Positions 1 through 64,000 of a stretch of 64,000 nucleotides of DNA are shown here, in pieces. Source of the stretch: Gimesia benthica. GTDB lineage: Bacteria; Planctomycetota; Planctomycetia; Planctomycetales; Planctomycetaceae. The notes beneath the pieces were generated by a model. It was not told the origin of the DNA. It saw only the letters and a program-made list of their open reading frames with translations, and did not search any database. Location of the stretch: contig NZ_CP043930.1 in assembly GCF_009720525.1 (NCBI RefSeq), positions 3,070,501 through 3,134,500 of the forward strand. Reading direction: 5' to 3'. A program made the position numbers and the translations under genes. The stretch's first letter is position 1. Each line of letters begins with the position of its first letter.

Positions 1-1102
1 CCTCCCTGCTGGATCGAACGTCGAGCATCGCTGGTTGAACCACACAGGCCGGTCACCTTCAGCAGGTTCGCTGCCGCCAGAGTTCCGTCCTCGTTCAGAT
101 CGGACTTCGAAATCTGTACTATCGGAATATCGGAAGGCATTCCGCCAGAGCCAATCTCCCGCTGCCAGCGTTCGGCGGCATCATCTGCTGCAGCCGCATC
201 GTGGTATTCGGTGATAATGGTTTTAGCCAGCTTGACCTTGGCTTCCTTGGGATGTCCCCCAGGATCGTCTTCACTTCATCCAGCGGGAAATCTGTCAGCA
301 GCTCGAAGAACATCTGCATGCTGTCGTCTGAGAGCTGCATGAATTTTTTCATCATCTCATACGGGGCTTCGCTGATCCCGATGTAGTTCCCCAGGCTTTT
401 CCCCATTCGACGCACGCCATCGGTGCCCACCAGAATCGGCGACATCACGCTGACCTGCTGTCGGAGTCCCTGGTCTTTCTGCAGGTCCCGCGCCAGCATG
501 AACGAATACAGCTGCTCCGTCCCTCCCAACTCGACATCTGCTTTGATCTCGACTGAATCCCAGGCCTGCATAATCGGATACAGGCACTCGTGCAGATAAA
601 TCGCCGCCTCTTCCTTATAACGCTTTGAAAAGTCGTCGCGCGTCAGCAACTGGGCCACGGTCACTTTGCTGCACAGTTCCAGGATGTCCGCGAAGTTCAT
701 CTTGCTGAACCAGTCCCCGTTCCGGACGACTTCAGCATTGTTCAGGTCGATCACTTTCCCCACCTGGTTCAGGTAATCGGTGGCATTCGCTTCGACCTGC
801 TCTGCTGTCAGACGGGCCCGGGTTTCGTCACGCCCGGAGGGATCGCCCACCAGCGCCGTGTAATTCCCGATAATGATCACCGCCTGGTGTCCCAACTCCT
901 GAAACTGACGCATTTTCCGCATCGGCACCGTGTGCCCTAAATGGAGGTCAATCCCTGTAGGATCGATACCATACTTAATCCGCAAAGGCGTGCCGGTCTC
1001 GCGGCTCCATTTCAGTTTTTCTGCCAGTTCCTGTTCGGGAACGATCTTCTCCACACCACGGCCGATAATAGCCAGTTGCTCTTCCACAGGCAAAAATTGC
1101 AT
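1..1102 (-). CDS. tyrS: Tyrosyl-tRNA synthetase, 3'-truncated by window, frame broken
   Basis: Class I aminoacyl-tRNA synthetase that charges tRNA-Tyr in the cytoplasm. The HIGH signature is HLGH (residues 54-57). ELGGTEQ lies near 191-197 and the KMSKS-type loop is RMGKS (232-236), the pattern of the TyrZ-like branch. The in-frame ORF stops at 119 with a meaningless tail, because the coding-strand G run at 256-260 has five G. With six, translation continues through HPKEAK and AAAADDAAERW and then an S4-like end (KVTGLCGSTSDARRSIQQGG) to the window edge, so the stop lies outside. Start is the ATG at 1102. Family assignment is secure. Whether the frameshift is real cannot be told from the sequence. 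The gene is divergent from the SirB1-type gene. Confidence 0.93.
256..260 (-). other. Frameshift site in tyrS (G run one base short)
   Basis: Five consecutive C on the + strand. One more base restores the TyrRS frame into the S4-like C-terminal region. Seen directly by translating both frames. Confidence 0.88.
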
Positions 1103-1418
1103 TGTATCTCAGACTTTTCTCACAAATCAGGGAATCAGTTACACGGTCCTGCTCATTGTGTCGACTCGCCCCGCGAGCGTCAATCAAAGCAGGACGCTGT
1201 ATGTCTGTTATTTTGGCTGATCTGCCCGGAAGACCGACTCCGCCCCCGGGAGCTTGTCTTTTTTACAAACCAGCCCCGTTTTTCGCTGAAGCAAAAAAGT
1301 GGCATTGATCGAAGCCGCGATCATCGGTTAAAAATAAGTTCCACGGCAGATGTCCTCCCCGTCTGCACCTGACTCTTTCCTGAATCCTGCCCGTTCCTCC
1401 TGACAAAGTTCGTCTCTG
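1103..1418. other. Divergent intergenic region
   Basis: About 315 bp between the tyrS start and the SirB1-type gene. It must hold both promoters, but I see no convincing -35/-10 pair, hairpin or small gene. Confidence 0.5.
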
Positions 1419-2264
1419 ATGGACCTTAAGCAAATATTTCAGTTCAAACAGGATCCCGAATTTTCCCGGCTCCTGCACCATGACAAGCAGATTGATCTCA
1501 CTAAAGCCGCACTCGAGCTGGCCCGCGATGATCAACCAGACCTCGTCTTTGAACACGTTCTGATCTGGGTCCGCCAGCGGGCCTGCGAACTTTCGGGCCG
1601 CGTCGCCCTCGCGGAAGATGACCGCGCGCTGGTGCAATGCCTTGTCCAGTGCCTGGCCGGTCAGCACGGACTGGGGGGAGATACCATCTGCTATCACCAG
1701 GCGGAAGGCAGCTACCTGAATCATGTCATCGAAAGCCGCCAGGGACTGCCGATTTCGCTCTCACTGATTTACATGGCAGTCGGCAAAGAACTGGGCATCG
1801 ACATTCACGGCGTCGCCGCCCCCCTGCAGTTCCTGGTTCGCTACGATGCACAGGATGGCCCCCTGTTTATCGATCCCTACTCGAAAGGAACGATCTACAG
1901 CGAGGAAGAATGTCTGAACAGACTGGGCGAACTCGGAGAATTTCCCCGGAGTGTATTAAAACGCCTGTTACAGCCGGCCACCCATCGGGAAATCATCATT
2001 CGTATGCTGATGAATCTGAAACGCATTCATGAAGAGCGTCAGGATTTCGCACGTGCCTGGAATGTGCAGCGACGACTGTGTGCCCTGCACCCGCTCTCCA
2101 GTACACATAAGAAGGAGCTGGCTGCACTCAGTTTCAAAACACAGAAACTCGGTCTCTCCGTCGAACTGCTGGAAAACTGCCTCAAAAGCTGTCCCGAATC
2201 CGAACAGGATGACCTCCAGCTCATGCTGCAGAAAGTGCACACCGAACTGGCTCAGTGGAATTGA
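1419..2264 (+). CDS. SirB1 family protein (transglutaminase-like plus TPR)
   Basis: A 281-residue cytoplasmic protein of the SirB1/transglut_core2 family. The middle carries the recognisable block SYLNHVIESRQGLPISLSLIYM and a following IDIHGVAAPLQFLVRY, matching the SirB1 pattern in which a transglutaminase-like fold precedes helical TPR-type repeats. The C-terminal 80 residues (from MNLKRIHEERQDF) are helical and fit the TPR part. The biochemical role of the family is poorly defined, so no substrate is proposed. It runs convergently into the PilZ-like gene with only 3 bp between stops. Confidence 0.8.
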   Translation: MDLKQIFQFKQDPEFSRLLHHDKQIDLTKAALELARDDQPDLVFEHVLIWVRQRACELSGRVALAEDDRALVQCLVQCLAGQHGLGGDTICYHQAEGSYLNHVIESRQGLPISLSLIYMAVGKELGIDIHGVAAPLQFLVRYDAQDGPLFIDPYSKGTIYSEEECLNRLGELGEFPRSVLKRLLQPATHREIIIRMLMNLKRIHEERQDFARAWNVQRRLCALHPLSSTHKKELAALSFKTQKLGLSVELLENCLKSCPESEQDDLQLMLQKVHTELAQWN

Positions 2265-2267
2265 AGC

Positions 2268-2798
2268 TCAGCCTGTCTCAGACAGACTCGCATCCATGCC
2301 GATCTGGTACAGAAACCGCCCACCACTCTGAAACAGGTGCGCTTTAGAAAATCGACTCCAGGCCAGACTGACCACGATAAACTCCCGCTCTGTCTGTTCC
2401 AGATCGAATGTGATCGCGACCTCGCGCGACAGGATCGGCATATCGTGAAAGAAGGAGATGCCTTCGATCGAGAGATTCCGGCACTCGACGATGGTCAGTT
2501 CAGCACTCAGCGATTTTGTCTTCGGGTCGAAGAAGGCCAGACCAATCTGACGCTCGCAGGGAATCCGATGCCACCGGCGACTGCTCAAGGAAAACGGTTC
2601 CAGGTTCCAACTGGCGACAATCGAATCCGCCAGCTTGTTCAATTCGGGAATCCGTCGCAGACAGGGAAACTTCTGAGTCTCCTGCAGAAACGCCGTTCGC
2701 TTGTCCGGACTGAGTTCACGGATCGCATCCTCGATCTGACGGGATGAGACAGATTCTCTCGCAGGCACCTTGATCATATCTCGCATTGATTCACTCAT
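2268..2798 (-). CDS. PilZ-like domain protein
   Basis: A 176-residue soluble protein. The N-terminal third (about 1-65) is helical and unrecognised. From about residue 72 there is a PilZ-like pattern: RRWHRIPCER, then about 35 residues later NLSIEG, which fits the family's RxxxR and D/NxSxxG cyclic-di-GMP-binding elements. The arginine motif is not a perfect RxxxR, so nucleotide binding is inferred. A TTG could extend it to 2825, but the ATG at 2798 (MSESMRDM) is the better start. Confidence 0.6.
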   Translation of the reverse strand: MSESMRDMIKVPARESVSSRQIEDAIRELSPDKRTAFLQETQKFPCLRRIPELNKLADSIVASWNLEPFSLSSRRWHRIPCERQIGLAFFDPKTKSLSAELTIVECRNLSIEGISFFHDMPILSREVAITFDLEQTEREFIVVSLAWSRFSKAHLFQSGGRFLYQIGMDASLSETG

Positions 2799-3138
2799 CG
2801 CTAAACGTATCAGAAAGGACTCCAAAGCTGTACGGCCCGGAATATCTTGAATTGATTTCAGTCATGTCGGGAGAAGTGCATTCGTTGAAACATGCCTGAC
2901 GGGGTTTCAGGGAGAGAGATACCAGAAATCTAGCCTGCAAAGAATTTCTGGTCAAATTGTTCCAGCAGAACAACACAGCCCGAAAGCCTCTATTTTCCCT
3001 GCAACCGGGCCCAGACCGCATAACCGGACTTGAGACGCCTGCTTCTCTAATCGGCAAAGACGCCAGTCGCGTATGAGGTTACGACGTGAGAAAACGTTCC
3101 TCCCGCACGAGATGAGGCGGATCACTCATTTTGCATTT
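2799..3138. other. Intergenic, nothing recognised
   Basis: About 340 bp between the start of the PilZ-like gene and the end of the next minus-strand gene. Several stop codons in all frames, no strong hairpin and no RNA gene seen. It presumably holds the promoter of the PilZ-like gene. Confidence 0.4.
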
Positions 3139-4926
3139 TCACTGGAAATCAGGAGCGTCCTGACTGAACTTCTGCTCCAGAGCCGCTTTCACGTCCTCAA
3201 CCACGGGCCCCCATTCGCCCAGTTCCGCCTGCCGAAAGAGACGCGCCGTCGGATACCAGGGACTGTCACCCCGATCCAGCAACCAGCGCCATTCAGGAAG
3301 ACGCGAGACCAGAATCCAGACCGGTATACCCAGACCTCCTGCCAGATGAGCACAGGCCGTATCGGTCGTAATCATCAGATCCAGATTTTGCATCAAAGCA
3401 GCCGCTTCAGTGAAATCACCAACTTCTGCCTGGTACTCCGGCCCTGGTTGCCAGAGTTTTCCAGCCGCTTCAAATGACGCCAGCTGGTCCAAGCCATTCA
3501 CCTGCTGCACGCTCACAAATTGTACGCCAGCCACATCCAGCAAAGGCGACAGCTGCTCCAGCGGAATCGAGCGGAATTCATCCCGGGGAAACTGCAGATT
3601 CCCGCTCCAGTTCAAACCCACCTTTTTGCCTTCCAACGCAGAGAGCACGTCGCCCCAGTGTGCCGTCCGATCCGCAGCAGGTTGAAACAGAGGCACCTCG
3701 CCGGGAATCGTTTTCAGGCTGGTTTCCAGAAAACGGGGTACACTCAACAGGGAGCACTGATAGTCACATTCGACAACCGGATTTCCGGGAACCAGTAGTT
3801 CATCAATCTCCTCAATGCTCTTTAACAGACCGGCCAGTTCCGGCTGAATGAGTACCAGTACCCGTCCTGCCCCGCGGCGTTTCAATTCGCTGGCAAAACG
3901 AATAAACATCAAAGTGTCTCCGAAGCCCTGTTCGCACCACAGGCAGATGGATTTCCCTTCCAGCGGTTCTCCCTGCCAGGCGGGTCCGGGGTAACTCGTT
4001 CTCGAGGACGAATCAATGTCGGACCGACGCTCATATCCCTCCCAGCCAGCCTGCAAATCGCCTGTCAGCATGCGTGTGGTCGCCAGATTGAATTCCGCAA
4101 TCGGAAACTGAGGCTGCAGTTCTAATGCTTTCTCGAAGTTCACACAGGATTCATCGAAGCGATGCGCCAGCCGCAACGCGTTCCCCAGGTTGTTATATCC
4201 CTCGGGCTGATCGGAGGCCGCTTCAATGGAACGCTCCGCAGTCTGGATCGCCGCCGGGATATCCCCCATGCATTCCAGCACGTAACTCAGGCTCACCAGA
4301 ATCTGGTAATGACCGGGGTGGGTCTCCAGCATCGCCTCATAGAGTTCCACCGCCTCGGGGTAATGACGCTGCAGCACCAGCACATAGGCCAGCTTCATGG
4401 AGCGATTGAAATCCCCGGGTGTCTGCTCTAACAGTTCCCGGTAGATCACTTCCGCTTCCGCAAAACGGCGTGCCACTTTTAACAGGTCGGCCAGTTTCTC
4501 ATAGGTCTCGGGGCTACCGCTGTTTTCGTATGATTTCCGGAAACATTTAGCCGCCTCGTCCAACAACCCGCGGCTCTCAAACAGGCTGCCCAGGTTATAA
4601 TAGGCCCGTTCATAATGGGGATTCAGACGCAGTGCGTGTTCAAAAGACTGACCGGCCTCCTGCCATTTACCCATCGCATGATAGGCCACACCCAGGTTAT
4701 TATGGGCGTCCGGGAGTTCCGGATTGAGCTGAATCACCTTCAGGAAGCTCTGTATACTCAGATCGAGTTGCCCCCGCTGAAGTTGCAGTGTTCCCAGGTA
4801 GTAGCGGGGCTCCCAGTGGCGGGGATCCTGTTCCAGCAACTGCTGGTAGACAGCTTCTGCCTGATCCAGTTGCCCTGCATGGTGATGCGTCAACGCGGTA
4901 TTGAGTAATTCCTGAACCTCAGACAT
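3139..4926 (-). CDS. TPR protein with C-terminal glycosyltransferase-like domain
   Basis: A 595-residue protein. Residues 1 to about 285 are tandem 34-residue TPR units (for example DAHNNLGVAYHAMGKWQEA, ERAYYNLGSLFESRGLLDEA, EGYNNLGNALRLAHRFDES). Residues about 310-590 resemble the GT9/GT41-like fold found behind TPRs: GKSICLWCEQGFGDTLMFIR and near the end LMITTDTACAHLAGGLGIPVW, the usual nucleotide-sugar site motif. No signal peptide or membrane segment. A cytoplasmic glycosyltransferase acting on protein or envelope glycan is plausible; donor and acceptor are unknown. It stands alone on the minus strand, divergent from the sugar isomerase gene. Confidence 0.8.
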   Translation of the reverse strand: MSEVQELLNTALTHHHAGQLDQAEAVYQQLLEQDPRHWEPRYYLGTLQLQRGQLDLSIQSFLKVIQLNPELPDAHNNLGVAYHAMGKWQEAGQSFEHALRLNPHYERAYYNLGSLFESRGLLDEAAKCFRKSYENSGSPETYEKLADLLKVARRFAEAEVIYRELLEQTPGDFNRSMKLAYVLVLQRHYPEAVELYEAMLETHPGHYQILVSLSYVLECMGDIPAAIQTAERSIEAASDQPEGYNNLGNALRLAHRFDESCVNFEKALELQPQFPIAEFNLATTRMLTGDLQAGWEGYERRSDIDSSSRTSYPGPAWQGEPLEGKSICLWCEQGFGDTLMFIRFASELKRRGAGRVLVLIQPELAGLLKSIEEIDELLVPGNPVVECDYQCSLLSVPRFLETSLKTIPGEVPLFQPAADRTAHWGDVLSALEGKKVGLNWSGNLQFPRDEFRSIPLEQLSPLLDVAGVQFVSVQQVNGLDQLASFEAAGKLWQPGPEYQAEVGDFTEAAALMQNLDLMITTDTACAHLAGGLGIPVWILVSRLPEWRWLLDRGDSPWYPTARLFRQAELGEWGPVVEDVKAALEQKFSQDAPDFQ

Positions 4927-5074
4927 CCGAGAACTCCATCCGTGCCTGTGCCATGTGAGCTCCGCTCCAGGACTTTAGGCTAGTAGCTTTGAATTTCATG
5001 TGACGTCAAAGTAACATGCTGAAAGCAGTACTGCAATAACGGTTCGCTGATCACTGATATAGAAAGTCGAATGC

Positions 5075-5911
5075 ATGGCCGCCCTCGTTTCCTGCCTGAC
5101 CAACTCCTATGGTCGCTTTGGTCCCGTCGCCGCGATCGAACACATCCGCGATGCCGGAATCGATCACCTCGAACTCAACATCAAAAACCACGGCGTCCCC
5201 TCGTTTTTCAAAGAGACGCCGCTGCTCACGGAAGCCTCCACTGCTGAGGATATCGCGCACGTCAAAGATCTGTTGAAACAACACCATGTCAAACTCTCCA
5301 GCTGCAACATTACCACCGGCAATCCCCTCGATCCGGAAGTCGTCACCAAGACGAAACGAAAGCTCGACCTCGCTCATCAGCTGGGCGTCCGACTCGTCGT
5401 AGGCGGCGCGGGAGAAATCGAACAGGAATCGGATCGTGACACCCTCTACCAGCACCTCCGTGAAATCGGCGATTACGCAGGCGAACAGGGCATCACCTAC
5501 TGCTTCGAAACGCACCCCGGCATCTGCGTCAACGCAGCCGGGATGCTCCGCACCATGCAGGACCTGGATCACCCCAACCTGCGGCTCAACTTCGATACAG
5601 GCAACATCAATTACTACAACGAGCACGCGAATGTCCTGGAGTCCCTGCACGAGGTCGTCACCTGGGTCAAACACGTGCACCTCAAAGACTCTTACTGCAA
5701 ATTCAAGGACTGGAATTTCACCGCTCTGGGCGAAGCGGGAGGCGTCGACTTCTTGAAGATCCGCTACATCCTCGAAGACCACAACTTCAATGGCCCCTAC
5801 AGTCTCGAAATCGAAGGCATCGAAGGGGAACCGGAGCTGACGCTGGAAGAACATCACAACCGCGTCAAACAGAGTGTAGTCTACCTGCGGGAGTGCGGCT
5901 TTTTTGAGTGA
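5075..5911 (+). CDS. Sugar phosphate isomerase/epimerase family TIM-barrel protein
   Basis: A 278-residue AP-endonuclease-2/xylose-isomerase-like TIM barrel. Metal-site type residues are visible in the usual order: an acidic cluster in GGAGEIEQ, CFETHPG (Glu/His), LNFDTGN (Asp), VKHVHLKD (His) and SLEIEGIEGEP near the end. Such proteins isomerise or epimerise sugars and keto-sugars, and some act on 3-keto glycosides, but this sequence does not give the substrate. No signal peptide. The DinB-like gene follows after 11 bp with its own GAGGA site, so the two are probably co-transcribed. Confidence 0.85.
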   Translation: MAALVSCLTNSYGRFGPVAAIEHIRDAGIDHLELNIKNHGVPSFFKETPLLTEASTAEDIAHVKDLLKQHHVKLSSCNITTGNPLDPEVVTKTKRKLDLAHQLGVRLVVGGAGEIEQESDRDTLYQHLREIGDYAGEQGITYCFETHPGICVNAAGMLRTMQDLDHPNLRLNFDTGNINYYNEHANVLESLHEVVTWVKHVHLKDSYCKFKDWNFTALGEAGGVDFLKIRYILEDHNFNGPYSLEIEGIEGEPELTLEEHHNRVKQSVVYLRECGFFE

Positions 5912-5922
5912 GGACTTAAGCG

Positions 5923-6423
5923 ATGATCGAATACGTCAGACACATCCTGTGTGCGCAGTTTGAAGCTTCACTGGGAATGCTGGATGACTGTATTCAAAAC
6001 TGCCCGCCCGCGCACTGGCAGAAGAAAATCGCCAACATGGAGTTCGGCTACGTCGCCTATCATGCACTCTGTTATGTCGACCTCTACCTCTCCCCTAGCC
6101 TGGCTGAGTTTCAACTCCGCGAATTCCATAACGAGCATGTCGAAAACCGCTTCAAACCCAAAGCCGACTATCCCATCACGCCAGAGTTGGTGAGCGATTA
6201 CCTGCAGACCTGTCTCCAGAAAATGCGGGAAACCATCGCCGCCGAAACGGAAGCCTCGCTTAACCTGCGGGCCGACTTTGACTGGCTGGAACCATTCACC
6301 CGTGGAGAATTACACCTCTATAGTATCCGCCACATCCAGCATCACACTGGTGCCCTCAGCGCGTACCTCAGGCGACTCGACATCAACCTGAAATGGGGAC
6401 ACACAGGCTGGTCCTCTCGCTGA
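5923..6423 (+). CDS. DinB-like four-helix protein
   Basis: A 166-residue DinB/YfiT-like helical bundle. The family uses three histidines to bind a metal; candidates are in VAYHALCY (about residue 48) and the pair in SIRHIQHHTGALSAYLRR near residues 129-136, the C-terminal signature of the superfamily. Thiol-transferase or damage-related roles are known for some members; none can be assigned here. GAGGACTTAAGCG before the ATG gives a good ribosome-binding site, 11 bp behind the isomerase. Its end lies only 25 bp from the restored end of the convergent giant gene. Confidence 0.75.
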   Translation: MIEYVRHILCAQFEASLGMLDDCIQNCPPAHWQKKIANMEFGYVAYHALCYVDLYLSPSLAEFQLREFHNEHVENRFKPKADYPITPELVSDYLQTCLQKMRETIAAETEASLNLRADFDWLEPFTRGELHLYSIRHIQHHTGALSAYLRRLDINLKWGHTGWSSR

Positions 6424-6448
6424 AAGACCAGCCTGCGTTAAGTCAGCT

Positions 6449-9400
6449 TTAATCCCGGGGAGGATCCAGGCGCAATTCAAGATCCTTAAAGCGGACCTCC
6501 ATCGGCCCGCCGGAATGAATCTGGAACGCCAGAATGCCGGACTTGGCCCCTGGGGATCATTCAGATCCGTGCACAATTTACCGTTGATGTAAGTCCGAAT
6601 CCGCGGGCCGACAGCAACCACCCGGTATTCATTCCAGTCCCCTTCACGGACATGCTGCTCGCCGGACTCCTTGAATAACAGGCCCCGGCCATGTTCTTCA
6701 TACAGCTTGCCCCACCAGCCGGCACCGATGTCGGCCTGGTACCCTTTGACATGGCCTCCCGGCTGCAGACTGCTGCGGAACTGAATCCCGCTGTTCCCTG
6801 CATTCGGCGTGAGTTTCACTTTGACTTTCAGCTCGAAATCGCCGACCAGCATGTCGCTCACCAGGAACTCATTCCGCTTGATCCCCGGCGAACGGCCTAC
6901 AATCTCACCGTTCTCCACGAACCAGAGCTGACTGTCCCCCGACCAGCCGGTCAGATCCTGACCATTAAAGAACTGCTTCAAATTCTCCGGCGTCGCCTTC
7001 ATCGGCACCTGCCCGGGGCTCGCCAGATATTTAACCAGCGAACGTACCTCCACCCGACTGAGCTGTTTCCACAGATTATCGGGCATCATCGATTTGTCGC
7101 TCAGGCTCATCTCGTCAATTTCGTCACGGGGGATGATCACCGTCTCGTTCGCCGTCGCGACTGTCACCGCGTTCTTATCTTCCTTCTTGATGATTCCGGT
7201 AATAATCCGCCCTGATTCCGTGACAATCACTGCCGGCTGATAATCCTTCGCCATCACCGCACTCGGATCGACTACGTTCGACAGCAGATAATCGAGGTTG
7301 GCCCGGTTCGAACCGGTCAGTTCCGGACCAATGCTGGCTCCTGTTCCAAACAACTTATGGCACTGTTGACAGGTCTTCGCAAAGATCGCCCGCCCCAGGT
7401 TGATATCAGGCGTCGGATGCGGTCGCTCGATCATATTCTTATAGCTGGCGATCAGTTTTTTCTTATCCGCAGCTGACTCACGGACAACGCCCCACACCTT
7501 GCCGATCTTGGCATTCAGCTCTTTATCTTTAAGATTCCCCAGCTGACGAATAATTTCCGCAGACAGATCCTTGGAAGGGACTTCCCCCGCTTCCACCGCA
7601 GCCACCAGCTGCTCAGCAAAGTTCAACCGGCTTGCCAGTGTATTCAGCGCATCCCGCTTTTCATTCAGATCGTACTGAGGATACCGCTCCAGGATCGCCG
7701 TCGCGATCGCCGCATCCGGGTAACCGGCCAGCCCCCGCAGTGCTTCGCGGCGGATTCCCTTCTGATCCAGCAACGGAATCAGAATCGGCACCAGTTGCGG
7801 ATCGCGGACCCCCAGCAGACTATCCAGGGCCGACTTCCGCCCCGCCAGATCGTTCTTCTGGTCCGCAACGATTTCCCGCAACCGCTGCATCGCCGCCGGG
7901 TCACCAAAGGTCACCGCCAGCGACAAAGAACGTGACTTCACCACTGGATCCTGACTCGCCATCAGCCGTTTACCCACACTCTTCCAGGGGGTCGGCATCG
8001 GAAACTGGCGTCGTCCCCGCAATGCGCTGTTAATCGAATCCAGAAAGACTTTCTGCTCATCCGCAGTCTGCGCTCCTCCCAGTTGTTCCACCAGAAAAGC
8101 GACCGCCTCTTCGGTTCCGATATCTGCAATCCGCCGCAATGTGTATGACTCGATCAGCGGAATCTTCGCATCTTTCGCCAGGGCATAGGCCTGCTGCATG
8201 TCATGCGGTGCCAGCGGCTCCAGGGCATACCAGTAGAGCAATGGCAGATTATGATCGTGCTGATCTTCCGCGTGACTCACCAGACCTTTGAGAATTCCCG
8301 CCCGCTGATCCAGTGGTAGCCGGTTGGCCGCCGACCCCAGGTAGAGACGCACCACCGGTGAAGGATCCTGCTTCGCCAGTGCTTCCATTGTTTCTAATAA
8401 CTGCTTTGACGGCGCTCCCGTTTCCAGCGCTAGCTGAATCGCCCAGCCCCGCATAAATTCGCTCGGGTCTTTTAAAGCCTGCATCACTTTCGCTTCCGAA
8501 AGTCCGCCTGTCACATGCAGGGCCCACAGTCCTCGCAGGCGACGCGTCACGTCGTCATTACCAAAGGCAATCTCCGCCAGTTGTGCGTGCACTTCCGGGT
8601 CGGCACCCCGCTCCTGCAGAATGCGTCGGGACTGCCGCACGTACCAGTCATTCTCGTGCAATTGCAGCTTGACCAGTTCGGCACTCGTCAGTTTCTGCAG
8701 ATCGACTTTGACCGGCTTCGCATCGTTATATGCCACGCGAAAAATCCGCCCGTTCGAACGGTCGTGCTTTTGAAATTCACGATGATGGCACTGGTTCGTG
8801 TCATACCAGTCAATGAAATAGACCTGCCCGTCCGGACCGTACCGCAGATAGAGAATCTGTGAAGAACGATCGTTCGCATACAGGAAATCGGGAGCAAAGT
8901 CGCCAATATATCCCGACCCTTCGCGGGCCAGCTGATCCTGATTCAAACGGGCACCATGAATGTTGTTCATGAACAACTGATTGTGATACTTCTTCGGCCA
9001 GCTGCCTCCCAGATAGATCATCGCCCCGGCATGCGCGTGTCCCCCGCCCACCCGGTCGGAAGCGACCCGGTCCGACTGGTTCCATTGCCCGCCGGTCCAG
9101 TGCCGGTGTTTGGCAATCGTTTTAATGTCGTCGTAAGTGTAAGGATTGAAGTGCTGCCCCGCCTGTCTGCGATAACGCGCGTTCTGCACGATATGAAACA
9201 GGTGCGGAATCACACAGCAGGTCAGAAAGCACTGCCCCTGATCGTTGAAGTCCACACCCCACGGGTTACTCGTCCCGTGCGCAAAGACTTCGAACTCGTG
9301 CCGCGTCGGATGATACCGCCAGATCCCGGCATTGATCGGCTGTCGCTGATCATCGGGCGTCCCCGGCTTCCCGACCCGGGAATGCGTAAACACACCATGG

Positions 9401-11673
9401 CACCCGTAGAGCCAGCCGTCCGGTCCCCAGATGAACGAGTTCAATGTTTCGTGCGTATCTTCGTAATGCCAGCCATCCAGCAGAATCTCTGGTTCTCCGT
9501 CTGGCTTATCGTCGCCGTTCTTATCGGGAATGAACAGCAGGTACGGCGCCTGCCCCACCCACACGCCGCCAAAGCCGACTTCCAGACCGCTCACCAGGTT
9601 CAGCTTCTCCTGAAAGACCTTCCGCGTCTCAAATTTACCGTCGGCATCTTTATCTTCGAAAATCAGAATCCGGTCTTTCCCTTTTCCCTCCGGCTGCTTG
9701 CTGGGATAGGCATACGATTCCGCCACCCACAAACGCCCGCGATCGTCAATCGTCATCGCGATCGGCTGCTGCACATCGGGTTCGGCAGCAACCAGCGAGA
9801 CCGAAAACCCATCCGGTACCGACATCACTTCCGCCGCTTTCTTTCCGGGCAGACCGTCATACTTTTGTGTATGCTCCTGCGCGAGGGCTCCACTGTCCGC
9901 TACTTCCAGTTGTGCTGGCTGTTTATCGTGGAAACGGAAATGATCGAAGTTAATGTGTCCCCAGCCTCCCTTATGCTGATCCACCAGCCGAATAAAGATC
10001 TCTTTCCCCTGGTATTTCGTCAGATCTACCAGCTCCTGGTGCATCCGCTCATTGTTGCGACCACTGGCTTTCGCAATCACCTTATTCGTCGCCCGGTCCA
10101 CAATTTCGACCCGCGTCGAATCGTGACTCCCGCCACCGACATAAAACGTGGCATAAGGATGTGTCACATTGATCGAAGCCGAAGACAGTGTCCCCACGGG
10201 GACATCTTCCAGAACTTCATAAGTGCCTACCCAGAACTGCCCCTGGTGATTGCTCACCATATCACGACGACGCGCCTTGACCGTATCCCCTTTGACCGGC
10301 TGCGAACGGAATGCCTCTCCCTCCGCAACCCAGTCTTTCAGATCACCGGTCTCAAAATCGAGATTCAACCGCCGTCCGTCAGCATTTGTGGCAAAATGCT
10401 CGCCCGGCTTGAGCTCATTTTTCACCGAGACTTTCTTAGGCACATACTTTTTCGGCTGTGCCTGCTTCCAGGTCGCTTCATCTACTTTCACCTGTTTATG
10501 CTTCAGCAGATACGTACCCGACTTATTCCCCACCACCAGATCCGGGAGCTTGTTCCCCGTCACATCGCCAGCGACCACCTGGGTCCCCACTCCCGACTTG
10601 TCATTGATCTGGTAAGGCAGAAAATCCACGCCCTTCGGCGTCCGCACAATTTTGAACCAGTAGTTGACCGGCGGTTCTTTGGCCCCCGGGTCATGCCCCT
10701 GATGCGCCCAGAACCGTTTCCCGGTTACAATATCCTTAACGCCGTCACCATCCATGTCTACCAGATCGACGGCGTGCAGCTGCGAGAAGACTACGCCATA
10801 CTTGTTCTCTTCCGGCTTGCTCCCCATGATCGGATGCTCGACGAACGTAATCTCGCCATCTTTCTTGACGTTTTCAAACCAGGAGAGACCGTATGCGTGG
10901 GCCGCTTTACTGGTGATCACATCCTGGTCCCCGTCGCCATCCACGTCGTAGGCATACATCTGAGAACCGCCCGCACCAGTAAACTTAAACGGGTGCCGTG
11001 TCCAGAAACCGGCTTTCTGCAGATCAGCCGGCTGTTCCCACCAGCCATTCTTCTCGAGGATGTCCTGCTTTCCGTCGCCATTCACATCCCCCACACCCAG
11101 CCCGTGTGTAAAGCGACCATACTTCAGATTGGGCGAGACCGCATGAAAGCTCCAGGGCTTCGTCGGATCTTTTCCCGGCCCTGCATAGCCAAGTTGTCCC
11201 CCCGTGTGGAACACCAGTTCCGGCTCTCCATCTCCCGTCAGGTCGGTATAAGTTGGCGACTCGTTATCGACCACCGGATGCGCCAGGTACCGCTTCCAGT
11301 GCCCCGACTGTTTCTGCGGATTCGCATACCAGTAAGCTTCCTTACCGGGGAACCCGATGATCACGATGTCGGGCCACTCATCCTTGTTGACATCATTCAC
11401 AAACGCAAAGAAGTTGTCGGAATAGCCGTTGATGCTCCATTCCTTGACCGGATAGTACTCGTGCTTCGTTTTGAAGTCTGGCCCCGCGTACCAGTACGGT
11501 CCGGAAATCAGATCCTGGTGACCGTCCCGGTTCAGATCGCCGAAGGTCGCCCCTTCTGCATAGAACTTATCACCCAACTGCAGACGGTCAAACTGGTGGA
11601 GCGTGAACTCCTCTGCAGCAGCCAGCGGTGCCGCCAGAATCAGCGATAACAGGAACAGGGAGTAACGAGCCAT
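6449..11673 (-). CDS. Giant secreted FG-GAP / PVC haem dehydrogenase / HEAT / cytochrome c / DUF1080 protein, frame broken near 3' end
   Basis: About 1741 residues once one G is restored at 6547-6550. It has a signal peptide (1-20, ending PLAAAEE). Residues about 25-400 carry FG-GAP/VCBS calcium-type repeats (DLNRDGHQD, DVNGDGKQD, DVDGDGDQD, DMDGDGVKD). About 430-600 is a carbohydrate-binding-like beta region. About 650-1000 is the PVC-type membrane-bound dehydrogenase propeller (GFSVSLVAAEPDVQQPIAM, RLWVAESYAYP). About 1040-1400 is HEAT-like. A class I cytochrome c motif CQQCH lies at about 1435-1439. DUF1080, the 3-keto-disaccharide hydrolase family, runs from about 1575 to the end. Without the correction the ORF runs to 6310 and crosses the DinB gene. 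It follows the Gfo/Idh gene after 67 bp in the same direction. Inferred role: periplasmic oxidation, then cleavage, of a glycan. Confidence 0.85.
6547..6550 (-). other. Frameshift site in the giant DUF1080 fusion gene
   Basis: The coding strand has GGGG. A fifth G gives the expected DUF1080 ending (AKSGILAFQIHSGGPMEVRF, then KDLELRLDPPRD and a TAA at 6449-6451) and ends the gene before the convergent DinB gene. Confidence 0.9.
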
Positions 11674-11740
11674 AACGGTCCCCTCGAATATCTATGTGAA
11701 TGATGTCGATATATCAAATGCTTACAGTGACGTACGCCAG

Positions 11741-12856
11741 TTATTCCAGTGTGAACTCGGGCAGCTTGCGGATCTCGCCCCCTGCCACGGCAGACTCATG
11801 TGCCAGAATTCCTACGCTGGTCCAGTTCGCAGACAGCGGGGCGTTCGGCCAGGGATCAGTATCTTCCACCAGCGACTTCAGAAACGCATGCACCAGGTGC
11901 GGATGCGAACCACCGTGCCCGGCCCCCTGCAGAAACGAGAGATGGTCCGCGTCGTGTATCGCCCGGGTGAAATTCTGAATCTCAGGCGGCAGCAGATGCG
12001 CGTAATCGGGCACTTCCACACGCTCGGGAATTTCGGGTTCCGGCTTCTTCGCTGTGTGCAGCACCGGGTTCTCCCCTTCGATCAGAGGCCACTCAAATGA
12101 TTTTTTCGTGCCATACACGTCCACCGATTCCCGGTACTGCCGCGCGGTATCAAACAGGAACCGCCAGATGTGAGCCGCGACATCAGAATCCTTGATTTTA
12201 ATGTGACACGTCTCCACAGCGAATTTGTTGCCCGACTTTTCCGCGATGTCGTCGTTCACGGTCCCGGAACCAAAGCAGCTCACATACTCGGCCCGACCGT
12301 TGACCATCCCCAGTACCGGACTCACCACGTGCGTCGCATAGTGCATCGGGATCATCCGCTCCCAGTACTCGGGCCAGCCTTCCATGTCCTGCGGGTGACT
12401 GGCCTGCATGTACTGAATCTTGCCCAGCTCCCCTTTGTCGTACATCTCCTTGATGAAGAGAAACTCGCGGCTGTAAACTACCGTCTCCATCATCATGTAT
12501 TTCAGTCCGGTCTCTTTGACCGTCTTGACGATTTCTTCGCACTCCGCCACCGTCGTTGCCATCGGCACCGTACACGCCACGTGCTTCCCTGCCTTCAACG
12601 CTTTAATCGACTGCGGAGCATGATCGGGAATCGGCGTGTTAATATGAACGGCATCCACATCAGGATCCGCCAGCAGTTCATCGTAAGAGGTATAACGTTT
12701 CTCAATCCCGAACGTATCGCCGATCTCGTTCAGATGATCTTCCGAACGCTGACAGATCGCATGCATGTTGGCATTCGGATGCGCCTGGTAAATGGGAATG
12801 AACTCGGCACCAAATCCCAGACCGACAATCGCGACATTCATCTGTTTCTCACTCAT
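11741..12856 (-). CDS. Gfo/Idh/MocA family oxidoreductase
   Basis: A 371-residue NAD(P)-dependent oxidoreductase. The N-terminal Rossmann motif is VAIVGLGFGAEFIP; the acidic strand end of the next repeat is replaced by HAICQRSEDH. The family signature around the nicotinamide appears as AGKHVACTVPMATTVAECEEI, with TVPM in place of the common EKPL/EKPM, an unusual variant lacking the Glu-Lys pair. Soluble, with no Tat or Sec signal. SD AAGGA before the ATG. It is the first gene of an operon with the giant DUF1080 fusion and is divergent from a XylR-type regulator, so a sugar or sugar-acid substrate is likely. The exact substrate is unknown. Confidence 0.85.
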   Translation of the reverse strand: MSEKQMNVAIVGLGFGAEFIPIYQAHPNANMHAICQRSEDHLNEIGDTFGIEKRYTSYDELLADPDVDAVHINTPIPDHAPQSIKALKAGKHVACTVPMATTVAECEEIVKTVKETGLKYMMMETVVYSREFLFIKEMYDKGELGKIQYMQASHPQDMEGWPEYWERMIPMHYATHVVSPVLGMVNGRAEYVSCFGSGTVNDDIAEKSGNKFAVETCHIKIKDSDVAAHIWRFLFDTARQYRESVDVYGTKKSFEWPLIEGENPVLHTAKKPEPEIPERVEVPDYAHLLPPEIQNFTRAIHDADHLSFLQGAGHGGSHPHLVHAFLKSLVEDTDPWPNAPLSANWTSVGILAHESAVAGGEIRKLPEFTLE

Positions 12857-12975
12857 GGCATTCCTTCTACGCTGCAGGAGACACTCTCTGTTTGATCCGG
12901 TTCACTCCTCGGGGGAACCCGGTCCATTTTCTTTATTGTAAATGCTCCCCTATCGAGTACCATGTAAACTTGCGC

Positions 12976-13004
12976 ATAATAAATTGAGATATTTCACCTC
13001 ACAA
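12976..13004 (-). promoter_or_regulatory. Candidate sigma70-type promoter with inverted repeat, Gfo/Idh operon
   Basis: Reading the minus strand: TTGTGA (13004-12999), a 17-bp spacer, then TATTAT (12981-12976), about 120 bp before the Gfo/Idh start. A TGAG/CTCA inverted repeat (12985-12988 and 12998-13001) lies across the spacer and is a possible operator for the divergent regulator. Predicted by eye only. Confidence 0.45.
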
Positions 13005-13123
13005 CAAAACTGCCTTCATCCATGCTATCAGGGGTCTGAGACCGTTTGCCAGACGAGCTGTCACTGAATCCCTTTAAGAATATTACATTTACGTCGCCCT
13101 CAATTCCGCCCGAAACCGGCTCC

Positions 13124-14284
13124 ATGAAATCACGCCCCTCAATCGCCCTGCTCATCGAATCATCCAACTCCTATGCCCGCGGACTCTTACGTGGCATCAT
13201 GGCTTACATTCACGAGCACCACTCCTGGTCGATCTACCTCCCCGAACATGGTCGAGGCAATGTCCCCGTCAACTGGCTCAACAGCTGGCACGGCGACGGC
13301 ATCATCGCGCGAATTGAAAATACGAAGACCGCTGAAGCCGTCGTGAACTCCGGTGTCCCGGCCGTCGATGTGAGTGCCGCCCGTCTGGCCCCCTCGCTCC
13401 CCTGGGTCGAAACCGATGACCGCGCGATCGCCTCTCTGGCCGCGCAGCACCTCATCGAACGCGGCTTCGAGCACTACGCCTTCTGTGGCGATCATCGCTT
13501 CAACTGGTCCCGCTGGCGGGAAGACCATTTCCAGAACGTCATCCAGGACTCCGGCTTTACCTGTCACGCCTATCCGCAGACAACCGGCCGCAAACAGGCG
13601 CCCCCCTGGGAAGCAGAACAGCAACGCCTGGCCGACTGGATTCAGCAACTCCCCAAACCAGTCGGCATCATGGCCTGTTACGACATTAAAGCGCAGCAAC
13701 TGCTCGATGTCTGCCGTACAGTCAACGTCTCTGTCCCCGAAGAAGTCGCCATCATCGGCGTGGACAATGACGAAATTCTCTGTAACCTCTCCGAGCCTCC
13801 CCTCTCCAGTGTGATCCCCAACACGCGTCTCACCGGCTACGAAGCAGCCGCCCTGCTCGATCGCATGATCGCCGGCGAACCGGTCTCTTCAGACGCCCAT
13901 CTCATCAAGCCCCTGGGAATTGCCACGCGCCAGTCCACCGATATCCAGGCCATCGACGACAAACTGATCTCCGACGCCGTCCGTTTCATCCGTCAGCAGG
14001 CCTGCGAAGGCATTAACGTGCAGGACGTTTTAAAGTCGGTCCCCCTCTCCCGGCGGGTCCTCGAAAGCCGCTTCCAGAAAATCATCGGCCGCTCACCACA
14101 CGAAGAGATCATGCGCATCCGCCTCGCTCGCGTGAAACAACTGCTCGAAGAAACCGAACTCCCGCTGATTGAAATCGCCAGCCGCACCGGCTTTCGCCAC
14201 TCCGAATATCTGAACGTCGCCTTCAAAAAACAGACCGGCACCACCCCCGGCCAGTTCCGCCGCGAACAAAAACAGACGCGTTGA
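13124..14284 (+). CDS. XylR-type regulator (sugar-binding domain plus AraC HTH)
   Basis: About 386 residues from the ATG at 13124; a TTG at 13046 would add 26 residues of no family resemblance. The N-terminal part (about 1-270) is a LacI/periplasmic-binding-like sensor (PSIALLIESSNSYARGLLRG, GIMACYDIKAQQLLDVCR, EEVAIIGVDNDEILCNLSEP). The C-terminal 100 residues are an AraC-type double HTH ending LIEIASRTGFRHSEYLNVAF and TPGQFRRE. This matches the xylose-regulator XylR family, which activates sugar catabolic genes on ligand binding. Divergent placement suggests control of the Gfo/Idh-DUF1080 operon. The ligand is not known. Confidence 0.88.
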   Translation: MKSRPSIALLIESSNSYARGLLRGIMAYIHEHHSWSIYLPEHGRGNVPVNWLNSWHGDGIIARIENTKTAEAVVNSGVPAVDVSAARLAPSLPWVETDDRAIASLAAQHLIERGFEHYAFCGDHRFNWSRWREDHFQNVIQDSGFTCHAYPQTTGRKQAPPWEAEQQRLADWIQQLPKPVGIMACYDIKAQQLLDVCRTVNVSVPEEVAIIGVDNDEILCNLSEPPLSSVIPNTRLTGYEAAALLDRMIAGEPVSSDAHLIKPLGIATRQSTDIQAIDDKLISDAVRFIRQQACEGINVQDVLKSVPLSRRVLESRFQKIIGRSPHEEIMRIRLARVKQLLEETELPLIEIASRTGFRHSEYLNVAFKKQTGTTPGQFRREQKQTR

Positions 14285-14413
14285 ACTACATTCTCAAAAA
14301 ATATCAAATCCACGCGTGATCTTTCCCTGCTTCTCCCGCCTGAATCAGAGAGCCGGTCGCATTACTGCCGCACCGCCCCTCCAATTTCCGCATTCAGATG
14401 AGAGGTCACCCCG

Positions 14414-14764
14414 ATGCAACAATTTCAGGCATCCCCCTTTAAACGATTTCATCTCCTGGCTTACACCATCTTCTGGGGCGGAGAATTCCTCATCATGCTA
14501 CTGGCGTATCTCGTAAAACAGGTTTTCAACATCACCCCACATGGAATGGACATCCTGATGATCGGACCGGCGTGGGTCATCATGTTTGTGGGGGCGGTCC
14601 TGTTATTGATCGGAAACTTTCATCTGCATCTCATCGGAAACCGAGTTACCGATCTGATCCTGGGTCTGGTCAGTGCCATCATTCAGGCGGGAGCCAATTT
14701 TGTAGCCTGGTTCGTTATCTGGTTCATCTTTCTCACCGAAGTACTGGGTATTAATATCTGTTGA
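14414..14764 (+). CDS. Small membrane protein, unknown function
   Basis: 116 residues with three to four hydrophobic segments: about 12-35 (LLAYTIFWGGEFLIMLLAYL), 46-68 (ILMIGPAWVIMFVGAVLLLI) and 78-113 (one long or two short). No family recognised. The ATG has a GAGAGG site nine bases upstream and codon use looks coding. It lies between the regulator and the acyltransferase gene in the same direction, with gaps of about 120 bp on each side, so no operon is implied. Confidence 0.6.
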   Translation: MQQFQASPFKRFHLLAYTIFWGGEFLIMLLAYLVKQVFNITPHGMDILMIGPAWVIMFVGAVLLLIGNFHLHLIGNRVTDLILGLVSAIIQAGANFVAWFVIWFIFLTEVLGINIC

Positions 14765-14881
14765 GGGTTCAGCAAATTCAGAACTATCCTGTTTCAATTC
14801 GTCCAGCAAACCGTATATTAATAGAGATTAATACTTAGCACATTTGCTTTTTCCTTAATCTCGACGAATTGATAAAACAGC

Positions 14882-16111
14882 ATGACAGACACCGCCCCGG
14901 CTGCGACCGCTGACAAGAACCGGAAACGCATCGTCTCCCTCGACCAGTTCCGGGGCTACACTGTAGCGGGCATGTTCCTTGTGAACTACATGGGCTTCTT
15001 CATCCTTTGCCCGGTCGTGCTCAAGCATCACAATACTTACTGCAGCTACGCCGACACGATCATGCCCCACTTTCTTTTCGCGGTCGGCTTTGCTTATCGG
15101 CTGACCTTCGGCAGACGGATACAGACCCAGGGCGCCGTCTCAGCTTACCTGCGCGTAGTCAGACGCCTGCTGGGACTGGTACTGGTCTCACTGATCATCT
15201 ACCGCGTCTCACCGGTCGCGAAAAGCTGGAGCGAGCTGCAGTCGATCGGCGTCTGGGGTGCCATTGCCGATCCACTCAAACGCAACTGGTTCCAGACGCT
15301 GATGCACATCGCCGTCACCTCGCTCTGGATCACTCCCGTTATCCGCGCCCGGGCCTCCGTGCGGATCGTCTACATGCTCTTTTCCGCCGCCGCGCACGTG
15401 GTGCTCTCGTACTACTTTTATTTCACCTGGGTCAACTCGCCCCCTAACGGCATCGACGGCGGACCGCTGGGCTTTCTGACCTGGACCATCCCCGCCATCA
15501 TCGGCACGCTCGCCTGCGACTGGGTCGTGGAAGCAGAAGGCTTGCCCCGCATCAAACCCATTCTGTTCTGGTCGTGTGTGTTGATGCTTTCAGGCTGGAT
15601 CATCTCCTGTGGAACCCGTCTCTATGATGTGCCCGCAATAGATCAATCCATGGCAGGCAACCAGGATCTGAAACTGGCTATCCATCCGGTCATTCCTACG
15701 GAAGCGCAATTCAAAGCCAAAGAGGGAGAGCCATTTTCCGCTTATCTGGCGGAACCTCCGTTTGTCAAACCGCCGGAGCAGGATCAGCGAAAATGGAACT
15801 ACTGGATGATGAGTCAACGGGCGGGAACGCTCTCATACCTCGTCTTCTCAGCAGGACTGTCGCTGTTCGTCTACCTGCTGTTTCACCTCGCCTGCGATCG
15901 GGGCAACCTGAATATCCCCCTGTTCCGCACGCTGGGAACCAACGCTCTCGCCGCCTACATCCTGCATGACCTCGTCATGGAATCCATCAAGCCCTTCGCG
16001 ACGAAAGACGCTCCCTGGTGGTACGCCTGGGGCAGTTTCCTGCTCTTCTTCTGGATCACCTGGCTGATTGTCCGGCATCTGGAGAAGAACCAGATCCACC
16101 TCAAACTCTGA
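14882..16111 (+). CDS. HGSNAT-like / DUF5009 membrane acyltransferase
   Basis: 409 residues with about nine or ten membrane segments. The N-terminus carries the family block RIVSLDQFRGYTVAGMFLVN followed by HFLFAVGFAYRLTFGRR, as in bacterial relatives of heparan-alpha-glucosaminide N-acetyltransferase. These are thought to move acetyl groups across the inner membrane onto sugars. A hydrophilic stretch at about 255-310 separates two membrane halves. No clear SD before the ATG at 14882. It ends 7 bp from the convergent chemoreceptor gene. The substrate is unknown; envelope or stalk glycan is only a guess. Confidence 0.75.
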   Translation: MTDTAPAATADKNRKRIVSLDQFRGYTVAGMFLVNYMGFFILCPVVLKHHNTYCSYADTIMPHFLFAVGFAYRLTFGRRIQTQGAVSAYLRVVRRLLGLVLVSLIIYRVSPVAKSWSELQSIGVWGAIADPLKRNWFQTLMHIAVTSLWITPVIRARASVRIVYMLFSAAAHVVLSYYFYFTWVNSPPNGIDGGPLGFLTWTIPAIIGTLACDWVVEAEGLPRIKPILFWSCVLMLSGWIISCGTRLYDVPAIDQSMAGNQDLKLAIHPVIPTEAQFKAKEGEPFSAYLAEPPFVKPPEQDQRKWNYWMMSQRAGTLSYLVFSAGLSLFVYLLFHLACDRGNLNIPLFRTLGTNALAAYILHDLVMESIKPFATKDAPWWYAWGSFLLFFWITWLIVRHLEKNQIHLKL

Positions 16112-16118
16112 GCCGTTT

Positions 16119-17363
16119 TTATTTCGATCGGATCGTCATCAGGAACTGGTTGACGGCCGCATTCAGACTCTCAGACTGTCGGGCAATATCGTTGGCAGCA
16201 CTAACCAGGTCACTCGTGGAGAGAAAGGTCTCCGAAGCCGTGGAAGAAACACGCTTGACGGTCTCCGATGTCGAAACCGTTTTGCCAGCGGCGTCTTTGA
16301 CGTTTTGATGAATCGTCGCAATCGCCTGGCTCTGCTCAGAAATCGACGTCGAAATCGATTCGCTGATCTCGTCTACTTTACGGATCGTACTGCTCACGGT
16401 CGCAATATTCGTCACCGCGTCATGCACTACTTCCTGGATCTGGCGAATGTGCTCGGTAATATGATTGGTGGCCCGCGCGGTATCCTGTGCCAGGTTTTTC
16501 ACTTCAGAAGCCACGACCGCAAACCCCGCTCCCGCCTCGCCGGCACGCGCCGCTTCGATCGTCGCATTCAATGCCAGCAGATTCGTCTGCTTCGCGATAT
16601 CAGCAATCATCTTGGCGAAGGAACCGATGTCATTCGTCGCCTCCACCAGCCCAGACATGAACTCACGGGCATGCTCGCTCTCATTGACCGCCTGCTGCAC
16701 CACCTCTGTAGACTGTTTGACCCGGTCATCGATCTGCTGGATCGAATGATTCAACTGCACCGTCGAATCCGCCACCACATCGACATTCTGTGCGGTCTGG
16801 TCAATCGATTCGACGGCCATATTCGTTTCGAGAATCGCCCGTTCGGTCACGGATTTCAAAGATTGAACCGTGGCGTGCAGCTGTGTGGCGGCTGCGGAAA
16901 CAATCGTTGAAATCCCCTGCACTTCCTGCTCGAATTCATCCGCCATCTCCAGACGTCTGTTTTCAGTCCGTTGCAGTTCCTCTGCCTGGTATTTCATCTT
17001 TTGTCCCGCTTCGTTGATCACTTCAGAAGCATGCCGGAAAGTACCCCGCATACCTTTCAGCAATACCTTGCGGAAGAATTTCCCATGAGCGGCGGCATTC
17101 AATGAAGCCTTGGATTCGCGTACAAACGCGTCCGTGTAATCCAGTAGTCCATTGACCGAAACCAGCGCGCGTCCCAGATCACCGTCCGCATCGATATGCA
17201 GCAGGCGAACTTCCAGATTCCCAGCTGCTGCAGACTCGCAGACATCCGCCAGCTGTTTGACCCAGCGGCGATAATGTTCCAGTTCCGCACGTTCCTCATG
17301 CGTGAGAGGAGACGTGGAACGTTCTTCTCCAGTCGACTGCGCGGCTGCTTCCAGTTTCAGCAT
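16119..17363 (-). CDS. Soluble methyl-accepting chemotaxis-type protein
   Basis: 414 residues with no transmembrane segment, so a cytoplasmic chemoreceptor. Residues about 25-120 form a helical N-terminal region (RRWVKQLADVCESAAAGNLE). The signalling hairpin follows, with the highly conserved tip IAKQTNLLALNATIEAARAG and GAGFAVVASEVKNLA near 270-310. These proteins signal through CheW/CheA. The PAS-only gene lies 38 bp upstream in the same direction, and the pair together resemble an Aer receptor divided between two genes. No CheA, CheW or flagellar genes are in the window. Confidence 0.9.
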   Translation of the reverse strand: MLKLEAAAQSTGEERSTSPLTHEERAELEHYRRWVKQLADVCESAAAGNLEVRLLHIDADGDLGRALVSVNGLLDYTDAFVRESKASLNAAAHGKFFRKVLLKGMRGTFRHASEVINEAGQKMKYQAEELQRTENRRLEMADEFEQEVQGISTIVSAAATQLHATVQSLKSVTERAILETNMAVESIDQTAQNVDVVADSTVQLNHSIQQIDDRVKQSTEVVQQAVNESEHAREFMSGLVEATNDIGSFAKMIADIAKQTNLLALNATIEAARAGEAGAGFAVVASEVKNLAQDTARATNHITEHIRQIQEVVHDAVTNIATVSSTIRKVDEISESISTSISEQSQAIATIHQNVKDAAGKTVSTSETVKRVSSTASETFLSTSDLVSAANDIARQSESLNAAVNQFLMTIRSK

Positions 17364-17401
17364 GGGGGTCCCTCCGGGTTCTCTATCTTCTGTCTTAAGA
17401 G

Positions 17402-17920
17402 TTACAGGGCAAAGACATACTCATCGTATTCCATCCCGACTGCATCCAGTTGAGACAGCAGTTCCACAGTTGCATTCTGCATCCCGGTTCGCCAGTCAGA
17501 GCTGGCGCCTTCAATCCGCTTCAACGACCGGTAAAGGGGAATCACTTTCTCCAGTGCCTTACGCTCGGGTACGCGGCGACTGGAATGATAGCCACTGATC
17601 TGGCCGGACAGATTCCACGTAGGAGTAACATGGGCCAGCACCCAGTAATGGTCGCCGTTCTTACAAAGATTGACGACATAGGCAAAGATCTCCTCACCCG
17701 CCTGAATCGTATCCCACAACAGCTTGAACACACAGCGCGGCATATCCGGATGACGGATTAGATTGTGAGGCTGCCCCAGCAGTTCTTCCTCGGTGTAACC
17801 GGAGATCTCGATAAAGGTCTGATTCGCGTAAGTAATGTGTCCTTTGAGGTCCGTCTTGCTGACGATAATCTCATGATCTGCAAATGTGCGTTCCTGACCG
17901 GTTGGAATCGGGCGTTCCAT
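17402..17920 (-). CDS. Aer-like PAS domain protein
   Basis: 172 residues with a single PAS domain (about 15-125): IIVSKTDLKGHITYANQTFIEISGYTEEELLGQPHNLIRHPDMP, then GEEIFAYVVNLCKNGDHYWV. This matches the PAS of the aerotaxis receptor Aer, which binds FAD and reports redox state; flavin binding here is inferred. The last 45 residues are helical and could contact the receptor encoded 38 bp downstream. No membrane segment. The two genes probably form one transcript. Confidence 0.85.
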   Translation of the reverse strand: MERPIPTGQERTFADHEIIVSKTDLKGHITYANQTFIEISGYTEEELLGQPHNLIRHPDMPRCVFKLLWDTIQAGEEIFAYVVNLCKNGDHYWVLAHVTPTWNLSGQISGYHSSRRVPERKALEKVIPLYRSLKRIEGASSDWRTGMQNATVELLSQLDAVGMEYDEYVFAL

Positions 17921-18348
17921 GTGTGCCTTCCCTGTGCAGCGAACTCAGTAGAGATTGTCCCCAATAGACAATCAACTGACGGCGGAGTAAACCACCTGGA
18001 GACGGGAGCGCGAACAGACTAGAGACCGGCACTGACCGGATCATGCGATCGGAGGCTCCCTGACATAGAACACAGTGTCATTTCTGGACACCATAGTCAT
18101 ATATCCCTTTTCGAACCTCTGGCGTTCCGGAAATTACAAAAGAAACCAAACTATTGCGCGAGCCATTAAAAAATTCGAGTCACACGCGCAAGGTCGGGGT
18201 CCTGATTTCCCCATTAAACATGCGGCCACTACCAAAGAAGCGGTATACCCCTCCTGCTGACAGGGGCTCTCGATCATAACCGCTCAGATGTACCCTGAAA
18301 CGCGCGCATCGCGATCGCGGTCTGGTGGGGAAAGTTGAAGCTTGAAAA
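17921..18348. other. Intergenic, no gene supported
   Basis: About 430 bp between the PAS gene start and the purM stop. A 61-codon ORF at 18075-18260 has no ribosome-binding site and no family resemblance. Only the PAS-chemoreceptor promoter is expected here, and I cannot place it. Confidence 0.4.
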
Positions 18349-19425
<1,077 letters not shown>

Positions 19426-19723
19426 AATATTCAGTCGCTGTAGATAAGGAAGAGTTCAAAATCGCGTGTCAGATCTGATCCGTCCTGCAGAGCAGACCCA
19501 CTGCTCACAGCATAGCAATCCCTGCTGGAGATGGAAATCATGCGTATCGGATATTTAAACCCCATAACTGGAAAACCCGGACCCGATGGGGATTCTTTCA
19601 CATTTCTGCTTGAGATGATGCTGACGTTCACTACATCTCATCAGCGCAAGAGCATAAGATTTCCGACTGCTGAACAAGAGCTTTTGATGTTTCACAACCA
19701 GTCGTCGAAGGGAGTACTCGGGT

Positions 19724-20596
19724 ATGAAGTTAGCCACTTTACACACAGAACAGGGTCCGACCGTTGTTTCCGTTACCGACCATGAGGGTCAGTTGACCTT
19801 CTACGATGTGCGTGCATTCGACGACACACTGCCCCCCTCATTAAAGGGCGTGCTCAGTCTGGAAGATGGGCTCGAACGTGCCTGTAAAGCTGCGAAACAG
19901 GCCCTGGAGGCCGACCGACAGATTACCGGTACGCTCTGCGCTCCGATTCCACAACCGGGGAAAGTCATCTGCATCGGCCTGAACTATCGCGATCACGCCG
20001 AGGAAACAGGCATGGCCTTTCCCGATGAACCGGTTTGCTTCAGTAAATTCACGACTTCCGTCACAGGTCCCGATCAGCCGATTCGTATTCCGGAAGTGGC
20101 CAAAAAGGTAGACTACGAAGCCGAACTGGTCGTCGTCATCGGAAAGACATGTCGCAATGCGAACCTGGACAACGCACTTGAATACGTCGCCGGTTACATG
20201 AATGGACACGATGTCTCCGCACGCGACTGGCAGATCGGACGTCCGGGCGGACAATGGCTGTTAGGTAAAACACCAGACACCTTTGCACCGATCGGTCCCT
20301 ATCTGGTCACCTCGGATGAAATCGAGGATGCAAACAACCTCTCCATTAAACTGACGTTGAATGGAGAGGTGATGCAGAATTCCTGTACCGATAAGTTTAT
20401 CTTCACAATCGAAGAGATTGTGCAGTTCCTGTCTCAGTTTATGACACTGGAACCAGGCGATATTATCTTTACCGGGACGCCACCAGGAGTTGGCATGGCA
20501 CGCAAGCCCCCTGTCTACCTTAAACCTGGAGACCAGGTTGATGTAGAGATTCAGGGACTGGGAGTACTACGCAATTCTGTGGAAGCGTGGAACTGA
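19724..20596 (+). CDS. Fumarylacetoacetate hydrolase family protein
   Basis: 290 residues. The first 65 form the small N-terminal domain and the rest the FAH beta-roll. Family motifs: GKVICIGLNYRDHAEETGM, CFSKFTTSVTGPDQPI, metal-site KVDYEAELVVVIGK, GYMNGHDVSARDWQ and GDIIFTGTPPGVGMARKPP. Members hydrolyse or decarboxylate 1,3-diketo or acylpyruvate compounds. The closest fold relatives are 5-oxopent-3-ene-1,2,5-tricarboxylate decarboxylase and ureidoglycolate-lyase-type enzymes; the substrate cannot be fixed here. SD AAGGGAG precedes the ATG. It ends 8 bp before the convergent cold-shock gene. Confidence 0.88.
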   Translation: MKLATLHTEQGPTVVSVTDHEGQLTFYDVRAFDDTLPPSLKGVLSLEDGLERACKAAKQALEADRQITGTLCAPIPQPGKVICIGLNYRDHAEETGMAFPDEPVCFSKFTTSVTGPDQPIRIPEVAKKVDYEAELVVVIGKTCRNANLDNALEYVAGYMNGHDVSARDWQIGRPGGQWLLGKTPDTFAPIGPYLVTSDEIEDANNLSIKLTLNGEVMQNSCTDKFIFTIEEIVQFLSQFMTLEPGDIIFTGTPPGVGMARKPPVYLKPGDQVDVEIQGLGVLRNSVEAWN

Positions 20597-20604
20597 TAGT
20601 AGAA

Positions 20605-20802
20605 TTACTCAGATGTTGTTACGCGAACAGCTCGCAGACCGCGATCGCTTTTTTCGCTTTCGAATTCAACAGTCTGGCCTTCTACCAGTTGATCGAACGT
20701 GATTCCGTCCAGTGAAGAGAGATGAAAAAAGATATCCTGTTGACCATCATTGATGAAGCCAAAACCTTTTTCAGTAATTTTTTTGATTGTTCCAGTGGCC
20801 AT
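20605..20802 (-). CDS. Cold-shock domain protein
   Basis: 65 residues, a single CspA-type OB fold. RNP1 is KGFGFI and RNP2 is DIFFHLSSL. It binds single-stranded RNA and acts as a chaperone or antiterminator. Two in-frame ATGs exist; the AGAGG site lies against the first (20811) but nine bases from the second (20802), which gives the usual MATGTIKK start, so I choose the second. The leader contains two hairpins (20833-20856 and 20911-20933), see separate entries. Confidence 0.92.
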   Translation of the reverse strand: MATGTIKKITEKGFGFINDGQQDIFFHLSSLDGITFDQLVEGQTVEFESEKSDRGLRAVRVTTSE

Positions 20803-20832
20803 GTAGCCCATCCTCTAACTTAAAAGTCTCTC

Positions 20833-20856
20833 GACAATAAAATGGAGTTTATTGTC
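20833..20856 (-). promoter_or_regulatory. Perfect 9-bp hairpin in csp leader
   Basis: GACAATAAA, a six-base loop, then TTTATTGTC. It begins 31 bases upstream of the csp ATG on the minus strand, close to the ribosome-binding site. An A/U-rich stem of this kind could be temperature sensitive; that is inference. Confidence 0.5.
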
Positions 20857-20910
20857 ACTCGTAATTGATCACCACTTCAAGAAAACACGTTCGTAAAATA
20901 GTGACGCACT

Positions 20911-20933
20911 GAAAAAAATACGCTCAGCGTATT
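20911..20933 (-). terminator. Terminator-like hairpin upstream of csp
   Basis: On the minus strand the near-perfect palindrome AATACGCT-G-AGCGTATT runs into seven T. It lies about 110 bases upstream of the csp start and would act as an attenuator if transcription begins further upstream. Confidence 0.45.
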
Positions 20934-21439
20934 ATGACGCAAAAATAAGAACAGATATCAGCCCTGAGTAAACTGGACACTTACTTGAATAAGAATCAAA
21001 TTCTCAGAACTGAAATCAGTGTGACAAACCCGGAACAAATTAGCAAACTGTTATATCAAAGTTTCTTATAAAAATTTTGAGAATTCGAAAAACAGTTTCT
21101 CCTTCATTTTTGCCAGTTTTTTATGGATTAAATGAAATTAATCTTGACCTTTTTGTATTAATTTGGCAATCCGCCAGACGCCTCTCAGTACACTCCTGAA
21201 CCCTTCCAACGCCCCGCGATTTCGCTATAACCAGCAAACCGGTTGCAGTAAAGCCAGTTTCTCAGAGCGAGAAAAACCTCAGTTTCCTCCTATTCAAATT
21301 GAAAACTGATCTAAAGTTTCTCGATGGCGCTTGAAATCTGGGAGTGCTCATTTTTTAATGTTTCTAGACAGAATGTCTTCATTGACAGAATGCAAGTGAC
21401 TCACTTTTTTTGAACAACGAAATCGGAAGGGACAACTCA

Positions 21440-21661
21440 ATGTCTTTCACAAAACTGAGCCGACTGTTCGTCGTGCCCGCCACCATCAGCATGTCAATCT
21501 GGGCCGTTGGTTGCGGCAAGCCTGCTACCGAAGCTCCTGCACCTGCTGAAGAGCCTGCTGCTGCTGCTCCCGCTGGCGAAGCTCCTGAAGCTGGTTCCAC
21601 CACCGGTGGTGCTGGTGCAGAAGTACCAGAAGGTGGCGAAGAGGCTAAGAAAGAAGGCTGA
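21440..21661 (+). CDS. Small Ala/Pro/Glu-rich lipoprotein
   Basis: 73 residues from the ATG at 21440, preceded by AAGGGA. A hydrophobic stretch (LFVVPATISMSIWAV) leads into a GC pair (WAVGCGKP) that can serve as a lipobox. The mature part is low-complexity Ala/Pro/Glu/Gly (residues about 25-73) and acidic. It looks like one of the many short planctomycete lipoproteins without known function. A strong terminator follows at 21723-21752, so it is a single-gene unit. An ATG-less extension to 21410 is less likely. Confidence 0.65.
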   Translation: MSFTKLSRLFVVPATISMSIWAVGCGKPATEAPAPAEEPAAAAPAGEAPEAGSTTGGAGAEVPEGGEEAKKEG

Positions 21662-21722
21662 TTCTCATCAGCCGGCCGACCGCAGGGTCAGCCACAGGCC
21701 TCCGGCCTGATGTAAATTAAAG

Positions 21723-21752
21723 AAACGCCCGTTAATTTAACGGGCGTTTTTT
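21723..21752 (+). terminator. Intrinsic terminator of the small lipoprotein gene
   Basis: AAACGCCCGTTAA / TTAACGGGCGTTT stem followed by a T run. Confidence 0.9.
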
Positions 21753-21917
21753 ATTGGCTGAACACTTTGCAAACCGCGAATCCAAATCACGCATTCTTTG
21801 ATTCCAAAACGTGCTATTTACCTTATCATCACCTATAATAGATGCCTCTCCTCCAAAGGGAGACCTGCTGACTTTTGAACCCGACTCCACCGCCCGACTG
21901 CCTGAAGGAATGAAACC

Positions 21918-22733
21918 GTGAAAACCGCATCTGCTCTCATTGCCGGTCTGTCTCTCTGCCTGACGCTCTGCCTGCCTGCTACTCTCTCTGCTGAAGAGAA
22001 AGCACCTCAGGAAAAATGGATCCCCCTGTTCAACGGGAAAAACCTGGATGGCTGGACTGTCAAAATCCGGGGTTATGAACCAGGCGTCAATTATGCAGAT
22101 ACGTTTCGGGTGCAGGATGGGTTACTCACCGTCGACTATGAGCACTACGATGCCTTCGATGAAAAATTCGGTCACATCTTCTACAAAGACACCTTTTCCC
22201 ACTACATCATCCGCGTGGAATATCGTTTCGTCGGCGACCAGGTCAAAGGCGGACCGGGCTGGGCATTTCGTAACAGTGGCATCATGGTCCACGGCCAGAG
22301 TCCCGAAAGCATGTCCCTTGACCAGCGTTTTCCGGTTTCCATTGAAGTCCAGCTGCTGGGTGGGAAACCGACAGGCAAACGCAGTACTGCCAACCTCTGC
22401 ACCCCGGGCACGAACGTCGTCATGGACAACAAACTCTTCATGCCCCACTGCATCGACTCCTCTTCCAAAACCTATCGCGGCGATCAGTGGGTCACCGTTG
22501 ACGTCGAAGTCAAAGGCAACAAGATCATCAAACACGTCATTGACGGGGAAACCGTGCTCTCGTACACCAAGCCCCAACTCGACCCCAAAGACGCCGATGC
22601 CCAGAAGCTGATCGAACAGGGCGCCCCGATCATGCTGGATAAAGGAACCATTTCCCTGCAGTCGGAAAGTCACCCTGTTCAGTTCCGGAAAGTGGAACTG
22701 CTCAATCTCGCCCCCGAAAACAGCAGTAATTGA
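21918..22733 (+). CDS. Secreted DUF1080 (3-keto-disaccharide hydrolase family) protein
   Basis: 271 residues from a GTG start with AAGGA ten bases upstream. Signal peptide 1-25 (ALIAGLSLCLTLCLPATLSA). The rest is one DUF1080 jelly-roll: KWIPLFNGKNLDGWTVKIRG, GWAFRNSGIMVHGQSPE, VSIEVQLLGGK and GTISLQSESHPVQFRKVELL. The family hydrolyses 3-keto-glycosides or binds glycans at the cell surface. It is a separate single-domain relative of the DUF1080 end of the giant protein at 6449-11673. No co-directional partner is close enough for an operon. Confidence 0.88.
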   Translation: MKTASALIAGLSLCLTLCLPATLSAEEKAPQEKWIPLFNGKNLDGWTVKIRGYEPGVNYADTFRVQDGLLTVDYEHYDAFDEKFGHIFYKDTFSHYIIRVEYRFVGDQVKGGPGWAFRNSGIMVHGQSPESMSLDQRFPVSIEVQLLGGKPTGKRSTANLCTPGTNVVMDNKLFMPHCIDSSSKTYRGDQWVTVDVEVKGNKIIKHVIDGETVLSYTKPQLDPKDADAQKLIEQGAPIMLDKGTISLQSESHPVQFRKVELLNLAPENSSN

Positions 22734-22851
22734 GAACCGGTTTCAGAAATCTCCGCTGCGAACTCCACGAAGCCAGAGATCTCGTTTCAATCTATATAAA
22801 TAGACATTTTTCGCCAGATTCACTCTGGTACAAGTGGAGCCATTTACGAAT

Positions 22852-22863
22852 ACTACCGGTAGT
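22852..22863. promoter_or_regulatory. 12-bp perfect palindrome upstream of bfr
   Basis: ACTACCGGTAGT, about 78 bp before the bfr start. A candidate operator for an iron or redox regulator. It does not match a Fur box that I can recognise. Confidence 0.35.
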
Positions 22864-22940
22864 CAAATATTATCAACAACAATTGCTCCCGCCCGGAATT
22901 CGGCAGGGGCAGGAAAGACAAGATTGAGAAAGCAGAACCA

Positions 22941-23411
22941 ATGAAGGGTAGCCAGAAAGTAATCGACGCGTTAAACGATGGCCTGACAATCGAACTCACC
23001 GCCATCAACCTGTACTTCATCTCTTCCAAGATGTGCAAAGACTGGGGTTTTGACAAACTGGCCAAGCACTTCTACGACGAATCCATCGAAGAAATGAAAC
23101 ACGCCGACCAGGTCATCGACCGCATCCTCTATCTGGATGGCGTTCCGGAAATCGCCCGCTACGACGTCATTCGCGTGGGTAAGACTGTTGAAGAACAGAT
23201 CCAGAACAGCCTGGAACTGGAAACTAAAGGGGTCTCAACCTACAACGAAGCCATCGAACTCTGCCGACAGGAAAAAGACGCCGGCAGCCGGGAATTGATG
23301 GATCAGATGGTCGTCGAGTCAGAAGAAAGCATCGACTGGTGCGAATCACAGCTCGAACTGATCAAACAGGTCGGCATTCAGAACTACCTGGCTGAGCAGA
23401 TTCGCGAATAG
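22941..23411 (+). CDS. bfr: Bacterioferritin, ferroxidase site incomplete
   Basis: 156 residues; aligns without gaps to E. coli Bfr from memory. The haem-ligand Met52 is present. Ferroxidase ligands Glu18, Glu51, His54 and Glu94 are kept, but the positions of Glu127 and His130 are Ser127 and Ser130 (motif VESEESIDWCE instead of RDEEGHIDWLE). The protein should form the 24-mer and bind haem, but its iron-oxidation centre is likely impaired. It may act with another subunit, as in mixed bacterioferritins. A bacterioferritin-associated ferredoxin is encoded convergently 5 bp away. Confidence 0.93.
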   Translation: MKGSQKVIDALNDGLTIELTAINLYFISSKMCKDWGFDKLAKHFYDESIEEMKHADQVIDRILYLDGVPEIARYDVIRVGKTVEEQIQNSLELETKGVSTYNEAIELCRQEKDAGSRELMDQMVVESEESIDWCESQLELIKQVGIQNYLAEQIRE

Positions 23412-23416
23412 CAGGC

Positions 23417-23704
23417 TTAAACCGGCTGAGCGGCACACAGACAACGCCGCTTGGACTGTCCACAGTCATCACACAGCCCTGCCAGTAAGTCCTTAATGCG
23501 GCAATGGCAGGCTGTGCAGCCTTTACCAGCTCCACAACCGCGGGTCACTTCGTGAACGGTCTCCGCCTGGGTCTCAGTTATACACTGCTGGACCTGATCT
23601 GGAGTCACTTTCAGACAGTGGCAGAGAAATCGGCGGCGTGGTGCAACTTCAGGGGCCGGGGTGGCTCCCACACGCTCGATCTGGCTTCCGGTTACTGTTG
23701 ACAT
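23417..23704 (-). CDS. BFD-like [2Fe-2S] ferredoxin
   Basis: 95 residues from the ATG at 23704 (MSTVTGSQ). The BFD motif is Cys28-x-Cys30, 32 residues, Cys63-x2-Cys66, as in the ferredoxin that reduces bacterioferritin haem to release iron. The N-terminal 25 residues and a C-terminal Cys-rich tail (Cys78, Cys81, Cys88, Cys90) are extra compared with the usual 64-residue Bfd; the tail could bind a further metal. Convergent with bfr, an arrangement that fits storage plus mobilisation of iron. The earlier ATG at 23734 lacks support. Confidence 0.85.
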   Translation of the reverse strand: MSTVTGSQIERVGATPAPEVAPRRRFLCHCLKVTPDQVQQCITETQAETVHEVTRGCGAGKGCTACHCRIKDLLAGLCDDCGQSKRRCLCAAQPV

Positions 23705-23722
23705 CTTACACTTATACCCAGG

Positions 23723-23757
23723 CGTCTGTCGCATCCATGGTGGCAGACGCTTTTTTT
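23723..23757 (+). terminator. Plus-strand intrinsic terminator beyond bfd
   Basis: GCGTCTG, a 15-base loop, CAGACGC and then seven T, on the + strand. No + gene ends here except bfr, 310 bp upstream, so bfr transcripts would run antisense through all of bfd before stopping. Confidence 0.7.
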
Positions 23758-24043
23758 ACGTGGATAGTGATCTTGAAAAACCCGGAGTTCCTCAGGTAGG
23801 AAACGGTTGGAACCCCGATCACAGGCTTGGACCTGGTGGAATGTCGATCATGAGACTCAGTCTCAACTAAGACTAGTATATCGACCTTCTTTAGGCTGTC
23901 AACTACCGTTTCCACATCTTTTTGACAGTTCAGATAGAAAGAAACCCCGAATAATGTGTAATTCTGTACACTAATCCAGGCCATTTTCTCCCCTAACCCA
24001 GCCACAACAGGCACTTAAGTTCTGACATTCAATTGCAAAACAA
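23758..24043. other. Intergenic between bfd and phoB
   Basis: About 285 bp. A 100-codon minus ORF crosses it but has no family resemblance and runs into the terminator region. It should contain the bfd promoter. Nothing else recognised. Confidence 0.4.
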
Positions 24044-24071
24044 AAACAGGCCTACTCTCGCAGACCTGTTT
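24044..24071 (-). terminator. Terminator of the pho-pst operon
   Basis: On the minus strand AAACAGG, a 14-base loop, CCTGTTT, then more T, starting 30 bases after the phoB stop. Confidence 0.75.
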
Positions 24072-24100
24072 AGTGTCGTTTCAGCCTTCTGCCAAACGAT

Positions 24101-24814
24101 TTACGTCGTCTGTTTCTTAAATGCGGTATCTGGATCACGGAATCGGTAACCAACTCCACGCACCGTTTCAATCAATTCCGCGTGCTTATCCAGTTTCTGA
24201 CGCAGAGCCCGGATATGAACGTCAATCGTCCGCTCCAGCACCAGGGCATCGTCTCCCAGAGCCGCATCAATCAACTCAGAACGGGAGAACACCCGGCCCG
24301 GCTGACGAACCAGCGCTTCCAGCAGTTCGAATTCACTGCGGGTCAGAGAGATAGGAACATCATCAATCATCACCCGATGACGTCGGCGGTCGATCATAAC
24401 TCCCTGGCTCACGATGGTATCAGAGGCTTCGCCATTGCTTTCACGTCGACGAAGCAGAGCCTTGATCCGCTCCAGCAGAATCTTGACGCTGAACGGCTTG
24501 GTCACGTAATCATCAGCCCCCAGCGTGAATCCAACGACCTGATCGGTCTCTTCAGATTTCGCGGTCAGCATCAGAATCAGCACATTGCTGGTTACCGGGT
24601 CCGATCGCAGTCTGCGACAGACTTCCAGTCCGTCCATCTGAGGCAACATCAGGTCTAATATAATCAGGTCAGGCGTTTTCAACTGAGCCTGCCGTAACCC
24701 GTCCATCCCATCCAGGGCCACCACAGCATCGTACTTCTCCTGTCGCAGATTGTATGCGAGAACTTCAGAGAGAGAACGATCATCTTCAATCACAAGAATG
24801 CGTTTCTTTGACAT
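24101..24814 (-). CDS. phoB: Phosphate response regulator
   Basis: 237 residues, OmpR/PhoB family. The receiver domain (1-120) has the acidic pocket EDD (10-12), phospho-acceptor Asp54 in DLIILDLMLPQMDG, the Thr/Ser switch in ILMLTAKSEETD and Lys in DDYVTKPF. The C-terminal winged helix includes LTRSEFELLEALVRQPGRVF and RTIDVHIRALRQKLDKH. It is activated by PhoR under phosphate limitation and binds Pho boxes. Last gene of the pho-pst unit, 33 bp behind phoU. Confidence 0.95.
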   Translation of the reverse strand: MSKKRILVIEDDRSLSEVLAYNLRQEKYDAVVALDGMDGLRQAQLKTPDLIILDLMLPQMDGLEVCRRLRSDPVTSNVLILMLTAKSEETDQVVGFTLGADDYVTKPFSVKILLERIKALLRRRESNGEASDTIVSQGVMIDRRRHRVMIDDVPISLTRSEFELLEALVRQPGRVFSRSELIDAALGDDALVLERTIDVHIRALRQKLDKHAELIETVRGVGYRFRDPDTAFKKQTT

Positions 24815-24847
24815 GTCTTTTTCTTATAGCACCTCAGTAAAAGCGGG

Positions 24848-25531
24848 TCAGGTGGAAAATGTTTCTTTGTGACGATGACGGATAATTTCGCCTTCGGTCA
24901 GGTAAATCACATCTTCCGCAATATTTGTAGTATGGTCGGCAATACGTTCAATGTGGCGCGCTGAAGAGAAAAAGTGTAGTGCCGGCTTGATCAGGCTCGG
25001 ATCGGTCTGCATCAATCCGTAGATCTCATTGATGATCTCGCGGTTGTAACCGTCGACAATATCATCCCGCTTGCAGACCGCACGGGCCTTTTCAGTATCG
25101 AAATCGATGAACGCGTCAATCGCGTCGCGTAACATCGAAACCGTAACTTTCGTCATGGGTTCCAGAGCAGCGGGAATATGGAAATTCGGATAATGCGACA
25201 ATCCGATGGTCCGCTCAGCAATATTCACCGCAAGGTCGGCAATACGCTCCAGGTCATTGTTAATCTTCAGCACCGTTGCCGTCTCGCGCAAATCGACGGC
25301 CACCGGCTGATGCAGCGCCAGAATCTTCAGGCAGTCTTCCTCAATCTTCACTTCACTCTCGTTGATCGCCCGTTCCTGCTCAATCACTTCGTTGGCCAGA
25401 TCAACTTGAACTTCGTAAAGCGCGCGACTGGCTTTAGAAATCATCTCTTCCACCAGCGATGACTGGGTGATGATTTCCCGCTCCAGTGATTCCATATCAC
25501 GCTGTAAATGTTTTGTCATTGGCTTATCCAA
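24848..25531 (-). CDS. phoU: Phosphate signalling protein PhoU
   Basis: 227 residues with the two-fold PhoU helical repeats. Family motifs: [40 protein letters not shown] and [20 protein letters not shown], where the E/DRxxD patterns bind metals. It connects the Pst transporter with PhoR and shuts down signalling when phosphate is plentiful. Its start overlaps the pstB stop by 8 bases, which suggests translational coupling. Confidence 0.96.
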
Positions 25532-26414
25532 ACCTGCCGGTAATGTAGTCTTCGGTCTGCTGTTTCTTGGGATTCGTGAAGAGCTCTTCCGTCGCTCCGG
25601 ATTCGATCAGCAGCCCCTGATAGAAAAAGGCAGCCTGGTCGGACACACGAGCCGCCTGCTGCATGTTATGCGTAACGATCACAATCGTGTACTGTTCTTT
25701 GAGTTCGAAGATCAGGTCTTCGATCCGTGCCGTTGAAGCCGGATCGAGTGCCGACGCCGGTTCATCCATCAACAAGATGTCCGGATCATTGGCCAGGGCA
25801 CGGGCGATACATAACCGCTGCTGCTGACCACCCGACAGGTTCAAAGCAGAATCGCTCAGGCGATCTTTGACTTCATCCCACAGTGCTGACCGCTGCAGAG
25901 AGCGCTCAACAATCTCGTACAGATCTTTCTTTTTGCGAATACCTGCGATCTTGGGACCGAACGACACGTTGTCGAAAATCGATTTCGGAAATGGAGTCGA
26001 CTTCTGGAATACCATCCCGATCCGCTTCCGCAAGGTTACGATGTCTGTGCGGCTGGAATAAATATCCTGACCTTCCAGCAGGATCTCGCCTTCGACCCGG
26101 GTACCTTCGATCATATCATTCATCCGGTTCAGACACCGGAGAAACGTCGACTTTCCACAGCCCGAGGGGCCAATGAAGGCAGTCACGCACCGCTCAGGAA
26201 TCGAAAGCGAAATATCAGTTAAAGCGCGGTTATCCGAATAATAAAACGACAGGTCACGCACGCTGATCTTTTCGGTAGCCTGCGCCAACTCATCGGCAGT
26301 CCGCATGCTTTTACCTTCAGGAATCGAAGGCCGCACGACAGGACCCTGTGAATGAGTGGAGGCTGCTTTATCAGGTGATTGCATATTATTTTTAACCGAG
26401 GGTGTTGAAGCCAT
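25524..26414 (-). CDS. pstB: Phosphate ABC transporter ATPase
   Basis: 296 residues, longer than the usual 250-260 because of an N-terminal extension of about 45 residues without recognised motif. Walker [10 protein letters not shown], signature LSGGQQQR, Walker [14 protein letters not shown] and switch His in VTHNM. Drives phosphate import through PstA/PstC. A 94-bp gap separates it from pstA; phoU overlaps its end. Confidence 0.97.
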
Positions 26415-26508
26415 AAATTGGTTATCCCCGCTGAATACTATTATAGATAATCGAAATCAAATATGTGCGGGAGAATTTCGTATTTTCCCGATCGCCAGGT
26501 TCCCTCTC

Positions 26509-27387
26509 TTACCAGCGAATCTTTTTTCCGTATTTATGCCGCACGAACACCGCTACAGCATTCATGCTGACCAGTACGACCAGCAGTACTAAAATCCCGG
26601 CTGCCGCCAGATGATGAAACTCTTCCTGCGGCCGCGAGGTCCAGTTGAAAATCTGAATCGGCAGAGCGGTAAACTCATCCGATAATTTTTCCGGTACAAA
26701 GGGAACATAAGCCATCGCCCCGACAACCAGCAGGGGTGCCGCTTCTCCCAGTGCCCGTGAGAGGGACAGAATCACTCCTGTCATAATCCCCGGCAGGGAA
26801 GCCGGCAGCACCTGATACCACACCGTCTGCCAGCGGGTCGCCCCCAGAGCATAAGCCGAACGTCGGATTGAATCCGGTACCGCCCGCAACGCTTCCTGGG
26901 ATGCCAGAATAATGATCGGTAATACAACCAGAGTCAGTGTCAGTGCGCCGGACAGCACGCTCCGTTCAAAAGCCAGCGCCCGGACGAACAGACCCAGCCC
27001 CAGAATTCCATAAACAATGGAAGGCACGCCGGCCAGATTCGCGATATTCAACTGAATCATTTTCCGCCAGCGACTGCGCGGAGCATACTCTTCCAGATAA
27101 ACGGCAGCCCCTACTCCCAGCGGTACTGAAAACAGAGCCGTCAGAGAGATCAGCCAGATGCTTCCCCACAGTGCTGTCTTGATACCGGCTTTTTCAGGGA
27201 ACCGTGAAGGCAGGGACTCGATAAAGTCCCAGCTCAACCAGCTTTTGCCCTGCAGAATAATATTCCAGATCAAAACCAGCAGCACCAGCACACAGGAAAT
27301 CGTGGCCAGAAAACAGGCCGCAGTAAACATCCCGTTCACGATACGCCCGCGGCGTCTCTTAGTATAAATATCGATTTTTGTGCTCAT
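26509..27387 (-). CDS. pstA: Phosphate ABC transporter permease PstA
   Basis: 292 residues, six predicted membrane segments. The coupling-helix signature is [20 protein letters not shown] followed by [12 protein letters not shown]. It starts inside the pstC stop (ATGA overlap), a sign of coupled translation. It pairs with PstC in the inner membrane. Confidence 0.96.
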
Positions 27388-28379
27388 TCGTAGCGTTCTC
27401 CTACTCGGGAGAGAATATATTGAGCAATCACGTTCATCGTCATTGTTGTGACAAACAAGGCAAGGCCGACTGCAAAAATTGTACGGTACTCAATCGTGCC
27501 TGCAGGTGTATCTCCCAGACTCACCTGCACAATATAAGCGGTCATGGTCTGAACACTTTCCAGGGGATTCAGGGTCAGCTTGGGTGTCGCCCCTGCTGCG
27601 AGAGTCACCGCCATTGTTTCACCGATTGCACGGGAGATAGCCAGCAGGAAGCTGGCAATAATCCCCGACATCGCAGCCGGCAGGACCACCCGTACTGTCA
27701 CTTCAAATTTGTTTGCTCCCAGTGCAGAAGCTGCTGCCCGCAATGAAATCGGGACCGACTGCAGAATATCTTCACTCAGAGAAATGATCATCGGCAGGAT
27801 CATGATCCCCACCACGACACAGGCACTGGCAGCATTGAATACGCCGGCACTGGGAAAAATCTGGCGGATGATCGGAGACACAAACACAATTGCCATAAAT
27901 CCATAAACGACCGATGGGATACCGGCCAGGATTTCCAGGAGTGGTTTTACGATGTCGCGGAAGCGGGGAGATGCATACTCACTCAGGTAAATAGCCGTCC
28001 CCAGACCAATGGGAACCGCCACAAGCGCGGAACCACCGGCCACCAGCATCGTCCCACAGAGCAGAGGCAGAATCCCGAAGTGCTGTGGCTTAAGCAACGG
28101 AGTCCATTGAGTCCCCGTCAGAAACTCCAGCACAGGCACGTCGTAGAAGAACTTGACCGATTCGTACAGCAGAATGATCACAATGCCTACGGTTACCAGC
28201 ACTGAAATGCTGGCGCAGATAAACAGCGAGAAGTGAACCAGGCCCTCATACACAGGACGCAGACTGTTCCACACACCACTCGCACTTTCAAGAGACGCAG
28301 GGCGAGGCAGCCCAACGACCGCTGCCTCACCCCCGTTTACTTCAACTGGTTGTTCTGCGTCAGAACGTTCGTTTGTCAC
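27384..28379 (-). CDS. pstC: Phosphate ABC transporter permease PstC
   Basis: 331 residues from a GTG that overlaps the pstS stop (GTGA). The first 45 residues are a hydrophilic cytoplasmic extension; six membrane segments follow. Permease signature: SLSEDILQSVPISLRAAASA then LGANKFEVTVRVVLPAAMSG and ISRAIGETMAVTLAAGA. Forms the channel with PstA. Confidence 0.96.
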   Translation of the reverse strand: MTNERSDAEQPVEVNGGEAAVVGLPRPASLESASGVWNSLRPVYEGLVHFSLFICASISVLVTVGIVIILLYESVKFFYDVPVLEFLTGTQWTPLLKPQHFGILPLLCGTMLVAGGSALVAVPIGLGTAIYLSEYASPRFRDIVKPLLEILAGIPSVVYGFMAIVFVSPIIRQIFPSAGVFNAASACVVVGIMILPMIISLSEDILQSVPISLRAAASALGANKFEVTVRVVLPAAMSGIIASFLLAISRAIGETMAVTLAAGATPKLTLNPLESVQTMTAYIVQVSLGDTPAGTIEYRTIFAVGLALFVTTMTMNVIAQYILSRVGERYE

Positions 28380-29380
28380 TTCGACAAAGCTCCATTAAGG
28401 GTTTCCATATTCTTCTTCTGAACTTCTTCTGAGACGGGCACATATCCCACGTCTTTCGACAGAGCTGCAGCGTTTTCCATGTAGAACTTGACGAAGGCAA
28501 CTACTTCAGGTCGCTCCAGAGCGGACTTCCGCACATAGATGAACAGCGGGCGGGACAGTGGCTCATAAGAGTTGTTCCGCACGGTTTCCAGAGAAGGTTT
28601 GACGCAACCTTTGCCACCATCAACAGCCAGCAGTTTCAGTTTGTCTTTGTTTTCGTCGTAGTAAGCGTAGCCGAAGTAACCCAGAGCATCTGCGTCTTCG
28701 GAGACACCGGTCACCAGCACGTTATCGTCTTCACTGGCAGTGTAGTCAGCCCGGCTGGCTTTGGATTCACCAACGATTGCTTCGGTGAAGTAATCGAAAG
28801 TACCCGAGTCAGTTCCCGGACCGTACAGCTTGATGTCTTTGGCAGGCCACTTGGGATCTAGGTCTTTCCACTGCTTAACGCCACTTTCCGGACGCCACAG
28901 TTCTTTGAGCTGACCGACGGTCAGGCAGTCGCACCAGTCGTTCTTGGGGTTCACGATCACAGCCAGACCGTCAAACGCGACTGACAGTTCGATGAACTCG
29001 ATTCCCTGCTCTTTACAGGCGTTGGCTTCTTTTTCTTTCATCGCCCGAGATGCATCGCAGATATCTACTTCGCCTGCGATAAATTTCTTCATACCGCCAC
29101 CGGTACCGGAGACACCAACCGTTACACGAATCTTAGGCTGCACTGCACGAAACTCTTCGGCAACTGCTTCACTCACGGGATACACGGTGCTGGAGCCATC
29201 GATTTTCACATTGCCTTCCAGCCTCTCGCCACCTTCAGCAGACGCTTCCGCTCCCGGCTCAGATCCAGCCTGCTTGGCAGCCGGGCCGTCGCTGTTCCCG
29301 TTGCAGCCAACGCCAATCAGGGAAACGCCAATGGCCAGACACAGCAGCCCCCATACTTTCCCCTTGTTTGTCGTGATCAT
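28376..29380 (-). CDS. pstS: Phosphate-binding lipoprotein PstS
   Basis: About 334 residues from the ATG at 29380, which has GGGAGAA about 12 bases upstream; an upstream start at 29449 would put hydrophilic residues before the signal. Hydrophobic signal [17 protein letters not shown] ends at a probable lipidated Cys. Phosphate-site motifs: [39 protein letters not shown] and [19 protein letters not shown]. Captures phosphate outside the inner membrane. First gene of the pst cluster after phoR, with a candidate Pho box 133 bases upstream. Confidence 0.96.
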
Positions 29381-29512
29381 CGTGTGTGTTTCTCCCAAAT
29401 GCGATATGGTTAAATTAGATGGTTCTTCGCTTTGATTCAGAGACCACACCGCCGTTCAGAGCGAACAGGTAGCTGTAGCCTCTCTCAGACGCGTGTTACC
29501 ATACCCGCAATT

Positions 29513-29541
29513 TGTTAAGACTATATTAAGAAACCGTGAAG
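29513..29541 (-). promoter_or_regulatory. Candidate Pho box upstream of pstS
   Basis: On the minus strand three 7-mers repeat every 11 bases: CTTCACG, CTTAATA, CTTAACA (separated by GTTT and TAGT). The 7+4 phasing is that of PhoB sites, and TTAATA-N5-TTAACA also fits the Bacillus PhoP-site form. It lies between phoR and pstS, where PhoB control is expected. Confidence 0.65.
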
Positions 29542-29629
29542 TACTTAATCTTTCCGGAACAACTCAACCACCGGAAATGCGCATCCTAACACTGGAATTA
29601 GACAGCACTTACCACACTCAACCCCGATC

Positions 29630-31408
29630 TCAGCCACGGGGGAGACGGACAGAAAACGTCGTTCCTGTCCCGACCTTACTGGTCACACCAATCGTACCAT
29701 TAAACGATTGTACAAGATGCTTCACAATTGAGAGCCCCAGCCCGGTTCCACCCAGCTCACGCGAACGCGCTTTGTCGACCCGGAAGAACCGCTCGAACAG
29801 ACGGGCCAGGTGCTTCTCCTCGATCCCGATCCCGGTATCCTGCACCTGCAGTAACACCATGTTACCTTCATCACGCTGCCAGCGAATCGTAATCGTTCCC
29901 TGCTCCGGAGTGTACTTGATCGCGTTGTTGATCAGGTTCCCCAGGATCTGGTGCAAGCCTTCTTCGTCAGCTTTGACCCGCAAACCGGGCTCCTGCTCTT
30001 CAATAATCAGTTCGATCTGCTTCGATTCCGCCACAGTCTGTTGATCCACCAGGCAGGACTCAACAAACGGACGCAGCTCGATACTGATAATATCGAAGAC
30101 CTGATTTCCCGATTCGATACTCGCCAGGCTGATCAAGTCGAGAATCAGCTGGTGCAGACGGTCTGCCTGTTCTTCGATCCGCATCAGAAACGTTTTGCTG
30201 ATCTCCGGATCATCCATTGCGCCACGGATCAGGGTTTCCGTGTACGCTTTGATGGAACTTAAAGGCGTCTTCAATTCATGTGAGACATTCGCGACGAACT
30301 CCTGACGTAATGATTCCAGCCGCCGTAACTCGGTCATGTCAAATAACACAATCACCAGCCCCGGACAGGGAGTGCCGGGCAGCGGGGTCGTGGTCACCCC
30401 CAGAATCCGATCGCTGGTACTCTCGAGTTCCACTTCCATCCGCTGGGGTTCCAGGTTTTTTAATACCTCTGTCACCGCCTTTTGCAGCTGATGATTTCGC
30501 ACCGATTCAAACAGCGGCTTACCCTGTGCCTCTTCCGGCGAGAAAAACAACAACCGCCCCGCCGACTCGTTGGCAAACAGCACATGCTGTCGTTCATTGG
30601 TCGCGATCACGCCTTCGACCATCCCCTCCAGCACGGTACTCAGACGATCACCGCTCGCCTGCAGCTGACGCACGCGTTCGGCCATCTCCTTACTCATATG
30701 GTTGAAGGACTGGGCGAGGATTCCCAGTTCATCATGCTGGGGAAAATACAGTTTCTGATCGTAATCCCCGTTGGCAATCGACTCGGCTGCGTTGGTCAGA
30801 ATCGTCAGGGGACGGATCATGCGAGCGACCACCCAATAGGTAATCAACATCACCGTAAAGCTGACCAGCAGCGCAATACTCCAGATCAGCTTCTCAATCG
30901 AAGCAATCTCCAGCTGGATCTTGGACATCGTAATTGAGACACGCACCACCCCCTTAGGCACGCCATCATGCCTGTACAAGAGCGCATAATACTTCATGGG
31001 CTCACTCAGTGTCGGACTTCTCCGTTCGGAAGTCCCCGAGCCCGTGGCCAGCGCTTTGATGACTTCCACCCGGTTTTTGTGGTTTTCCATGTCGCGAACC
31101 AGTTGCAGTGAGCTCTGATCCGAATCGGCAATCACGATCCCGTCCATGTCGATCAGAGTAATTCGCGTGCCAGTTAGTGCCCCCAGCTTCTCTACCTTGA
31201 TCTGCAGCTCTTCAGAAAATCCCTTCTCGAAGACCCCTTCCATACTACTTCGCATAATCACTGCTGAGTCGTGCAAACGCTGCTGCACCTGATCTTCCAC
31301 CTGGGTTTTCTGGCGTCCCGAAACAATCAGCACGAATACAATCGCGGAAGCAATATTCAGACCGGCATAAACCAGGAACAGTTTCCAGAACAGACGCGAA
31401 GACCACAT
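29630..31408 (-). CDS. phoR: Phosphate-sensing histidine kinase
   Basis: 592 residues. First membrane helix about 7-27 and a second about 172-194 enclose an extracytoplasmic sensor. HAMP follows (ARMIRPLTILTNAAESIANG), then PAS (about 255-350, VLEGMVEGVIATNERQHVLF), HisKA with the phospho-acceptor His in EFVANVSHELKTPLSS, and HATPase (NLINNAIKYTPEQ, DTGIGIEEKHLARLFERFF, GGTGLGLSIVKHLV). PhoR-type architecture. First gene of the unit; phoB, its partner, is last, with pst genes between them. Confidence 0.93.
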   Translation of the reverse strand: MWSSRLFWKLFLVYAGLNIASAIVFVLIVSGRQKTQVEDQVQQRLHDSAVIMRSSMEGVFEKGFSEELQIKVEKLGALTGTRITLIDMDGIVIADSDQSSLQLVRDMENHKNRVEVIKALATGSGTSERRSPTLSEPMKYYALLYRHDGVPKGVVRVSITMSKIQLEIASIEKLIWSIALLVSFTVMLITYWVVARMIRPLTILTNAAESIANGDYDQKLYFPQHDELGILAQSFNHMSKEMAERVRQLQASGDRLSTVLEGMVEGVIATNERQHVLFANESAGRLLFFSPEEAQGKPLFESVRNHQLQKAVTEVLKNLEPQRMEVELESTSDRILGVTTTPLPGTPCPGLVIVLFDMTELRRLESLRQEFVANVSHELKTPLSSIKAYTETLIRGAMDDPEISKTFLMRIEEQADRLHQLILDLISLASIESGNQVFDIISIELRPFVESCLVDQQTVAESKQIELIIEEQEPGLRVKADEEGLHQILGNLINNAIKYTPEQGTITIRWQRDEGNMVLLQVQDTGIGIEEKHLARLFERFFRVDKARSRELGGTGLGLSIVKHLVQSFNGTIGVTSKVGTGTTFSVRLPRG

Positions 31409-31623
31409 TCAGACATTTACCTTGTTGACCGTCCGTACAGGGAATCATGTCAGACCACTTTTAAGCTGACCTGTTTTCACTCCCACACGCAACGAGATTT
31501 CCCTATCGGGTTGAAATGAATTGGCCTATTGTGAACCCGCCCCCCTGTATTTCGCAAGGGCTGTCCCCCATTTTCACGCAGACTTCAACAGAACACGGCC
31601 ACGAACAGCACTGCTGCTCCAGT

Positions 31624-31659
31624 AAAATGCCCCTGATCCACCAGGGCAGACCAGGGGCA
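31624..31659 (-). terminator. Terminator of tuf
   Basis: On the minus strand TGCCCCTG, a 16-base loop, CAGGGGCA and TTTT, 7 bases after the tuf stop. Confidence 0.8.
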
Positions 31660-31665
31660 CCCGCA

Positions 31666-32847
31666 TCAGGCAATCACGCGTGTGACCACTCCCGAACCGA
31701 CCGTTTTGCTGCCTTCACGTATCGCAAACCGGTCCCCCTCAGCCAGCGCGATCGGCTGGTTGAGCATCACGTTCAGTGTCACACCATCGCCGGGCATGGC
31801 CAGATCTGCCTGGCCTTCCACCCGTGCGGTTCCCGTGACGTTCGTCGTACGAAAGAAAAACTGGGGCGTATAGCCATCAAAAAAAGGCGTATGCCGTCCC
31901 CCTTCTTCCTTTTTCAACACATAAACTTCCGCCTCGAAGTTTCGATACGGCGTCACGGTGCCAACTGCTGCCAGCACCTGCCCCCGCGAAACCTCTGCGT
32001 AGTTCGTCTTTCTCAACAGGCAGCCCACGTTGTCGCCGGCATAGCCCGTGTCGACCAGTGCGTTGAACGACTCCACCGAAGTCACAACATCAGTGCGAGT
32101 CTCTTCACACAGACCGACAATCTCGACCGCATCGCCGGGACGGATCTGTCCCTGTTCGATTTTACCCGTCACCACAGACCCGCGGCCCATGATGCTGAAC
32201 ACGTTTTCGACCGACATCAGAAACGGCCTGTCAGTCAGCCTCTGCGGATCCGGCACGTAGGTATCGAGCGTCTCCAGCAGTTCGTGGATACACCGGGAGG
32301 CCTCAGGATCATCCGGACGTGCATCGGCCAGTTTCGCGGAGCCGTAGATAAACGGAACTTCATCTCCAGCGAAGCCGTAATGCGTCAGCATTTCCCGCAA
32401 CTCCAGCTCTACCAGTTCGATCAGCTCCGGATCATCCACCAGATCACACTTGTTGAGAAATACGACCAGGTACGGAACCCCCACCTGCCGCGCCAGCAGA
32501 ATGTGCTCGCGCGTCTGAGGCATCGGACCGTCGGCGGCAGAAACCAGCAGCACCGCACCATCCATCTGGGCTGCACCGGAAATCATGTTCTTGATGTAAT
32601 CCGCGTGTCCCGGACAGTCGATGTGCGCGTACGTCCGCTTGTCCGTTTCGTATTTCACATGCGACGCCAGGATCGTCACAGTCTTGTTTTTATCGCGTTC
32701 GATACCGCCGCGAGCGATCTCCTGGTACGACTTGACGCGCGCCAGACCACGCTGTGCCTGCACCTTCAAGATCGCAGCCGTCAGCGTTGTCTTGCCATGA
32801 TCGATATGACCGATCGTTCCCACATTCACATGAACTTTATGAACCAT
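31666..32847 (-). CDS. tuf: Elongation factor Tu, divergent stand-alone copy
   Basis: 393 residues. G1 is GHIDHGKT (13-20), G3 DCPGH (77-81), G4 NKCD (132-135). Domains II and III are complete, including [32 protein letters not shown] and [16 protein letters not shown]. The usual N-terminal MAKEKFxRxKP is shortened to MVHK. Switch I reads [15 protein letters not shown] where most bacteria have EKARGITI, a form I recall from other planctomycete EF-Tu. The invariant Thr is kept. SD AAAGGAGG precedes the ATG. No fusA, rpsJ, secE or tRNA is nearby, so this is probably not the str-operon copy. Confidence 0.93.
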
Positions 32848-33000
32848 TGCTCATAGCCTCCTTTCTCAAGAGGAGTGTGTCACATCTGCCGGCCAGCTGA
32901 AGAGGTGAGCAGCCTCAGCAGCCTTTTTGTGCCCGTGCAGCGCCAGATCGGCTGATGCAACGAAAAAATGCGAGCCTCGCCCCGGCTGGGGTATACCAAT

Positions 33001-33039
33001 AAAAAAAGCCCGTCCGATCAAAGAATCGGACGGGCTTGA
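33001..33039 (-). terminator. Strong terminator downstream of the 26-codon ORF
   Basis: On the minus strand AAGCCCGTCCGAT, a six-base loop, ATCGGACGGGCTT followed by T7. Twelve or more paired bases. Confidence 0.92.
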
Positions 33040-33058
33040 ATTCATTCAATGTCGACGT

Positions 33059-33139
33059 TCACACTTCACACACCGACCCCGTCCCGTCAGATTCTGACGA
33101 GTTGCTCGATGAACTCTCGCTGGAGAAGAAGTGAAACAT
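33059..33139 (-). CDS. Possible 26-residue Ser-rich peptide
   Basis: ATG at 33139, stop TGA at 33059. The peptide begins MFHFFSSESSSSN and ends GTGSVCEV; ten of 26 residues are Ser. AGGGA lies about six bases before the ATG. It is enclosed by two minus-strand terminators, so a transcript of roughly 150-200 nt would contain it. It may equally be a non-coding RNA. No family recognised. Confidence 0.35.
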   Translation of the reverse strand: MFHFFSSESSSSNSSESDGTGSVCEV

Positions 33140-33213
33140 GGTTTTTCCCTGAAAGATTAATGGGGTAGCATTACCCGTTGGGAAGCAGACACCAAAGTTC
33201 AGGAGCAGGTTCA

Positions 33214-33250
33214 CAAAAAAACGCGCTGCCCTCAGAAACAGGTCAGCGCG
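33214..33250 (-). terminator. Terminator of the ExeA-like ATPase gene
   Basis: On the minus strand CGCGCTG, a 15-base loop, CAGCGCG, then seven T, about 70 bases after the stop at 33318. Confidence 0.85.
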
Positions 33251-33317
33251 AAATTAAAGCGACATGCTCAACCATAGATGAAACATCGCTAAATAGAATG
33301 ATTCCGCAGACCGAGGA

Positions 33318-34145
33318 TCAGTCTGGAATGGAGGTCACAAGTTCTTCTGAAACCGCTTCCAGGACGTCTGACGTAATCAGCGGCAGCTCGTCGGCATAAC
33401 CGACCAGCAGCCCCAGGTCACACAGGCGATTGATCTTCCGCGGATTCCCCTGCGTCAGTTCGAACAACGCCTGGAATGCAGAGGCTTCGAACACCGGTTC
33501 GGTCCGGCCGGCGACCTGCAGACGATGCTCAACATACCGCTGAGTCTCTTCCGCAGAAAACGGTCTGAGCAGACAGCGGACCGAAATGCGGTCATCCAGC
33601 TGAGCAGAACGTTGCAGGTGACTCAGCAACAACCGGTCTCCTACCAGCAACAGCGTGAAGTCGACATCGGAGGTCTGCTGGAAATTGAGCAACTGATGCA
33701 ATGTCTCGAAAATTCGCTGATCTGCAATCAGATGTGCTTCATCGATCACGATCACGGGCTGTGCCCCCTGCTCACAAAGCAGCTGTAACTGCCGATGCAG
33801 GGCACGGATGATTCGATCCTTACCGGTCACTCCCGGCTCGATGCCCGCCTCTTCAGCTCCTAACTCAACCGCAAGATATGAAATCAACTCGACAGGTGAA
33901 AGCTGGGGAAAGACCAGTTGTACGAACGGCTGATGCCGCTCTGCAAGCTGACTTTTCAGCACGTGGCACAGGTAGGATTTCCCGCTGCCCGGGTTCCCGA
34001 CCAGCAGACCGGCTCCCTTGCGGTTCTCCACCAGGTATTGCAACTTCAGCAGTCCGGCCTGATGCGGGTGGCTCTCATAAAAATACCCAGCGTCCATCTT
34101 TTCTTCGAAAGGGCCGCTCTGCAGATTCCAGTAACTCTGATACAT
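33318..34145 (-). CDS. ExeA/GspA-like AAA ATPase
   Basis: 275 residues. Opening MYQSYWNLQSGPFEEKMDA followed by YFYESHPHQAGLLKLQYLVE is the typical ExeA/MshM N-terminus. Walker A GNPGSGKSY (near residue 50), Walker B VIVIDEAHL, sensor region TLLLVGDRLLLSHLQRSAQL and C-terminal helical lid GNPRKINRLCDLGLLVGYA. In type II secretion and pilus systems these ATPases remodel peptidoglycan for secretin assembly with a membrane partner (ExeB/GspB). Here no secretion gene is nearby; the gene upstream encodes a single-pass membrane protein that may be that partner. Confidence 0.85.
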   Translation of the reverse strand: MYQSYWNLQSGPFEEKMDAGYFYESHPHQAGLLKLQYLVENRKGAGLLVGNPGSGKSYLCHVLKSQLAERHQPFVQLVFPQLSPVELISYLAVELGAEEAGIEPGVTGKDRIIRALHRQLQLLCEQGAQPVIVIDEAHLIADQRIFETLHQLLNFQQTSDVDFTLLLVGDRLLLSHLQRSAQLDDRISVRCLLRPFSAEETQRYVEHRLQVAGRTEPVFEASAFQALFELTQGNPRKINRLCDLGLLVGYADELPLITSDVLEAVSEELVTSIPD

Positions 34146-34201
34146 CGACTCTGATTCCCGCGAATGGTTGAAAGGTCTGAGACTTCCGCTTAATTGTTCT
34201 C

Positions 34202-34804
34202 TTAATAGTTTCTGGAAGGAACAGCTGCGCTGCGCACTGTCGGCAGCTCGAGCTCTTCAATTTCTCCAGTTAGCCAGGCAGCCCCGGAGCTGCTTGCATT
34301 CTGCGTACCCCCGGACTGCCTGTTTCCCGACACATAAATGGGCTGCGCTCCAGAAACCTGCTCGACGCGTCCACTCGTCTGCTGATCTCCATAATCGCGT
34401 CCCAACGCATGATAGACTCCCGAACCGGTCTCTCCGCTGCCTGCCGCCTGTTCCACAGAAACCGTCTGTACTTCCCCCATGGCTGCTTCCACATCAGCAA
34501 CCGCTTCCTGCAGCGGCAGCTCTGCATCCAGACCAAATTCCATCGACAGTTCATCCCCACTTCCCAGATCGGGCGCCAGCGACTCGGCATCGGAAAGCAG
34601 CTTATCTTCCACAGAAGGCTCTTCCAGTGAACCAAAGAAGGAGATCAGTGCCATCATTGAACAGACACTGGCGATCAAACCGACGAAGACTTTAGCCGTC
34701 TGGTTCCAGCGAACACCAAAGCGAGACTGGCGTTCGGTTTGAGAGGAATCTCGTGAGATGAGACTCAGAACGCTTTTGAATTTGAGAGACTTCAGCCAGC
34801 TCAT
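34202..34804 (-). CDS. Single-pass membrane protein, possible ATPase partner
   Basis: About 200 residues from the ATG at 34804, chosen because GAAGGAT lies nine bases upstream; the ORF start at 34903 has no support. A basic N-terminus (about 1-30) precedes one membrane helix (about 35-55, VFVGLIASVCSMMALISFFG), then an acidic, Gly/Ser-rich extracytoplasmic part with no known fold. Membrane topology and position, 56 bp upstream of the ExeA-like gene, resemble an ExeB/GspB-type partner, but sequence similarity is not evident to me. Confidence 0.55.
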   Translation of the reverse strand: MSWLKSLKFKSVLSLISRDSSQTERQSRFGVRWNQTAKVFVGLIASVCSMMALISFFGSLEEPSVEDKLLSDAESLAPDLGSGDELSMEFGLDAELPLQEAVADVEAAMGEVQTVSVEQAAGSGETGSGVYHALGRDYGDQQTSGRVEQVSGAQPIYVSGNRQSGGTQNASSSGAAWLTGEIEELELPTVRSAAVPSRNY

Positions 34805-35034
34805 GACTCGATCCTTCGAGACGGGACTCTGTTTTGACAGCAGATCAGAATTCAATCCCTGAATTCCGGTTAGACAGGACACGGTGTCCGTTCTCCCCCT
34901 CACTCTGTTCTGTCGAGAGGCAGTCAGCGCTCTTTTTGTATCGGTTACCGGGTGTATGACTCTTGATCATTTCACAGACTTGGTAAAAGGGGCAGACTTA
35001 CCAAAATAAACCGGTGATACCTGTCGCTGAGAAC

Positions 35035-35068
35035 AAAAACTGCCGACACCATCGCATAGTACCGGCAG
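35035..35068 (-). terminator. Terminator of dapB
   Basis: On the minus strand CTGCCG, loop, CGGCAG and a T5 run, about 40 bases after the dapB stop. Confidence 0.75.
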
Positions 35069-35106
35069 CATTAGATCAGCAACATAACTTACTGACAGGC
35101 CGAGAT

Positions 35107-35910
35107 TTAGTTCAGGCCCAGCACATCCGCCATTGTATACAGACCCGCCTTCTGGGTTGTCAGATATTTGGCCGCCATCAGGGCGCCGTAAACATAGCTG
35201 TCACGGGTATGGCCGCGGACTGTGAGGTCGATCGTCTCACCCATCATGCCGAAGACAATCGTATGCTCTCCCACATTGTCGCCGGTCCGCAAAGCGTGAT
35301 AGCCGATTTCACAAACCGGACGCGGACCGGGACGCCCTTCGCGTCCGTGAACGTGTTCGGTCTGCCCCATCTCGTCAGCAATGATTTCACCAAAGTGCAA
35401 TGCAGTCCCACTGGGGGCATCTTCTTTAAACCGGTGATGCCGCTCGATAATTTCTACGTCCACGCCACTGGGAGTATTCTTCAGCGAATGGGCGGCTTCC
35501 CGCACCAGCTTCATCATCAGATTCACAGCCACGCTCATATTGGGGGCCAGAATCAGGGGAGTCGTCTGTGAAGCCGTCAGCACTTCATTCCGCTGTTCCG
35601 GCGTCAATCCCGTGGTAGCAGCAACCAGCGGAATCTGCCGTTCAGCACAGACCCCGGCGATTTTCACCAGTCCGGCCGGCAGGGAGAAGTCGATGATCAC
35701 ATCCACGCGGTCGGTCAACTCCGACGTAATGTTCAGGCCAACAGGACCGATGCCGGCCACTTCACCCACATCTTTACCAAGGGCAGGAGAAGTATCCGAT
35801 TCCAGGGCAGCTCCCAGTTTCAGATCCGGATCCTGATATACGAGCACAGCCACCCGCTGTCCCATCCGACCGCTGGCTCCATTGACTCCGACAAGAAGTT
35901 GATCGCCCAT
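35107..35910 (-). CDS. dapB: 4-hydroxy-tetrahydrodipicolinate reductase
   Basis: 267 residues from the ATG at 35910 with GGGAG seven bases upstream; a GTG at 35928 is in frame but less likely. Rossmann motif VGVNGASGRMGQRV, then DVIIDFSLPAG, VAATTGLTPEQ, and the catalytic block EIIERHHRFKEDAPSGTALH with the DapB His-His and Lys. Reduces the product of DapA on the lysine/diaminopimelate pathway. No other dap gene is adjacent. Confidence 0.96.
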   Translation of the reverse strand: MGDQLLVGVNGASGRMGQRVAVLVYQDPDLKLGAALESDTSPALGKDVGEVAGIGPVGLNITSELTDRVDVIIDFSLPAGLVKIAGVCAERQIPLVAATTGLTPEQRNEVLTASQTTPLILAPNMSVAVNLMMKLVREAAHSLKNTPSGVDVEIIERHHRFKEDAPSGTALHFGEIIADEMGQTEHVHGREGRPGPRPVCEIGYHALRTGDNVGEHTIVFGMMGETIDLTVRGHTRDSYVYGALMAAKYLTTQKAGLYTMADVLGLN

Positions 35911-36056
35911 CTCACTGCTCCCATTCACAATAACGTTCTGATATTCGAACCAAAGATTTTTTGTTGGCTTAACTCTGTTGCAGATCGTAATACACGCACT
36001 GTCACTTTTCCATCAGAGCCCACCACTTTCTCCCCGCATTTTCCAGTTTATTCGCC

Positions 36057-37217
36057 TCAACGCACCAGCTTAGCGAGTGCCTGCTTGAGTTCTTCAATCA
36101 CATCTGTTTCGGTCTCAATTTCCAGACGGGTTTGCAGCATCTCAACCGTGGTCGGAGCTCCCAGCCGTCCCAGCGCCCAGACCACAGCCCCTCGAATCAG
36201 CGACTCATCATCATTGAGTACTCCCAACAATGCCGGCACTGCACTCTCATCTCCCCGGTTCCCCAGTACGATGGCTGCATTCCGGAGCAACCCCGCCCGA
36301 CGGGCCCGCGACATTGGCGTGCTCTGGAACCGCTCCTGAAATGCAGCTTCATCCAGTGTCAGCAGTTCGCAAGCATCAACGGGCGTAAACGTTTCGACCG
36401 GCTGGAACGCTGGTTCTCCGCTGATCGGTGCCTTCCGATTCCAGGGACAGACATCCTGGCACACATCACAGCCGAACATCCAGTCCTGCATCCCCGGTCG
36501 TAACTCTGCAGGGATTGGCTGATCTCGCAGTTCGATTGTCAGATACGAGATGCACTTCCGCGCATCCAGCGTCCCCGCTTCTACGAACGCATCGGTCGGA
36601 CAGGCCTCCAGGCACCGCGTACAGGTACCACAATGACTTGTTTGTTGCGGTTCGTCATATTCCAACTCATCACTCAGCAGCAGCCCCGCCAGAAAAAACC
36701 AGCTTCCCTCCCGCTTGTTAAGCAGCAGAGTATTCTTTCCAATCCAGCCCAGACCTGCCAACTGGGCGAAGTCCCGCTCCAGCAGCGGCGCAGTATCGAC
36801 AACACCCCGCGTTTCACAATCGGGATACTGCTCGTGAATCAAGCGCGACAACTGCTTCAGTTTCTTGCGAATCACCTTGTGATAGTCGGTCGTCCCCCAG
36901 GCATAACGCGAAACCCGCGCCTCGGTTCCCGTCACCTCGGGCGGCGTTTCCGTCTGATAATTCAACGTCAACATCAGCACACTGCGCACGGAACTCATCA
37001 CATAGCGTGGATGTTCATAGGCCTCTTTACGACGTTCGAGGTAACTCATCTCTCCCGCGTATCCCTGGTTCAGCCAGTCCAGAAAGCTGTGATAACCAGT
37101 GGGCGTGACCGCCGGCGCAATCCCGGCCAGATCAAAGCCGACCTCGCGCGCCAGTCGCTTGATCAGCTCACTCTGCTGACTCAGCGAATTTCCTGTGGTT
37201 TCGGCACTCTTACCCAT
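36057..37217 (-). CDS. queG: Epoxyqueuosine reductase
   Basis: 386 residues from the ATG at 37217 with GGGAG upstream. A cobalamin-dependent iron-sulfur enzyme that performs the last step of queuosine synthesis in tRNA. N-terminal FDLAGIAPAV and YAWGTTDYHKVIRKKLKQL, the VDTAPLLERDFAQLAGLGWI and GKNTLLLNKREGSWFF cobalamin-type region, and two 4Fe-4S clusters CGTCTRCLEACP and CDVCQDVCPWN. The last 110 residues are HEAT-like (NAAIVLGNRGDESAVPALLG), as in other QueG. It begins 27 bp after the PhyH gene, probably one transcript. Confidence 0.95.
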   Translation of the reverse strand: MGKSAETTGNSLSQQSELIKRLAREVGFDLAGIAPAVTPTGYHSFLDWLNQGYAGEMSYLERRKEAYEHPRYVMSSVRSVLMLTLNYQTETPPEVTGTEARVSRYAWGTTDYHKVIRKKLKQLSRLIHEQYPDCETRGVVDTAPLLERDFAQLAGLGWIGKNTLLLNKREGSWFFLAGLLLSDELEYDEPQQTSHCGTCTRCLEACPTDAFVEAGTLDARKCISYLTIELRDQPIPAELRPGMQDWMFGCDVCQDVCPWNRKAPISGEPAFQPVETFTPVDACELLTLDEAAFQERFQSTPMSRARRAGLLRNAAIVLGNRGDESAVPALLGVLNDDESLIRGAVVWALGRLGAPTTVEMLQTRLEIETETDVIEELKQALAKLVR

Positions 37218-37244
37218 TCTGCTCCCACAATTCCATGTCACTCA

Positions 37245-38042
37245 TCACAGCGACGAATCTGCCTGCATCTGTTCCCACTGGGCATGACCGATTTTTAATA
37301 CGTCCGCATCATCCCTCTTCGTCAGCGGTGTGTACTGAGGGTGTCGCGATTCTTTGTAAGGATCATTGTGCTTCGTGTTGTAACAGCAGATGAATCCCCA
37401 TCGCGGATGGTCGCTTTTATTCTGATCTGAACGGTGCAGCAGATTGGAGTGAAAGAAGATCGCCGACCCCGGTTCCAGCGTGCAGTACACGAGTTCAAAC
37501 CGCTCGCAGGCCGCCGCCACCCGCTCCGGATCTGCGCCGGTCTGGTCGCCTACTTTTCCATGATTCATCCGCCCCATCAGGTGGCTCCCTTTGAGCACCT
37601 GCAGGCAACCGTTCTCCTGGGTCGCCCGGTCGACGGCAATCATACAGCTGGCCATATCCGGAAACAGGCAACCGTTGTTGTACCAGTATCCGTAATCCTG
37701 GTGCCATGCCCAGGCACCACCCACCTTCGCTTCTTTCTGGATCATCTTGTGGTGGTAGTGGTAGACTTCATCTCCCAGCAGTTCTTCCATCCGGTCGACA
37801 ACCCGGTGACCGGCGGCAATCGCACCATAGATGTCTTCGCCGATTTCGTTCTCCACGCTCAGTTTGACCGCGCCCCCTTCTCCGTCAGCCCGGCTGAAAG
37901 TCGCCTGCTGCATCGCCAGGTCTGCCCGACCAATCTGCCCCAGTAGCGCTACTTCTTCCTCACTGAATAACGATTCCACGACCACAAAACCGTCACGCTG
38001 AAACCGCTCGATTTCTTCATTTGAGAATAACGACGTCACCAT
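37245..38042 (-). CDS. Phytanoyl-CoA dioxygenase (PhyH) family protein
   Basis: 265 residues from the ATG at 38042 (a GTG at 38051 is possible). Fe(II)/2-oxoglutarate oxygenase of the PhyH family: iron ligands His and Asp in WAWHQDYGYWYNNG, the second His in SAIFFHSNLLHRSDQNKS, with Arg for 2-oxoglutarate in HPRWGFICCYN. N-terminus EIERFQRDGFVVVESLFSEE is typical. The substrate is unknown; many planctomycete members are of unknown role. Terminator separates it from pgk; queG follows at 27 bp. Confidence 0.85.
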   Translation of the reverse strand: MVTSLFSNEEIERFQRDGFVVVESLFSEEEVALLGQIGRADLAMQQATFSRADGEGGAVKLSVENEIGEDIYGAIAAGHRVVDRMEELLGDEVYHYHHKMIQKEAKVGGAWAWHQDYGYWYNNGCLFPDMASCMIAVDRATQENGCLQVLKGSHLMGRMNHGKVGDQTGADPERVAAACERFELVYCTLEPGSAIFFHSNLLHRSDQNKSDHPRWGFICCYNTKHNDPYKESRHPQYTPLTKRDDADVLKIGHAQWEQMQADSSL

Positions 38043-38109
38043 TTGCCTCACTCCCCGTTCACAACTGTTAATGAGAGCTATTGAAATAACACCAGAGTTT
38101 TCCGGGTGG

Positions 38110-38132
38110 CACTGTTGGCTTGCCCAACAGTG
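38110..38132. repeat. Inverted repeat, possible REP-like element
   Basis: CACTGTTGG, loop CTTGC, CCAACAGTG. Perfect 9-bp arms without a T run, in the gap between pgk and the PhyH gene. Only one copy seen in this window. Confidence 0.45.
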
Positions 38133-38211
38133 AATGTATCACAAACAGAACCCGCTACCTCCTTTATTCTACCGCCTTGCTTCCCGGGTTGCGAGTAGAT
38201 CATTGCCAAAC

Positions 38212-38246
38212 AAAAAGACACAGTCCCTCCAATGAAGGACTGTGTC
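38212..38246 (-). terminator. Terminator of pgk
   Basis: On the minus strand GACACAGTCC, a ten-base loop, GGACTGTGTC followed by T5, 30 bases after the pgk stop. Confidence 0.9.
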
Positions 38247-38276
38247 TGATAAACTCGATTTTTCAGCGGGATTCAA

Positions 38277-39464
38277 TCAGGCTTCATCCAGCAGATTAAC
38301 GGCTGCAAACTCCTGACCTTCCAGCATCGCCAGGCTGGCACCACCGCCGGTACTCACATGCGAGACCTGATCGGCAAAACCGAGCTGCTGGATCGCGGCG
38401 GCACTGTCGCCACCACCGATGATACTGGTTGCATCACTGTCTGCGATCGCCTGGGCAACCGCTTTGGTTCCTTCATCGAACGGCGGCATTTCGAACACAC
38501 CCATCGGTCCGTTCCAGACCACTGTTTTAGCGGACTTAACTGTCTCAGCAAACAGTTTCGCCGATTCCGGGCCGATGTCCAGTCCCTCGAAACCATCAGG
38601 GATTTCACCGGCTTTCACAACCTGCTTGTTGCAGTTGCTGTTAAAGTCGTCGCCACAGTGTGTGTCGACCGGCAGCATCAGTTTGTCGCCCCCTTTGGCG
38701 ATCAGCTCTTTTGCCAGTTCGACCTTGTCCTTTTCTACCAGACTGTCACCAACCTGACCTCCCTGTGCCAGCGAGAACGTGTAAGCCATCGCGCCACCGA
38801 TGAGCACCTTGTCGCAAATGCCCAGCAGGTTGTTGATCACGTTGATCTTGTCAGAGACTTTCGCGCCCCCCAGAATCGCCACGAACGGACGCTGTGGATT
38901 GGCAATTGCATCGGACAGGTATTGAATTTCTTTCGATACCAGGAAGCCAACTACTTTCGGCTTACCGTCCATGGCTTCCGGAACTGCGACCATCGAAGCA
39001 TCGGTCCGGTGGCAGGTACCAAAAGCGTCGTTGCAGTAGATATCAGCGAACGCAGCCAGCGCACCTGCGAAAGCGGCATCCCCTTTTTTCTCACCATCGT
39101 TGAATCGCAGGTTCTCCAGGATCAGTACCTGGCCATCTTCCAGGGCAGCGACTTTTGCCTTCGCATCGTCGCCAACCGTATCCGTCGCGAAGGCGACGTC
39201 CTGATCCAGCAGCTTACCCAGGCAGGCAGCGGTTGGCTTGAGACTGAATTTCGCATCACCAGCATCCCCCTTGGGACGTCCCAGGTGACTCATCAGAATC
39301 AGGCGACCGCCACGATCGATAACCGACTTGATCGAAGGCAGAGCCATCCGCACCCGGCGATCATCGGTAATATTCAGATCGTCATCCAGCGGAACGTTAA
39401 AGTCGACACGCATCAATACGGTCTTACCCGCTACGTCTACGTTTTCAATTGTTTTCTTTGCCAT
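38277..39464 (-). CDS. pgk: Phosphoglycerate kinase
   Basis: 395 residues, the full bacterial length. Substrate motifs [30 protein letters not shown] and [13 protein letters not shown]/hinge region [36 protein letters not shown] and [15 protein letters not shown] with C-terminal [12 protein letters not shown]. Transfers phosphate from 1,3-bisphosphoglycerate to ADP in glycolysis. A single gene with its own terminator; frr is 142 bp upstream in the same direction. Confidence 0.98.
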
Positions 39465-39606
39465 GGAAACTTGAACCTGTCTCTTTGATTACAGAGGTTA
39501 AGATAGAATGTGACTGTATTGAACCCGTCGGAAAAACGACGAATTCCTGGTTATACTGGCGGGAGCACTTTAAGTTGCGAGCGCGGGCTACTGAGAGACC
39601 GACGGA

Positions 39607-40167
39607 CTACTCGTCCATCACGTCCTTTTCTTTCGCATCCGCCATGCTGTTGACTTTACCTTCGAACTTTTTGGTCAGTTCCTGGATCTGATCCTTGGTA
39701 TCGTCCCGTTCGTCTTCCCCCATCACTTTGTCTTTTTCGGACTGGTCAGCATGCTTGTTTGCATCCCGGCGGATGTTGCGGATCGAAATCCGGGCTTCTT
39801 CAGCCAGCTCTTTCACGCGGGAGACCAGCTGACGACGACGTTCTGTCGAAAGCGGGGGAATGTTCAATCGCACGACGCGACCATCGGTATTCGGTGCCAG
39901 TCCCATATCGCTGGCCTGGATCGCTTTGGCAATCTCTCCCACCATCTGGGCATCGAAGGGGCGAATCAGAATCTGCTGCGGCTCGGGAACGCTCACGTTC
40001 GCCATCTGCTTCAACGGAGTCGGCGAACCGTAGTAATCCACGCGGATCGAATCCACCAGACCGGGGGTGGCCCGCCCCGTACGAATCCCCTGCAGCTGAC
40101 CCTGGAATACGTGAACCGCTTTGTCCATTCTCTCTTCCGCGTCGAGTAAAATCTCTGCCTGGTCCAT
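39607..40167 (-). CDS. frr: Ribosome recycling factor
   Basis: 186 residues, the family's normal size. Motifs: ERMDKAVHVFQGQLQGIRTG, RATPGLVDSIRVDYYGSPTP, the conserved LNIPPLSTERRRQLV and ISIRNIRRDANKHADQSEKD. Splits post-termination ribosomes together with EF-G. pyrH and tsf, the common neighbours, are not present. Confidence 0.97.
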   Translation of the reverse strand: MDQAEILLDAEERMDKAVHVFQGQLQGIRTGRATPGLVDSIRVDYYGSPTPLKQMANVSVPEPQQILIRPFDAQMVGEIAKAIQASDMGLAPNTDGRVVRLNIPPLSTERRRQLVSRVKELAEEARISIRNIRRDANKHADQSEKDKVMGEDERDDTKDQIQELTKKFEGKVNSMADAKEKDVMDE

Positions 40168-40320
40168 GCTGCAAGTCCTTCGAATAGTTAGCTTTATCTG
40201 AATAGAATCGATGTCTGACTGGATACCGCCCGCCCCACTGACCGGAAATGTTCAGTCTGTCAGCAACGCGAACTGGCCCGATTTTAGTTGACCAGCTCTG
40301 AAAATCAAACCGTCAGGAAC

Positions 40321-40359
40321 GAGAAAAACCAGCTGAAACAGGTTCAGCTGGTTTTTCTC
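40321..40359. terminator. Bidirectional terminator after the CBS gene
   Basis: GAGAAAAACCAGCTGAA, short loop, TTCAGCTGGTTTTTCTC. Flanking A and T runs allow function on both strands; it serves the minus-strand CBS gene 45 bases upstream. Confidence 0.88.
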
Positions 40360-40403
40360 AGGCAAGACTCACTCTTCTTTTTTACTCTGCAACAGGAGAC
40401 CGA

Positions 40404-40883
40404 TCAGGCAATCGGCGACTCTTCCCGGTTCATAATTCCACTCAGATACAACAGGTTTTTCTCCTGAGGCAGATTGGTCTTGAACTGCAGATGTTTCAGT
40501 TCCGCCTTCAACAGATCACGGCGACTGATCTGACCGACCAGGCAGTTTCCATCCCGCACGACCGGCAGACGACGTGTCGGAGTGCTCTGAAAAATCTGCG
40601 CGATGGTCAACAGATCCGTGTCTTCCGTGATACACCGCGGTTCCGTATCGATAAACGGAAAGATCTGCGTTGAAGGCAACTGCTCATAGCTGGCTTTAAT
40701 CAGCACATCCATGCAGCACCGTTCTGAAAAGACACCCAGTAATCTGCGTTCTGAATCCAATACGGGTGCACCGGAAATCCGATGATTTAACAGCTTCCCG
40801 ATTGCTTCATGTACATCCATGTCCGGAGTTAAGGTGATTAACTTCGTGACCATGATGTCTTTCGCGAGTACAGGCTTATCCAT
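40404..40883 (-). CDS. CBS domain pair protein
   Basis: 159 residues made of two CBS motifs (about 8-60 and 75-135): AKDIMVTKLITLTPDMDVHE with GAPVLDSERRLLGVFSE, and RCITEDTDLLTIAQIFQS with RRLPVVRDGNCLVGQISRRD. Such stand-alone pairs bind adenine nucleotides and regulate a partner that is not apparent here. SD AAGGGGGG lies before the ATG. Divergent from the MoxR-type gene over 446 bp. Confidence 0.9.
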   Translation of the reverse strand: MDKPVLAKDIMVTKLITLTPDMDVHEAIGKLLNHRISGAPVLDSERRLLGVFSERCCMDVLIKASYEQLPSTQIFPFIDTEPRCITEDTDLLTIAQIFQSTPTRRLPVVRDGNCLVGQISRRDLLKAELKHLQFKTNLPQEKNLLYLSGIMNREESPIA

Positions 40884-41218
40884 AGCTTTTCCCCCCTTCT
40901 AAATTGGCGATTTTAGAGACCAGGTCAGTGAGTCACACAATAAACAGTGACAGGAGATGACTTCAGAACGAGGTGATCAGTGTGAACTCAATATAGAAAT
41001 GAAATAACGCCTGGCACGTTATTCATAATCGAATGTGGAAAACTTTTATATTCTATCAACCACTTTTTGATTACTCAAAATCTTTTCCGCTGATCACGTA
41101 TCCGTACATGTGATCTGACCAACGTTATCTTTCACAATTTCAACGACTTAACGATTTCTGCAAAAAATGATTCCTGTGCCTTTTACACCAATTTCTCTCC
41201 CATCCTGGAAGTCGAGAC
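40884..41218. other. AT-rich intergenic region
   Basis: The gap between the CBS gene and the MoxR-type gene. No gene or RNA recognised. The promoter of the + gene lies at its right end (separate entry). Confidence 0.4.
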
Positions 41219-41248
41219 CTGACAGATACGCTCCGGGACGCTTATAAT
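41219..41248 (+). promoter_or_regulatory. Candidate promoter of the MoxR-type ATPase gene
   Basis: CTGACA (41219-41224), 18-bp spacer, TATAAT (41243-41248), about 80 bp before the ATG at 41330. Confidence 0.5.
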
Positions 41249-41329
41249 CAGGCTTCGCCTACTCAACTTTAGAATCTCCTGCACCAGCGGTGTTTCACAG
41301 CCCCTGGTCAGACAATAGAAATCAGGGCA

Positions 41330-42310
41330 ATGTCACAACGCGTGGAAATCGATGGTGTCGGACTGCATCTGGGACGGCCGGACCAGACCGTCAGCGACTG
41401 GATCGGACAACATGAAGCACTCAAGCAGTTGCTCGCCTGCTGGCTGGTGATCGACGAAAAAGATATGCCACTCACACCGCGACTGGTGGGCACGCCCGGT
41501 ATCGGAAAAACATCGCTGGCCATCGCAGGCGCACGCACGCGCGAGCAGGAACTCTACATCTATCAATGTACTGCAGACACACGACCTGAAGACCTGCTGG
41601 TCACCCCGGTACTCGCCGAAAGTGGGAAGATCAATTATCACGCCTCTCCACTCGTCAGTGCCATGATTCGTGGCGGCATCTGTGTCCTCGATGAAGGCAA
41701 CCGCATGAATGAAAAATCATGGGCCAGCCTCGCGCCACTGCTCGATCATCGGCGCTACATTGAATCCATTGTCGCCGGCGTCACAATCCCCGCACATCCA
41801 GATTTCCGCTGTGCGGTCACCATGAACGAGGATGAGTCCACCTTCGAAATCCCCGACTACATCCTCAGTCGTCTACAGCCCAGCATTACCCTCGAACATC
41901 CGAATCGCGAAGATGAGAAGATGATCCTGCACTATCATCTCCCCTTCGCCGATGAGCATATGCTCGACCTGACCGTCGACTTCCTGCAGCAGTCACACAA
42001 CCTGAAGCTCGATTTCTCAACCCGTGACGGAATCAACGTGCTGCGACTGGCACTCAAACGTGCCGCTCAGGATAAAGAACACCCCCTCAGTAAAGATACC
42101 ATCTGGCTCGAGTCACTGAAGAGCTGCCTGGGTGATGATGCCCTCGACCTCGAATCTCTCTCAGAAAAGCGTCAGCAGAATCTGGGTGGCAACATGATGC
42201 CGATGGGGCTCGGAGACTTCTTCTTCTCCCCGGATAACCCCCTGCATCCGGACCGGGATGATGACGATTTTGAGGACTTCGAGGATGACGAAGACGACGA
42301 CAACTATTAA
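41330..42310 (+). CDS. MoxR-like AAA ATPase with acidic tail
   Basis: 326 residues. Walker [10 protein letters not shown] (near 51-59), Walker [13 protein letters not shown], sensor 1 [10 protein letters not shown] and arginine-finger region [14 protein letters not shown], fitting the dynein-related AAA_5/MoxR group. The last 17 residues are almost only Asp/Glu. MoxR proteins normally work with a VWA-domain partner to mature metalloenzymes; no VWA gene is in the window. It ends 69 bp from the convergent PQQ/TPR gene. Confidence 0.85.
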
Positions 42311-42379
42311 ATCGTCATCCAATCCAGTCAGGCACTCGCGCGTCGACTCAGATCATTGGCACCGATTGCCTGAGCTGCC

Positions 42380-45300
42380 CTACTGAGGGGCCGCTGCAGG
42401 TTTCGGCGCGACTACCGGCGGTTCTTCAAAACTCAACCGGATCTGGAATGGTTCGATCAGAATATCTTTCTGCTCCAGATCGGGTACGACCCAGGTTCGC
42501 AGACGATTGCTGCTCGTTGTCTCTTTAAGTACCTGCGAACCATCCCGCAGATCGATGACCTCCAGATCAACCTGATTTCCCGAAGAAGTTGAAATACCCA
42601 TGACCCGACGGATGCCAAACGTCATCACCGGCAAATCGAAGAACTGTGTGAAATCGATCCCCTGTGCCTCAAGCATCCGCGACCACATCAGCTCTCCCGT
42701 TTCACGATCGATGGAATACAACATCCCGTTGAACAGGAGAGATGTCATGCTCAAAGGGCGATACGTTACTCTGCTCTTTACGACATACGGCAGACTGACA
42801 AACACCAGGTACTGCTTTTTGTTCTCCAGCAGCAGCACACGCATCACATTGGGGGCAGCCTGGCCTTTGACTTCGACCTTCTTCTCGCCAGTCCGCAGGT
42901 CTCGTATGGAAATCGTTCCATCCGCTGCCACCATGGCGATTTCATAATTCTGCCCCAGCGTATAATTCGTATCTTTGTTGATCTCGAAACTCCAGACCAC
43001 TTCATCGCTGACCAGGTCCCGCAATTCAAGTCGACGCGTATCATCGGCGGGCGGCCCCAGTGTCAGCAGGTAGCGTTCAAACGCAAAAATCGCCGAGTGA
43101 CCTGGCTTCAGTTTGAAAGCATTGACCGACTCTCCATTCTGACCACTCCGAACCACGTACCGCGGCTCAGTCCGGCTCTGAGAAGTCATCAGAATCACAT
43201 GCTCCGCATCGCCAAAATGCCAGCTGTTGTTGGGCAGTCCCTGACGTTTCCAGAGAATTTCCCCAGTCAGCAGATCGGCGGCGATTAATTCGCTTCCCAG
43301 TTGATAGCAGAGGAATTCAGAATTGATTGTGCCAATACGTCCCAGTTGTTCGCGATCCGAATTCCGCGTGATATATTCGCGTAGCACCGGCGCCAAACCA
43401 CTGCGTTCAATGGAAATGTAATCACGCAGACTCGGCGGACCGGCGATCATCCTCTGTTTCCAGAGCAGGCTTGGCTGACCATCGGTTTTCCGATTGATGG
43501 TATCCAGCACAAAAAACTCGGCCCCAAAGTTCACGACCAGATAATTCTCGAAGACGCGGGCCGAGAAGAAAGGCTGTTGCGGAACTTCGATCCCGGCTTC
43601 CGACAGCGAGAAGGTCCACAACGGCTTCCCTGCACCGTCAAATGCCAGCAGTTGTTCTTTCGCCGGCCCCACTTCCAGCCGATGGTTTTCGAATAAAGGA
43701 TTTGTCAGCCCGATAATCTCCACCGGCAGCGAAGTGTTCTGCCCTTTGGACTGCTCATCGCGATATACCTGGGCCGGATAGTCAGGCCAGACAGACCTGG
43801 AACGTGACTGTTTCTGAAACTCCGGATCTGACTGCCAGGACTCCACCACCTGTTGACCCGATTTTCCATCCAGACAGATGACATCGGGCCACTTTGTTTT
43901 CAGCTCCTGCAACAACTCCTCTGCCTGGGCATACTGATTGAGTGACACATAAATCTCAGCCAGTCTAGCCGTGGCGAAGGCGGCACTCACAGGCTGAGCT
44001 GAGTTGCGCAGCTGCTCAAGCTGCTGCATCAGCTGACGACGCAAGACCGACTGCTTTCCCGGAGAAGCTGTTTTCAGCTCTTGCGTCAGCCGCTCAACCA
44101 GCAGCATTCGCGCCTGACGTGTGGCCGACAGATTACCACAGCACTTCAGAAATCGCTGTAGTTCATCCTGATCGGCAGAGGCCAGGTGGTTCGTATAATA
44201 GCTGGAGAAGAACGCATCGATTTCCTGACGTTGCTCTTCATTCGCCCGCACCATCAACAGTTCCAGCTGCGATCGAATCCAGCGATCGGTGCGAACAAAA
44301 GCGCCTCCTTTGGCAGTCTCGGTAGAAAACAGATTCTTCAATTCCGAGAGCTTCAGGTAGTTCTCCAGAGCCGCTTTCAGATTTCCCTTGGACTGGTAAT
44401 TCGTCGCCAGGATCTGGAAGAAACGACGCTGTTGATTTTCATCAACGAGCAGTGGTTCAATTTTACTGATCTGACTCTCATACTGACTGAAGTCATGATC
44501 GAGACTTTCCAGCATCATGTCTGCATACAGTCGCCGTGCACGGATGGTGGGTTTGATCTCAATCGACCGCTCAATTTTCGCCAGGGCCTGATTCACATTT
44601 CCGGAGTAAAGATACAACTCACCCCGCAAGAGTTCCGCCTCTGCCTGTTTCGCTGGCTGATCGGACTGACTGGCCAGGCGAATTTGTTCAATAATCGACG
44701 CCGCCGATCGAAACCCGACGACTTCGGTCTCATTCTGAGCGACCAGCATCCCGCTCCCGGCTGACAGATTTCCCACCAGCGTGTCAGTCTCGACCCGCGT
44801 CCGGGCCAGAATCAGACCATCGTCCAGGCGGATACTCAGGATCTCTCCTGTATCCACAGGTAGAAAATACGTATCCCGCACCACGATGCCCCGTCCGCTG
44901 GGAGCTGGAATCTTCTGAGCTTTCGGCCAGGCCGGACTTCCATCACTTAACTTGAGTGCCTCAATTGAACCCGGTCCTACCAGCAGGATATTCCCATCCT
45001 GCACCGAGGCAATAAACAGGTATTCCTGCCGCGGTCGCGACCAGATCAGTCGACCATCAAACAGATCCAGGCACTTCAGGTTCTGTCCCGTACGTGACTC
45101 TAACAGGACCCGGTCACCCACGATCAACGGCGTGAATTCCGCCCAGCCTTCGGCATTCTCGTTCGCATCGCGACTGAAGGCAGCGTAAGAGGTAATCGCA
45201 TTTCGGCGTGGCTCCACATTTCTCCAGAGCAGTTGACGTGTTACGGCGTTGATCCCCACCGTACACCCCGAACCGGTCGGACAGACCAGAACGCCATGGG

Positions 45301-46963
45301 CCAGCGAGGGGCTCAATCCCATGCGGCGACGGATATGGTCCAGCGGACGACGATCCGTTGTATAATCGCGGGCGATCGGATACTCGCTACGAAACAACGA
45401 CTGCGTCCAGAGCGTTTTCCCGGTCTGCGGATCCAGCACCAGCAGACGAAACTCGCGTCCCTCTTCTGCTAGAGCATACAGCTTGCCATTCAGGGGTAAC
45501 GGCGGCCCGAGGAAGTAGTGCCCTGAGTAATTAATCGGGTTCTGTAACCGGGGACCTCCCAGTTCCCAGACGAACTTACCCGTGTCGACTTCAAAGGCCA
45601 TCAGACGGTTGTAGGAGTTGGGTGAGAGAACGCTCTCCTGGTCTTCCCGACTGAAGTGATAGAAACCGCCGATAAAGCCAACGTTTTCCACGCTGAATAC
45701 GAGCTTGCCATCTGAGCTTAAATGGCCGACCGTGTAATCCTGCCAGGCCCGCTGCGTCAGATATTTCTGTAACGGAGTCTGGGGCGTACCCAGAAATTCT
45801 TCATCGGAATTCTGCGGATCCTTCAGCATCTCGCGGAACAACGCATCCGAAACCGTCGTCTCCCACTTCAGTTTGCCGGATCGCAGGTCCAATCCCTTCA
45901 GGTTATTGTGCGTTCTCACGACAACCGTGTCGCCCGCCACGATCGGACTGGCAGCAGGTAATACCCCCGACAGATGCTTGCGACGGAAGTCACCCAGTTT
46001 CTGCAGGATCGCTTCCAGGGGAGGCAGATTTGGATTCTTCTGTAAGAATGGGTCGCGGATCGTGGAAAACTGCCACTCCGGTTTCGAGGAAGGGACGGCG
46101 AACTCTGCGGATGCGATTCGCTCTGCATTACCGCGATAGAGAGTCCAGTCAGACTGTTCCCGGGCTCCCTTCAGATTCAGCGTTCCCACCAGTTGGGATA
46201 ACCATGCGACAGGGTTCTGCCCTTCCTTGAACAACGCGACCTTTTTGCCATTCGGAAAGACATAGTCTGTACCGTTGGTCTCACGAGCCAGCTTCATCAG
46301 CGACTGGCGGCTTTTTCCGAGGTTCCCCAGATGGTACCAGGCGACCGCCAGCTTGAACGTCAGATGTGGTTCCTTCTCAGTGGCCAGATCATGCCGTTCG
46401 CTGAGCGATTCCCACAACTGCGCTGCAGCCGGTAAATCACCCCGTTCGTAGTAATAAGAACCCAGCGTGTAAGCAGCCTCGGCTCCCGCCTGGGTATGAA
46501 AAAATCGGCGAACGACTTCGCGGAGGAGGTCCTGGTTGTCCTGTTCCCGTGCTTCGCGCAGCATCTGCTCAGCGGTGGGACCGTACTGCACCGAATAGTA
46601 TTTTTTTCCGTCCGGAGGTAACGCCGCCAGTTGATCCTCGGCAGCCCGTTTCAGGCTGTGAAAGCCCACACCACGATCAATGGCCACAAAATCTTCCGGG
46701 GCATCCAGAATCGCCTGCAACTCAGGAATTCCAGCAGAATAGTTCTTCTCATCAATCAGCTGGCGGGCATCCTGATAGCGTTTTGAAAACTGACGACTCG
46801 CAGGAAACAGCTCCAGTTGATCGCGGCCATTGGGCCACGCATCCAGGGACTCCTGCCCGAAACAGAAACCGGGCAGCAGTAAACTCAGAATCAGCATGCC
46901 CCCATACAGGAAACAGCGGGTGCGTTCTGGTAGTAATCTGGTAGCGTCTGATGCAAACAACAT
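42380..46963 (-). CDS. Large secreted PQQ-propeller/TPR protein
   Basis: About 1527 residues from the ATG at 46963, placed so that a signal peptide (about 12-36, FLYGGMLILSLLLPGFCFGQ) is N-terminal; the ORF is open to 47053. Residues about 50-270 are TPR-like, followed by a first PQQ-like propeller (about 310-750: GLDLRSGKLKWETTV, VDTGKFVWELGG, DPQTGKTLWTQSL), a long helical TPR stretch (about 770-1090) and a second propeller (ADLLTGEILWKRQG, DRETGELMWSRML). No PQQ catalytic residues can be claimed; such propellers are often scaffolds. Paralogue of the product at 48593-50767. Confidence 0.8.
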   Translation of the reverse strand: MLFASDATRLLPERTRCFLYGGMLILSLLLPGFCFGQESLDAWPNGRDQLELFPASRQFSKRYQDARQLIDEKNYSAGIPELQAILDAPEDFVAIDRGVGFHSLKRAAEDQLAALPPDGKKYYSVQYGPTAEQMLREAREQDNQDLLREVVRRFFHTQAGAEAAYTLGSYYYERGDLPAAAQLWESLSERHDLATEKEPHLTFKLAVAWYHLGNLGKSRQSLMKLARETNGTDYVFPNGKKVALFKEGQNPVAWLSQLVGTLNLKGAREQSDWTLYRGNAERIASAEFAVPSSKPEWQFSTIRDPFLQKNPNLPPLEAILQKLGDFRRKHLSGVLPAASPIVAGDTVVVRTHNNLKGLDLRSGKLKWETTVSDALFREMLKDPQNSDEEFLGTPQTPLQKYLTQRAWQDYTVGHLSSDGKLVFSVENVGFIGGFYHFSREDQESVLSPNSYNRLMAFEVDTGKFVWELGGPRLQNPINYSGHYFLGPPLPLNGKLYALAEEGREFRLLVLDPQTGKTLWTQSLFRSEYPIARDYTTDRRPLDHIRRRMGLSPSLAHGVLVCPTGSGCTVGINAVTRQLLWRNVEPRRNAITSYAAFSRDANENAEGWAEFTPLIVGDRVLLESRTGQNLKCLDLFDGRLIWSRPRQEYLFIASVQDGNILLVGPGSIEALKLSDGSPAWPKAQKIPAPSGRGIVVRDTYFLPVDTGEILSIRLDDGLILARTRVETDTLVGNLSAGSGMLVAQNETEVVGFRSAASIIEQIRLASQSDQPAKQAEAELLRGELYLYSGNVNQALAKIERSIEIKPTIRARRLYADMMLESLDHDFSQYESQISKIEPLLVDENQQRRFFQILATNYQSKGNLKAALENYLKLSELKNLFSTETAKGGAFVRTDRWIRSQLELLMVRANEEQRQEIDAFFSSYYTNHLASADQDELQRFLKCCGNLSATRQARMLLVERLTQELKTASPGKQSVLRRQLMQQLEQLRNSAQPVSAAFATARLAEIYVSLNQYAQAEELLQELKTKWPDVICLDGKSGQQVVESWQSDPEFQKQSRSRSVWPDYPAQVYRDEQSKGQNTSLPVEIIGLTNPLFENHRLEVGPAKEQLLAFDGAGKPLWTFSLSEAGIEVPQQPFFSARVFENYLVVNFGAEFFVLDTINRKTDGQPSLLWKQRMIAGPPSLRDYISIERSGLAPVLREYITRNSDREQLGRIGTINSEFLCYQLGSELIAADLLTGEILWKRQGLPNNSWHFGDAEHVILMTSQSRTEPRYVVRSGQNGESVNAFKLKPGHSAIFAFERYLLTLGPPADDTRRLELRDLVSDEVVWSFEINKDTNYTLGQNYEIAMVAADGTISIRDLRTGEKKVEVKGQAAPNVMRVLLLENKKQYLVFVSLPYVVKSRVTYRPLSMTSLLFNGMLYSIDRETGELMWSRMLEAQGIDFTQFFDLPVMTFGIRRVMGISTSSGNQVDLEVIDLRDGSQVLKETTSSNRLRTWVVPDLEQKDILIEPFQIRLSFEEPPVVAPKPAAAPQ

Positions 46964-47069
46964 AGGCAAAAGCGGTGTTTCCACGTCCTGTCTAAATAAA
47001 ATAACTTTGAAATTCGAGCGAGTTTCGAATCTCCTGGCCCTGACCGGAATCACATCCCCGGCAACAGAA

Positions 47070-47771
47070 CTAATTCACCATCAAGCGGGTGTCTTCGACG
47101 ACTTCCTGAATGCCCGATTGATCCAGCTCCCCGGTACGGAATGCCCGGTTCGCTTTGACAACGCCCTCCCAGAGCATGACATTCACAGCAGCCTCCTGCT
47201 TTACGTTATAACCCAGCGGACTGTCAGTGCCTTCATACACCGTCAGCGGTACATGTTGAATTTTCTTCTCGCTGGCGATTTGTTTTAACTTCGATTTCTG
47301 CTCACCAGGATTCTCACTCAGCAATACGACGAATGCAGCCAGCTTATCATCTTTGTGAGCGGCCACCTCCTGATCGATCTTCTGAATTAGTGTCTCGGTC
47401 TGTGGTCCCAGTTCCCGGACGAAAATCCCCACAACAGGGCGTTCCCCATACAGACAACGGTAGCAGAGTGTCTTTCCCTCATAGGGCCCCGTGACATCTT
47501 CCACTTCAAACGGCATCGGGACCTCTCCGACTTCCATTCCCGACTGGAAGGAAACCGTCTCTGTCTGACTCATGTCAGGCTTCGAGGATGCTGATCCCGG
47601 GAGAGGCGCTGCTGCCCCCAGTTCGGCTTCGGCGACCGGCGTTTCGGAATCGGCGTCCGATACCGTCTCATTCGACGTTTCCGTTTTCCCGCATCCTGCC
47701 AGCGTCATCGCAGCCAGCAGAAGCACAGCGGCGGAGACAGACAGGATTTGATTCAAACGGTTACGGCTCAT
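47070..47771 (-). CDS. Lipoprotein with thiol-disulfide-like domain
   Basis: About 233 residues from the ATG at 47771 (AGGGAGA upstream). Signal with lipobox AAMTLAGC. A low-complexity Ala/Ser/Glu linker follows to about residue 85. The rest suggests a thioredoxin-like fold: KTLCYRCLYGERPVVGIFVR holds a Cys-x2-Cys pair that sits before the expected strand rather than after it, so redox activity is uncertain, then a strand-helix pattern up to VNVMLWEGVVKANRAF. It lies between the larger PQQ/TPR gene and a peroxiredoxin gene, same direction. Confidence 0.65.
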   Translation of the reverse strand: MSRNRLNQILSVSAAVLLLAAMTLAGCGKTETSNETVSDADSETPVAEAELGAAAPLPGSASSKPDMSQTETVSFQSGMEVGEVPMPFEVEDVTGPYEGKTLCYRCLYGERPVVGIFVRELGPQTETLIQKIDQEVAAHKDDKLAAFVVLLSENPGEQKSKLKQIASEKKIQHVPLTVYEGTDSPLGYNVKQEAAVNVMLWEGVVKANRAFRTGELDQSGIQEVVEDTRLMVN

Positions 47772-47931
47772 GGGCTTGTCTCCCTGGTAACAAACAAAAA
47801 ACAACTCACCCGCACCGTCAATTGTATGCCTTCAGCCGGTTGACTGTCGAGTACGAATGACGATTTTTACGGGTGAGTGAACGCTTCTGAACCGTAGTTT
47901 TCGGCCCAAAGAACGGTTTTAGGAGCAGGAA

Positions 47932-48534
47932 CTACTTCAGTTCGTTGACTTTCTTCAGGATGGCTTTGCTGTCATCAGCAGCTTTGACCTTGGTGTTCTT
48001 CATGGCAACCTTACCGTCTTTGTCGATCACAAAAGTCCAGCGGGCTGCTGTCACACCACGGGTCAGCTTCTCCTTTTTCCCGTCGATGGTCCGCTCAATC
48101 GTGGAACCGGGACGCAGGGGAACACCAAACTTCTTAGCCACACTGCCATCTTCATCCGCCAGCAGCGTGAAGTTCAGATCATACTCTTTTTTGAACAATT
48201 GATGATTACGTACCGAATCACCACTGACACCCACAACTTCTACGTCTTTCCCCTGCAGCTTCTTCATGTCATCTCGGAATCCACAGGCCTGCTTGGTGCA
48301 GCCACCGGTCATGTCGGCAGGGTAGAAGTAGACCACCAGAATTTTCTTACCAATATAATCAGTCGACTTCCAGCCTTTGCCCGCGTCATCTGTAGCTGTG
48401 AAAGCAGGAGCCGCATCGCCGACTTCCACTTTTCCTGGAGGAGCATTCACCTGCCCCTGGACACTGGCAGACAAACCACACAGACAAACCAGACTCAACA
48501 GGGAGCCGAGGATATTACGATACGATACCTTCAT
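47932..48534 (-). CDS. Secreted PrxQ/Bcp-type peroxiredoxin
   Basis: About 200 residues from the ATG at 48534 (AAGGTGAT upstream). Signal peptide about 1-27 (LGSLLSLVCLCGLSASVQG) sends it to the periplasm, unusual for the normally cytosolic Bcp group. The active site is VVYFYPADMTGGCTKQACGF with peroxidatic Cys79 and resolving Cys84 five residues later, the PrxQ pattern; Thr/Arg partners follow (ERTIDG). Reduces peroxides using a thiol donor, perhaps the neighbouring lipoprotein. Confidence 0.88.
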   Translation of the reverse strand: MKVSYRNILGSLLSLVCLCGLSASVQGQVNAPPGKVEVGDAAPAFTATDDAGKGWKSTDYIGKKILVVYFYPADMTGGCTKQACGFRDDMKKLQGKDVEVVGVSGDSVRNHQLFKKEYDLNFTLLADEDGSVAKKFGVPLRPGSTIERTIDGKKEKLTRGVTAARWTFVIDKDGKVAMKNTKVKAADDSKAILKKVNELK

Positions 48535-48592
48535 GTCAATCACCTTGTTTAAAATTAGAATTGGAGTTGGAGCTACATTACATCTTACATTT

Positions 48593-50767
48593 TCAACGTG
48601 CCTGCGTCTCCGCTGCAGACAAATTCTCATTCTCTTTTCGTGATCCAGGGACGATGCCGTGATTCTGGAACGCGGTCACCTTTCGGGGCTGCGCGATCAA
48701 CAGCTGATCCCCCGCGATTACCAGGTTCCCTCCCGTTTCTCCCTGTAAGGCCTGCAACGGGATTCTCTGCTTGAGTGTGCCTCGCTCAATGTCTACGACC
48801 AGCAGTTCATCCCTCAAAGGCCAGTATACGTTCTCTACAGAAAGCAGCCCTCGACCATAGCCGAAACCCTCCGGATCGAGATAGCCTGCCTTCCAGCGTA
48901 ACGCCCCACTTGCCCGATCGATGCCATACAGTTGATTCCCGCTGACCACCAGGGTCCGCGCCGTGACTCCCAACAGGTTTCGAATCTGCTCCGGCCATTC
49001 CCGCTCCCAGAGCAAAAGTCCCGAAGACGCATCGAAGGCCATGAGGGTTTTTGTATCCTGGGGAGCAACGAACAGAATTCCCTGGTCATACAGGCAGGGG
49101 ACCAGACCACTCGCCATGTGATCGCTCAATTCCCGCCGGGAAACATCGTCTGCGGAAGGGTACGTCACGACCCAGTTGAGTTTCCCATCCTGAGTATTCA
49201 GTGATGCGATCGCTCCCATATCCGTTGAGAGATACAGTTGCCCCTCCGCGAGTGTCAGCAGCAGATGGGTGATGTAGTTCACACCTTCTTCGATATTCCT
49301 CAGTGCCAGGCAGACCTTCTGATTCCACAGCATCTCCCCGGTCTCGGTAGAGAAACAGGCGACATTCGTCTGCACTTCAGGAAAGCCCCGGTGCAGCACG
49401 ACGTAGAAACGATCGCCGGCAACAACAGGAGCCCCTTCAAACGACCAGACAAAATTCTGCTCGCGCAACTCGGCAGAAGAAATCTTCCAGAGCATCTTGC
49501 CTTCGCCCTCATCCAGGTCCAGGCAAACCAGTTCCGAAAACAGTCCCAGCCGCTCATCTTTCGCCACAGAAGTAACCGGCGATCCCATGCGGGCGTATAA
49601 CCGTCCGTCGGCAACAGTCATCGTAAACCGGGGGACTCCCACGACAGAGCGAAACGGCAGTCTGACTGCCCCCTGCAGAACGGAAGGATATATAATCGGA
49701 CTCGCCTGAGGATCCGCGTCAGACCAGGCGGGTGTTCCCGTCTTCCAGTTGAGTGCATAAATGCGCTCTGAGTCATTAATAAAAACATGCTCCCCATGTA
49801 CGACAGGGAAGAGCCCCGGTGGCACGCGTTGACCAAAGGCAGGTTTCCGCGTGTATTCCTGACTCCAGACCAGAGGCACACGAAATGACCAGGCTGCGGC
49901 CCCGACGTTCAGAGCATGTCCGGCCCGGAAATTACGCGTCTGGTGTCCCGCGAATGTCTGCATTTCGTCTTGATCATTCGCCAGTGAGACCTGACCGCGA
50001 TCTGATAGAATTCCTGTAAGTTGGTCTGCCAGGTTCCCCTGCTTACCGGCGAGTGAGCCTTCCGCATCAGGATAGCGCTCGCGAAACACAGCCAGTTCCG
50101 CTTCGGCCTGTTTGAAATTTCCCTCGAACAGACTGACCAGAATCAGACGCGCCAGAATCGGGGGCACGGATAAATCGGAATCGGGATAGTAGAAGAGTCC
50201 GGTATCACTGCGCGCTGCAGATCCCGGTTCAGGAGGTAGCAGTTTCCGCCAGTAATCCCGCGCCTGTCCCAGTTCACCGCGTTCCCAGGAGATTTCACCG
50301 AGGCGATACAGGGCATCGTCGCCGTAGCTGCTCATCAGTGCCTGATCGACAATCTGCAACAGCGGGCCGACTGACGATTCCGCTTCCGCCTCTTCCAGCC
50401 ACCTGCGGGCTCGGGGATCAACCTTTTCCCGGTAAATCTGAATCGCTTCCGGGGGAAATCCTGCGAGCAGGTTCTGACAGTAAGTCGCCACCCGCAGATA
50501 GCGTCCCGGGGATTCCGGATAAAGCGTGTTGCCGTATTCCTGGGAGATCTGGATCAGACTGTTGATCGCGTCTTCCCATTGCGCGCCAGCCAGAAAATCC
50601 TGCACGGAGCCCATCTTCTTGAGCACCGCATTATTCACATCCAGGGAGACCGATTCGCGAAATTGACCGGCGGCTGCCTGTGGCTCTGTCTGAGCCAGGC
50701 TGATCTCTGTCGAGAATAAGATCGCTCCCAGCACCAGCAGAGCGATGCAACCGCACGGTTTATGCAT
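48593..50767 (-). CDS. Secreted PQQ-propeller/TPR protein
   Basis: 724 residues. Signal peptide 1-25 (CIALLVLGAILFSTEISLAQ). Helical TPR-like region (about 45-270: DDALYRLGEISWERGELGQA) and then a PQQ-like eight-bladed propeller (about 285-710: ALNWKTGTPAWSDA, LDLDEGEGKMLWKI, FSTETGEMLWNQKV, FDASSGLLLWEREW, IDRASGALRWKAGY). Same layout as the N-terminal half of the 42380-46963 product, so likely paralogues. The peroxiredoxin start is 58 bp downstream. Function unknown. Confidence 0.82.
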   Translation of the reverse strand: MHKPCGCIALLVLGAILFSTEISLAQTEPQAAAGQFRESVSLDVNNAVLKKMGSVQDFLAGAQWEDAINSLIQISQEYGNTLYPESPGRYLRVATYCQNLLAGFPPEAIQIYREKVDPRARRWLEEAEAESSVGPLLQIVDQALMSSYGDDALYRLGEISWERGELGQARDYWRKLLPPEPGSAARSDTGLFYYPDSDLSVPPILARLILVSLFEGNFKQAEAELAVFRERYPDAEGSLAGKQGNLADQLTGILSDRGQVSLANDQDEMQTFAGHQTRNFRAGHALNVGAAAWSFRVPLVWSQEYTRKPAFGQRVPPGLFPVVHGEHVFINDSERIYALNWKTGTPAWSDADPQASPIIYPSVLQGAVRLPFRSVVGVPRFTMTVADGRLYARMGSPVTSVAKDERLGLFSELVCLDLDEGEGKMLWKISSAELREQNFVWSFEGAPVVAGDRFYVVLHRGFPEVQTNVACFSTETGEMLWNQKVCLALRNIEEGVNYITHLLLTLAEGQLYLSTDMGAIASLNTQDGKLNWVVTYPSADDVSRRELSDHMASGLVPCLYDQGILFVAPQDTKTLMAFDASSGLLLWEREWPEQIRNLLGVTARTLVVSGNQLYGIDRASGALRWKAGYLDPEGFGYGRGLLSVENVYWPLRDELLVVDIERGTLKQRIPLQALQGETGGNLVIAGDQLLIAQPRKVTAFQNHGIVPGSRKENENLSAAETQAR

Positions 50768-50812
50768 GGCGAAAACGACCCCACATCATTCAGCAACAGA
50801 TCTAAGGGCATT

Positions 50813-50841
50813 AAAAAGGACACGCCCAATCGGACGTGCCC
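50813..50841 (-). terminator. Terminator after the cupredoxin gene
   Basis: On the minus strand GGGCACGTCC, a four-base loop, GGGCGTGTCC (with wobble pairs), then T5, 30 bases after the stop. Confidence 0.8.
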
Positions 50842-50872
50842 TGTCTGTACGTTTCTCTGATGTTACAGAGGA

Positions 50873-51646
50873 TTACTCGAAATCAGATGCTTTGTATTTG
50901 ATCTCGCCCAGGTCGAGGGTTTCCCCGTCCTTGACGTTCACGTTGAAGCTACGATCCAGGTAACCTTTCTTTTCATGCCAAATCCGGAAAGTCTGCTTAC
51001 CAGCGGGCAGATTCTTGATGGTAAATTTTCCATCTGCATCAGATACCACAGCGTAAGGATGATCTACCACGAACCAGTAAGCGGTCATCCAGGGATGGAT
51101 GTCGCACTTAACCTGCATCGGCAGAATTTCAGGAATCGGGTTGGATACTTCTTTTCCTTCACGATCTTTGGGAGCCAGGATGAAGTTGACAGCCTGGTTC
51201 TTGATCGGGAAGGTGTGGGTGTTGTGAGCGACGGGATCGTCAGATTTAACAATCACTTTCTGGTCGGTACGAACAATCAGAGCGTGAGGCTCGAAAGTAC
51301 AACCTTTCTGGTCAAACACGACGGTCTTGTCTTTGGATTCCTTCAGATCGGGATGAATGTCTTTTGCCCGACGCATGTAGAGGAAGATATTCTGGATGCC
51401 TTTGTTGTCAGGATTGACAACCAGATCATTTCCCAGATGAGTGTCAGCTGCACAGACGGCAGCATCTTTGACGTTGGGATCGCCTTTCTTTCGCTGTACA
51501 GGACGCTCGGGGACAGGACCATCGAAAACGAACTTGCCAGTGATTGAACCCCAACCCGCTGCGGAAGCAGCAACAGGCGCGAAAAAATTCAGGCCAGAGA
51601 TCAAAACAGCGGCGAGCAGAACCTGGCTAATATTTTTCTTTTGCAT
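50873..51646 (-). CDS. Amicyanin-like copper protein with carboxypeptidase-regulatory-type tail
   Basis: 257 residues with signal peptide (1-30, VLLAAVLISGLNFFAPVAAS). The central domain has a type 1 copper site: His141 or His144 in PVAHNTHTF, and Cys181-x2-His184-x2-Met187 in CDIHPWM, the spacing of amicyanin (CTPHPFM). The C-terminal 55 residues (DADGKFTIKNLPAGKQTFRI) are a carboxypeptidase-regulatory-like beta domain. A periplasmic blue copper electron carrier is the likely role; several Cys early on (65, 116) may form a disulfide. SD GAGGTG. Upstream of the PQQ/TPR genes but separated by a terminator. Confidence 0.85.
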   Translation of the reverse strand: MQKKNISQVLLAAVLISGLNFFAPVAASAAGWGSITGKFVFDGPVPERPVQRKKGDPNVKDAAVCAADTHLGNDLVVNPDNKGIQNIFLYMRRAKDIHPDLKESKDKTVVFDQKGCTFEPHALIVRTDQKVIVKSDDPVAHNTHTFPIKNQAVNFILAPKDREGKEVSNPIPEILPMQVKCDIHPWMTAYWFVVDHPYAVVSDADGKFTIKNLPAGKQTFRIWHEKKGYLDRSFNVNVKDGETLDLGEIKYKASDFE

Positions 51647-51960
51647 AACTTAAACACCTCGTTTATTTGAATTATGATTGAACAGACCAATGATGGAGGC
51701 AGGGATACGGTCACCACATTCAGTCTAAGCGGCCCGTCGTATTGGTAGGTTTCTGGCAGGAAAAGTTCGTTTACCGGGTAAACGGCCTGCATTGTGTGAA
51801 GTTACTCTCTTCTCAGGATGACAGAACGCAGAACCAAAATCAAGTATATCTGAAACGGGATTACAGCAAATTTCGGGATCTCTAAGGTGATTTAACCCAA
51901 TATATATTGGTTTTCCAATGGTTTGGAGCTGATTCTGCCCCTGACTACGTGTTTACAGAC
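51647..51960. other. Intergenic between lpxK end and cupredoxin gene
   Basis: About 310 bp that should carry the cupredoxin promoter. No small gene or hairpin of note. Confidence 0.4.
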
Positions 51961-53018
51961 TTATTTCTCTGGCTCCACCAGCCCCGTTTTCCGCAGGATT
52001 TCCTCAAAATCAGCCGCCCCTGCACGATTTCCGCACCGATTTCCACTGCCCAAACCGGAAGCCCTGACAGTTTTTGTTCACTAATTTTCACCAGGTCCTT
52101 CGCAGTCGTCAAAATCAGCTCGGCTCCCGACCGTTCTGCCTCTGAGCCAATTTCCTGCAGGTCGCCTGCACTATAGTGATGATGATCCGCAAAGACACGC
52201 ATGCCACAAACCCGGCCTCCCGCATCCACCAGTGTTTGCTGAAATCCGCGAGGATTCCCGATCGCGCAAAAACCCCATACCTGTTTCCCGGTCACTTCAG
52301 TCAGTTCTCTGGTTTCCCCAGCGGCATTGACCAGCCCCCGGGGAGCAAAACGCACATGGGCGATCCTGTGCTCGGGCACAAATTGTTTGACTTCCGTTAT
52401 CAGATTCTCCAGCAACTCAGGCGGACTCTGATCCACCCGCGTGATCAACACAAATCCTGCCCGCCGCAATCCCGACTTCGACTCCCGTAACAGTCCCCGC
52501 GGTAATTGATGACCGTAGCCCCAGGGATTCACTGCATCGATCAACACGATATCAAGATCACGTGCGAGCCTGCGATGCTGAAACCCGTCGTCCAGGATCA
52601 GTAAGCGTGCTCCTGCTTCGACAGCCTTCTCTGCTGAAGCACAACGATCCGGATTCTGATAATGCGGCACCTGTGGGCAGAGTCGATCCAGCAGCAGTTT
52701 CTCATCATTCACTTCACCGGGCAGCGCACGATAACCTCGGCTGAGTAGCGCGACAGAAATCCCTTGTTCTTGAAACCACTGAGACAGCCAGGCAACTAAC
52801 GGTGTCTTCCCGGTCCCCCCGGTCGTCAGGTTTCCCAGGCTGATCACGGGCACGCTCACCGGTCGTGCCCGTTTAAGGCCCCAGTCAAACAGACGGTTGC
52901 GAACAGCGACCGCGGTTCCATAGAAGAGGCTGAGAAACCCGAAACAGGGTTTGAGGCACCGGGCAAGCCAATCATGTCGCGCGCCGGAAATGATGCTCAG
53001 ATAGTCAACCTCGTTCAC
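51961..53018 (-). CDS. lpxK: Tetraacyldisaccharide 4'-kinase, frame broken near 3' end
   Basis: 352 residues after restoring one G at 52017-52020; otherwise the ORF runs to 51945 with an unrelated tail. The kinase adds the 4'-phosphate to lipid A precursor at the inner membrane. Walker A is GNLTTGGTGKTP, preceded by the membrane-associated N-terminus; other LpxK blocks are LLSRGYRALPGEVNDE, RLLILDDGFQHRRLARDLDI and CAIGNPRGFQQTL with ADHHHYSAGDL. The restored end is AADFEEILRKTGLVEPEK. It shows that this organism makes a Gram-negative outer membrane. Confidence 0.94.
52017..52020 (-). other. Frameshift site in lpxK
   Basis: Coding-strand GGGG where GGGGG gives the expected end of LpxK and a TAA at 51961-51963. 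Confidence 0.88.
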
Positions 53019-53071
53019 AATTCAGCCTGTCTTCCTGGGTTGGCAGAATCAATGTGCGGGCAGAGTTCAAC

Positions 53072-53175
53072 AAAAACACGCCCTGTCCCGAACATGATAG
53101 CTGAGATGAGGCTTTCTGGCTAACCAGCGGCCAGACTTCATCAATCAGAATCTACCACGTTCCGGACAGGGCGTG
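53072..53175 (-). terminator. Long-stem structure downstream of the Cys-rich gene
   Basis: Arms at 53077-53093 and 53159-53175 are 17-base inverted repeats with one mismatch. On the minus strand the second arm is followed by T5. The loop of about 65 bases contains its own CTGGC/GCCAG hairpin. It fits a terminator of the gene at 53260-54051, but the branched form is unusual. Confidence 0.6.
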
Positions 53176-53259
53176 CGTGCACAGGGAGGAATCGAGTCGA
53201 ACAGGTTCAGCGGTCGTTCCCGGCTCGAGCTGACAGGAACACCTCTGAACCCCGGCACC

Positions 53260-54051
53260 TTACCGGTGGGTGCCGTCAGTTGGAGGATACGGTTTGTAAC
53301 TGAGTTCGACGATTCGTCCCATAATCAGACGGACTCGTCTGGTCTGGGGAACATTTCCTGTCTCAGGGAATATCGCATACACCTGATAGACATGCTGAAT
53401 CCCGGGAATTAAAGGACGCTTGGTCACGAATTCCCAGATATCATCATTTGCAGGATCACGATATCCCACCATCTCATCGCGTTGTCGGTTCAGTGCCACC
53501 ACGCGAATGTCGGTCGCACCTGGAGCATAGATATCCAGACCGGCATCGCGCGGATGCCCCTCCGGACCATCGGCCGGCATCATCCGCGTTGGTCGACGAT
53601 AGGCAATCCCCATCGTTCCCGGATAATGCAGAATCGTTGGTCGGACTGCCGGAGCGGGAATTAACCCCGCTTGCGGCGGGAGACCACCACCGGCTGGCAT
53701 CCCATAAGCACCAGCCACAGCACCTCCAGACTGGCATGACCGGCAGCCACCCTGCGAAACGTTTCCCATACCATAAACGACTCCCTGATAATATTGATCA
53801 ACGAACGAGTCTCCGCAGCCACAGGAACTCATCCCGCAACCGGAACCACATTTGTGCTTATGACCGCATTTATGTTGAAAGCCCGGACGCCACGGACTGC
53901 AGCACGCTCCTTTATGGAACATCGACAGACCGCCCATCTTGCAGTGACCACATTTGTGACCGGCTTCAAGCCGGTCTGAGATCACCAGGCAGGAAATTCC
54001 CAGCACAAGCAGTCCGGTCAGACCTGCCCTGGCAGTATTTTTAATTTTCAT
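53260..54051 (-). CDS. Secreted Cys/His-rich protein
   Basis: 263 residues. Signal peptide about 1-31 (GLTGLLVLGISCLVISDRLE). Residues 31-100 hold many Cys and His in CGHC, CGHKHKCGSGCG and CRSC clusters, suitable for metal binding. A Gly/Pro/Ala linker (about 105-135) leads to a globular C-terminal domain (about 165-255: AGLDIYAPGATDIRVVALNR, YQVYAIFPETGNVPQTRRVR). No family recognised. Single gene with the structured terminator at 53072-53175. Confidence 0.65.
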   Translation of the reverse strand: MKIKNTARAGLTGLLVLGISCLVISDRLEAGHKCGHCKMGGLSMFHKGACCSPWRPGFQHKCGHKHKCGSGCGMSSCGCGDSFVDQYYQGVVYGMGNVSQGGCRSCQSGGAVAGAYGMPAGGGLPPQAGLIPAPAVRPTILHYPGTMGIAYRRPTRMMPADGPEGHPRDAGLDIYAPGATDIRVVALNRQRDEMVGYRDPANDDIWEFVTKRPLIPGIQHVYQVYAIFPETGNVPQTRRVRLIMGRIVELSYKPYPPTDGTHR

Positions 54052-55043
54052 CTGAATCTATCGCTCCCTGTTTGAATGAGACCGAACTGATATTCCCGCC
54101 ACCTCGGCGCAGACAGTGACGTTCCTCACACACTTCTTTACTCGAATTAACAACACACTCACACACGATTGGTATGAAACGGACCAGCCTGCACTCCTCT
54201 CAGAATGAAACTGATCTGATAATGAAAGAGATCCCCTCTTCCTTATCATGCAGCTGGAACCGTCGGGGACCCGCTGTTGTATTTGCCGGAGTGGATACCC
54301 ACTCGTAATTCAAGCCTATCACTCCGCGCTATGCGTGCTGGCTCGATTTTGAAGAAACCCACTTTTCCAATCCGTGAGTTAAACTGCTGTAAGCATCCTG
54401 CTGAACTGGCAAAAGAACAGGCACGCCTACTTTAGGAAAGCCTGTTAATCTATGAGTGCCATCAGCAAATAGGGAAGCCCATTGAATGAATTTTCACCAG
54501 TTGTAATAAAAATACCGTTTGCGGGCAGTAAGTGCTCAAAGCCAGTTATGGAAACTGTTTGCGACATCATGAACAATCGCATCAGGTCATCTGAATCGGG
54601 TTCGATTACGCAGCTTAATCCGTCCAGAACCGGTAGTTGCGACCGGAAAGAGACAACATTGACAATTCAACGTATGCGAACTAAATTGCCACAACCAAAG
54701 TGTCGATGCCGACTGATGTATTTGTCACACACATGCCATTTACTGATGTTCTGAATCTCAAATTTGATCTCAGAAACTGAAACACAGTATAATACTGGCT
54801 AACTGATTCAGGCTTGTGCATCTCGACTGTCTGCTGAACTTTGGCACCACAGTCATCTGCCTACCGAGCCCGTTTTTACAAATAGTGTGAAACGTCTCTG
54901 TGAATGGATTCTGCACTATAATGATGTAAGGGTTATGTGCTGAAAGTCGGTTATTGTCCCTGGCCGGATGAAATCGGTCTCAGCGCCTCGACTTGAGTGA
55001 TACATCGAAGTTAATTCATTTTTTGCAGAAGTGAGATTCAATA
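54052..55043. other. About 1 kb without a gene
   Basis: The longest gap in the window. ORFs here (such as 54482-54754) have no ribosome-binding site or recognisable product, and stops are frequent in all frames. A GGTTCGATT at 54599-54607 resembles a tRNA T-loop, but the stem does not form. The right part contains a candidate promoter (54764-54793) for the DUF1573 gene. An unannotated RNA or gene remnant cannot be excluded. Confidence 0.5.
54764..54793 (+). promoter_or_regulatory. Candidate promoter before the DUF1573 gene
   Basis: TTGATC, 18-bp spacer, TATAAT. It would give a leader of about 245 bases. A second TATAAT at 54917-54922 has no good -35. Confidence 0.35.
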
Positions 55044-56057
55044 ATGCTGAAAAACTGTATTTTCCGGTTCGGCGTCCTGAGCCTGTGTCTGTTAGTCTTG
55101 AATGCTGCCCCATCATTCGGACAGGACTGGGCGATGAAGATGTTCGATAAAGACAAAATCGACTTCGGCGTCATCGCCCGTGGTTCCGATGCCGAATACC
55201 GCCTGAAAATTAAGAATATCTATAAAGATCCCGTCCATATTGCCAATGTTCGCACCACTTGCGGCTGTTCGGCTGCTGAGCCTTCCAAGAGCATCCTGGA
55301 AAGTGGCGAAGAAGGATACATCCAGGTCAAAATGGATACCGCCCGCTTCCAGCGTCGTAAAGATTCTAACGTGATTATCACCATTGATGCTCCCCAGTAT
55401 GCTGAAGTCCGGATCCCGATTACTTCGTATATCCGTACCGATGTCGTCTTCACACCGGGTGCTGCCAACTTTGGTTCTGTCGAAGTCGGTAAAGGTGCAG
55501 AGACCACTGTGGCTCTCGCTTATGCAGGCCGTGAAGACTGGGCACTGACCGGAATCGAATCCCGTAACCCACACGTGACTGCCAAGGCTGTCGAAACGAA
55601 TCGAGGTGGTGGACGCGTCAATTACAACATCATGCTGACTCTCGATCCCAAGACTCCTAAAGGTCCAATCCGGGAGCAGCTCATCCTGAAAACCAACGAC
55701 GTTAACTTCACAACAGTACCTCTGCTGGTCGAAGCCCGTGTCGAATCTGACATTACCATTACCCCCGAAGTTGTTTCTCTGGGCATGATGGTTCCGGGAC
55801 AGGAAAAAACAGTCAATGTTGTAATGCGGGGCAAAAAGCCATTTGAAATCACAAAGATTGAATGCGAATCCAACGATGAAGCATTCAAGATCCGCATGCC
55901 GAAAGCAGCTCAGCCCATTCACGTGCTGCCGCTGACAATCGTTCCTCCCGATAAACCAGGTGAATACTCAGAAGAGTTTACCGTGACCATCGATGGTCGC
56001 AGTGAACCGATCACCTTCAAAGCCTTCGGTCGGATTGCTGAAACAAAAACCAATTAG
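55044..56057 (+). CDS. Secreted DUF1573 protein
   Basis: 337 residues. Signal peptide about 1-27 (LSLCLLVLNAAPSFG). The DUF1573 Ig-like domain lies at about 38-125, with its signature IANVRTTCGCSAAEPSK, followed by two further Ig/ASH-like beta domains (about 130-225 and 230-330). Such proteins are common in planctomycetes and Bacteroidetes and of unknown function. Followed by a strong terminator, so a single-gene unit. Confidence 0.85.
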   Translation: MLKNCIFRFGVLSLCLLVLNAAPSFGQDWAMKMFDKDKIDFGVIARGSDAEYRLKIKNIYKDPVHIANVRTTCGCSAAEPSKSILESGEEGYIQVKMDTARFQRRKDSNVIITIDAPQYAEVRIPITSYIRTDVVFTPGAANFGSVEVGKGAETTVALAYAGREDWALTGIESRNPHVTAKAVETNRGGGRVNYNIMLTLDPKTPKGPIREQLILKTNDVNFTTVPLLVEARVESDITITPEVVSLGMMVPGQEKTVNVVMRGKKPFEITKIECESNDEAFKIRMPKAAQPIHVLPLTIVPPDKPGEYSEEFTVTIDGRSEPITFKAFGRIAETKTN

Positions 56058-56078
56058 TGGTTTTCATTGCGAGAAAAA

Positions 56079-56107
56079 GGACGTCCTCAGGGGCGTCCTT
56101 TTTTTGA
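56079..56107 (+). terminator. Terminator of the DUF1573 gene
   Basis: AAGGACG, short loop, CGTCCTT followed by a T run. Confidence 0.9.
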
Positions 56108-56138
56108 TCTCTGTCGTACAGGCAAGCGACAACTGTAG

Positions 56139-56534
56139 TCAGTCTTCGTCAGCCTCCCGCAACCGAGCGAGTACAATTTCCAGCATCAGCGGATGCAGTC
56201 CCAGATGCCCACACAATTTAAACTCGGTCCCGGGGAATTGTGTCGTAAATTCACTGCGGTGCTCTTCCAGATCATTCTGCACATGCACGCCTGCTGAGAG
56301 AAAGTAGGGCAGCATCAACACTTCCTCCGCTCCCGCAGCCACACAGCGTTCCGCCCCCTCAGGGATCGTCGGCTCTGCCAGTTCCAGATAAGCGATCTCG
56401 ATGATCGGAAACACAGACCGTTCCCGCAGCATCTCTGCGAGCTGCACGAGATCCTGATTTGCCTCCGCACGTCGACTGCCGTGTGCGATCAGCAGAACAG
56501 CCTTCCTTCTTGCATCAGACATGGATTCATCCAT
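56139..56534 (-). CDS. CbiX-type sirohydrochlorin chelatase
   Basis: 131 residues (127 if the second ATG at 56522 is used), the short single-domain CbiX/SirB size. Catalytic His in VLLIAHGSRRAEAN, second His region LSAGVHVQNDLEEH, and C-terminal LCGHLGLHPLM. Inserts cobalt or iron into sirohydrochlorin. It fits the cobalamin-dependent QueG, but no cobalamin pathway genes are nearby. Divergent from the kinase gene. Confidence 0.9.
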   Translation of the reverse strand: MDESMSDARRKAVLLIAHGSRRAEANQDLVQLAEMLRERSVFPIIEIAYLELAEPTIPEGAERCVAAGAEEVLMLPYFLSAGVHVQNDLEEHRSEFTTQFPGTEFKLCGHLGLHPLMLEIVLARLREADED

Positions 56535-56670
56535 AATAGAGTGTACTGAAATCGTCTTTCATTTCGCTTGCTGAGATTATAGACTTCAGCCAGTCTCCCG
56601 ACACTGAACAACCGACAGTCTGACGACGCTTTTCATCGACGACCAACACACTTCAAACCGAGCAGCAACC

Positions 56671-58401
56671 TTGAATAAACACGAACATGAATCCGCCCCC
56701 GAACGTCTGGGGGAATATCTGATCGGGAAAAAAATCGGGGCTGGCGGCATGGGTTCCGTCTACCTCGCAACGAACATCCACACCGATCAGCAGGTTGCCA
56801 TAAAAATTCTCCCGAGTGCCCTGGCCCGTGAGGCTGGCTTCGTCGAACGCTTCCATCGTGAAATCGAAGCACTCAAGAAAATGCACAACCCGTATGTTAT
56901 CGAATTCTATGACAGCGGAGTTGAAAACGACATCTACTACTACGTAATGGAGTACGTCGAAGGAGAAACGCTCACCAACCGTCTCCGCCGCGACAAACGG
57001 CTCGACTGGAAAATCGTTATCGATATTTCGATTCAGATCTGCTCTGCCCTCAAGGCATCCCACGACGCCGGTATCATTCACCGCGACCTGAAACCGTCCA
57101 ACCTCATTCTCAAAGACGATAACACGGTCAAACTGGCCGACTTCGGCGTAGCACAGCTCTTCGCGACTGAAAAACTGACCGTCACCGGGGGCATCATAGG
57201 CACGGCAGAATACATGTCCCCCGAACAGGCAGAGGGCAAACGGGTTACTCGCCAGAGCGACCTGTATTCACTCGGTGCCGTCATGTATGTCATGCTCACC
57301 GGCCGTCCCCCTTTCAGTGGCAAAACCATGCTGGCCATCATCCAGAAACAGAAGTACGGCCAATACGATCGACCCAGCCGCTATGTGGACGATCTGCCAG
57401 TCTGGCTGGAAGAGATCGTCTGCCAGCTCCTCGAAAAAGATCCTCAGAAACGTTACCCCGATGCGTATGTGCTCTCGCGTCGTCTGCAGGAAGTGATCAA
57501 CAAGTATGAGATGTCGACTTCGGAAGACACCTATGCACTTTCCGGCACCAGCGCAGATTCAGCGACTTCCACCCAGGCACACTCTGACTTCTCCGATCAG
57601 GGAGCGGGCTCAGGCACCCTGATGCAGGGACTGATGCGGGCACAACTCGAGGCTGAGAGTACCGGCTCCCGGCTGGGACAACTGTTTGACAACACCTGGT
57701 TTCTGCTTGGTCTGCTCGCCCTGGTCATCGCCGGAGGCTACTTCTGGTTCCAGGAACGCGAACTGTCCCGCGAGGAAATGTTGCAGCACGCGAAACAGAT
57801 CCTACAGCAGCCGGAAGGCCCCGACTGGTACATCGCCCGCGATAAATACCTGCTCCCCCTGCTGGAGAATCCTTCTAATGAAGACGAGAGCATCATCAAG
57901 GAGCAGCTGAGTCGCATTCAATCTTATGAGCTCCGCTCGAAAGCCGGCATGACTGCCAAGCGCAAATCACGCTCTGGCCTGCAGACCGAACCGCAGCGGT
58001 TCATAGCCCTGGCCCAGAATTACCTGGAATCAGGAAACCTGATGCAGGCCGAGATTGTTCTGTCCTCACTGATTGAACTGCTCCCGGAAGAACCGGAACA
58101 GAAGGAGATGCGGGATCTGGCCATCCAGATGCGCAACGATCTCCGGCAGGACCCTAACCGTACCGCTCAACGTTATATTATGCTCACGCAATCAATGTCT
58201 AAGGCAGACGCTCTGCTGAAAGAACAGAAATACGCTGAAGCTGCTGCTGTCTGGCGTGCGATCATCGTCCTCTATGGACAGGACCCGGCTGCCAGTGTCT
58301 TCGTTGAAAATGCGCGCAAACATCTGGATCAACTGCCCGATAACATGTCGGCAGAAACCCCACCCCCTGAACCTGAGAAAGCCAGTACCGAGAATGAATG
58401 A
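56671..58401 (+). CDS. Membrane-anchored Ser/Thr protein kinase with TPR-like tail
   Basis: 576 residues from a TTG start; no in-frame ATG lies before the kinase domain. Kinase (about 12-275): glycine loop [12 protein letters not shown], Lys in VAIKIL, catalytic [16 protein letters not shown], activation end [13 protein letters not shown]. One membrane helix at about 346-365 ([17 protein letters not shown]). The outer part (about 370-560) is helical with TPR-like repeats and may sense or bind a partner outside the membrane. The last 8 bases overlap the start of apt. Confidence 0.9.
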
Positions 58402-58927
58402 CTCGCTCAATCTGAAAGATTATATTCGTGAGATCCCCGACTTCCCCAAACCCGGCATCCTGTTTCGGGATATCACACCTCTGCTGGCCGAGCCGAAGGC
58501 ATTCCAGGCTGTCGTCGATCGTCTGGCAGACTACTACCGCGATAAACAAATTACTGCAATCCTGGCTGCCGAAGCACGTGGATTCATCTTTGCAGCGCCT
58601 CTGGCTCTGGCTCTGGGTGCCCGCTTCATTCCGATTCGCAAGCCCGGCAAACTCCCCTTTGAAACCAGAGCCTTTCACTACGAACTGGAGTACGGATCTG
58701 ACTCGCTCGAGATGCACACCGACTCCATCCATTCAGATGACCGAGTCGTCATCGTAGATGACCTGCTCGCAACCGGTGGTACAATCTCCGCCTGTATCGA
58801 ACTGGCCCGCCACTCCAACGCGGAAATCGTGGGCTGTGCCTTTCTGATCGAACTGGCATTCCTCAACGGTCGCGAGAAGATGAATGGCTGCGATGTTTTC
58901 TCACTGATTCATTACGACGCCGAATAA
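58394..58927 (+). CDS. apt: Adenine phosphoribosyltransferase
   Basis: 177 residues from the ATG at 58394, inside the last codons of the kinase gene; the frame is open further upstream, but homology starts at [24 protein letters not shown]-binding motif [13 protein letters not shown], adenine-site region [17 protein letters not shown] and [10 protein letters not shown]. Salvages adenine to AMP. Overlap of 8 bases suggests translational coupling to the kinase. Ends 11 bp from the convergent methyltransferase gene. Confidence 0.96.
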
Positions 58928-58938
58928 GCTCAGTTCGA

Positions 58939-59736
58939 CTAAGGGACCCAGAGAGACGAAGATTCCTGTTTCCCGGTATCTTCGGAAATCCGTCGTGCCT
59001 TGATTCGTACGTAAGGTGCGACAAAACGTCCCCGGTAGCGAAAATGACCTACCGGTGCACTGGGGTCAGCCCGTAGCGGCTCGCGTAAATCTTCGATCAC
59101 AAACCCGGTGCGGCACAAGCCCCCCACCAGTTGATCCCAGCGATGCAGGTACTCTGTGGCCCCGTCTTCGCGGTAAGCCCGGTCTTCGACTTTGGGCAAT
59201 GCGCCCTGCTGATAATATTCCAGACCGATCACATACCGGTTCTGCTGATCCCGATGCGTAATCTGCAGACTGGTGGGCGTCTTATGCTGACTGATATACA
59301 GACCACCGGGACGTAACACACGTGCGATTTCGCGGTACACCGCTTCAATATCGGGCACATAGCAGGTACTCACCGGCTGATGCACAATATCGAACTCAGC
59401 CTCGTGCAGCATCGACAGATCATCCATCGACGTTTCCACAATCTTGACCTGCAGCCCGCGACGGCGCGCTTCCTGTTCGTCCAGTTGCAGCATCTTGTTG
59501 CTCAGGTCAACAACGGTAACCCGGGCTCCTGCTGCAGCATACAGAATCGACTGCCAGCCTCCCCCCGATGCCAGGCAGAGTACCGACTTCCCTTCGACCG
59601 AAGCAGGCAGCCAGCCGCGCGAATCCAGCGTCTGCAACGGATTGCGGCACTCTTCATCGGTTGCCAGCTTCGTAAACTGGCTGCGGTTTTCTGCCAACCG
59701 GTTCCAGGCGGCTCGGTTCTGAGGCAGGTGGGACAT
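58939..59736 (-). CDS. SAM-dependent methyltransferase
   Basis: 265 residues, class I Rossmann fold. Motif I VLCLASGGGWQSILYAAAGA (about 52-71), motif II VTVVDLSNKML, motif IV DIVHQPVSTCYV and post-motif REIARVLRPGGLYISQHK. The UbiE/Methyltransf_11 type is the best fit. The last 60 residues are unlike ordinary members and may bind the substrate, which is unknown. It lies 24 bp behind the TPR-like gene at 59761-60942, probably one transcript. Confidence 0.85.
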   Translation of the reverse strand: MSHLPQNRAAWNRLAENRSQFTKLATDEECRNPLQTLDSRGWLPASVEGKSVLCLASGGGWQSILYAAAGARVTVVDLSNKMLQLDEQEARRRGLQVKIVETSMDDLSMLHEAEFDIVHQPVSTCYVPDIEAVYREIARVLRPGGLYISQHKTPTSLQITHRDQQNRYVIGLEYYQQGALPKVEDRAYREDGATEYLHRWDQLVGGLCRTGFVIEDLREPLRADPSAPVGHFRYRGRFVAPYVRIKARRISEDTGKQESSSLWVP

Positions 59737-59760
59737 AGACTGTTCTCTTCAAACAGGGAA

Positions 59761-60942
59761 TCAGGATTCCTGAGGCTGCGGTTTGTTCTGAGCGTCCAGC
59801 AGTGCCCCCGCGAAGGTCACCAGATCCCCCTTGCCTCGCGCAACTTTCTGCAGGACATCCAGGTGATTTGTCTGACGGCACAGACTCGTGAAAGAGAACG
59901 TATTCGGGTCCTCAAACTGGCTAAGGTAAGTTTCCGCCAGCTCAATCGCCCGCTCATTCATTTTCAGACGCGTCAACAGATCAATGAGCACATAGGCAAT
60001 CATCTGCTTGTCATCTTCATCCGGTTCCATTTCGAGCTTCTTCTCGAAATAACCAATGGCCAGGTTCCGGTCGTTTTCCTCTCCCACCAGTGCCTTGAAG
60101 AAATGCAGGTGAGCCGGATAAAAATCTTCAAACGGCGATTCACCCGGATACTGAAACTGCTGGTCAAGTCGCGAACCGTATTCACACAACTCGATCACTT
60201 TCGCCAGGTGCGGATCGTCTTCCGACAGGAGCCGCGCAAATCGGACCACGGAATTCAGGTGGGAGACGTCAATATGGTAACTGCCCCCTTCGAACATCCA
60301 GTCCCGACCGGCGATCAACTCGCGCAGATTGTCAGCGGGCGGTGCAATCGGCATCTTCTGCTGCACATGATACTGCAAGGATTGGACGAGATCGGTATAG
60401 AGCTGATCGACCAGCAGCTGTGCGATTTTTTTCCGGCTCTCTGGCTTGAGCTGGGCATTCATCTGGTCGAAGACCGTAATCGTATTACAGATCCCGTTCG
60501 ACTGCAGCATGATCTCGAATCCTTTCTCTGGATTCGCTCCCTCATACGCACAGACCTGAATCAGTCCTTCAACCTTGTCTTCGGGCACAGTTCGGGGGTT
60601 GATCTTGCTGAGTGCCTCTGAAACCCGTTCCGGTTCCTGAATAGTCTGGAAATAAAGCCAGGCATCGGAATACATTTTTTCGTCCAGGAACAGGTTGCCC
60701 ACCTTCCGAGCTGCCTCGATGTAGGCTTCTTCGAACTCTCTCTTCCGTTCATCAGGAACATTGTCGAAAGTCGTCGGCTGCAGGACTTCCAGCCCCATCG
60801 CGTGTTTCTGTTGCATCAGTAATGCATCAAACAGACGATGATAGTTTTTCTGAGCGGTCAATGTTTCAATCAGCCGCTCCAGGACGGATTCCGGAGATTG
60901 TTGTTGTGACTCTTCCAGTGCGGCAAAAACATCTTCTGACAT
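59761..60942 (-). CDS. TPR-like helical protein, unknown function
   Basis: 393 residues, soluble, strongly helical and acidic. Short TPR-like pieces are visible at about 85-115 (KVGNLFLDEKMYSDAWLYFQ) and 285-350 (DRNLAIGYFEKKLEMEPDED, LIDLLTRLKMNERAIELAET). No family recognised. GAGGAATC before the ATG gives a good start. It is followed by the methyltransferase gene at 24 bp and preceded by another unrecognised gene 144 bp upstream in the same direction. Confidence 0.7.
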   Translation of the reverse strand: MSEDVFAALEESQQQSPESVLERLIETLTAQKNYHRLFDALLMQQKHAMGLEVLQPTTFDNVPDERKREFEEAYIEAARKVGNLFLDEKMYSDAWLYFQTIQEPERVSEALSKINPRTVPEDKVEGLIQVCAYEGANPEKGFEIMLQSNGICNTITVFDQMNAQLKPESRKKIAQLLVDQLYTDLVQSLQYHVQQKMPIAPPADNLRELIAGRDWMFEGGSYHIDVSHLNSVVRFARLLSEDDPHLAKVIELCEYGSRLDQQFQYPGESPFEDFYPAHLHFFKALVGEENDRNLAIGYFEKKLEMEPDEDDKQMIAYVLIDLLTRLKMNERAIELAETYLSQFEDPNTFSFTSLCRQTNHLDVLQKVARGKGDLVTFAGALLDAQNKPQPQES

Positions 60943-61086
60943 GATTCCTCGCTTGATCCTGATCGCTTCAGTTTCACTGATCTACGCCGAAAACGGCACG
61001 ATAAGCTATCCATTGTAAGGGTTCCCAGTCCGTCTGAGTACCCTGTCGATCCAGAAAGCATGGATTCAGGCCATTTCAGAGACTCA

Positions 61087-62982
61087 TTATTCCACGAAGA
61101 GCAGCGGTGTCAGATCTCCATCAGAATCGAAACGTCCGATCACTGATTCGTAACTGGTATGATGTCCCAGTACGGCCCGGGCCACCTCACCCTTCTTCAG
61201 GCTGCGATAGACCAGCAGCTGATGTTTGCCGATCCGCAACCGATGGCCGGAGGCCACATCGCGGGGAGAAATCTTCCCCGCTTCACTGATGGTCAGACTC
61301 TGCCAGTCAGCTGGCTTTCGTTTCAGGTCCGGTTCCCAGTCGATCACGAGGGGGACATACAGGGCTGTCGCTTCCGCTGCTGCCTGATGCAGTTCAATCT
61401 GTCCCCGCTCATTCAGGCTCAGGCTGCCCGGGTAGAAGAAATCCCGATCCTGAGGTAGCCCCAGCGGAAAGACGCGCGCCGCGAGTCCTTTGGTTTTCAG
61501 CGAAAGTTCATGCGTCTCTTCATCCACAGCATCAGTGAAACCAGAGGCCACGGGCAACAGGGAACGGTATTCCAACCGTGCCGCTTCGCTACCATTCACG
61601 ATGTCTGACAGAAAGACAAAATGCTGATTGCGAGGCAACAGAATCTGACGATCCAGTGTGTAACCGCCTTCCAGATCCATTTGCAGTTCGAGGTAATCGG
61701 CGTCTTCATCTGAATTCCAGCAGACAGCGCTCCATTCGCCATCCCCACTGACTTCAGTACCATCGACCGTCAGAGAGAACTCCCAGCGTCCTTCCAGCAA
61801 CTGTTTACCCAGTGCGGTAAGACTGACAGCCGGCAGGTCACCATTCCAGGTCACCATCAGCAGATTTGATGAGTCAGACCAGTAATTTCGCATCACAGCC
61901 AGCGCGGACCAGTCTGACTGATTCGCAGCGTAATCCTCTGTTTGGATAAAGAACTGCGACCGTTTTTTCTTCCCGGAATTCAATGCCTTCAGATACATTC
62001 GCTCGGCACTCCGACTCGACAGGCCGGAAAAATAAGCGGCCAGGCCCAGTAATTCGGCATGACCAATTTCATGGATTGGACACAAAGCCAGTTTTCCGGA
62101 GGCGTTACTGGTTGCCACCAGCACCTGGAGCGTGAGCTGAAACCGTTCCAGCGCTTCCTTGTCCCAGAGTCGTTTTTTCCAGACCTGACCAATAAACAGC
62201 GAACGTGTCATCGTCGCCAGCCAGAAATCGATCCGTGAAAGCATATCCGCATGGGGAGTGCCATCGGTATCCGTCCGCTCGAAGAAACCGTCCCGCAGAT
62301 TCTGCTGGCCCAACTGCCTCAGGTTCTTCGCTCCTGCGACTCCTGCAAACAGAAAACTGGCCCGCCAGGGAACTTCACCGGAAACAAGCAGGATCTGGTC
62401 ATCCGGGGTTTCGGAGAAATCTGTCTCTTCCAGTTTGAAACAATGTGCCACTGCGGCGCACAGGCAGGCGCGCCATGTACTGATCAGAGTCGCGGGTGCC
62501 AGGCGATAGCCGACATTCTCCAGCAGTTCCATCAGGAGTAATAATTCGAAGGGCTGCATCGGCTCCGAAAGCGCTACCTGCTCCAGCCAGCCAAACAGCA
62601 GACGACTGATTTCATCCCAGCTCAGACCGGGAGTTTTTTTCTTTTTACTGGAGGAAGATGCCTTTTTGCTCTTGGCGGGCGCCGTGCTGGCGGACTCCAC
62701 CAGATGAATCAGATCGGCAGTGCGGCCGGTGTCTTCAACCTTCTCGGCGGACCAGAGCACAGACCACATCATCTCCGAGCTGTGTCTGGTCTGCTTTTTC
62801 TGTTTGGCAATCGCTTTTAATCCAGCCGTCAAACCCTGCCCGAACCGTTCCAGGTCGCCAGCTTGAGCCCCTTTCATCAGGTCGCCGCGTGGTTTCGATG
62901 CCCAGCCAACTGCAGGCAGAAACTCTTCATCAGAGAGTGACCAGTATTGCTGGGGTACAGCCTGACCAAATTCAATCGACAT
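61087..62982 (-). CDS. Protein of unknown function, about 631 residues
   Basis: Start at the ATG 62982, which has GGAAG six bases upstream; an ATG at 62994 lacks one. The N-terminal half (1 to about 370) is helical with a Lys/Ser-rich insert (about 110-125) and contains CLCAAVAHCFKLEE and CPIHEIGHAELLGLAAYF, the latter with a HExxHxE-like look that lacks the second zinc His in HEIGH-A-E order. The C-terminal half is beta-rich (TVDGTEVSGDGEWSAVCWNS, LDRQILLPRNQHFVFLSDIV), reminiscent of heparinase-type beta domains. No signal peptide. I cannot assign a function. Confidence 0.65.
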   Translation of the reverse strand: MSIEFGQAVPQQYWSLSDEEFLPAVGWASKPRGDLMKGAQAGDLERFGQGLTAGLKAIAKQKKQTRHSSEMMWSVLWSAEKVEDTGRTADLIHLVESASTAPAKSKKASSSSKKKKTPGLSWDEISRLLFGWLEQVALSEPMQPFELLLLMELLENVGYRLAPATLISTWRACLCAAVAHCFKLEETDFSETPDDQILLVSGEVPWRASFLFAGVAGAKNLRQLGQQNLRDGFFERTDTDGTPHADMLSRIDFWLATMTRSLFIGQVWKKRLWDKEALERFQLTLQVLVATSNASGKLALCPIHEIGHAELLGLAAYFSGLSSRSAERMYLKALNSGKKKRSQFFIQTEDYAANQSDWSALAVMRNYWSDSSNLLMVTWNGDLPAVSLTALGKQLLEGRWEFSLTVDGTEVSGDGEWSAVCWNSDEDADYLELQMDLEGGYTLDRQILLPRNQHFVFLSDIVNGSEAARLEYRSLLPVASGFTDAVDEETHELSLKTKGLAARVFPLGLPQDRDFFYPGSLSLNERGQIELHQAAAEATALYVPLVIDWEPDLKRKPADWQSLTISEAGKISPRDVASGHRLRIGKHQLLVYRSLKKGEVARAVLGHHTSYESVIGRFDSDGDLTPLLFVE

Positions 62983-63159
62983 GATTTCTTCCATTCTTCA
63001 GTTCCCCAACAAAGACCGTTGTGCCAACCATAGGCAAAACAGAGCCGCCTGCCCGGCTTAATTTCGAATCACTTCGCAATGACGAAACAGCTGAAAAGTA
63101 GTGCTATGCGCGACCTGCGTTAAGATAGACATTATAGGGTAACGTGATTTCAGTTGAAA

Positions 63160-64000
63160 TCAATTGATCCACTGCCCATTCAGCATGACCCGGGCCACAT
63201 AAGAACGGGAATCTAACAAAAGATCAGTATCCGTTCCCCCGTCAAAATCGTCAGGTAGTTGGATCAGGGCCAGATCTGCTGCTTTTCCTGCCTCCAGCGA
63301 ACCTGTATCGTCGGAATACCCCAAAGCACGGGCTCCGGCGAGCGTACCACATTCCAGAATGAGTGCCGTCGCCACCTGGGGATACCTTTCACGCAGAAAC
63401 TGCAGTTCCCTCCAGAGACTCAAATCCGGGTTCGAAGCCCGACTGTCCGTCCCCAGTGCGACATTGATCCCCTGCCCGATCATCGACAGCCACGGATGCT
63501 CCGAATGTCCGAAATAGTCATGCGTGCGGGGGCAATAGACCACTGAAATTGAAGGTGCTCCCCTCAGAAATTCCCACTCGGTCGGGCCGAAATAATTGCC
63601 GTGCACTGCCAGAGCAGCCGGTAATTCCGCCAGTGGCGCCAGGTAATCGGTCATCCGCATCCCGTCTTTCAAAATCTCGGGATCCCACAGCCCCAGCTCA
63701 CTCAGAAGGTCAACAAATGCCCCTGATTTGCGTTCCAGCAGATCATATTCCGCCGCCGTCTCCCCCAGATGAATCGCAACCGGCACTCCCTGATCCCGGG
63801 CCTGCTGTACCAGATTCAGATATAAATCGGGATGAACGCTATACGGAGCATGCGGACTCAAGCCCGGGCATAACCGCTCGACTGCCGCTGGTGCGAGGGA
63901 TTCCGCCAGGAACTCAGCAGCGACCTGCTCCTGCCCCGCCATACGATCGGAGGTAAACCCCAGGCATTCTCGAAATACAATTGCCCGGGGAACCTGGGAT
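63160..64000 (-). CDS. Amidohydrolase family protein, 5' end outside window
   Basis: The last 280 residues of a metal-dependent amidohydrolase; the frame stays open to the window edge (RAIVFRECLGFTSDRMAGQE), so the ATG at 63942 is internal. Metal-site motifs: LSPHAPYSVHPDL (His), VAIHLGETAAEYDLLE (His), ALAVHGNYFG (His) and NVALGTDSRASNPDLSLW (Asp). These fit the cytosine deaminase/chlorohydrolase (TrzN/AtzA, guanine deaminase-like) branch. C-terminal GSLEAGKAADLALIQL closes the composite sandwich domain. Substrate unknown. Confidence 0.88.
   Translation of the reverse strand, partial: SQVPRAIVFRECLGFTSDRMAGQEQVAAEFLAESLAPAAVERLCPGLSPHAPYSVHPDLYLNLVQQARDQGVPVAIHLGETAAEYDLLERKSGAFVDLLSELGLWDPEILKDGMRMTDYLAPLAELPAALAVHGNYFGPTEWEFLRGAPSISVVYCPRTHDYFGHSEHPWLSMIGQGINVALGTDSRASNPDLSLWRELQFLRERYPQVATALILECGTLAGARALGYSDDTGSLEAGKAADLALIQLPDDFDGGTDTDLLLDSRSYVARVMLNGQWIN

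Follow-up and report, generated by a model that had tools for sequence, protein, structure and literature searches.

A window of 64,000 nucleotides (the whole stretch of DNA analysed) from Gimesia benthica carries a giant open reading frame (ORF), a Gfo/Idh-type oxidoreductase gene directly upstream on the same strand, a divergent XylR-type regulator gene and a convergent gene for a xylose-isomerase-like TIM barrel (Table 1).

Table 1. Features of the giant-gene locus, in window coordinates
Feature	Coordinates	Strand	Basis or remark
Giant ORF	6310..11673	-	1787 aa as read
Signal peptide, residues 1-21 (LAAA/EEF)	11611..11673	-	Sec-type, judged by eye
FG-GAP/VCBS propeller	10483..11610	-	PF13517, PF01839; predicted model, mean pLDDT 91.9
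Beta-rich domain	9874..10386	-	Predicted model; homologous modules in relatives' loci; without Pfam family
DUF7133/TIGR02604 propeller, residues 611-983	8725..9843	-	Profiles; model of the L001 relative
Alpha-helical HEAT-repeat region, approx. residues 990-1410	7444..8706	-	HEAT_2 at 1235-1315; helices in the L001 model
TIGR02603 cytochrome c, CQQCH haem site, SMMP as methionine-ligand candidate	7018..7407	-	Profile
PF06439 (DUF1080) in the frame of the giant ORF, profile positions 3-157 of 187	6544..6978	-	Profile
Frame break at approx. 6545 in a G-rich run; homologous DUF1080 end in another frame to 6449	6449..6550	-	Comparison with relatives
Gfo/Idh-type oxidoreductase, 371 aa	11741..12856	-	PF01408; no signal peptide by eye
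XylR-type regulator, divergent	13046..14284	+	PBP1_XylR and AraC HTH
Xylose-isomerase-like TIM barrel, convergent	5075..5911	+	PF01261

From its profile matches, the giant ORF is assigned to the TIGR02604/DUF7133 family of PVC-type haem-binding CxxCH proteins, haem domain included. TIGR02604 matched at E = 2.5e-121 (405.5 bits, curated cut-off 122.2) and DUF7133 at 1e-69. Further matches were FG-GAP_3 (2.6e-25), HEAT_2 (3.5e-7), the C-terminal haem domain TIGR02603 (4.2e-31; 107.7 bits, cut-off 68.15) and PF06439 (9.3e-31; 107.8 bits, gathering score 26.8), the last over only part of its profile. An earlier note on this DNA had listed these modules in this order for a secreted protein. All were matched except a region called carbohydrate-binding-like, and the signal peptide agrees with secretion. 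At that region a beta-rich domain is confidently predicted, and we infer from the model a carbohydrate-binding-like jelly roll. Relaxing the Pfam threshold to E ≤ 1 brought no match for the window's piece, and the corresponding piece of relative L020 gave a sub-threshold SGL match (0.0023).

The homologous part of the giant ORF spans approximately residues 1–1710 and is followed by a non-homologous tail. Compared with five relatives (L001–L004 and L016), whose end is intact, the C-terminus of the G. benthica gene is one base short; the rest of the frame is 82–86% identical to theirs (best segments). The five other same-genus genomes sampled all match to query residue 1742, and G. benthica stops at 1712. 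A gene end at 6449, as first proposed, is reached only by leaving the frame of the ORF, which stays open to 6310. Across 23 DUF1080 sequences, 29 columns are invariant. Invariant residues G154, Q159, H161 and G163 lie beyond the break and are lost from the ORF as read, so that the DUF1080 domain, previously taken as intact, is frameshifted at its end in this copy. Either cleavage by DUF1080 may thus be lost in the genome as sequenced, or the one-base gap could stem from an error in sequencing. The frame break had escaped the earlier note.

The DUF7133 propeller and the haem domain are near-obligate partners. Among 32 G. benthica frames with any TIGR02604 match, TIGR02603 was over cut-off in 28, weak in two and absent from two, which bears out the proposal that propeller and haem belong together in one chain. 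The C, C and H of the haem site are present in 31/31 sequences, and the candidate methionine ligand in 30/31 (one gap). The putative axial pocket of DUF7133 is rich in His and lined by His and Asn; the four-His set of the giant type is retained in only one of five paralogues checked. No known redox cofactor site was seen in DUF7133. By sequence search, aldose and glucose dehydrogenase structures were matched in fragments only (2g8s, E = 0.038; 7cdy, E = 1.5). Among the 50 Foldseek matches listed, which give no aligned ranges, enzyme propellers were represented by SMP30/gluconolactonase and a lactonase and not by dehydrogenases; glucose dehydrogenase was absent from the 50.

The earlier note had suggested looking for a quinone or calcium site in a sugar-dehydrogenase-like propeller. 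In sGDH and AA12 enzymes, PQQ is described as held by an Arg-Asn pair and further Arg/Lys residues (PMC6881789). In 20/20 giant-type rows, Ser replaces the arginine that precedes the conserved Asn; the remaining PQQ-holding positions were compared with an sGDH stretch by eye alone. PqqC (TIGR02111) had no match in the G. benthica genome and was not found in five other same-genus genomes sampled. Any PqqC match was seen in nine of 294 sampled genomes, over cut-off in one, and none in 14 control genomes; genome G252 of the 294-genome search (1.5e-99) was thus taken as the positive control. The PqqE search was uninformative, with below-cut-off matches in G. benthica and all 14 controls. Given Ser for Arg and the missing PqqC, PQQ is unlikely as the DUF7133 cofactor, although scavenged PQQ could serve. 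The label "sugar dehydrogenase" thus has partial support: the pairing of propeller and haem speaks for it, and the absent arginine, the PqqC result and lactose hydrolysis by Lac161_ORF7 speak against it.

The VCBS propeller, which the earlier note called a calcium-repeat propeller, has seven blades, counted from strands. Residues E19, E117, H169 and H279 (alignment A5 numbering) stand at equivalent places of four blades and are invariant in 29/29 sequences. For the N-terminal model, Foldseek placed aldos-2-ulose dehydratase (AUDH) entries 4a7y, 4a7z and 4a7k at ranks 1, 3 and 7, in long but poor alignments (rmsd 22–23), with integrins scoring nearly as well; a sequence search found no AUDH match at E ≤ 0.001. 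AUDH is a keto-sugar enzyme with a zinc site in its propeller and with cupin and lectin domains. It shares a seven-bladed VCBS-type propeller with the giant protein, which has no counterpart of the cupin and lectin domains. AUDH has been placed in the VCBS group (PMC8023676). Among the genes that recur beside stand-alone VCBS genes of Verrucomicrobia, Pfam identified two, for a Lyase_1/ADSL_C protein at 11 loci and for a ROK protein at nine, and neither provided a functional clue.

The solved structure closest to the DUF1080 profile was 4jqt (BT3469; 2.2e-40), titled only "putative glycosyl hydrolase". CBM66 was matched at approximately 5.5e-5, and its structures are also among the Foldseek matches listed, where 3-keto-glycoside eliminase/hydratases occupy ranks 13–25 of 50. 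The Bacteroides BT_2157-type 3-keto-glycoside eliminase/hydratases (PDB 3osd, 8tda, 8rr2, 9fbe) have the PF06439 fold and family in common with the giant's DUF1080, which is a distant branch (approximately 0.006–0.008 over only 78 positions). PDB titles and the account in PMC9007349 support the earlier statement that DUF1080 relatives act on 3-keto-sugars. Some DUF1080 proteins, such as THTE_1561, have been taken for direct glycosidases (PMC5673643, PMC9007349).

The same domain order was found elsewhere, as the earlier note had invited. Outside G. benthica, 23 of the 294 genomes sampled from the phylum carry DUF7133 through DUF1080 within a single frame (counted by hand). The architecture is old, and its order, preserved in many genomes, is more than chance. 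Among fetched loci, 24 of 36 DUF7133-bearing ORFs include DUF1080, some ORFs being cut by contig ends. VCBS is not seen in 14 of these 24, part of which are truncated by contig ends or a broken frame. VCBS lies at the C-terminal end in L012 and is fused to DUF1080 in L053, and in a flavobacterium (L065) DUF1080, DUF7133-cytochrome and VCBS are three adjoining genes. The G. benthica genome holds approximately 30 TIGR02604 loci and 34 PF06439 matches. At 4/30 TIGR02604 loci, a DUF1080 gene lies no more than 3.5 kb away in the same orientation, the giant gene's own case being one of the four (shuffled mean 0.39, P = 0.0004; P = 0.002–0.012 at three other distances tried). Fusion, adjacency and neighbouring genes thus tie DUF1080 to this protein type, as had been proposed. 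One DUF1080 gene near a TIGR02604 locus also bears ThuA. A tree made by a quick method, with three very long branches of unsure place, was used only for change counts: two for DUF1080, four for VCBS and three for Gfo. Neither L006 row entered any of these counts. For VCBS, L007 and L024 were also excluded, and L003 and L021 were scored as having it though in another frame; the Gfo count is weak because a row with no sequence upstream was taken to have no Gfo.

The Gfo/Idh gene (PF01408, 1.9e-24; 87.1 bits against 24) ends 67 bp upstream of the giant gene, and its product is probably cytoplasmic. Gfo/Idh/MocA proteins usually carry an EKP motif with a lysine; here CTVP replaces it, as in 10/10 covering relatives (of 11). 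The operon partnership first suggested holds by position at this locus and is not supported as a rule. Gfo/Idh is directly upstream in 10/68 loci, many of which have only VCBS or no upstream sequence. In G. benthica, TIGR02604 and Gfo/Idh showed no enrichment within 3 kb (1/30, expected 0.57, P = 0.44) or 5 kb (2/30, expected 0.94, P = 0.24), the pair of the present locus counting at the larger distance alone; Gfo/Idh was accordingly rejected as a general TIGR02604 partner. DUF1080 near Gfo/Idh was mildly enriched at the 3-kb distance (3/30 against 0.59 expected, P = 0.019). The divergent gene matched both regulator domains, in agreement with the XylR-type call, and its start is likely the ATG at 13124, from where relatives align. 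A TIM-barrel gene is present where the earlier note placed it and was rejected as an operon member, since it lies on the opposite strand, convergent, with a DinB-like gene between. It remains a lead because an Agrobacterium 3-keto-glycoside eliminase is described as annotated sugar phosphate isomerase/epimerase (PMC10628242). A TIM-barrel relative adjoins the giant gene in L002–L004 and L016, and the window's barrel had no match in PHROGs.

Oxidation by the lactose 3-dehydrogenase LacABC of Caulobacter crescentus is coupled to a cytochrome. LacABC and a periplasmic DUF1080 protein (CCNA_01705) are proposed to act jointly on lactose, with extracytoplasmic oxidation followed by DUF1080 as 3-ketoglycoside hydrolase (PMC9007349). 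In that account these are separate polypeptides with a different dehydrogenase, whereas the giant is one chain with DUF7133 as candidate oxidase. The metagenomic Lac161_ORF7 shares the core of TIGR02604, HEAT and TIGR02603 cytochrome c, by domain names only, and has beta-galactosidase activity; the purified protein hydrolyses lactose with a Km of 1.8 mM, and the available text of the report mentions no acceptor and describes no VCBS, jelly roll or DUF1080 (PMC5342196). The fungal AA8-AA12-CBM1 enzyme CcPDH likewise joins a propeller oxidase, a haem domain and a carbohydrate-binding module in one secreted chain; as described, it differs in using haem b and PQQ, whose arginine the giant does not keep, and in lacking a keto-sugar-cleaving domain (PMC6881789).

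The favoured reading, held tentatively at a probability of about 0.38, is a periplasmic or secreted haem-carrying multi-enzyme that breaks down glycans by an oxidise-then-cleave keto-sugar route. The jelly roll, and perhaps propeller faces, would hold the glycan. DUF7133 would oxidise a sugar hydroxyl in its axial pocket, at a centre that is probably not PQQ held in the usual way and for which a bound metal is likeliest. Electrons would leave through the TIGR02603 haem c of the same chain. DUF1080 would cleave the keto-glycoside, as proposed for LacABC and its DUF1080 partner, with elimination possibly by the Glu/His-bearing VCBS propeller. The Gfo/Idh enzyme, judging from its position, may handle the released keto-sugar or product under the XylR-type regulator. 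The earlier idea of one chain that oxidises a sugar, reduces its own haem and cleaves the keto-glycoside thus keeps the haem pairing and the DUF1080 linkage and loses the quinone and, in this copy, the intact DUF1080. A fuller version, rather improbable, sees a complete non-Koshland line in one secreted chain, in which DUF7133, with a four-His metal centre in place of PQQ or flavin, would oxidise the sugar and pass electrons to haem c, VCBS would beta-eliminate the leaving group and DUF1080 would hydrate the product. If true, the DUF7133 of the giant type would represent a new class of sugar dehydrogenase that depends on a metal and is linked to a cytochrome.

Lac161_ORF7, a beta-galactosidase with the same described core domains, could mean direct hydrolysis: DUF7133 would be a metal-dependent glycosidase, DUF1080 and the jelly roll would only bind sugar in the manner of CBM66, and the haem would serve another purpose, for example docking or sensing. 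The CBM66 and gluconolactonase matches fit this alternative, which is judged somewhat unlikely. A haem domain retained so widely, with its C, C and H invariant, would be an expensive addition to a protein that is only a glycosidase; numerous polar positions of DUF1080 are invariant, and the domain lies far nearer 4jqt than CBM66; and the enzymatic support comes from one laboratory and one protein, whose products would also be expected from oxidation, elimination and hydration followed by reduction. The VCBS propeller may instead be the main cleaver, a metal-dependent keto-sugar lyase like AUDH with DUF1080 as hydratase. Its four invariant residues, the AUDH ranks and the fusion of VCBS to DUF1080 alone in L053 point that way, but the poor alignments, the near-equal integrins, the lack of a sequence match and the many DUF7133-DUF1080 ORFs without VCBS make this role unlikely.

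Nearest to the first proposal is a PQQ-dependent sugar dehydrogenase with haem c and DUF1080, a bacterial counterpart of the fungal AA12-AA8 enzymes. Below-cut-off matches to Pfam GSDH occur in two DUF7133 paralogues, the Arg-Asn pair is kept in two G. benthica paralogues, and His and Asn stand at the catalytic-His and conserved-Asn places (sequence register, judged by eye). Against these, the uniform Ser of the giant type, the PqqC searches and the missing glucose dehydrogenase among the Foldseek matches listed render it very improbable. The gene may also be decaying in G. benthica, leaving a cell-surface glycan-binding haem protein. The one-base difference and the intact same-genus copies would suit such decay, which is nevertheless decidedly improbable: the break is single in an open frame of approximately 1,710 residues, it falls at a G run prone to sequencing errors, and the remainder is highly similar to its relatives.

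New here are the invariant Glu/Glu/His/His of the VCBS propeller, whose top-ranked fold match is a keto-sugar dehydratase, and the His-rich DUF7133 pocket. The TIGR02604 family has some 30 loci in G. benthica, and a single experimental report on one of its members was found, that on Lac161_ORF7 (PMC5342196). The fusion places the TIGR02604 and PF06439 families in one reaction path and makes a specific question testable, namely whether a TIGR02604 propeller, given a glycoside, reduces the haem of its own chain, and whether a keto-sugar is the product. The single-chain DUF7133-haem-DUF1080 arrangement is common to many other planctomycetes and could oxidise and then break sugars.

The giant protein begins with a signal peptide (recognized by eye) and continues through FG-GAP/VCBS, beta-rich, DUF7133/TIGR02604, HEAT, TIGR02603 and C-terminal PF06439 (DUF1080) domains, the named ones being matched in profile searches. 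The TIGR02603 cytochrome c has the haem site CQQCH, and the unnamed beta-rich domain appears to be a jelly roll. A TIM barrel placed just beyond the giant by the earlier note is present, but on the other strand and behind an intervening gene. The membrane protein beside the regulator had no match in a Pfam search; its synteny is common to the close relatives L001–L004.

Features of the window and of other loci discussed
Feature	Coordinates	Strand	Remarks
Giant ORF, 1787 aa	6310-11673	minus	ORF call
TIM barrel PF01261	5075-5911	opposite to giant	DinB-like gene in between
Gfo/Idh-type gene	11741-12856		ends 67 bp upstream of giant
PBP1_XylR/AraC regulator		divergent	profile search
Membrane protein (by eye), 409 aa	14882-16111		adjoins regulator
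Second PF06439 protein, stand-alone	21918-22733		about 8 kb past regulator
Flavobacterial AraC-type regulator	L065:15491-16963	minus	HTH_AraC
DUF1080-ThuA and DUF7133-HEAT-cytochrome genes	L070:2475-7218		own genome, about 3.285-3.289 Mb
DUF1080-cytochrome c protein	L071:4725-8477		
Gfo/Idh and DUF1080 matches	C1:4271824-4273212		own genome; both report one 563-aa open frame

As sequenced, the last domain of the giant is broken at 6310–6550 by one base relative to L001–L004 and L016, which have one base more and an intact end. Past about residue 1710 the tail's resemblance to DUF1080 ends, and the expected end lies in another frame. Position 6449, given earlier as the end of the gene, is indeed where the homologous end stops, but is reached out of frame with the giant ORF. 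In the phylum sample, the match extends to residue 1742 in all five other same-genus genomes and stops at 1712 in the window's own. Residues G154, Q159, H161 and G163 (DUF1080 alignment A4), invariant in 23/23 DUF1080 sequences, are absent from the ORF as read. The break is located in a run of G and is thus possibly a sequencing error. In the metagenome-assembled relatives L003 and L021 the VCBS domain is in a different frame from the remaining domains, and these may likewise be errors.

One scan of genome contigs yielded 68 loci, whose ORFs were scored with home-made profiles. DUF7133 scored at least 60 bits in 36 ORFs, of which 24 also have DUF1080 and 18 have VCBS; contig ends truncate some of these ORFs. 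The giant was matched at 1e-30 or better in 89 of the 294 phylum-sample genomes. The domain order proposed as a search in the earlier note is conserved: by hand count of the listed rows, DUF7133 through DUF1080 occupy one stop-free frame in 23 sampled genomes besides the window's own, matched as a single piece in 21 and as several pieces sharing a frame in G024 and G137. A single piece runs from VCBS to the end in 14 of the 23, and two further genomes with the DUF7133-DUF1080 order carry a stop. On a quick-method tree of the DUF7133-HEAT-cytochrome core, three long branches of which are unsafe, DUF1080 changes twice and VCBS four times. VCBS is fused to DUF1080 in L053, C-terminal in L012, and a separate gene in many Verrucomicrobia loci; in L065 (Flavobacteriaceae), DUF1080, DUF7133-cytochrome and VCBS are three neighbouring genes. 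The verrucomicrobial loci L034–L064 encode secreted-looking stand-alone VCBS proteins, likely enzymes, with propellers 46–54% identical to that of L001; DUF1080 is nearby only at L053 and L064, and L061 has a DUF7133-cytochrome gene next to it. Two modules of the AraC-type regulator of L065 are homologues of the jelly roll in the giant (1e-18 and 1e-48), and this regulator is possibly a sugar sensor built from that binding module. A Gfo/Idh gene lies directly upstream in 10/68 loci and a XylR-type gene occurs in 6/68, many loci being VCBS only or lacking upstream sequence.

In the window's own genome (G000), TIGR02604 occurs at about 30 loci and PF06439 has 34 matches. The propeller-haem pairing is near-obligate: among 32 frames with any TIGR02604 match, TIGR02603 is over the cut-off in 28, weak in two and missing in two. 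DUF1080 is also linked to TIGR02604-type proteins, lying on the same strand within 3.5 kb of 4/30 loci (shuffled mean 0.39, P 0.0004; P 0.002–0.012 at 2.5, 5 and 8 kb). One case is the window's own protein, leaving three independent: a DUF1080 gene ahead of a DUF7133-cytochrome gene, the L070 pair, in which the DUF1080-ThuA fusion gene directly precedes its partner, and a fusion of DUF1080 with a cytochrome, in which the TIGR02604 region scores below threshold. The L071 protein has N-terminal DUF1080, a very divergent TIGR02604 region keeping Arg-Asn and C-terminal cytochrome c. No enrichment near Gfo/Idh genes was found for the TIGR02604 loci of this genome, and mild enrichment was found for its DUF1080 loci. 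The C1 frame probably also joins two keto-sugar enzymes in a single chain.

In PQQ-dependent glucose dehydrogenase and the AA12 enzyme CcPDH, PQQ is held by an Arg-Asn pair together with further charged residues (PMC6881789). In DUF7133, Asn and a His judged to be at the place of the catalytic one are invariant (23/23). The Arg is Ser in 20/20 giant-type rows and Arg-Asn is retained in two G000 paralogues; the PQQ synthesis marker PqqC had no match in G000, the identical search being positive in G252, another sampled genome. These results make PQQ an unlikely cofactor. The giant type shares H133, H271, H273 and H298 (alignment A3), kept in 1/5 own paralogues checked. In a model of L001 residues 600–1742 (mean pLDDT 87.6; low confidence just before H271), each of the four sits within three residues ahead of an innermost strand or immediately behind the strand that follows. 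This places them on a single face close to the axis, suggesting a possible metal centre. Among the 50 Foldseek matches listed for the whole of this model are SMP30/gluconolactonase and a lactonase propeller; glucose dehydrogenase is absent from them. A direct hydrolase is the main rival because Lac161_ORF7 (TIGR02604, HEAT and cytochrome c) is reported to hydrolyse lactose with a Km of 1.8 mM (PMC5342196), which may be true hydrolysis or the net outcome of redox steps.

DUF1080 need not imply a 3-keto substrate, since Thermogutta DUF1080 proteins, whose DUF1080 and CBM66 assignments overlap, are proposed to be direct xanthan glycosidases (PMC5673643). Among solved structures the giant's DUF1080 branch is closest to BT3469 (4jqt, 2.2e-40), distant from BT2157-type eliminase/hydratases (about 0.006–0.008) and faintly similar to CBM66, a binding module (5.5e-5). 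The polar residues of this branch do not vary across 23 aligned sequences, which speaks for a functional domain. The Gfo/Idh enzyme is a good PF01408 match with no signal peptide (by eye), and so would not contact the giant's extracytoplasmic substrate unless products are imported. The usual motif of the family is EKP; CTVP stands at this place in the window and in the ten relatives covering the site, so that the lysine usual there is consistently lost.

A model of the window's VCBS and beta-rich piece (mean pLDDT 91.9) has aldos-2-ulose dehydratase among its first Foldseek matches (4a7y, 4a7z and 4a7k; ranks 1, 3 and 7), with integrins and others; full-length superpositions are poor (rmsd 22–23), and the VCBS propeller had no sequence match to these dehydratases at E ≤ 0.001. 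They are enzymes of keto-sugars. The earlier note took this propeller as calcium repeats. E19, E117, H169 and H279 (alignment A5) are invariant in 29/29 aligned propellers, whose records are named as Planctomycetes, Verrucomicrobia and a Bacteroidota; each is six residues ahead of the Asp opening its metal-loop motif. The model puts E19, H169 and H279 two residues ahead of the innermost strand of their blade, and E117 within a longer predicted strand (106–122). H238 and K363 (29/29) come after second strands and so would lie on that face too, away from the calcium loops. From this register, the Glu/His set resembles a candidate axial metal site.

Each named part of the giant belongs to a known family; no description of their fusion was found in the literature searched. 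Fungi have a domain analogue (PMC6881789), and a related division of labour has been proposed in Caulobacter (PMC9007349). In our view, the giant is most likely a secreted enzyme that binds, oxidises and then cleaves a glycan via a keto-glycoside. The domains with their conserved order, the propeller-haem pairing, the DUF1080 link and the break in this genome as sequenced are observed in the sequences, and each chemical step is inferred. The bound glycan would be oxidised at the DUF7133 propeller, electrons would be handed to the protein's own haem c, and the keto-glycoside would be cleaved by DUF1080, perhaps with the assistance of the VCBS propeller.
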